DNA of 32,607 bases from a candidate division Zixibacteria bacterium SM23_73_2. Lineage in GTDB: Bacteria; Zixibacteria; MSB-5A5; SM23-73-2. The position numbers were made by a program, and so were the translations under genes. Shown piece by piece: positions 1 through 32,607 of the stretch (within the stretch, counting starts at the first letter, position 1; every line of letters starts with the position of its first letter). The notes beneath the pieces are model-generated. The model worked only from the letters and a program-made list of their open reading frames with translations, was not told the origin of the DNA and did no database searches. The stretch spans positions 1 through 32,607 of the forward strand of contig LJUW01000012.1 in the NCBI GenBank assembly GCA_001304315.1, written 5' to 3'.

Positions 1-2
1 GG

Positions 3-1229
3 GCTGCGGGAAGAGGAGGCACCGGATGCGTGATGGGATCGAAAAATCTTAAAGCCATTGCGGTCAGGGGAACCAAGATGCCTGAGGTGGCAGATCACGG
101 CCGGTTTATTCAATTTCTCGAAGAGGCAAGGAGAGGTTTCAAGGGAACCGAATCCACAATGCGGTGGAGATATGCTGGAACTGCTGGAGCACTTCCCTGG
201 TCAAGTGGCAGAGGATCTCAGGCAGTGAAAAATTTCAGAGAAGGCACCTTCGAGGAGATTGACCAGATCGGATATGAGGCGGCCAGGCAAAAAGCCTGGA
301 TCAGGGATTTTGCTTGCTTTTGCTGTCCCCTCTCCTGCAAAAAAAGCGGATTTATAAAAACAGGCTCCTATCCTGGTTTGGTGCACGACGGACCCGAGTA
401 CGAGACCGGGACGATGTTTGGATCCAATCTTATGGTATCTGATTTAGGAGGACTTTTAAAGGAGATCTTTGCCGGTGACGATTACGGAATGGACATCATC
501 TCAGCCGGAAACGTTATCGGCTTTTTGATGGAGAACTACGAAAAAGGAAACATCGATAAAACCTTTTTGGATGGAATCGACCTGACCTGGGGAAACGTAG
601 ACGCTGTGCTGAAGACGATCAACAAGATCGCTTATCGGGATGGCATCGGTGATCTTGCCTCCAAAGGGGTAAAGGCACTGACTGAGAAAATCGGAAAGGA
701 CTCACACAAATTCGCCATTCATGTCAAGGGTCATGAACTTGCTGCCTGGAACGTTCACGTCGATCCCGGGATGGGAATAAGTTACGTCACGTCAAACCGC
801 GGCGCCTGTCATCTCAATGGAAGAACTCCGGAGGATCAGGACTCCACCGCCATGATGGATTCCACCGGTGTTTGCCTTTTTGCCAGCGAAGGATTTGGAG
901 AGGACGGTCTGCAAAACCTTCTATCCGCGGTTACCGGAATAGAATGGACCAAAGAGGAGTATTTAAAAGCTGGGGAGCGTATTTTCAATCTGGAAAAGAT
1001 GTTCAACTTCAGAGAGGGTTTCACGCGGGAGGATGACAAACTACCTGATAGATTCTTTGAGGAGCCGTTAAGCACTGGTCCGGGCAAAGGATCGGTCCTG
1101 GACCAAGAAGAATTCAAAAAGCTTTTGGAGGATTACTATCTAAAAAGAGGCTGGGATCCGAAAACGTCCAAACCAGAAAAAGAGAAACTGGAAAGCCTCG
1201 GGCTGGCATTCACCCTCGAATCCAGATAA
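3..1229 (+). CDS. Aldehyde ferredoxin oxidoreductase (AOR) family, C-terminal part; 5' end truncated by the window edge
   Basis: Frame is open to the window start (AAGRGGTGCVMGSKNLKAIAV, typical AOR 'GRGG.G.VMGSKNLKAI'). Cys motif CFCCPLSC (C-x2-C-x3-C) and a later DSTGVCLF Cys fit the AOR [4Fe-4S] ligands; also TSNRGACHLNG. Confidence 0.93.
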   Translation, partial: AAGRGGTGCVMGSKNLKAIAVRGTKMPEVADHGRFIQFLEEARRGFKGTESTMRWRYAGTAGALPWSSGRGSQAVKNFREGTFEEIDQIGYEAARQKAWIRDFACFCCPLSCKKSGFIKTGSYPGLVHDGPEYETGTMFGSNLMVSDLGGLLKEIFAGDDYGMDIISAGNVIGFLMENYEKGNIDKTFLDGIDLTWGNVDAVLKTINKIAYRDGIGDLASKGVKALTEKIGKDSHKFAIHVKGHELAAWNVHVDPGMGISYVTSNRGACHLNGRTPEDQDSTAMMDSTGVCLFASEGFGEDGLQNLLSAVTGIEWTKEEYLKAGERIFNLEKMFNFREGFTREDDKLPDRFFEEPLSTGPGKGSVLDQEEFKKLLEDYYLKRGWDPKTSKPEKEKLESLGLAFTLESR

Positions 1230-1364
1230 ATAAATCTATGATGTTATGGTAATCTGAAGGATGTTGAACATAGGAATTCCCTAAGCTTTAATCAATCGGC
1301 ATTTCCTAATGTCGGTACATCAGAAGCAATAAAATATATTTTTATTGAATACCATTGATAAAGA

Positions 1365-1387
1365 AAAGCCCGCATAAAGCGGGCTTT
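1365..1387 (-). terminator. Rho-independent terminator between convergent genes, best fit for the minus-strand lipoprotein gene
   Basis: AAAGCCCGC-ATAAA-GCGGGCTTT, 9-bp perfect stem, followed by a T-rich tract on the minus strand; 22 nt downstream of the stop at 1409. Confidence 0.75.
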
Positions 1388-1408
1388 CTGTTTGAATACA
1401 CAAAAAGA

Positions 1409-2179
1409 TTATTCAAAAACCTCATCCAACCTAAGATAAGCCTCATGCATTTGAGTCAACTTATCGATTATCTTTTGATCTTCGTTTTTTTGACATACAT
1501 CAGAAAGCTCCAAAACAGCATTATTCAGCACATCTCTTTTCTCGACAAACTGAAGCTCTATACCCTTGAACTTCTCTGGAAGCTCCGCCATCATCAGAGC
1601 ATCCATTTTTGTCTTAAGTGAGGGTATGGCTGCCTTTATAGCCTGATAATCCTTTTTAGGCATAGCCTGATGCCAGAGCGGGTACAAGACCAGATGAAAA
1701 TCATCCAACTCTTTTATCCTGGGAGCTAAAACCCGTGCCATCTTTTCAAAAGCGGTATGCACATCCTCAACTGCTTGTGCCAGCTCTTTATCATCGCCGA
1801 TTTGTGCGACTATTCCTAACTTTTCAATTGCTATGCTCAAATCTTCCCTTTTGTCCTCAAAATCATCCTTAACAGTGTGATAAAATTGAGGCAGTTCGGC
1901 TTTCATTAGTATTTCCATTGTCCTTTCGAATTCAGGAACCGATTCTTTTATAGACTCAAAATCCGCCTCTGGAAAATATGTATGCCAGACCGGAAATAAA
2001 ACCTCATGAAATTCATTGATTCCCTCAACTTTGGGTTTTTTCATCTTTTCTATTGGAGCTTTCTCTTTCTTGATTTCAGTCTCAGTTTCCTTTGCGCATC
2101 CTGCTAAAAATAAAAAACCAAGCATAAGGGAAAGAATGCTGATCAAAAGTAAACTGGATAAGGTCTTAGATTCTTTCAT
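1409..2179 (-). CDS. Lipoprotein with two 104-residue-register repeats containing conserved His residues; function unknown
   Basis: Signal peptide with lipobox LAGC; internal duplication FHEVLFPVWH...AELP...KRE...H versus FHLVLYPLWH...AELP...KRD...H. Confidence 0.85.
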   Translation of the reverse strand: MKESKTLSSLLLISILSLMLGFLFLAGCAKETETEIKKEKAPIEKMKKPKVEGINEFHEVLFPVWHTYFPEADFESIKESVPEFERTMEILMKAELPQFYHTVKDDFEDKREDLSIAIEKLGIVAQIGDDKELAQAVEDVHTAFEKMARVLAPRIKELDDFHLVLYPLWHQAMPKKDYQAIKAAIPSLKTKMDALMMAELPEKFKGIELQFVEKRDVLNNAVLELSDVCQKNEDQKIIDKLTQMHEAYLRLDEVFE

Positions 2180-2310
2180 TTCTATCCTCCACAGGTAAAA
2201 TGGTTACTTGTAGTTACTTTATACGAGAGAAATATTCTATTTTTGAAACTGGCTTTTTTTGAGTCTGTTCTTTTCTGAAAAACTGTAAAAGCAAAGTTAG
2301 TAGAATAAAA

Positions 2311-2334
2311 AAGCGGAGAGGGAGGGGTTCGAAC
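2311..2334 (-). repeat. Displaced copy of the tRNA-Ser 3' end (att-like direct repeat)
   Basis: aagcggagagggaggggttcgaac matches 3592-3615 aagcggagagggagggattcgaac at 23/24 positions, same orientation. Confidence 0.8.
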
Positions 2335-2618
2335 TAAGCCCCTTTTGTATCTTGGTCTCCTACTTCAAATTAGGTGTTAGGAGCTTGACACTCAGGAATT
2401 TGCCTTTTATGGTTGTTTTGAGTTGTTTTTAGTTATCTTGACTTGAACATGGCACAAATCTGGCATAAGCTATGCTCAGATTGGCAGCGCTATTTTCTTA
2501 ACATTTGGAAAGGAACTGAATAACATAATAGTCAGAAGCTAAAAAGGATACCAGCAGATCAATATTACCGATCAATGGTCACTGTGAGTAATGAGGGCAT
2601 GGTTAAGCATCCATTGCA

Positions 2619-3326
2619 TTATTTTTTGCCCCTTCCAAAAACGATTCCAAAAGATAGGGAGAACTCGGGACTGCTATAGTTCTTCTCCGATCCGATACGT
2701 TTTTTAAAATCGGTAACAAGATAATAGCCAGCACCAGCGCCGAGTGTAAACAATTTGCTGAGTGACAGGTCTATACCTACCGCAAGGCGGGAACCCAGTG
2801 CTGTTTCCGAGTAAGACTCACTTTCAACAATGTTCGCTCCCACTCGGTTTATTGTTGCAGATCCAAAGAAAGGTCCGACAGATGCTAATACATAAGGTCT
2901 CAGAACATCGCTGTCGGTGAGTTTGAAGGGTTGATACTTTACTCCAAACAGTAGCGGTACCACCGTAGCGGTTTCTGTGGATACCTCCGAACCCTGCACT
3001 GAATTAGTAACATCCATGCTAAATAGACCCAAGCTGAAGTTGACCGCCAAATCGTTCTCGATCCAGTAGGTGTAAGCAATTGATCCGAGAAATCCCCTTT
3101 CCTCTACACTGTTTGTTACGCCACCTACGGATACTTCATTCGCTACAGTCACTCCGCCTAAGATTCCTGCGTTCAATGCAGTACCATGTTTGCCACGCAT
3201 TGAATTTGAAATAGATTGGCTTGCAAATTCCTTCTTTTCAGCAGCTGGTAAGGTCTGGGCCGTGACGGAAAAGGGAAAAATCATCAATAGAATCACCGAT
3301 ACGACCTTGAACATAGACATGATCAA
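2619..3326 (-). CDS. Predicted outer-membrane beta-barrel protein
   Basis: N-terminal signal peptide (VISVILLMIFPFSVTAQ-like), alternating hydrophobic/Gly-aromatic strands (LFGVKYQPF, PYVLASVGPFFGSA, TLGAGAGYYLV, FSLSFGIVFG). Confidence 0.75.
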   Translation of the reverse strand: MIMSMFKVVSVILLMIFPFSVTAQTLPAAEKKEFASQSISNSMRGKHGTALNAGILGGVTVANEVSVGGVTNSVEERGFLGSIAYTYWIENDLAVNFSLGLFSMDVTNSVQGSEVSTETATVVPLLFGVKYQPFKLTDSDVLRPYVLASVGPFFGSATINRVGANIVESESYSETALGSRLAVGIDLSLSKLFTLGAGAGYYLVTDFKKRIGSEKNYSSPEFSLSFGIVFGRGKK

Positions 3327-3594
3327 TCCTCCTTTCTCTTAAAATGGCTTCATAAACATGTCACTTCACCTCTTGCAGCCATACCTATAATCCTCACTTA
3401 TTGATTACGAGTGAATCATTTTCAGGTTTCGTTTTTCAGAGAATTCGATACCCCTAAAAACCCAGCCATGATTAGCATTTTGCTACGTGGTAGATTATTT
3501 ACGCTGGACCTACGAGACTCAAACTCACCTAATCGTTGCCCTGAAGATCAAGTCGATACACAGCCCTCACTTATTGTAGCATAAACAATTAAAG

Positions 3595-3680
3595 CGGAGA
3601 GGGAGGGATTCGAACCCCCGGTTCCAAAAAGGAACAACGGTTTTCGAGACCGCCCCGTTCGGCCGCTCCGGCACCTCTCC
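3595..3680 (-). tRNA. tRNA-Ser (anticodon CGA)
   Basis: Reverse complement GGAGAGGTGCCGGAGCGGCCGAACGGGGCGGTCTCGAAAACCGTTGTTCCTTTTTGGAACCGGGGGTTCGAATCCCTCCCTCTCCG: 7-bp acceptor stem, loop CTCGAAA (CGA), class II variable arm GTTCC-TTTTT-GGAAC, T-loop TTCGAAT. Confidence 0.95.
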
Positions 3681-3707
3681 GGTAATTTTTATATCCAATC
3701 AATGCAT

Positions 3708-3765
3708 ACAACGGTTTTTCCGCCTGAGGCGGACCCACCTACGGTGGGCGAGACCTCTCCGGTAA
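3708..3765 (-). repeat. Partial tRNA-Ser 5'-portion copy interrupted by two palindromes
   Basis: acaacggtttt (3708-3718) equals tRNA 3634-3644 and acctctccggtaa (3753-3765) equals tRNA plus flank 3673-3685. Between them lie TCCGCCT-G-AGGCGGA and CCCACC-TAC-GGTGGG. Confidence 0.6.
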
Positions 3766-3825
3766 AAGCAGTTTAAGAGTTTAGAAGTTTATGAGTTTAT
3801 TTGACCATAAAAAAATCCTTTTGGT

Positions 3826-4275
3826 TTATATACGGGTAGCTTTCTCAAATAATTCTTCGGTTTTTTCAAGGTTGGGTTTGAATATTCGAAAACAAAGCAG
3901 GGTTATAACCGCGAAGGCTAAAAACCACCTCAATTCCCCACCTAAAATAAAATACACAAATCCATATATGGTGGGAGATAAAGCTAGGGAGAAAACGACC
4001 AGATTCATCTGTAAAAAACTGTTTTCATCCGGCTCTACCTTAGAGAAAAAATACTTCTTGAAAAAGAATATAAAGAAAATCTCGATAATACTGGCAGCCA
4101 AAAGTATATAAAGAACTATATCAATCGAGCTTATGGGATTTTTCCCCACACCTTTGCTTTTTAAAAAAAGCCCGACTAAAATCAAGATCGCCGGGATGAA
4201 AACATTAAGAAAAAGTCCAAAATAAAGGGTTTTGAAATAAACTTTCTCGATTTTATTCTTTTGGATGTAATCCAT
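3826..4275 (-). CDS. Small multi-pass membrane protein, unknown function
   Basis: 149 aa with about four hydrophobic segments; lies directly downstream of tadA (4-nt gap). Confidence 0.7.
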   Translation of the reverse strand: MDYIQKNKIEKVYFKTLYFGLFLNVFIPAILILVGLFLKSKGVGKNPISSIDIVLYILLAASIIEIFFIFFFKKYFFSKVEPDENSFLQMNLVVFSLALSPTIYGFVYFILGGELRWFLAFAVITLLCFRIFKPNLEKTEELFEKATRI

Positions 4276-4279
4276 TTTT

Positions 4280-4753
4280 TCAAATCTTTTTTATCTTGCG
4301 AATCTCTGCAAAAAACTGGTTTAAGAGAATCTGGCAGTTCTTTTCCAAAATCCCGGAAAATATCTTTACCTGGTGATTTAACCGGCTGTCTTGCAAAAGG
4401 TTATAGAGTGATCCGCAGCCTCCCTTTTTAGGATCAGAAGCTCCGAAAAAAAGATTGTCCAGCCTTGCCAAAAGGATGGCTCCAGCACACATAATGCAGG
4501 GCTCAACCGTCGCATAAATGGATGCGCCGGAAAGCCTCCAGGAGTTCAGGTAATTCGAGGCAGCCCCGATAGCTAAAATCTCCGCATGGGCTGTGGGATC
4601 GTTTAGGGTTTCGATTTGATTATGTCCTCTTCCGATAACTTTATTCTCATACACCACCACCGCCCCCACAGGAACCTCCTTTTTTTGAAAAGCCTTCTTA
4701 GCCTCTTTTAAAGCCTCCTTCATCCAGAGCTTTTCCTGATCGCTTTTGTTCAT
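4280..4753 (-). CDS. tadA: tRNA-specific adenosine deaminase
   Basis: CDA-fold zinc motifs DPTAHAEILAI and VEPCIMCAGAI; 157 aa, MKEALKEAKKAFQKKEVPVGAVVV. Confidence 0.93.
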   Translation of the reverse strand: MNKSDQEKLWMKEALKEAKKAFQKKEVPVGAVVVYENKVIGRGHNQIETLNDPTAHAEILAIGAASNYLNSWRLSGASIYATVEPCIMCAGAILLARLDNLFFGASDPKKGGCGSLYNLLQDSRLNHQVKIFSGILEKNCQILLNQFFAEIRKIKKI

Positions 4754-4903
4754 AAATATCTAAATTAAAAGAAAACTAAATTTTTTAATTGACCAAAAGA
4801 AAAATTTTACTTATATATAAAAACAAAATTTGACGTTTTTAATTTAAAACTCAGGATATGAAAGTCAAGGCAATTGGTCAATAAAATAAACTCGGAGGAT
4901 AGA

Positions 4904-5368
4904 ATGAAAAAGATTTTTTGGGGAACAGTTATTATCCTTTTTTTACTCGTTAGTTTTTCTTCTTTTTATGTTTTTGCTCAAGAGGAAGGTGCTGAGCCAA
5001 CCTACAGAGATTCTCTGGTTTTCAAGGATGCGGTTTTGATAAAGGACAAAACCAACCTTAGAGCTGGTCCCTCCACCGGACAGTCCGTTGTGGGAAAAGC
5101 GGAGCAGGGGAAAAAGTATTTACTCTTAATTAAAGAGGAGAATTGGACCAAGATAGTTTTTGAGGACACAGTTGCCTGGGTTTACAATCGCCTGATCCAA
5201 GAGGAGGTAAAGGATACCTCGGTGATAAAAGTTGAGGTTCCTCCACCACCTCCACCACCTCCTCCTCCAAAGAGTCAATGGTTTCAAGAAAATATTCATC
5301 TGGTTATTGCTATGGTGATACTGATAGTTTGCTTAGCTTTGATCATAAGCGTGGTCTTAAGAACTTAA
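4904..5368 (+). CDS. SH3-like domain protein with poly-proline linker and C-terminal transmembrane helix
   Basis: ggagg RBS at about 4894 before ATG 4904 (the supplied ORF begins upstream at TTG 4874). N-terminal signal/TM, bacterial SH3 'DKTNLRAGPSTGQSVVGKAEQGKKY', 10 consecutive Pro, C-terminal hydrophobic helix. Confidence 0.82.
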   Translation: MKKIFWGTVIILFLLVSFSSFYVFAQEEGAEPTYRDSLVFKDAVLIKDKTNLRAGPSTGQSVVGKAEQGKKYLLLIKEENWTKIVFEDTVAWVYNRLIQEEVKDTSVIKVEVPPPPPPPPPPKSQWFQENIHLVIAMVILIVCLALIISVVLRT

Positions 5369-5425
5369 GAGTTTTCGAAATCTTTATTTTTAAAATAAAC
5401 CTTAAATATTAATTTTAAAAAGTCT

Positions 5426-5454
5426 AACGCAGGTTGAATCCAACCTGCGTTTTT
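5426..5454 (+). terminator. Rho-independent terminator
   Basis: AACGCAGGTTG-AATC-CAACCTGCGTT then TTT; perfect 11-bp stem downstream of the SH3 gene. Confidence 0.85.
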
Positions 5455-5619
5455 ATCTAATAAATAAACTGAGAATGTATGGGAGGTGCCCCAGCTTGGG
5501 CAGAGGATTTCACTTTGCTCAATAAGCCTTTCCCTTACATAAATCGCTTCGTCCCATAAAGAGGGACTTATCACAGCGGAGCTTCATCATCGCTAAAATA
5601 TTTATTGATATAAAAAAAA

Positions 5620-5693
<74 letters not shown>

Positions 5694-5785
5694 AATTTAT
5701 CTTAAAATATAATCTCTTCTAAAATAATTTCAACTTTATTCTGTAATAATTTTACTTAAAGAGTCTACCAAAAGTTAGTGAAAAA

Positions 5786-7285
5786 TCAATAGGTGAAGGT
5801 CAAATAATAAATCTCCCGCTCCCTTTCCACAAACAATACGGCTTTTCTATTACTCTGGATTTTTTCCTCTATCTCTTTAAAATCAGCCACATTCGAAATC
5901 TCCAGGTTGTTAATTCCTTTGATAATATCCTTTTTTCTCAAACCCAATCTGTCCGCCTTGCTTTTTTCCTCAACCGAGGTTATAAAAGCTCCATTGGTAT
6001 CATTTAAATCCAACTGGAAGGCTAACTGGGGAGTGATGTTAGCAACCATCATCCCCAGTTTGCTTCGGTATTCACCCTTAATCTCCGTATCCAGTTTCTC
6101 AGTTTTAAACTGAATCTTTTTAACCTCCCCTTTACGGATATAGGAGATCTCCAACCTTTCACCTGGCTTAGAATAGGTGGTTAGATCCTCCCAATCAAAG
6201 CTGTCCTTTACCTTTTTTTCGTTTACGCTGGTTATGACATCCCCCCTTTTCAATCCTTTTTTCTCAGCCGGAGAGTCGGGATAAACATCGGTTATTATCA
6301 CCCCTTTAGCCCTGTCCAGATTCAGGCTCTGAGCTAAAAGGGGAGTTAAGTTCTGGACCTTCACCCCTGCCCATGATTTGTTAACTTTACCGAATTGGAT
6401 AAGATCGTAAAGCACCCTTTTGGCCTTGTTTATAGGAATGGCAAAACCGATACCTTCGGAGCCCCGGGATGTGGTGAAGATAAAAGTATTTATCCCTATC
6501 ACCTCCCCTCTGGCGTTGACCAGCGGTCCTCCGGAATTGCCCGGGTTTATCGCTGCATCGGTCTGAATCATCTTCCGATAAATCCGCCTCTGCTCCTTCT
6601 CCATCTTGATATCCCGGTTCAAAGCAGAAATCACCCCAACGGTAACAGAAGGATTGGGATCGTCCAGAAGATATCCGAAGGGATTTCCCAGAGCTATTGA
6701 CCATTCGCCGATAATCAGATCGTCGGAGTCGCCCAGGGTTACCTGAGAAAGTTTCTCCGCCTTTATTTTCAGGACCACCAGATCCAAATTCTCATCCGAA
6801 CCCACAATTTCCGCCTCATACTCTTCCCCATTGGTCAAAGTAACCTTGATCTGGTCAGCACCTATTACCACATGCTCGTTGGTCAAAACGTATCCATCCT
6901 CGCTTATTATAAATCCCGATCCCAGCCCGTAGATTTTCTCCTTGTATTCTTTGGGTCCGAAAAATCTCCCCCAGAACTGATTGAAAAACTCATCCTCGAA
7001 AGGAGAAAAAAAAGGCGATTCCCTTACCACCCTGGTCTGAACCACGCTCACCGAGACCACCGAGGGACCCACCGCCTTTGCAGCCTTTACTATCGCATTC
7101 TGGCGCGAGTTTTCTATATCCGAATATTCCGGGTAAGCGTAGGCATTTTCCAAAGGCTTATCCAGAAAACTCAAATCCTTCTTACCCGAACTTTCCTTTT
7201 TGGCATCTGATAAAATCGAGTAGCCGATGCCTGCGGCAATTACACCCAAGAAAAACACCAGAAGAAAACTTACAAATCTATTCAT
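5786..7285 (-). CDS. Do-family (HtrA/DegP-like) serine protease with two PDZ domains
   Basis: VLTNEHVV (His), NLDLVVLKI (Asp), NPGNSGGPLVN (Ser), followed by two PDZ-like regions (WAGVKVQNLTPLLAQSL..., GMMVANITPQLAFQL...). Confidence 0.95.
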   Translation of the reverse strand: MNRFVSFLLVFFLGVIAAGIGYSILSDAKKESSGKKDLSFLDKPLENAYAYPEYSDIENSRQNAIVKAAKAVGPSVVSVSVVQTRVVRESPFFSPFEDEFFNQFWGRFFGPKEYKEKIYGLGSGFIISEDGYVLTNEHVVIGADQIKVTLTNGEEYEAEIVGSDENLDLVVLKIKAEKLSQVTLGDSDDLIIGEWSIALGNPFGYLLDDPNPSVTVGVISALNRDIKMEKEQRRIYRKMIQTDAAINPGNSGGPLVNARGEVIGINTFIFTTSRGSEGIGFAIPINKAKRVLYDLIQFGKVNKSWAGVKVQNLTPLLAQSLNLDRAKGVIITDVYPDSPAEKKGLKRGDVITSVNEKKVKDSFDWEDLTTYSKPGERLEISYIRKGEVKKIQFKTEKLDTEIKGEYRSKLGMMVANITPQLAFQLDLNDTNGAFITSVEEKSKADRLGLRKKDIIKGINNLEISNVADFKEIEEKIQSNRKAVLFVEREREIYYLTFTY

Positions 7286-7326
7286 CTTTTCTTTTACTCC
7301 TTTTTTCTTTATTTAAGAACATAAAA

Positions 7327-7349
7327 AAAGCATGCATAAAAAGCATACT
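7327..7349 (-). terminator. Weak hairpin and T-run downstream of the 7384-8406 gene
   Basis: Minus strand GTATGC-TTTTTAT-GCATGC-TTTTTTT, 6-bp stem with one G:U. Confidence 0.45.
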
Positions 7350-7383
7350 TTATAATATATACAAGGAAAATGACTAAAAGTTT

Positions 7384-8406
7384 CTAAATCGACTTGTCAG
7401 CACATCTTCTTTTTATGGGGATCTCCTCTGCCTCCTGAACAACCACCTTTTTTTGCAGTCTTTTACCATTCCGAATTAATGTAAAATCCGCCTCCGAGCC
7501 TCTGCTCAATCGCGAGATCATCCTTTTCAGCTCGAGTTTACTTTTGATTCGACTACCCTGACAATTTATGATCAGGTCACCTTCCTTAAGTCCCGCCCGA
7601 GATGCGGGACTTTTCTCAAATACCTTGGTTATCAGAACTCCTGCCTCTCCCTCAAAGTCCTCTTCAATCTCGGAGTGGATACCGATCCAGCCCCTTTTGA
7701 CCTCACCATTTTTCTTGAGGATCTTTCCAATCTCCTTGCAGGTGGTTGCTGGCAGAAGTAAAACCATATTCTTTTCCCCCTCAACCTTCCCTTCTATCAA
7801 ACCCATAAGCTCACCCCTGTTATTAAAAACCGGGGTTCCACAGTAATATATGGAACAGGGGATGTTTAACAGCAATAGGTTTTTATCGTAACCATCCATC
7901 CCTCCGATCCAAGAGTTTCCAACCGTTACCAAGCTCGCCTGCAGTCCCTTGGAATATCTGGTATTTCCCAGGACAATGCCCAGGTTCCCACTCTGTATTT
8001 TTTCAGCTATTCTAACCGGCTTTAAGTCCTTCTTTTGAATTCTAAGCAGGCTTACATCCGTTTCGAAATCGCATAGTATCTCTTTTATCTCCGAATCCTC
8101 TATCACCTCTCCACTCTGCAGGGTTACAGTCACCTGATCCACATTACTCAGGATGTTCTCCAAGGTCAGAATATGTTCCTGGTCTAATATCACGCCCACC
8201 CCATATTTTTCAAGACCCAGATCTTTGTTTTTGGCGGAGATGAAAACTATTGAAGGCCCCGCCTTATCCATTATCTGGGATAGATTCTTCTCTATCTCCT
8301 CCAAGGTGTTCCTGGTACCGGAACAGCTTAATAAAAAAAGGGAAAAAATCAGAAATCTGAAAAGAAAAGATTTTGCAGTAAGATCATTCATCGACCAGAA
8401 ATTCAC
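7384..8406 (-). CDS. HtrA-family lipoprotein pseudoprotease with one PDZ domain
   Basis: Lipobox LLSC; trypsin-like fold regions align with HtrA but the His motif is ILTLENIL (expected ILTNEHVV) and the Ser motif is IYYCGTPVF (expected GNSGGPLV). PDZ: GVLITKVFEKSPASRAGLKEGDLIINCQG. Confidence 0.85.
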   Translation of the reverse strand: MNFWSMNDLTAKSFLFRFLIFSLFLLSCSGTRNTLEEIEKNLSQIMDKAGPSIVFISAKNKDLGLEKYGVGVILDQEHILTLENILSNVDQVTVTLQSGEVIEDSEIKEILCDFETDVSLLRIQKKDLKPVRIAEKIQSGNLGIVLGNTRYSKGLQASLVTVGNSWIGGMDGYDKNLLLLNIPCSIYYCGTPVFNNRGELMGLIEGKVEGEKNMVLLLPATTCKEIGKILKKNGEVKRGWIGIHSEIEEDFEGEAGVLITKVFEKSPASRAGLKEGDLIINCQGSRIKSKLELKRMISRLSRGSEADFTLIRNGKRLQKKVVVQEAEEIPIKRRCADKSI

Positions 8407-8879
8407 TTTTTATCCACCGAATAGATTGTCACACCCCCATCGTCTATTGAAGAAAATATCTCTTCATCATTTATAACTAAATTGTTCTCAAACCCCTCGG
8501 ATAAGGTTCTTGAATGAAAAGCAGGGTACAAACCTAAAAGGACAAACAAAAATATCAGGATGGAAAATACATATGCAGGCAAGGGTCCTAAAATTGGTGT
8601 TTTGAGAAATTGGAAGAAATCATCCAGCCAGTTTAAGATCCGGTTTTTTGCTGAAATATTGGATAACTTATGAGATAAAACGGATTCATAGAGTTCCCAA
8701 AAGTTTTCTCCCGCTTCGAATTTAAAGCTATTTTTTATCATCTCAATGGAATTATTATAGAAATCGAATTCCTTAGCACATAAGGGACAATCTCGGAGGT
8801 GCTGGTCAAGTGCTTTTTTCTCCTCTCCGGTCAGGTCCCAATAATTTAAGATCAGCTTCCTTATCTTTTTACAGTTCAT
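8403..8879 (-). CDS. Anti-sigma factor with zinc-finger (zf-HC2/ZAS-like) domain and one transmembrane helix
   Basis: MNCKKIRKLILNYWDLTGEEKKALDQHLRDCPLCAKEF (HxxxCxxC), central TM PAYVFSILIFLFVLLGLY; overlaps the sigma gene upstream and the pseudo-HtrA gene downstream. Confidence 0.87.
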   Translation of the reverse strand: MNCKKIRKLILNYWDLTGEEKKALDQHLRDCPLCAKEFDFYNNSIEMIKNSFKFEAGENFWELYESVLSHKLSNISAKNRILNWLDDFFQFLKTPILGPLPAYVFSILIFLFVLLGLYPAFHSRTLSEGFENNLVINDEEIFSSIDDGGVTIYSVDKK

Positions 8880-9513
8880 ATTTAATCCCCGACCCTTCTA
8901 AAATCCCTGAATAGTGTCTCAACAGCTCATCTCTCAGTTTGGAACGTGCACGGTGCAGATACCATCTTACCGTTGCCTGAGGCATGCTGGTTATCTCAGC
9001 TACCTCTTTTATATCCAGGCCTTCCAGATCCCTGAGGACGAAAACCGATTTCTGCTTGTCATTTAGAACGCTCATTGCTTTTTTTATAGCCCATCTTATC
9101 AGGTTTCTCTGATAAGATCTCTCCACATTAGATTTTTTCTCTTTAAGCTCCCCCCCTACGCTTTCCAGAGTCTCATGTCGATGTTTTCTATGCTTCCTTA
9201 TAAAATCGATGCTGGCATTAATGGTTATTCGGTAAAGCCAAGTGGAAAGCTTTTTAGAGGTGTCGAATCGATTCAAATTCTGATAGGTCTTTACGAAAAC
9301 TATTTGAGAGATATCTTTGGCATCCTCATAATTCCCTATCATCTTATAAGCGATGCTTGCCACCTGGGCTTTGAACCTCTCTACTAACTCTTGAAATGCC
9401 TTCTGGTCACCTCCCTTTGCTTTTTTAATTATCTCTTTTAAGCCCTTCTCATCACCAAAGGACTTGGTTTTTTTTAGCTCTGACTTCTTCTCTCCGAGCC
9501 TTTTAATATCCAT
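8869..9513 (-). CDS. ECF-type RNA polymerase sigma factor (RpoE-like)
   Basis: Region 2 (FQELVERFKAQVASIAYKMIGNYEDAKDISQIVFVKTYQNLNRFDTSKKLSTWLYRITINASIDFIRK) and region 4 (VLNDKQKSVFVLRDLEGLDIKEVAEITSMPQATVRWYLHRARSKLRD). Confidence 0.95.
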   Translation of the reverse strand: MDIKRLGEKKSELKKTKSFGDEKGLKEIIKKAKGGDQKAFQELVERFKAQVASIAYKMIGNYEDAKDISQIVFVKTYQNLNRFDTSKKLSTWLYRITINASIDFIRKHRKHRHETLESVGGELKEKKSNVERSYQRNLIRWAIKKAMSVLNDKQKSVFVLRDLEGLDIKEVAEITSMPQATVRWYLHRARSKLRDELLRHYSGILEGSGIKYEL

Positions 9514-9832
9514 TGGACGGCTCTAAATTTCTACGTTTATGGTTTTTGGGACGTTTGCCTACTTATACTTTACAGTTTTTTTTGCAATCACAGATCTGAA
9601 AAATTAAATGTATTTATCAAAAAGACCCTCCATGAATCCTTTAGATAAATAACCACTTTCTTATAAAGTACAAATCCTAAATAAAAGATACAAAAATTTC
9701 CTGTATTTCCAAAGGCTTTTTTACTCCAGTACTCATCTCTTCACATAAGCTCCTTAAAGTTAATCAGTTAAATACAAAATCTCCAGGTATGATGTCACTG
9801 ACACAATAAACGTTTTTTTTGAGATCATTCTG

Positions 9833-10273
9833 TCATTTCGGTATAACTTCTATATCTCCATCTTTTAAAAGTGCTGCGGTAACTCCATCCCCTTTGACAA
9901 TTCTTCCTTTTCTGCAGATTTTTCCGCACCCGCAAGATGGGCTTTTGTTCTTCATATAAGCAGCCTTTATCCTATATCCCTTAGCTATCCTTAACGTTTC
10001 CCTGGCACCCTTTATCATCTCAGAAGTGACGTCTTCTCCCTTTTCATTGACAACTTTACTTCTTGAAGACAAAACGTCTTTCCCATCGCCTTTTTCTATC
10101 TCAACCTTCGGTCTGGGTATGGGTAATCCACCCAGCTTTTCAGGACATACGGGTACAGCCAGTCCGTTATCCACTAAAAAAATCACTTCCCTATCTGCTG
10201 AACTCATACCATTGTATCTACACCTTTCTCCTGCAAGACAAGCGGATACCAGATATTCGGGTTTAATTCTCAT
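9833..10273 (-). CDS. DUF523-family protein (YbbK-like)
   Basis: YLVSACLAGERCRYNG...VPVCPEKLGGLPIPRPKVEI...KNKSPSCGCGKI. Confidence 0.88.
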   Translation of the reverse strand: MRIKPEYLVSACLAGERCRYNGMSSADREVIFLVDNGLAVPVCPEKLGGLPIPRPKVEIEKGDGKDVLSSRSKVVNEKGEDVTSEMIKGARETLRIAKGYRIKAAYMKNKSPSCGCGKICRKGRIVKGDGVTAALLKDGDIEVIPK

Positions 10274-10332
10274 CTTGCAAAAATTAAAAGCCCCGATAGA
10301 ACTTGTGGTTTTTATTTCTAATTCACAAAAAA

Positions 10333-11250
10333 TTAATCCACAACGAATTTTTCAGATAGGATATATTTTCGTGGATTTACAGCCTCTCCTTTAAAATGAA
10401 CCTCGTAATGCAGGTGGGGTCCAGTGGAATAACCTGTGTTTCCTACAGTACCGATCAGCTCACCCCTTTTTATCCTCTGCCCCTTTTTTACCTTTATCTG
10501 ATTCAAATGCCCGTAGCGGGTCTCGTATCCGTGGCCATGATCCACTGCGATCAGTTTACCCAGTCCCTTGTGCCATCCAGTATAATCGACGACACCATCA
10601 GCAGTTGACCGTACCGGAGTCCCCTTGGGAGCGGCAATATCTATACCCAGGTGAGGTTGCTTAAGACCGGTAAAAGGCGAAGGTTTAAGACCAAATCCTC
10701 TGCTTACATAGCCCTGGGCAGGCCAGATCGAAGGGGTATGATCTAAAACCTCTTTTTTTGAAACCAATTCTTCGTAAATTTGATCGAAACTCTCTTCTTC
10801 AAATTTCGCCTGTCTTAAAAGTTTGTTCAACTCCGTGGTAGCTAACTTAACTTTCTCAGCTCTCTCTGATCGGTAAGGAGAAAAAGCCAGGTCGGGACCA
10901 CCTACTCCCACCTCCCTTATCGCATCATCAACCTCAGGCAAACCAAAAATCATTCTTACGCTCTTCTCCTTTTGAATCAAAAAATCCATTTGATCCTTTA
11001 GTTGAGAAACGACTGTATATAAATCTGAGATCTCACTCTCCAGGTACTTGTTCTGATCCCTCAGAGAAGACAGTTCCTTTCGATCAAAATCAAGCTTAAG
11101 GTAGCTTACCACCGAAAAGAGTCCTAATCCAAAAAACAAGACTAAAACCACTGCGGCAGAACAAATTAAGTGCCAAGAGATCTTCTTATGATATGTCTTT
11201 CCTCTGGTTGGAACTAACAAAAAAGTCAATTTCTTATCTTTCATAAACAT
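10333..11250 (-). CDS. M23 family (LytM) peptidase with N-terminal TM and coiled coil
   Basis: HLGIDIAAPKGTPVRSTADGVVDYTGWHKGLGKLIAVDHGHGYETRYGHL...GPHLHYEVHF; TM and heptad-like region upstream. Confidence 0.93.
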   Translation of the reverse strand: MFMKDKKLTFLLVPTRGKTYHKKISWHLICSAAVVLVLFFGLGLFSVVSYLKLDFDRKELSSLRDQNKYLESEISDLYTVVSQLKDQMDFLIQKEKSVRMIFGLPEVDDAIREVGVGGPDLAFSPYRSERAEKVKLATTELNKLLRQAKFEEESFDQIYEELVSKKEVLDHTPSIWPAQGYVSRGFGLKPSPFTGLKQPHLGIDIAAPKGTPVRSTADGVVDYTGWHKGLGKLIAVDHGHGYETRYGHLNQIKVKKGQRIKRGELIGTVGNTGYSTGPHLHYEVHFKGEAVNPRKYILSEKFVVD

Positions 11251-12044
11251 AAAAACCCTCTGTAATTTATTTTGACTAAATTTATGCTATCAATTCTTAA
11301 TGTCAAGTTTTTTTTCACTTTGAACTAAAAAATTTTTTAATCTTTTTCTTATAGGTTCTTCAATTGGAATATTTTAGCTTAATGCAGGATATAGAACTGA
11401 AGTAAACTTATCTCCTAAGAGCTTCAAAAGTTGTTGAAAAAGATATAGATTAACAAAAAATGTTAAATCCTCTTACTTTTTGTTCAACATCTGTTTTTAT
11501 CGGTTTTTTACTAAAAATCTTGAAATGATATAGAAGAATTTGAATTTTGTTTATAAAGAATAAAAGCCAACGAATTTTAAGTCATTGGTTTATAAAAGAT
11601 TAACAAAATCCACATTGAGCTGATCAAAAGCAGGAGGTGTTTTGCTGAATCTGAATTTGCTATTTTATAAGAATATATTCCCTTCTCAATATCTTGTTTA
11701 CCACCTTAATGAACTTTTCAGAATTTAAGTTCTGTAAGCTGTATATGTGCCAGCAGGTCTTCTCCGAATTTTTGATCGGATTTGACTTTTTGATTTTTTT
11801 TGGCATCGCTTCCCACCTTTTTCTTTTTTACAATATGCAACAGCTGTGCCAGATAAAAGAAAGGAGAGTTATTTGAAAGAACCTGGTAGTGGATTTAATG
11901 ATTTGAGGTTAGAGGCAACCAGAAATCCCGCGAAAACCAAAATTCAATTTGATTTTCTCTTTGATATGGGCAAAAAACCATAAAATATTGATTTCCCCGC
12001 ATACATTTTTTGATTGTTTTTTAGAGGGAATTTTGGTATTTTTG

Positions 12045-12659
12045 ATGAAACTAAAAATGAACAAACCCGTATTCAAAAAAAGGACAGACGAAGACAAAAA
12101 AAAAGAGGACTTACTTGTTCAACAAGCCCTGAAAGGCAACAAAAAAGCATTTGAGAATTTAGTGCAGAGATATCAAAGGTCGGTCTACCATGTAATATAT
12201 AAAATTATAAAAGACCCGGAGGAGACAAAAGACCTTATGCAGGAAACTTTTTTAAAAGCCTATAGCTCTCTCTCAACCTACAAATCACAATTTCGTTTCA
12301 CCACCTGGCTTTACCGAATAGCAGTCAATAACTCCATCGACTATCTGAGGAAGAAAAAGATAATCACCCTATCTTTGGATCAAAAAATTGAAACCAAATA
12401 TGGTAAGTTAAGCTTTGAGCCCAAGGATTGGACTTATAATCCCGAGAAAGAACTTGTGGCCAAAAAGAAAAGATTCTCCATAGACAAAGCCATCCAGGCC
12501 CTGCCTAAAAAATACCGAGAGGTGATTGTATACCGACATAAAAAGGAAAAATCCTATAAGGAGATATCCGAGATCCTGGGAATTCCAGCCGGCACGGTAA
12601 AGGCCAGGATCTTCAGGGGAAGGGAGCTTTTGAAGAAGAAATTGAGATTTCTGAGATAG
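12045..12659 (+). CDS. ECF-type RNA polymerase sigma factor
   Basis: QQALKGNKKAFENLVQRYQRSVYHVIYKIIKDPEETKDLMQETFLKAYSSLSTYKSQFRFTTWLYRIAVNNSIDYLRKKK and ALPKKYREVIVYRHKKEKSYKEISEILGIPAGTVKARIFRGRELLKKKL. The true start is more likely 12045 or 12057 than the supplied 11949. Confidence 0.93.
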   Translation: MKLKMNKPVFKKRTDEDKKKEDLLVQQALKGNKKAFENLVQRYQRSVYHVIYKIIKDPEETKDLMQETFLKAYSSLSTYKSQFRFTTWLYRIAVNNSIDYLRKKKIITLSLDQKIETKYGKLSFEPKDWTYNPEKELVAKKKRFSIDKAIQALPKKYREVIVYRHKKEKSYKEISEILGIPAGTVKARIFRGRELLKKKLRFLR

Positions 12660-12665
12660 GAGGTT

Positions 12666-13715
12666 TTGAGGTTGAAAAAGCATAGCTTGGTTTCAATATT
12701 ATTATTCTTTGCCTTATGCATAATATTTCACCCGATTTCGACTGAGGGGAAAGAGTTCACTATTGATTTTCACAGAGAATTCGACGTGGTTGAAAATCCC
12801 TCGCTTTATGTGGATAACCTATCCGGAGAAATCAGAATAAAATCCCATTCGAAAAACAAGATCATAATTAAAGCCTCAAAGGTAGTTAAAGCTAAAAACC
12901 TTGAAAGGGCAGAAAAAGTAGCTGAAGATACCAAAATAAAAACCAGGAAAAGAGACTCCGAAGTGATAATACGCACCCAGTACCCCAGGTTCAGACTTTT
13001 TCAAGATGAAAAGGTAAAAGTGTATTATCATATTCTTGTGCCGGAGAAAACCAAATTGGATTTGAAAACCACCTCAGCGAATGTGGATATCGAAGGGATC
13101 AGGGAGAATATCAACGTATCCACGACTTCAGGTGACATCACCATCGAAGAGGCTTTCGGAGAGATCGTCACCTCCTGCACCTCGGGGGATGTAATTTTTT
13201 GGGATATCTCAGGCAAAATTAGAATCAAAGGCACAAGCTCCGATATAGAGTTGAGTAAAATCGAAGGGGATCTGAGGATCGAGTGCACCAGCGGAGATGT
13301 GGAAATTGACAACTTGGAGGGTGAAGCGGAAATAAGCGTTACCTCCGGGGACATTACGCTACAGGAAATCGATGGTAACATAGAAGCAACCTCCGCCTCC
13401 GGTGATGTGGATATCCTTCAAAAAAAGGGCTCTCTTGATCTTGAATCCATAAGCGGAACCATCAAAGCCAAAACAAAGGTGACAGAAGACCACCGATATT
13501 CCCTGGAAACATTAAGCGGTGATGTCTATCTTTACATTCAAAAGGATGCCGATGCAAAAGTTAAACTGGAAACTTCCAGCGGAACCATCCATTCCAAAGT
13601 CTCCTTAACCTTGGATAGCTTTTCACGAAAACTTCTGGTTGGAGAAATGGGGAATGGGGAATCCGAAATTAACATCTTCACTACCAGTGGAGATATAACT
13701 ATCAAGGAGTATTAA
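12666..13715 (+). CDS. DUF4097-family (putative adhesin, beta-helical repeat) secreted protein
   Basis: Signal peptide; repeating 'TSGDITIEEAFGEIVTSCTSGDVIF...TSGDVEIDNLEGEAEISVTSGDITLQEIDGNIEATSASGDVDI'. A TTG start at 12672 is also possible (aggagg at 12658-12663). Confidence 0.87.
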   Translation: MRLKKHSLVSILLFFALCIIFHPISTEGKEFTIDFHREFDVVENPSLYVDNLSGEIRIKSHSKNKIIIKASKVVKAKNLERAEKVAEDTKIKTRKRDSEVIIRTQYPRFRLFQDEKVKVYYHILVPEKTKLDLKTTSANVDIEGIRENINVSTTSGDITIEEAFGEIVTSCTSGDVIFWDISGKIRIKGTSSDIELSKIEGDLRIECTSGDVEIDNLEGEAEISVTSGDITLQEIDGNIEATSASGDVDILQKKGSLDLESISGTIKAKTKVTEDHRYSLETLSGDVYLYIQKDADAKVKLETSSGTIHSKVSLTLDSFSRKLLVGEMGNGESEINIFTTSGDITIKEY

Positions 13716-13729
13716 AAAAGGCAACTTCT

Positions 13730-14863
13730 ATGTACTGGATGAAAAAAATAATAGTTCTTTTTCTCCCTTTTACATTTTTGTTATTCTCCTTTAGTGAAAT
13801 CCTCTCCCAGGAAAAAGAGATCTGGACCATCGATACCCTGAAAGTCATAGAAATAGAGATCAGCGATGAAGAAATAAATCTGGTGACTCCGGAGGGGAAA
13901 GAATACAAATATCAACCAAAAAAGATCGAAAGAATCACCACCGATAAAAAAATCGAAAAAGCCAAGGAAAGAAAGCGTTCTTTAATTCGAAAGGATATCG
14001 TAAGGGCAGGAACTGATATCATAATAGACCAGGATGAAGAGGTAGACGGTGATGTAACCGCCATAGGCGGGGACGTAGTGGTTAAAGGTGTGGTCGATGG
14101 AAATGTGGTGTCGATCTGGGGTGATATCCTGGTTACCTCAGTGGGGATAATAGAGGAAGACGTAACCAGCGTGGGAGGGGAGGTTACTGTAGAACCCGGA
14201 GGGATAATAAAAGGGGAAAAGGTGGAAGTAAAGGGGAATATCCCTGGAGCTAATTTCCCCTCGATTATCATCCAACCCAAAATAATCCCCAGAGGTTTCG
14301 GGATTTTGGCCTGGATGGTGAAAATATTAATTTTTCTCTTCTTAGGAATGATCGTTTTCTCGGTTGTGCCCAAAAACGTCGGCAAAGTAAAGGATAAAGT
14401 TGAAAACGAATTCTTGAAATCGCTTTTGATCGGACTTTTAGCCTGGATTTTGTTCCTGCCGGCTTTTGTTCTTCTTCTGATAACTATAATAGGAATACCT
14501 CTGGCTATACTTTTACCTTTGGTTCTAATTGTGGCAACTATAGTAGGCTATACTGCAGCATCCCTGTTTATCGGGGAGAAGATAAAACAAAACACGAAAA
14601 TTAAACCCCAAACACCTCTTCTAACCGTCCTTTTGGGAATAATTGCGATAGATTCGATCGCATTTCTTGGAGTATTAACTGGCGTTTGGGGGCACGCTCT
14701 TTTGCCTCTCTCCACCACCTTAACGGTGGTTTACTGGGTAACCTTCTCGATAATTGTGACCACAGGCTTGGGATCGGTAATCATAACCCGTTTCGGAGCC
14801 AGACCAAAAGAAGCCAAAATGCAAAAAACGACTCCTGAAGGCAGACCAACTTCCTTTGAATAA
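13730..14863 (+). CDS. Bactofilin-like (polymer-forming) repeat membrane protein with several C-terminal TM helices
   Basis: Signal peptide; DQDEEVDGDVTAIGGDVVVKGVVDGNVVSIWGDILVTSVGIIEEDVTSVGGEVTVEPGGII repeats, then multiple hydrophobic helices. Confidence 0.82.
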   Translation: MYWMKKIIVLFLPFTFLLFSFSEILSQEKEIWTIDTLKVIEIEISDEEINLVTPEGKEYKYQPKKIERITTDKKIEKAKERKRSLIRKDIVRAGTDIIIDQDEEVDGDVTAIGGDVVVKGVVDGNVVSIWGDILVTSVGIIEEDVTSVGGEVTVEPGGIIKGEKVEVKGNIPGANFPSIIIQPKIIPRGFGILAWMVKILIFLFLGMIVFSVVPKNVGKVKDKVENEFLKSLLIGLLAWILFLPAFVLLLITIIGIPLAILLPLVLIVATIVGYTAASLFIGEKIKQNTKIKPQTPLLTVLLGIIAIDSIAFLGVLTGVWGHALLPLSTTLTVVYWVTFSIIVTTGLGSVIITRFGARPKEAKMQKTTPEGRPTSFE

Positions 14864-14951
14864 ACAAGTTTGCTTTTGTAGCTTTTTATTGATATCAGGT
14901 AATTTATCCCTTTTTTTCTTTGGATAAGTACATAAAACTAAAGCTTAAAAA

Positions 14952-15386
14952 ATGAAAGAATTGTCCCCAGAGGAAAATAAAAAGCTGAACGATTTTGCCC
15001 GGGGTGCCTGGGATCTGGTGATCCTGTTGGATGAGGTGATTATCTACCACTCGGATAAAGAAGACCTGTCCGGCCAGGGTATAAAGCCGGTGGTTGATTT
15101 CATAAGGAAATTCGGGACCTCGCTGAAAAACGTAGTGATATACGATAAAATAGTGGGGCAGGCAGTGGCTTTACTTTTCGTTTTTTTAAAGGTTAAAAAG
15201 GTTTATGGAGTTTTAGGAAGCGAAAAAGCGGAGAAAGTGTTAAAGAAATATCAAATCCCTTACCTCTTCCTTAAAATAGTCCCTTATATATCAAATCGTG
15301 ACAAAACCGGACCCTGTCCTTTTGAAATAAAAGCAGAGAGAAAAACTCCTGAGGAGTTCTGGAAAATGGTATCTGAGGAATGTTAA
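14952..15386 (+). CDS. DUF1893-family protein
   Basis: 144 aa; DKIVGQAVALLFVFLKVKKVYGVLGSEKAEKVLKKYQIPYLFLKIVPYISNRDKTGPCPFE fits DUF1893 as recalled. Confidence 0.75.
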   Translation: MKELSPEENKKLNDFARGAWDLVILLDEVIIYHSDKEDLSGQGIKPVVDFIRKFGTSLKNVVIYDKIVGQAVALLFVFLKVKKVYGVLGSEKAEKVLKKYQIPYLFLKIVPYISNRDKTGPCPFEIKAERKTPEEFWKMVSEEC

Positions 15387-15474
15387 TAATTTAGGTTCTT
15401 TTCCAATTTAGTTGCTACAGTTCTTGATAAGAGGAACAGATTTATAAATTTAGGTCGTTTGGCAAGGTAGGTAA

Positions 15475-15528
15475 CTCACCCCCTATCCCCCTCTCTTTTT
15501 AAGAGAGGGGGAATGAAAAGGGGGTGAG
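15475..15528. repeat. Nested inverted repeat (outer 9 bp, inner 11 bp)
   Basis: CTCACCCCC tat CCCCCTCTCTT ttt AAGAGAGGGGG aatgaaaa GGGGGTGAG. Confidence 0.85.
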
Positions 15529-15651
15529 TACAAGTAATCCTGTTTGATTTCCATATATCAGCGGGCATAAAGGATTAAAAACTTTTGTATGAATGCTTCG
15601 TACCAGACATCTTTTAGCAACCCTTTTGGAGAAGTCCCATAATTTATAACC

Positions 15652-15699
15652 GGAGTGCGAAAACCTGTTTTCGCTTGCAACAATAAATTGTTGCACTCC
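15652..15699. repeat. Three-way-junction-like inverted repeat
   Basis: Outer GGAGTGC (15652-15658)/GCACTCC (15693-15699) enclosing GCGAAAA-cctg-TTTTCGC and GCAACAAT-aa-ATTGTTGC; the arms share a few terminal bases. Confidence 0.8.
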
Positions 15700-15711
15700 A
15701 GAATAAATAAA

Positions 15712-15740
15712 AAAGCCCCGGGTAACTCGCCCAGGGCTTT
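15712..15740 (-). terminator. Rho-independent terminator downstream of rpoD
   Basis: AAAGCCC c GGG taactcg CCC a GGGCTTT; minus strand continues into a T-run. Confidence 0.8.
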
Positions 15741-15760
15741 CAATTTTTCTTTTTAAATTT

Positions 15761-16615
15761 TTAATTTATATATGCTCTCAGGGATTTGCTCCGGGAAGCG
15801 TGTCGCAGCCTTCTTATCGCCTTCTCCTTTATCTGTCTAACCCTCTCCCGGGTGAGGTTGAACCTGGCACCGATCTCCTCCAAAGTTAAAGCCTTCTCGT
15901 GATTCAAGCCAAAATAAAGGTTAACCACCTCAGCTTCACGAGCAGATAGGCTGTCCAGAGCTTTCTCGATCTCTATTCGCAAGGATTCCTCCAGAAGGTC
16001 CCTGTCCGGTGCTGGTTGGAGCTCATCCTCCAGAACGTCGATTAACGAATTGTCCTCGGAAACCGCAAAAGGGGCATCCAGAGACAGATGCGAGTTGGAG
16101 ATCTTAAGGGTATCCGATACCTCCGTCTCGGAGAGCTGCAGCTCCCTGGCAATCTCATCCGCAGAAGGTTCTCTACCGTACTCCTGCTCTAAGGTATTGG
16201 AGATCTTGCCTATCTTATGCAGGGTTCCGACCCGGTTCAAAGGAAGCCTGACAATCCTCGACTGCTCTGCCAGAGCCTGCAATATCGCCTGTCTTATCCA
16301 CCAAACCGCATAAGAGATGAACTTGAACCCCCTGGTCTCATCAAACCTTCTGGCTGCCTTGATAAGACCGATATTCCCCTCATTTATCAGATCAGCTAAG
16401 GAGAGCCCCTGGTTCTGATATTGTTTTGCCACGCTTACCACAAAGCGTAAATTAGCCTTGGTTAATTTTTCCAGGGCACTCTCATCTCCCTGACGAATCC
16501 TTTTAGCTAAATCAACCTCCTCTCGAGGAGTAATAAGAGGAGTTTCACCGATCTCCTTTAAATACAGGTCTAAAGATCGGTCCTCGTCTCTATACCTTCT
16601 TGACTGCTTTGCCAA
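15761..16615 (-). CDS. rpoD: Primary-type RNA polymerase sigma factor RpoD/SigA (short form, lacks region 1.1)
   Basis: [98 protein letters not shown]...[30 protein letters not shown]. Confidence 0.95.
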
Positions 16616-16649
16616 CTTTTATGGTTCCTCCTTTCTCGAAGAGAGTCCA

Positions 16650-18155
16650 TCAAGGTTTAATCGCTAAAAAGATGGTATTGCCATTTCTGGAGATTAAAAA
16701 TGGTATTGCTTTTCCCCTGTCTTTCAAAGAATCGATTATTCTCTCATAATCGGATAGATTCTCAACCTCACTCTGGTCGATTTCCATTATGATATCCCCT
16801 TCCCTTATTCCCTTTTTATCCGCGGCGCTACCGGGTTCAACCGAGACCACCAGCACACCGGGTGCCCACTTAACCTTGTATTGTGCAGCAAGCTGCTTGG
16901 TTGAGGTATTTACCGTCAGTCCCAGCCATTTCCCCTTCTGTTCCTTCTTCTCCGGTTCCGCTTGGGCAACGAAATCCGACTTGCTCCCCAATCTTGACCT
17001 GAGAATTTTTTCTTTACCGTCCCTTATAATTTTTAATTCCACCTCGGTATCGGGTGAGGTCTTAGCTACCATAAACATGAACTGCTGGACATTCTCAACC
17101 TTCTTGCCATTGAATTCAATAACCACGTCTCCCCTTAAAAGCCCTGCCCCCTCCGCCGGGGTGCCTTCCTGAACCTGATTTACGATAATCCCGTCGGTTG
17201 AAGATAAGTCCAAAGCCTCAGCCAAATCGTGGGTCACGTTTCCGATGTAAATCCCCAGATAGCCTCTGGTGACGCTTCTCCCGGCCATAAGATCGGGCAG
17301 AACCGATTTGGCCAAGTTGACCGGGATGGCAAATCCTATCCCGATGTTAAATCTCATACCGGTCGGGTTGGTAATGGCGGAATTTATCCCGATGACCTCC
17401 CCACCAATGTTAACCAGAGGTCCTCCTGAATTTCCTGGATTGATGGATGCGTCGGTCTGGATGTAATTCTGGTAAGAGGGTGTCATCTCCTCTCCAAAAT
17501 AGAGATTTCCCCGTCCCACAGCACTTATCACCCCCACGGTTACGGTTCTATCCAAGCCCAACTGCGGGAAGGGATTACCAATAGCGACTGCCCAGTCCCC
17601 AACCTTAATCGAGTCGGAATTGCCCAAGGTGACCACAGGCAAATCTCCCTCCGGTTCTATTTTCAAAACTGCTATATCCGTTTCCTGATCTTGTCCCAGA
17701 AGTTCAGCCTTGTATTCAGAACCATCCGAAAGCTTAACCCATATCTTATCCGCACCTGATACCACATGGTTATTGGTCAATATATATCCATCCTCTCTGA
17801 TAACAAAACCAGATCCCAAGCTGGAGGTTCTGTATTTCTCTTGAGGTACAGACTTTTCCGGAGGCTCTTCTCCGAAAAATCTTCTGTAGAATTCATCGAA
17901 GGGAATGTATCCAGATGACCTTTCCACCACCTTCTCAGCAGAGATATTAACCACCGAAGGGCTTACCATCTCAGCTACCTTAGCGAAAGGACTCTCCCCG
18001 GAATCGAAAACAGAACTTCCTTCCGAGAAAGCTTTTTCAGAAAAAGCTTCTTTTTTTGAAATGGTAATATTGAAATTTGAGGAAATCAGAATCCCAAAGA
18101 TTATGAAGATCAAAGCTAAAAATGCTAAAATCCCTGGATTTCTAAGTTTACGCAT
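16650..18155 (-). CDS. Do-family (HtrA/DegP-like) serine protease with two PDZ domains
   Basis: ILTNNHVV, ETDIAVLKI, NPGNSGGPLVN; two PDZ domains (GYLGIYIGNVTHDLAEAL..., LGLTVNTSTKQLAAQY...). Confidence 0.96.
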   Translation of the reverse strand: MRKLRNPGILAFLALIFIIFGILISSNFNITISKKEAFSEKAFSEGSSVFDSGESPFAKVAEMVSPSVVNISAEKVVERSSGYIPFDEFYRRFFGEEPPEKSVPQEKYRTSSLGSGFVIREDGYILTNNHVVSGADKIWVKLSDGSEYKAELLGQDQETDIAVLKIEPEGDLPVVTLGNSDSIKVGDWAVAIGNPFPQLGLDRTVTVGVISAVGRGNLYFGEEMTPSYQNYIQTDASINPGNSGGPLVNIGGEVIGINSAITNPTGMRFNIGIGFAIPVNLAKSVLPDLMAGRSVTRGYLGIYIGNVTHDLAEALDLSSTDGIIVNQVQEGTPAEGAGLLRGDVVIEFNGKKVENVQQFMFMVAKTSPDTEVELKIIRDGKEKILRSRLGSKSDFVAQAEPEKKEQKGKWLGLTVNTSTKQLAAQYKVKWAPGVLVVSVEPGSAADKKGIREGDIIMEIDQSEVENLSDYERIIDSLKDRGKAIPFLISRNGNTIFLAIKP

Positions 18156-18374
18156 AGTCTTTTACCCACTTTTTAATACGTTTTTTGCAATTTTTTATAC
18201 AAGTTTTTATAAAAAACCTTTTTTTAGCTCTACCTTACTAACTTCGGTAAAATTAAGAAAAAGGGGAGTTCTTTTTGTTCAAAAGCAAGCCTTGTGGTGA
18301 AAGTACGAAACATAATTCAAAAACTAATACGCAATAAATCTATTTATGTTTTGCAGTTGTTGAACATTTTTTCC

Positions 18375-18403
18375 TTGACCCAAAAATATTTTATATTTAC
18401 TTA
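18375..18403 (+). promoter_or_regulatory. Possible sigma-70-like promoter of the plus-strand HtrA gene
   Basis: TTGACC (18375-18380), 17-nt AT-rich spacer, TACTTA (18398-18403); aggagg RBS at 18414-18419 then ATG 18426. The -10 match is poor. Confidence 0.3.
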
Positions 18404-18425
18404 GCGTAATCTTAGGAGGATAAAA

Positions 18426-19772
18426 ATGAGAAGACTTTTTTTTATTTTAGCAGTTGTTTTACTGACCCTCTGGAGCAATTCATTTGCCTCACAAAAGACC
18501 CAGAGAATCTTAAGGCTTTTTGACGATTTAGAGGAGGTCATAATTTCGGTCTCGAATTCAATTAAACCCTCGGTTGTCCATATCGAGGTGGTTAAAAAAT
18601 CTGAGAGTTTCAAGTACAAATCCTTAGCCTCAGGTCTGATCGTGGATAAAGATGGTTTGATTCTTACCAACGAACATGTGGTGGATAAGGCTCAATCGAT
18701 CACCGTAACCCTGGCAAGCAAGCTCGAATATTCCGCAGAACTCATCGGAACAGATAAGCTCACCGATTTAGCCCTGATTAAAATAAAAACAGGCGAGAAT
18801 TTAATTGTGGCGAATTTGGGCGATTCGGAAAAGGTTGAGGTGGGGGAATGGGTAATTGCTGTGGGAAATCCTTACGGGTTTGACCGAACCGTGTCCTTTG
18901 GGATAATAAGCGGGATAGGAAGAGTATTGCCCAATCTACCGGTGGAGATACAGCCCATAAACGAGTTCATTCAAACCGATGCAGCCATTGATCCGGGCTC
19001 ATCCGGTGGTCCTCTGGTCAACCTGAAAGGGGAGGTAATAGGAATAAACTCGGTCTGGGTAGGGAGGGGACAGGGATTTACCATTCCAATAAACACAGCC
19101 ATTGAGGTCAAAGATAAACTTCTTTTATCCGGAACCATAGAAAGGGGCTGGATAGGAATTGAGATCCAACCTCTCAATAGAGATCTTGCCAGATATTTCG
19201 AGGATGAGGGTCTGGAGGGCATTATCGTTTCGGACGTGGAACCGGATTCACCTGCGGAAGCCTCTGGACTTCTATCCGGGGATATAATTATCGAGTATCA
19301 GGGAGAAAGGGTAAAAGCTGAAAAGGATGAAGATTTAAACAAATTCAATCTACTTATCTCTCAGACCAAACCGGAGGATAAAGCCAAACTGAAAATCAAA
19401 AGAGGTGAAAATCTTATAGAGATGGAAGTGGAAATCGGTCAAAAGCCAAAAGTGAAACCGGATGAATACGAGACAGATTTGGGCTTCACCGTTGAGGAGA
19501 TAACCGATGCCATGTACAAAAGATACAGGTTGGAGGATAGGGTAGGGGTTATAGTATCATATGTCGAGGTAGGAAGCCCCGCCAGCAAAGGGGAGCTTTC
19601 CGAATCGGATGTGATTATAAAAATAGAGGATCTAAGTATCGAAACCTTAGATGATTTCAAAGATGCTCTGGAAAAGCTTGACAACAGGGATCAATTTTTA
19701 TTAACGGTTAAAAGAGGAAAAAACAAAAGGTTCGTTCTGATAATAAAAGAGGAAGAAAAAGAACAGCAGTAA
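18426..19772 (+). CDS. HtrA-like serine protease with two PDZ domains
   Basis: ILTNEHVV, LTDLALIKI, DPGSSGGPLVN; PDZ GIEIQPLNRDLARYF... and DLGFTVEEITDAMYKRY.... Confidence 0.94.
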   Translation: MRRLFFILAVVLLTLWSNSFASQKTQRILRLFDDLEEVIISVSNSIKPSVVHIEVVKKSESFKYKSLASGLIVDKDGLILTNEHVVDKAQSITVTLASKLEYSAELIGTDKLTDLALIKIKTGENLIVANLGDSEKVEVGEWVIAVGNPYGFDRTVSFGIISGIGRVLPNLPVEIQPINEFIQTDAAIDPGSSGGPLVNLKGEVIGINSVWVGRGQGFTIPINTAIEVKDKLLLSGTIERGWIGIEIQPLNRDLARYFEDEGLEGIIVSDVEPDSPAEASGLLSGDIIIEYQGERVKAEKDEDLNKFNLLISQTKPEDKAKLKIKRGENLIEMEVEIGQKPKVKPDEYETDLGFTVEEITDAMYKRYRLEDRVGVIVSYVEVGSPASKGELSESDVIIKIEDLSIETLDDFKDALEKLDNRDQFLLTVKRGKNKRFVLIIKEEEKEQQ

Positions 19773-19852
19773 CTCAAACCCTCTGGTTTGAATCTGATGT
19801 TTTTTTATAAATGATAAAAATCCTTCATCGACAATTCAGGATTTTAATAGTG

Positions 19853-19877
19853 CGGGGAATTCATCCCCGATTTTTTA
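19853..19877 (+). terminator. Hairpin with T-run downstream of HtrA
   Basis: CGGGGA-ATTCA-TCCCCG followed by ATTTTTTATT. Confidence 0.65.
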
Positions 19878-19917
19878 TTCAAACACAAAAAGGGGCTGTT
19901 GTTCAACCCCATTGTGT

Positions 19918-19951
19918 CATTCTGATCCCCCTAACAGCGGGGGGAAGAATC
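19918..19951. repeat. Imperfect inverted repeat
   Basis: ATTCTgatCCCCC ... GGGGGGaAGAAT. Confidence 0.55.
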
Positions 19952-20103
19952 TCAGTTTTCTTGTGACATAAAAGACCCTTTACTCCTTTTCCCAGCCTAA
20001 GGGGGGGCAGTGTGATATTTGTAGACTTTGGCAAAAATCCCATTTATTTCCTCAAAACAAGTCAACAAATTTTTAACCGGATTTTGTAAGACAAAATTCT
20101 ATG

Positions 20104-20122
20104 GCAGGACCAATTCCTGCCA
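20104..20122. repeat. Inverted repeat
   Basis: GGCAGGA-CCAAT-TCCTGCC. Confidence 0.7.
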
Positions 20123-20258
20123 CTATTATGAGATTAGCAAGGAGTTTATTGATATAATTGAATCTATTTTATGAGGGAAATCATCCCCGCCTCTTTTTAT
20201 AATGAACTCAAAAAAAGCACCGCAACCTTAGGTTTCGGCGACTGAGAATCCAAAACTT

Positions 20259-22412
20259 TTATGAGGCCCTCCCCTCCACTAAATACATCCTGCTGTCCCC
20301 ATCATCCAGAGTCATCAAAATCCCATTTTTAAGTTCTTTTGAGGATGTTTTAATAACTTTATTCTCCAAAGGATCAACCAGCCTAATCCTTTTGCCTTTG
20401 ATCCCCAATTTTCTGGAGAAGAGTTTAAGAATGAAAGAGGTTCTCTGGTTAGATGAGATTTTAGTATTCAAAAGATACAAAACAACGCTTTTATCGTTTT
20501 TATGCACCGATAAATCGATATCCGGAACCGAACACCAGGCCAGGGTCTCTACTTTTGTCTTTTTCAAAACCTCCTCTAAGAAGGTAAGTTTTCTGTGGTT
20601 TCTAAAAGAAGCAATGTCAAAGGTGAAAAGCCAGACCTCACCTTTCCCCAGCTTGATTCTTACACCGACCTTTTTCCCGAAAGCCTTTGCCACAACCTGA
20701 GCACGAGTAGAAGCATTAATATACCCGAAACTCAGAGCATCGAATCTCTGCCCAAAAGCATCAATCTCCTCTATGGCTAATTTCTCTTTGGTTTTAGCAT
20801 TTAAAGCCCTGGACAGAGCATCACATCTTCTCATCTTATCATCCAGTTTGGGCAGAAGTCCAAAAAGGATTATGGTTTTCCCCTCTTTTGTGATTTCAAC
20901 TATTTTGTTTTGAGTCCCCTCATCCATGAATTCGGCACAGGGAACGAATAATATTCTGGATTTATCTGAGCTTTCCTCCAGCCACAGATCGGATATACAA
21001 TAATCCAACTTCAGATCATCCAGATCCTGGCTAAGTCCTCGATGGGTTTTTTTCAAAAGGATATTTACGTATCCAAATGGTTTTTCCACCCTCATCTGAG
21101 AAAACCAAAAGTAAGGTCGGTAATATGCCAAGCTAATCTCACCAAGACTTTTAAGTTCCTGCAAAGGTATTTTTTCAGTCAGAAGATTAATTTTTTTTAT
21201 TATGTCGTAGTTGTCTTGTATAGCCCCATCAGGGGCGAGGGGTGAATCGTACCAGAGATCCCCCTCAACAAACATGTAATAGTTAAAACCAATGATTCCT
21301 GAACGTAAAGCTTTTAAAAGAAAGAATTTTGTCTTTTTAGGAGTTATCGGAAAATACTTTTTCCCTTCCTGGGGAGAATCAGACCAACGACCACAGCTTA
21401 TGGATGAAGCCCACCGAAATCGTGCACATCCAACGAAATACTTAATATACCTGTTAAGTAACTGGCTATTTTCATCCCAGCTGATATCAGCACTCAGGAA
21501 TGTCTTTTCCTGGTCAAAATTACTCCAACTAAAGGGCAAGTAAAGATCAAGGGCAGAAAAAGAATTGGTGAAAAACATAGCATTGACTTCGAAGGATAAA
21601 AATAAATCCCTTAATTCGTTTATGAAATCCTCGAGGTACTTGTCCCTAAAACTGAGCCAGTCAAAGTACTTCACCAGATCAGAGGGTTTTTTCACCTTTA
21701 AGTTTCTCGGGGGTTCCATCTCTTTGAAATCCTTATATTTTCTTCCATAAATACGGTTTAATTTTTTTATATCCTTATACATATCCTCAAGATAATCGGG
21801 AAATAGATTTTTGACGATATTTTCCGAATAATTAGCGTCAAATGGTCCAGAATTATGCCCAAAAGACAATTGGTTATCCAGTTGAATCAAAAAAACCGGA
21901 CCCTTGGGATAGATGTAATTCTTTAATACTGAACTCAATGCGGTAAAATATCTTTTTAAGTAAGTTTTGAAAAAGGGATGATGATAACAGGGCACATAAC
22001 CTTGCTTTACCTTTACCCTATCTGAGGTTTTTATCGGCTGGTTTTCTGAATCTCTTGCCAAGACATCCGGGCTGGAAAATATGAACTCCGGATAACCGCC
22101 GTTTTCCCATTCGGATCCGATATAGGGACCAACTTTTAGTATCACCTTGAAGCCGAATTCCCTTGCTAATTCCAAAAATACCACAAGATCCGTTCTCGAA
22201 TCGGTCTGTCCCAAGAAATCGAAATCACCTGGTGAGATCTCATGGAGATTCCAGGGAACGCAGGTGGAAATAATCCGAAAACCCGCTTTCTTTATTCTCT
22301 CAAAACATACCGACCAGTACCTTTTATCTACCCTGAAATAATGGATCTCAGCTGAAAAAGGATAGTATTCCTCTTTTCCAATTAAAAATTTATTATCTTC
22401 TATTGTAATCAT
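20259..22412 (-). CDS. Glycoside hydrolase family 35-like (beta-galactosidase-related) protein
   Basis: N-terminus FLIGKEEYYPFSAEIHYFRVDKRYWSVCFERIKKAGFRIISTCVPWNLHEISPGDFDFLGQTD..LVVFLELAREFGFKVILKVGPYIGSEWENGGYPEF is GH35-like. Catalytic positions deviate (see findings). Confidence 0.83.
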   Translation of the reverse strand: MITIEDNKFLIGKEEYYPFSAEIHYFRVDKRYWSVCFERIKKAGFRIISTCVPWNLHEISPGDFDFLGQTDSRTDLVVFLELAREFGFKVILKVGPYIGSEWENGGYPEFIFSSPDVLARDSENQPIKTSDRVKVKQGYVPCYHHPFFKTYLKRYFTALSSVLKNYIYPKGPVFLIQLDNQLSFGHNSGPFDANYSENIVKNLFPDYLEDMYKDIKKLNRIYGRKYKDFKEMEPPRNLKVKKPSDLVKYFDWLSFRDKYLEDFINELRDLFLSFEVNAMFFTNSFSALDLYLPFSWSNFDQEKTFLSADISWDENSQLLNRYIKYFVGCARFRWASSISCGRWSDSPQEGKKYFPITPKKTKFFLLKALRSGIIGFNYYMFVEGDLWYDSPLAPDGAIQDNYDIIKKINLLTEKIPLQELKSLGEISLAYYRPYFWFSQMRVEKPFGYVNILLKKTHRGLSQDLDDLKLDYCISDLWLEESSDKSRILFVPCAEFMDEGTQNKIVEITKEGKTIILFGLLPKLDDKMRRCDALSRALNAKTKEKLAIEEIDAFGQRFDALSFGYINASTRAQVVAKAFGKKVGVRIKLGKGEVWLFTFDIASFRNHRKLTFLEEVLKKTKVETLAWCSVPDIDLSVHKNDKSVVLYLLNTKISSNQRTSFILKLFSRKLGIKGKRIRLVDPLENKVIKTSSKELKNGILMTLDDGDSRMYLVEGRAS

Positions 22413-22878
22413 TTAAAAGTTGGAAGGCATAACCTATTGATTATATTGAATTTAAAAAATTAAACCCTTCTCTTTAATTTCATTTAAATTTTATATCTAA
22501 ATTTTGATTTGTCAACAAAAAAATTCCCATTTTTGCATTTTTTTAGATTTTTTTGACAGAAAAGTTCAAGTAAAGTGTGTAATCTTTTGAATAACAACTA
22601 ATTAAAAACGAAGATGACTTCCCTGGTATAAAAGACTGATTTTTTTATTATGATTTTATAAGTTATTTAATGTCAATTAATTAGAAAAAATAATGCTAAA
22701 ATTTCCTCCTCGTTCTATCAGACATTAAAGAAATCGGCAAGTTTGAAACAAACTTAATGAAAAAACAAAAACCTTACTGAAAATAGTAAATTGATATTCC
22801 CCAGAGGGTCTCTGAAAAAGATGGTGTTTACTCAAAATCCTTATCCTCCTTCAATTTATCCTGAAGCAGTATGATAAA

Positions 22879-22910
22879 AACCCCCATCCAAAAGACAAAG
22901 GATGGGGGTT
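22879..22910 (-). terminator. Rho-independent terminator
   Basis: AACCCCCATCC-aaaagacaaa-GGATGGGGGTT, 11-bp stem; minus strand runs into TTTTTAT. Confidence 0.85.
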
Positions 22911-22938
22911 GGTTATGTACAATTCTCAAGAACCGCTT

Positions 22939-24165
22939 TTATTTAAGAAGAATCATCTTCTTCATGTCCTCGAACTTATCAGTTTTAACCTTATAGAAAT
23001 AAATACCGGAGGCAACGGATTTCCCTTTTTCGTTTTTACCGTTCCAGAGAACCTCTCTAATCCCGCTCAGCATAGCCTTATCAGCTAAGGTCTTGACTCT
23101 CTGTCCCAGAAGATTAAAGACCTCAACTTTAACCCAGGAGTCCTCCGGCAGATAAAACTTGATTACCGTAGTGGGATTAAATGGATTGGGATAGTTCTGG
23201 AAAAGGGTGAAATTCTCAGGAAGAACAGCCTCTTTTCCCTCTTCTTCCTCGACACCTGAATTTCCCTCGAATATAAGACCTGAAACATTGGAAGTTAAAG
23301 GAGCAAAACAGAAGGCGTTTGTACCAGGGATAAGCGCGCTGGAAGTATCCCTGAACACGCACCAGTAACCCCCTTTTCCTAACGTGAACTGGAAATTCCC
23401 AGATCCATCAGTTTCAGTTGAACAGATCCTGCCTGGAAAAAAGCTTGTGGTAACGTCTTTACCACGAGCGTAAACAAAGACGCCGACATCCGGGGTCGTG
23501 CCATCAGATTCTAATGCGGTGCCGCTTATGGTGGCTTTCTCTCCGATAACTCCGGATCGAAAAACTGGGCTGTAAGTTTTAGAATCTATATCTGTGAATT
23601 GGAGGTGAACCGGACCTCCTGGTTTGCCCACTGTTGAATCCAACACAATGCTTTTGGTTGTATCCCAATTAGGAACCTGAGTATGATCTCCGTTGAAATA
23701 AGCTGTAAACAACTTTTGTTTACCTGAGGTTGCTGGCAAACCAGTTCCCATGAACCAGACAAGACCAGGAGATATAACCTTCGGAGTATAGTTAGCATCC
23801 CATATCGAATCTCTCCTGCAGACATCTGGATCACCTACATTTGCGGGTTCGGGAAAAATCAAAGCTGGGCTGTAACCTAATGCCCAACTCTCCCATAATA
23901 TGGAGTCACATAATATATCCCGGTTCTCCGAGTGATAATAACTTATAGCAAATGAAAGACCATATAAGGATTGATCTGTCCAGACACTGCATACAACAGA
24001 AAATGGTAAAGGTCTGACCTGGAATTGATTCCAGGTCTGACTCATCGGCACGCCGTAAATCCAAACTGTATCTGGATCTCCAGGGTCCTGTCCCCAGGTA
24101 GAATTAAAAGCCAATATGAGGAAAACAGAAATCAAAGCCAAAAATAATATGCTTCTTTTCATCAC
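22939..24165 (-). CDS. Secreted protein with T9SS type A-like C-terminal sorting domain
   Basis: Signal peptide; C-terminus FTLFQNYPNPFNPTTVIKFYLPEDSWVKVEVFNLLGQRVKTL...WNGKNEKGKSVASGIYFYKVKTDKFEDMKKMILLK. Confidence 0.92.
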   Translation of the reverse strand: MMKRSILFLALISVFLILAFNSTWGQDPGDPDTVWIYGVPMSQTWNQFQVRPLPFSVVCSVWTDQSLYGLSFAISYYHSENRDILCDSILWESWALGYSPALIFPEPANVGDPDVCRRDSIWDANYTPKVISPGLVWFMGTGLPATSGKQKLFTAYFNGDHTQVPNWDTTKSIVLDSTVGKPGGPVHLQFTDIDSKTYSPVFRSGVIGEKATISGTALESDGTTPDVGVFVYARGKDVTTSFFPGRICSTETDGSGNFQFTLGKGGYWCVFRDTSSALIPGTNAFCFAPLTSNVSGLIFEGNSGVEEEEGKEAVLPENFTLFQNYPNPFNPTTVIKFYLPEDSWVKVEVFNLLGQRVKTLADKAMLSGIREVLWNGKNEKGKSVASGIYFYKVKTDKFEDMKKMILLK

Positions 24166-24294
24166 CCCTCCTCTTTTTTAAAGGTTAAATTTTTCCCTTT
24201 CCCGGGAAATAGTTTTCTGCCGCTCTTTCTATCCTGAAACCAACTATTAATTTTCTAAATCCTCACCTCCTTTTTGAACCAAAAAATAATTCCC

Positions 24295-26262
24295 TTATCT
24301 TAAAAGAACCATTGTTTTGATATCAGAGTACTCTTCGGCTTCTATTTTATAGAAATAGATTCCAGTGGAAACGTCCTCTCCATTCTGGTTTTTGCCATCC
24401 CACTCCATCTGTCTTACTCCTTTGGGGAAAAAGCCAAATGCCAGAGTCCTTACCTTTTGTCCCACGATATTGTAGACTTCCAGCTTCACCTCACAATCCC
24501 GGGGAAGAGCAAATCTTATCGTGGTATAGGGATTGAAGGGATTAGGATAGTTCTGGAACAGGGCAAAATTTTCAGGCACTGCTTCTTCTTCCTCCTCGAC
24601 CTCAACTTTTGGAGGTTTGAAATTGATACCCGACGTATCGGTTAGCAAGGGATCGAAACAGTACATTCCTTTGGAGATATCCATGAAAACGCAATATTTC
24701 TTCCCCATCAAGACGTTGAACTGGTATATTCCCATCTCATCGGTAAGCGTGGAATCCGTTCTGGATATCTGTATTCCGCTCTCGTATTCATAGAGATATA
24801 CGGTCTCATCTGACCAGGGAAGTCCAGCTTCGAAATAAACCACACCGCTTATTGTAATCCTGCCGCCGGGAATACCCGGTGACATAAAAACATTGTAAGA
24901 GGTATCTTTCCTCAGATAGTTGAAAGTATAAGAGGTAGCAGGATTGGTGCATCCCGCACCGTCCATGCATATGTTGTACTCCCACCCTCCCTTAACCACC
25001 CTGAATTTGTAATTGCCCACGCTGTCCGAAAGAACACTGTCCTCCACAAATAAATCACTTCTCACCTGGCCTGAGAGATAAATCCACTGGTTAGCCCAGG
25101 TGATTGGAGGGGTCTGGTAAACGGTTCCGGATAAGAAAATATAGCCGCCCAGGGTATCCCCTTCAAAATCGTTGTTCAGAGCGTCCTTCATCAGATTGGT
25201 GAAACAGTAAGCCTTTGACGGGGTAAATGTTGCTGTAGTCCTAACGCAATAGCTCCCGCCTTTCAAAACGTTGTACTCGTAATAACCTGAATTATCCGTT
25301 CTGATCGTATCGGTGATGGTTCCGGAAAGGTAGATCTTTTTATTTTTCTCAGGATTTGGTGGATTCTTTGTGTAAGCGATTCCGCCGATTACCACCCCTT
25401 CTCCCTTGAGGTACTTACCATAAAAATCAATACCAAAAGTATCGGAGGTCAAACTGTCAAAACAATAAGTGTTTACGCTGTCCCTCATCTCAAAAGTGGT
25501 GTCCCGGAACACGCACCAATAAGCGTCTTTTCCCACTGTGATTTGGTATATGCCCAGAGAATCGGTTTTAACCATACCGTGTCTCCCCGCTATAAGAAAA
25601 GTATCCTCCACACTTATCGACCATCTGTCCTTACCCCGGAAATATACCCGAGCACCGGTATCCGGAGTTACCCCATCAGGTTTGAAAACCTGCCCCTCTA
25701 TCGTTACCGCCCCTCCTATCAAGCCTTGTCTGAAAACAGGAATCCAATTATTAGATAAATCACTCAAAAACAATGAGTCCTCGAAGGTATATTTTACCGG
25801 ATCGATTACTATCCCTTTAGTGGTATCCCAGTTCAAAGCCTGCAAATAATCGCTATTAAAATAGGCTTTGAACAACTGATGTTTTCCAGGTGGAAGAGAA
25901 TAGAAACCAAAAAACTTCATAGACTTCGGAGCAGGAGACTCAGGATCCGAATAAGTAACAGAGTCATTTGTAAATGCTAAGGTGAAACCTGTTATCACAT
26001 TAGCTGAATCCAAAAAGATGTCGAGATTCTGGGAGTGATAAAAAGTCAAAGGCACTCGTGCTTCATAGATAAGTTGATCCGTTGATATGCTGCAGGTGAG
26101 GGCAAAGGTTTTAGGCCATCCGATGGAGGTGATTGTCTCTGTCATCGGAATTCGCGATACCCAGATAGTATCGGGCATATCGGGATCCTGGGCAGATGCA
26201 GGGCTGAGACCCAGAGTGGCTAAGATTAAACCAAAAATAACCGCTGTTAATAATTTCCTCAT
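24295..26262 (-). CDS. Secreted multi-domain protein with Cys-pair repeats and T9SS type A-like C-terminal sorting domain
   Basis: Signal peptide; N-terminal region paralogous to 22939-24165; several repeats ending YCV...YCF; C-terminus FALFQNYPNPFNPYTTIRFALPRDCEVKLEVYNIVGQKVRTL...GIYFYKIEAEEYSDIKTMVLLR. Confidence 0.92.
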   Translation of the reverse strand: MRKLLTAVIFGLILATLGLSPASAQDPDMPDTIWVSRIPMTETITSIGWPKTFALTCSISTDQLIYEARVPLTFYHSQNLDIFLDSANVITGFTLAFTNDSVTYSDPESPAPKSMKFFGFYSLPPGKHQLFKAYFNSDYLQALNWDTTKGIVIDPVKYTFEDSLFLSDLSNNWIPVFRQGLIGGAVTIEGQVFKPDGVTPDTGARVYFRGKDRWSISVEDTFLIAGRHGMVKTDSLGIYQITVGKDAYWCVFRDTTFEMRDSVNTYCFDSLTSDTFGIDFYGKYLKGEGVVIGGIAYTKNPPNPEKNKKIYLSGTITDTIRTDNSGYYEYNVLKGGSYCVRTTATFTPSKAYCFTNLMKDALNNDFEGDTLGGYIFLSGTVYQTPPITWANQWIYLSGQVRSDLFVEDSVLSDSVGNYKFRVVKGGWEYNICMDGAGCTNPATSYTFNYLRKDTSYNVFMSPGIPGGRITISGVVYFEAGLPWSDETVYLYEYESGIQISRTDSTLTDEMGIYQFNVLMGKKYCVFMDISKGMYCFDPLLTDTSGINFKPPKVEVEEEEEAVPENFALFQNYPNPFNPYTTIRFALPRDCEVKLEVYNIVGQKVRTLAFGFFPKGVRQMEWDGKNQNGEDVSTGIYFYKIEAEEYSDIKTMVLLR

Positions 26263-26815
26263 TACTTTACTCCTGATAAGTTTAGAATAGTATATGCTCT
26301 TTTATAGATACCAACGTTTTTTATTTTCTATAGCTTGTATTCTCTCTTCCAAAACCTACTTCAACTCTCCGCTTTGAGAGCGCTTTCCATAAAAACTCAA
26401 ACAATCGTCTCCAGGACTCCAAATGTAAATATATAACAAAATTGGATTTCTTTGTCAATAAAAAAATTTGATTTTTTTTAAACTCATAAAGATCGAGAAA
26501 GAAAAAAATGAAATCCGGGCAAGTCTATAAACGCTTTACTTTTTTCGATTTCCGATAAATTAAAGGCTCCTCAGAAGATCAAAATCCCAAGGCCATCGGA
26601 GGAGAACTATCTTTAAATCGTTAGTTGGACAACTAAATACAAAGGATCTATAAAAAAATCCATTAAAAGACACCCATCCAATAATATGGGTTAATGAAAA
26701 ACCATTTAGGCAAAAGAGTTAGGTTTTTATTTGGTGGGCGATAATCAGAGAAAGAAAGCAAAGAAAGCTCTAAAAAACCTTCTTTTAAGTCTTAACCTGC
26801 TGTTTTTCCAAAAAA

Positions 26816-26848
26816 TTATGGGATGGGGGAGACTCCCCCATCCCATAA
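26816..26848 (-). terminator. Strong hairpin terminator
   Basis: TTATGGGATGGGGGA-GAC-TCCCCCATCCCATAA, 15-bp perfect stem; minus strand continues TTTTTTGG. Confidence 0.88.
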
Positions 26849-26884
26849 TCTGTGTTCATCTCAACAATTCGTAGCTTGATTCTT

Positions 26885-29800
26885 TTAGTCTTCCCACTTC
26901 TCCTGACAATCGCAGTGGATTACAATAGGCTTTCCGAAATAGTATTTCGCCAAGTTAATCACGTCGGTCAGGTTCAGCGCACAGTCACCGTTCACATCAG
27001 CCAGGAATCTGAAAGTCTCGGCTCCGGTTCCGAAGTAGTCATTGGCCATATCGATCACATCACTCAGGTTAATCGCACCGGCTGCATCTCTGTTAGCGTT
27101 TCCGCACTTGAATGCCCTGACGTAGTTCTTCAGATTATCCAGTCCGGTAGCAGAGGCTACAATCAAGAACTGCATCTCAATCGTATCGGTAACTGCCAGA
27201 TCAGCAGCTATCTGTTTTCCGGTTATCACCTGATTGTAGTCAGCAATCCTCGAGATAGAGGTATCCACAACAGCGAACCCGGAGTAATTGGTCATCAAAG
27301 ACCAGAGCGAGTCGGTGTCATAGCCCTCGTTGGGATAGATGTAGATGTCGTTGGCAGTGATAAGAGCGTTAATCGGGTCAACGTCATCGGGATCGTGCCA
27401 AGCCACACCGGCAAACAGGTTAGGCTCAGATCCGGCTCCGAATCCTTGCTGATAGAGAAGATTCAGAGACTCATCAAAGCCCGGGGTGTTCAGTGCGTTT
27501 CCGGTATCCGAGGGGCAGTCGATGTCAACCGCAATACCAGCCAGAGCGGCAGGATTGGTGGTCGAAACGTCGGAAACATCCCACCATGGAGGCTTGGGGT
27601 TCTTGTAGATTTTGACGTGCCACTTTTTGATGAATCTCTCCATAGAGTTAATAGTACCAGAATAGAAGATCTTGTCGTAGTACTCGACCGTCAGCCACCA
27701 CCACTTCCAATGGAAAGGAGGAAGCGGGTCCAGAGGATTGCATCTGGCTTTTGCTATCTTGGTCTTTACTCCGCCCGCATTCACCGCTTTCATCTCGGTC
27801 TCGGCCAGCATGTACCTCTCGTTGAATAAGTATCTGGCAACGTGGGTGGATCCAGCTAATGCATCAGAGCCAATGATTACCGAACCATCGAAAACGGGTC
27901 CGAAATCAGGATCCGGCATGATAGCGGGATCGAAGGTCATCGAGGCCGAATCGATCTGGTGACCGATGTTGGAAACGTTGGATTCGGTCAGGTAGAAGGA
28001 ATTGTTGTAGAATGCGGCGAAAGCCGGTTCCACATACACATCCGAAACCACCACGTGGATGGGAATGTTGATATTGTTGTTTCCGACTCCATCATCCGAC
28101 ACAACGTTAATGTTACCCACCAGCATTTCCTCTGAATACGCGGAAGCGTTGATGTCAAATGTGACCCTATTCGGACAGCCGCCCTCTAAAATCGAGAAGG
28201 AGCTGGGAGTGATGTTCGTAATCCACGCCGGCCCAGTAATACCGGTAACGTTAAGGGTAGTAGTTCCAATGCCGGATATCACGATTTCCTTATCTTCAAC
28301 TGTACCATTGTTGGGAACCGCAATGGCGTTAGGCATTTCGAAACCAGCGGGCATCCAATCGATCCTGGGAAGAGGGGTTATGGTCCACACCGGATACTTG
28401 TAGTAGAGGTAGGGGCTGTTAGTCCAGGTGCCCTCATCCATGGGTATTCCGCCTGCATCCCTGTCGTTTACGTATGCAATGTGCAAAAACGAATCCACCC
28501 GGGTGGCTAAAGAAGCCCAGTGATCGGAATCGCACTCGTCAGCCACACAGCCGTTGTCAGGGGTATTGGTGATGTTCCTGGGGGCATCCCAGGTAGCTCC
28601 ATGGGTGGTGGAAACGGAGACGTAAAGCTCTCCTACACCGTACCCAGCAGCGGATACGAGACCCGAGTCGAACTGGGTCCACAAACAGTAAACGTAATCC
28701 TGGTTAAGGCTGGGGATTATTCCTACCCCGCCGCTTATCTTGGTCAGGGTCAAATTGAAAACTCCCGGCTCGCTTTCCCAGTTAGCGCCAGCGATGGGCT
28801 GCACCCTGATGGTATCGGATCCGCAGATCTTCTCTGTGGCTTTGCTCCAGTGAAAGAGCTTAACGTCGTCCACATCATAGTCATCTTCCGGCTCGTCCCA
28901 CTTGAAACCGGAGAAGAAAACGTGAAGGTTACCGCTCACATCGTAGCAGGCAGCCAGCTCCATCTCAGCCCGGTACAGGTCTCTCCCCTGTCTCCACTTG
29001 GTGCAGTTGTTGTCAGAATCGTAGGGGTCCCGGTCAATGAAATCGTCGAAACTGCTTCCGGCAACCCAGTCATCTCCTCCGTTGGTCGACTCGACGTACC
29101 AGATCTCACCTGCGGTCCTCTGATAGCTGGTGTCGTCGGGTACGGGCCAGGTCTCGGTCCATTTCTGCCAGACCAGGGCAACCTTGTTCGAGCCGGGATC
29201 AGTAGCAACGATGTAGGCTGTCGGCTCGCTGATATCCACCTCGGCAATGAAGTCGCTGTCCGGGTCGATCCAGCCGCCGTCGAGAACTCTGGGAGTAATT
29301 CCAGGAGCTGCGCAGGTCAACAGGGAATAATCCCCATTGGGGGTGCAGCGGATATAACCCAAACCACCGGTACCCGATCCGGTTCCGGTTTTTATCAGAA
29401 CGTGAATCCGGTTGCTGCCGTCGACGTTTCCATGGGGCCACATTCCGCCCTCCTGCCAGAACTCCTCTGGATCTACCCCTTCACAGGAGTCAGGTATGTC
29501 AAACTCTTTTTTGTCATCGAAACCCGGAGCAGTCCTCTCGACCATAAGGGTAGCCCTTCTCTCCGCAGGATCGGGACCAGGATTAACATAGTGGAAAATA
29601 GCAACTTCTCTGGAATCCGAGAAGATTGCAAAATGACCGTATCCAGCCCTTTTGCCTCCATGGGTGTAGGAAGCAGCAGTGGTCCAGGCGCCACCCGGAG
29701 CCTTATAGGCTTCGTACATGAAACGGTTGGAGGTCATCTCCGGCAAAACCGTGGTCATGTAGGTCGAATGAATTCCATTCTCTCCTGATGTTGCCTGATA

Positions 29801-30055
29801 GTCGTTACAGATCATCGGGGGAATGGTGCTGTTGTGCTGATAGTCGTAGTAAACGTAACCGATTACGTGGTCATAAGGAGACTCGATTGTCCCTCTGAAA
29901 GCTCCCGGAGGAGGAGCGGTTATCAGGTAATCAAGTACGTAACCCGATCCATCCGCAAGGGGTGGATTGGGAAGAGGAGCATGCTTTGTTGCCCACAGGG
30001 AAACGCTGAAGATCATAAGGAAAACGAGGGATAACACCAAAACTTTTCTTGCCAT
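26885..30055 (-). CDS. Large secreted protein with C-terminal dockerin-like repeats
   Basis: Signal peptide MARKVLVLSLVFLMIFSVSLWA; C-terminal GNANRDAAGAINLSDVIDMANDYFG...ADVNGDCALNLTDVINLAKYYFG (duplicated F-hand). Confidence 0.9.
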   Translation of the reverse strand: MARKVLVLSLVFLMIFSVSLWATKHAPLPNPPLADGSGYVLDYLITAPPPGAFRGTIESPYDHVIGYVYYDYQHNSTIPPMICNDYQATSGENGIHSTYMTTVLPEMTSNRFMYEAYKAPGGAWTTAASYTHGGKRAGYGHFAIFSDSREVAIFHYVNPGPDPAERRATLMVERTAPGFDDKKEFDIPDSCEGVDPEEFWQEGGMWPHGNVDGSNRIHVLIKTGTGSGTGGLGYIRCTPNGDYSLLTCAAPGITPRVLDGGWIDPDSDFIAEVDISEPTAYIVATDPGSNKVALVWQKWTETWPVPDDTSYQRTAGEIWYVESTNGGDDWVAGSSFDDFIDRDPYDSDNNCTKWRQGRDLYRAEMELAACYDVSGNLHVFFSGFKWDEPEDDYDVDDVKLFHWSKATEKICGSDTIRVQPIAGANWESEPGVFNLTLTKISGGVGIIPSLNQDYVYCLWTQFDSGLVSAAGYGVGELYVSVSTTHGATWDAPRNITNTPDNGCVADECDSDHWASLATRVDSFLHIAYVNDRDAGGIPMDEGTWTNSPYLYYKYPVWTITPLPRIDWMPAGFEMPNAIAVPNNGTVEDKEIVISGIGTTTLNVTGITGPAWITNITPSSFSILEGGCPNRVTFDINASAYSEEMLVGNINVVSDDGVGNNNINIPIHVVVSDVYVEPAFAAFYNNSFYLTESNVSNIGHQIDSASMTFDPAIMPDPDFGPVFDGSVIIGSDALAGSTHVARYLFNERYMLAETEMKAVNAGGVKTKIAKARCNPLDPLPPFHWKWWWLTVEYYDKIFYSGTINSMERFIKKWHVKIYKNPKPPWWDVSDVSTTNPAALAGIAVDIDCPSDTGNALNTPGFDESLNLLYQQGFGAGSEPNLFAGVAWHDPDDVDPINALITANDIYIYPNEGYDTDSLWSLMTNYSGFAVVDTSISRIADYNQVITGKQIAADLAVTDTIEMQFLIVASATGLDNLKNYVRAFKCGNANRDAAGAINLSDVIDMANDYFGTGAETFRFLADVNGDCALNLTDVINLAKYYFGKPIVIHCDCQEKWED

Positions 30056-30528
30056 CTCTTACTCCTTTCTGTTAAGTTACTCTAAGCCAAACTTCCCTCA
30101 AGCCCCTCTCAAATCAACTCTCGCTCGTTTGTTGAAACTCACCTCCTCTCCTTAAATCATTTGAAGTTTAAATGTTGTAGGTTTTTGATGTCAGAGTGAT
30201 ACCTCACCACCTTTCATTTGGTTAAATTTACACTAACATTTTCTTTGAGAATAATTAGCTGCAAGCCAATCAATCTCTTAATACCAAAATGAGAGAAAAA
30301 TTTTGCGTGTCTTATTTCTAAGTCTTCAAATAATTCTTTGGGCAAAGCCTTTCTAATCATTAATAAAATAAAGAAAAAAATCAATTTTGTCAAGTATTTT
30401 TTGAGATTTTTATCTAATTTTTACTTCCCTGTTCTCTTTTGTCTGATAAAGACTTATAAAAAGCCTCTGGATAAATATATCGTCAGATTCAAAAACTTTT
30501 TAACCAGAATATAACAATCTCAAGCCAT

Positions 30529-32607
30529 CTATCTTAACTCCTTTTGGTAAAATGACTTAACCTTCATAAGAGGTTCTTCCCCTGAAGAATATCGAGCCAT
30601 AGGAGGAGCTGGTCCACCTTTGAGCAGGTAATTTGCCAGATAGATCACGTCTCCCAAAGTTATAAATCCATCCCCATCCACATCTCCGGCTTCCATGGGA
30701 TAAGGTTCAGGACCTCCTTTTAAGAAATAATTAGCCAGGTAAATTACATCACCAAGGTTAACCTCGCCGCTGAAATTGACATCTCCTGGTATATAAGCGA
30801 TGACTTCTATCTGAACGCTGAAGCTGTCAGCCAGGATTCCATCTGTGGCTATCAATATGATCTGGTACACCGAGTCTGCCTGAGTGCTGTCCGCGGCAAA
30901 GGTGAACAGGGCAGTTCCGTTTCCGCTATCGAACAAAGCTGCGTTTGCTGGCAGTGGAGCGGAGGTGAAGCTTGGAATGGTGCTGTCCGGATCGGTTGCC
31001 GATATGGTGAAGGATAGAAGTCTCTCCACTCCCGCTATATACTGGCTATCTATGGGAATTATCTCAGGCCGCTGATTTCCAGCTTCCAGAACCGCTATCT
31101 GGATCTCTTGAGAATCAGCTAAGGAGGTGGCATCCGTGGCAATGAAAGTCACCCAGAAGGTGTCCTCCTGAGCGTAGTGGGGAGCAAAGGTTAGGGTTCC
31201 GCTGAAATCTCCGTTGTCCACAAACTGAGAATTGACAGGGAGGTTAATGGCACTCAAAACCGGTGGAGTGTTATCCGGATCGTTGGACCAGATGGTCAAA
31301 ACCAGGGTGTCCCCCTCCACCACCGAGGTGTCAGGGATGGGTAAAAGTTCCGGAGGCTGGGGCACGTTCATCACCGTAACCTGAGCCTGTTTCATAGTAA
31401 AGGTATCAGGGTAATCAGCATCGTAAGCCATGAAGCCGAAATAATAAAATCCAGCTTGAGAATAATCAGGGGTGAAGGTGAATGTACCTACTCCGTTTCC
31501 ACTATCCACAAAGGAGGTATTGGGCCACTTGGGACCGTAATCCAAAATGGGTATGGTCAGGTCAGGATCGCTTGCAAAAACGTTAACCCTCAGGGTATCT
31601 CCCTCGTACACCGATTGAGCCGAAATGTTTTGAATCTGGGGCATGCGATTAACGTTGTTTACTGTTATCTGAACACTGAGGCTGTCGTATAAAAGCGTGT
31701 CCACAGCGTCCACTGCTTTGAAGATTACTGTATAGATGCCTGCCTGGAAATAATCGGGGTTGAATTCAAAGGTTCCGGTCCTGTCCAGATTATCCGTAAA
31801 GGTGGCATTGTCGGGCAAGTTATAGGCTTTGAGACTTGGGATGGTGCTATCCGCATCGGTTGCAGCTACCGGGAAAGTCAAGTTCTTGTTCTCGTCAATC
31901 TCCTGGGAGGAGACCGGATATAAAATCGGCATCTGGTTCCCTGCCTCGATCACCGTTATCTGCACCAGCTCAGAATCAGCAAGCTGGCCATCCGAGGCTA
32001 TGAAATTGAGATTGTAGATTTCGGATTGGACGTAAACCGGGGTGAAGGTGAAGAGTCCCCGTCCATTACCACTATCCACCAGACTTGCATTTGCCGGTAA
32101 GTTAGGCACACTTAAACTGGGAATGGTGCTGTCCGGATCAACTGCGGATAAAGGAAAGATCAGAGTATCACCTTCGGTAACGCTTTTTGACCCGATGGGG
32201 CTCAAAATCGGATATTGATTCCCTGCATCTATTACCTGAACCACCACATCCTCATAATCGGTTAACTCCCCGTCGCTTGCATAGAAAGTTATCTCTTTCA
32301 ACCCCTGCTGGGCATAATCGGGTGAAAAGGTGAAAGAGCCTTTTCCATTTCCACTGTCCACAAAAGCTGCGTTTCTTGGCAAGGGCTGGCTGGTATAAAG
32401 GATAGGAGTGGTTCCATCCGGGTCTATTGCAGAGACAATGAAGGTTAAGGTGTTGCCCTCAGTGACCTTTTTGGTTCCAATTGGAGCCAATACCGGTGCT
32501 CTATTGGGCCCCTGATTGATAGTTATGATAACGGTCTCCGATCCGGTCAAAGGTGGACCCTCCGCATCCGAGCACTGGAAGATCACCGTATCCTGTCCCA
32601 CCTGAGT
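30529..32607 (-). CDS. Ig/cadherin-like tandem repeat secreted protein with C-terminal dockerin; 5' end beyond the window
   Basis: About six repeats of ~95 aa (NQxPxLxPIxSxxVxEGDTLxFxVxAxDPDxTxPxL..LPxNAxFxDSGNGxGxFTFxPDYxQ); dockerin GDVNFSGEVNLGDVIYLANYFLKGG...GDVDGDGFITLGDVIYLANYLLKGG. Frame open through 32607 (TQVGQDTV...). Confidence 0.92.
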   Translation of the reverse strand, partial: TQVGQDTVIFQCSDAEGPPLTGSETVIITINQGPNRAPVLAPIGTKKVTEGNTLTFIVSAIDPDGTTPILYTSQPLPRNAAFVDSGNGKGSFTFSPDYAQQGLKEITFYASDGELTDYEDVVVQVIDAGNQYPILSPIGSKSVTEGDTLIFPLSAVDPDSTIPSLSVPNLPANASLVDSGNGRGLFTFTPVYVQSEIYNLNFIASDGQLADSELVQITVIEAGNQMPILYPVSSQEIDENKNLTFPVAATDADSTIPSLKAYNLPDNATFTDNLDRTGTFEFNPDYFQAGIYTVIFKAVDAVDTLLYDSLSVQITVNNVNRMPQIQNISAQSVYEGDTLRVNVFASDPDLTIPILDYGPKWPNTSFVDSGNGVGTFTFTPDYSQAGFYYFGFMAYDADYPDTFTMKQAQVTVMNVPQPPELLPIPDTSVVEGDTLVLTIWSNDPDNTPPVLSAINLPVNSQFVDNGDFSGTLTFAPHYAQEDTFWVTFIATDATSLADSQEIQIAVLEAGNQRPEIIPIDSQYIAGVERLLSFTISATDPDSTIPSFTSAPLPANAALFDSGNGTALFTFAADSTQADSVYQIILIATDGILADSFSVQIEVIAYIPGDVNFSGEVNLGDVIYLANYFLKGGPEPYPMEAGDVDGDGFITLGDVIYLANYLLKGGPAPPMARYSSGEEPLMKVKSFYQKELR
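30800..32505 (-). repeat. Six tandem ~285-bp coding repeats (Ig/cadherin-like domains)
   Basis: Repeat openings NRAPVLAPIG, NQYPILSPIG, NQMPILYPVS, NRMPQIQNIS, QPPELLPIPD, NQRPEIIPID in the 30529-32607 ORF. Confidence 0.88.

Follow-up and report, generated by a model that had tools for sequence, protein, structure and literature searches.

DegS is the textbook case of envelope sensing, in which one protein reads the signal through its PDZ domain and also cuts the anti-sigma factor. What, then, does a DegS-like protein do in a sigma factor operon when the residues for cutting are gone? The question is raised by three minus-strand genes in the window, by which we mean the whole stretch of 32,607 nucleotides analysed here (contig C27 of a 2.26-Mb Zixibacteria MAG). 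They encode an ECF sigma factor, a zinc-type membrane anti-sigma factor and an HtrA-like lipoprotein, here called pseudo-HtrA, and an active-type HtrA gene follows them (Table 1). We put the probability at about 0.5 that pseudo-HtrA acts on the anti-sigma factor from the periplasm, as a sensor or co-regulator that does not cut, with an RseB-like role built on a DegS fold.

Table 1. Coordinates of the window operon and adjoining features
Feature	Position	Strand	Basis and remarks
ECF sigma factor	8869..9513	(-)	Sigma70_r2 and r4_2; orthologues 52-93% identical in 11 relatives
Zinc-type membrane anti-sigma factor	8403..8879	(-)	HxxxCxxC motif and conservation, model, regional conservation
Pseudo-HtrA lipoprotein	7384..8391	(-)	Alternative start GTG at 8406; Trypsin_2 and PDZ_2, PDB alignments, Foldseek
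Active-type HtrA	5786..7285	(-)	Catalytic H, D and S all in place, two PDZ; domain matches; not a constant member of the module
Terminator-like hairpin in the gap separating the pseudo-HtrA and active HtrA genes	7327..7351	(-)	Similar hairpin in the sister genome (L037)
Probable operon promoter CAAAC-N17-CGTA	9532..9557	(-)	Element upstream of the sigma gene in 11/12 operons

All four gene identities proposed in the preliminary description were upheld. The sigma and anti-sigma genes do overlap by 11 nt (8869-8879), and the 98-nt spacing between pseudo-HtrA and the active HtrA is real and contains the hairpin. The 4-nt overlap described between the anti-sigma and pseudo-HtrA genes (8403-8406) is probably unreal: judged by its orthologues, pseudo-HtrA is more likely to start at the in-frame ATG at 8391 than at the GTG at 8406, and with the ATG start the overlap would vanish. 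Elsewhere in the window, a second ECF sigma gene on the plus strand is followed by one gene for a DUF4097 protein and one for an unknown protein (11949-14863), a block kept together near the window operon in several relatives. Two more active-type HtrA genes, divergently oriented, adjoin a sigma-70 gene at 15761-19772, an arrangement also seen in relatives (L049 and L050).

That the third gene encodes a DegS-fold lipoprotein, composed of a trypsin-like barrel and one PDZ domain and deprived of its catalytic triad, is well supported. By descent the protein belongs to the HtrA/DegS family, with Trypsin_2 and PDZ_2 matched above cut-off and the DegP/DegS models matched below their equivalog cut-offs. 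A lipobox cysteine (Cys28) precedes the trypsin-like domain, and the C-terminus reads RRCADKSI. The AlphaFold model has a mean pLDDT of 76, and its top PDB match in Foldseek is DegS with a YQF peptide (E 8e-24); the TM-score against DegS 5jd8 is 0.86 by target length, and DegP/DegQ, MucD and AlgW are the next matches. The layout is that of DegS, with a single PDZ domain whose entry motif RGWIGI is conserved. A DegS-type sensor would have one PDZ domain that binds hydrophobic C-termini and a membrane tether in the periplasm; with its PDZ and lipobox, pseudo-HtrA is a candidate for such a sensor. No Pfam match to the MucB_RseB domain was found, which places pseudo-HtrA outside the RseB/MucB family. 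Compared with the magnetosome proteins, it showed no match to the MamO model at E 1e-3 and a weak match to MamE through the PDZ alone.

Alignments to PDB structures bear out the substitutions read from the sequence alone in the preliminary description: N84 occupies the His position, D117 the Asp position and C189 the Ser position, and the protein has no intact His-Asp-Ser triad elsewhere. When 134 genomes of the phylum were searched with a pseudo-HtrA profile, 12 members scored 208-564 bits, and the best match after them was an ordinary HtrA at 145 bits. The His position is N in nine of the 12 and S in three, the Asp position is D in the window protein and N in the 11 others, and at the Ser position any of C, S, A, G and P may stand, with Cys in two. 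Asn and Cys, the replacements described for the window protein, are accordingly not conserved features; likewise, the Asp motif said to be retained is present in the window protein as D117 and is no conserved remnant. No orthologue has a catalytic His and none a complete triad (0/12), so that the triad that defines an HtrA protease is lacking throughout. With the triad broken in all members and the replacements varying, what unites the family is an inferred lack of protease activity and not the exact residues.

Loss of the catalytic site has not been accompanied by loss of constraint. The frame is open in all 12 genomes, and dN/dS is 0.09-0.14 in the pairs with unsaturated dS, which indicates purifying selection. 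Outside the catalytic site, several motifs vary little or not at all, among them GNTxYSKG, SWIGGxDxYD, GTPxFN and an RRC tail ending in Ile or Leu. Pseudo-HtrA also stays with its operon. An independent anti-sigma profile gave 13 matches at 177-247 bits, with the next at 50 bits, and the 13 genomes are the same 12 that carry pseudo-HtrA plus one (G004) whose contig stops just behind the anti-sigma gene. The order sigma, anti-sigma, pseudo-HtrA is kept in 12/12 genomes where the contig allows a check. The reading of the protein as a true pseudoprotease is supported, and of the observations that the preliminary description had named as counting against its proposal (an intact triad elsewhere, orthologues with normal triads, or no conserved linkage), none was made. 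No family member has kept the catalytic site whole, and the gene is nevertheless under purifying selection beside the sigma and anti-sigma genes.

Two genomes outside Zixibacteria, G134 and G140, have the same type of operon, with sigma factors 42-43% identical. In G134, an additional gene lies between the sigma and anti-sigma genes, the anti-sigma factor ends in Phe, and pseudo-HtrA retains the Ser and the RRC tail.

The tail of pseudo-HtrA (7384-7410 in the window) is conserved among the orthologues as RRCxxRSI with an invariant C335, and a second invariant cysteine, C223, lies behind the protease domain. It is possible that the two cysteines pin the tail through a putative disulfide, or that the tail serves the PDZ domain as a self-ligand. 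The AlphaFold model gives no firm view of the tail or of the C223-C335 pair, its pLDDT falling below 50 at residues 328-338.

The anti-sigma factor has no Pfam match and was assigned from its motif and conservation. It is of the zinc type (ZAS), with an HxxxCxxC motif, a transmembrane helix and an overlapping ECF gene upstream. The zinc motif consists of C3 and H27-x3-C31-x2-C34, and C3, H27, C31 and C34 are invariant. This cytoplasmic domain is followed by one transmembrane helix (approximately residues 102-121) and a conserved periplasmic tail of 36 residues; the structural model is reliable in the zinc domain only, and the tail beyond the helix is weakly modelled. Conservation is 0.69 in the periplasmic tail (131-158) versus 0.58 in the zinc domain. 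The last residue in the window protein is Lys, not Phe or Tyr. Behind the genes of other zinc anti-sigma factors in the order, of approximately 380-400 residues (L239, L241, L244, L246 and L247), comes one for a secreted protein whose ADGFI(I/V)P start is conserved; here too an anti-sigma factor and a secreted protein form a conserved pair.

Upstream of the sigma gene, the element CAAAC/CCAAC-N16/17-CGTA occurs in 11/12 operons and lies at -42 to -44 in nine of them; in G009 and G005 it is too close to the ORF start used, which is probably annotated too early. The extended promoter pattern has its sole perfect match in this genome upstream of the window sigma gene. Because of this match and the conservation of the element, the sigma factor probably drives its own operon. 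A search with the promoter pattern showed no wider regulon: outside sigma promoters, matches were no commoner than with a reversed control pattern. There is no convincing site before the active HtrA.

The preliminary description had suggested that pseudo-HtrA may gate this neighbour; a role for it as a dedicated partner is not supported by comparison with relatives. In the sister genome, the active HtrA gene is cut short by an unrelated gene cluster (L037 9859-10260), in G004 and G006 it lies on other contigs, and in G026 and G011 no orthologue was found. It also occurs in 15 genomes without the sigma/anti-sigma/pseudo-HtrA trio. An in-frame TAG was noted in G005 and a split gene in G008 (L043 6912-8432; L039 814-2356); these copies and that of the sister genome may reflect decay or assembly error. 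Being so inconstant near the trio, the active HtrA is no fixed partner of the module.

The genome of the window holds a second operon of an ECF sigma factor, a zinc anti-sigma factor and a pseudo-HtrA, on contig C17 at 28514-31238 (L138:6515-9239). Its HtrA has His replaced by Ser and Asp by Asn and retains the Ser, and its anti-sigma factor ends in Phe. This second lineage is found in about 37 Zixibacteria genomes; some 60 others, mostly of family f10, have a divergent form of it, and the best matches beyond the phylum are linked to sigma and anti-sigma genes too, save for one ordinary HtrA. In a sigma tree, obtained by a quick search and with some long branches, the window operon and the second lineage fall into separate clades with 99 and 95% SH-aLRT, so that an early origin or divergence of this gene arrangement is indicated for two lineages or more.

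A complete triad is missing in 82 of the 85 sigma-linked HtrAs placed in one tree. The three with H-D-S (L160, L167 and L168, from G015, G037 and G031) are all of family f8 and fall within the second lineage; their triad may have been retained or regained. As these sets had been gathered with profiles built from degenerate members, we made a census that was not selected on degeneracy: in nine genomes, all proteins scoring above cut-off for Trypsin_2 were taken, and those whose gene directly follows one for a zinc anti-sigma factor were counted as linked. The nine genomes were picked among known operon carriers, so the census is unbiased on the HtrAs counted and not on the genomes. The triad is broken in 10/11 linked HtrAs and intact in 31/34 unlinked ones, the three exceptions being long or partial trypsin domains of doubtful alignment (Fisher p 9e-7, uncorrected for relatedness).

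The C-termini of the anti-sigma factors give a hint of the mechanism. In the second lineage, 62 of the 64 linked anti-sigma factors end in Phe or Tyr, compared with 0/20 zinc anti-sigma factors of the phylum used for comparison (a set that includes L252, which proved to be HtrA-linked after all and ends in Pro) and with 12.5% of background ORFs. The conservation of this end largely reflects shared descent. Most members also carry a YV(L/M)Px(V/I)S or RxRPVVRVY motif approximately 10-20 residues before the end. The PDZ domains of DegS and AlgW recognise exposed C-termini of outer-membrane and envelope proteins (PMC10202637), and by analogy the aromatic end makes a likely ligand for the PDZ domain of the HtrA-like protein encoded with it. 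The idea of the PDZ as a sensor, put forward in the preliminary description, thereby gains support from the predicted PDZ-ligand-type ends in related operons. Since the window anti-sigma factor ends in Lys, the argument covers these relatives and not the window operon directly; there, the anti-sigma tail is shorter, and the conserved C-terminal RRCxxRSI tail sits on pseudo-HtrA instead. A simple motif test detected the PDZ loop in 60/76 linked proteins, so not all linked HtrAs need bind alike.

If pseudo-HtrA is a sensor or co-regulator, its protease-like cleft, its PDZ domain or both would bind the periplasmic tail of the anti-sigma factor. It could thereby hold the anti-sigma factor at rest, a job of the RseB/MucB type, or hand it to a separate site-1 protease. 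Signals from the envelope, such as exposed C-termini of misfolded outer-membrane proteins, might compete for or alter that binding, after which another protease and a site-2 protease would cut the anti-sigma factor and free the sigma factor to act on its own operon through the CAAAC-N16/17-CGTA promoter. The genome encodes candidate site-2 proteases, which makes such a cascade with another site-1 protease possible. In the second lineage (C17 and the greater part of the phylum), the anti-sigma factor seems to bring its own PDZ ligand, the C-terminal Phe or Tyr.

Several observations argue for this sensor or co-regulator: the triad broken throughout with differing residues under low dN/dS, the strict co-occurrence and order with sigma and anti-sigma genes, the closest folds (peptide-bound DegS, MucD and AlgW), the conserved anti-sigma tail and promoter, the census, the aromatic ends with the G134 relative, and the site-2-protease candidates. 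The recurrence of the same pairing across and beyond the phylum suggests that pseudo-HtrA works by binding, not cutting. Against it stand the Lys end of the window anti-sigma factor, the lack of a regulon found beyond the operon, the incomplete occurrence of the PDZ loop, the shared descent that largely accounts for the aromatic ends and the low confidence of the model in the tail. A broader version, in which these are widespread ECF modules of a non-protease DegS-like sensor (activity lost several times) and an anti-sigma factor whose Phe/Tyr-COOH imitates a misfolded porin in the PDZ, is offered tentatively. Real misfolded outer-membrane proteins would then displace the aromatic end, and the window operon would be a second lineage in which the ligand has moved or been lost; if so, signal reading has been separated from cutting.

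Other explanations have to account for the same facts. HtrAs work as oligomers and active ones are encoded in this genome, one of them directly downstream, so the dead protein could pair with or recruit an active HtrA and gate the cutting of the anti-sigma factor, as in MamO/MamE (PMC4794232); the inconstancy of the neighbour and the distance between the pseudo and active forms (25-30% identity) make this unlikely. Pseudo-HtrA could equally be a passive output, a periplasmic holdase or chaperone of the stress response that is transcribed together with its regulators and does not act on the anti-sigma factor. Sigma operons often contain target genes, and HtrA folds are able to act as chaperones. 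We regard this too as improbable, given the strict anti-sigma linkage across families, the conserved anti-sigma tail and the aromatic ends of the related lineage, which suggest direct contact.

The window protein, with C189 at the Ser position and D117 kept, might by itself be taken for a protease that has been rewired, to Cys or in another way, and goes on cutting. With Cys in 2/12 orthologues, Asp in 1/12, A, G or P at the nucleophile in others and His in none, a cryptic enzyme is very improbable indeed. The loss of catalytic residues, differently among relatives, is also what a functionless, decaying pseudogene would display, an explanation to which we give practically no credence because it is already contradicted by the open frame in 12/12 genomes, the dN/dS values and the invariant non-catalytic motifs. 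What remains to be explained is a DegS-fold protein without cutting residues, kept by selection in sigma/anti-sigma operons of two lineages and several subfamilies. Such operons make it testable whether HtrA folds can regulate an anti-sigma factor by binding alone, and family f8, with its intact triad, provides a natural comparison of a cutting with a non-cutting form.

Literature searches, whose coverage leaves out most subscription journals, found no published sigma-linked pseudo-HtrAs, and the known systems each share a part of the arrangement. In E. coli rpoE-rseA-rseB with DegS and P. aeruginosa algU-mucA-mucB with AlgW (PMC10202637), as in the window, an ECF sigma factor and a membrane anti-sigma factor are followed by a periplasmic regulator in third place, and a PDZ-protease fold is tied to the pathway. 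RseB and MucB, however, have no HtrA fold, whereas the third gene of the window operon encodes a DegS fold; DegS and AlgW are active and encoded elsewhere, whereas the DegS-like protein of the window is encoded within the operon and has lost the triad. By sequence and model, the window protein has the fold of DegP/DegS-type HtrAs such as P. aeruginosa MucD, in which the triad is intact. In the Mycobacterium rseA-htrA-tatB genes beside sigE (PMC10027907), an HtrA gene likewise lies directly behind that of an ECF anti-sigma factor, but the HtrA there is said to be a serine protease whose target is a cell-wall amidase, a degenerate triad is not reported, and two further genes differ. MamO and the other magnetosome pseudoproteases (PMC4794232) resemble the window protein in being HtrA-family pseudoproteases under selection, in a family where catalysis was lost repeatedly and independently, and MamE-dependent proteolysis requires MamO but not its triad. 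Unlike the window protein, MamO serves magnetite formation and metal binding and has no link to a sigma/anti-sigma pair.
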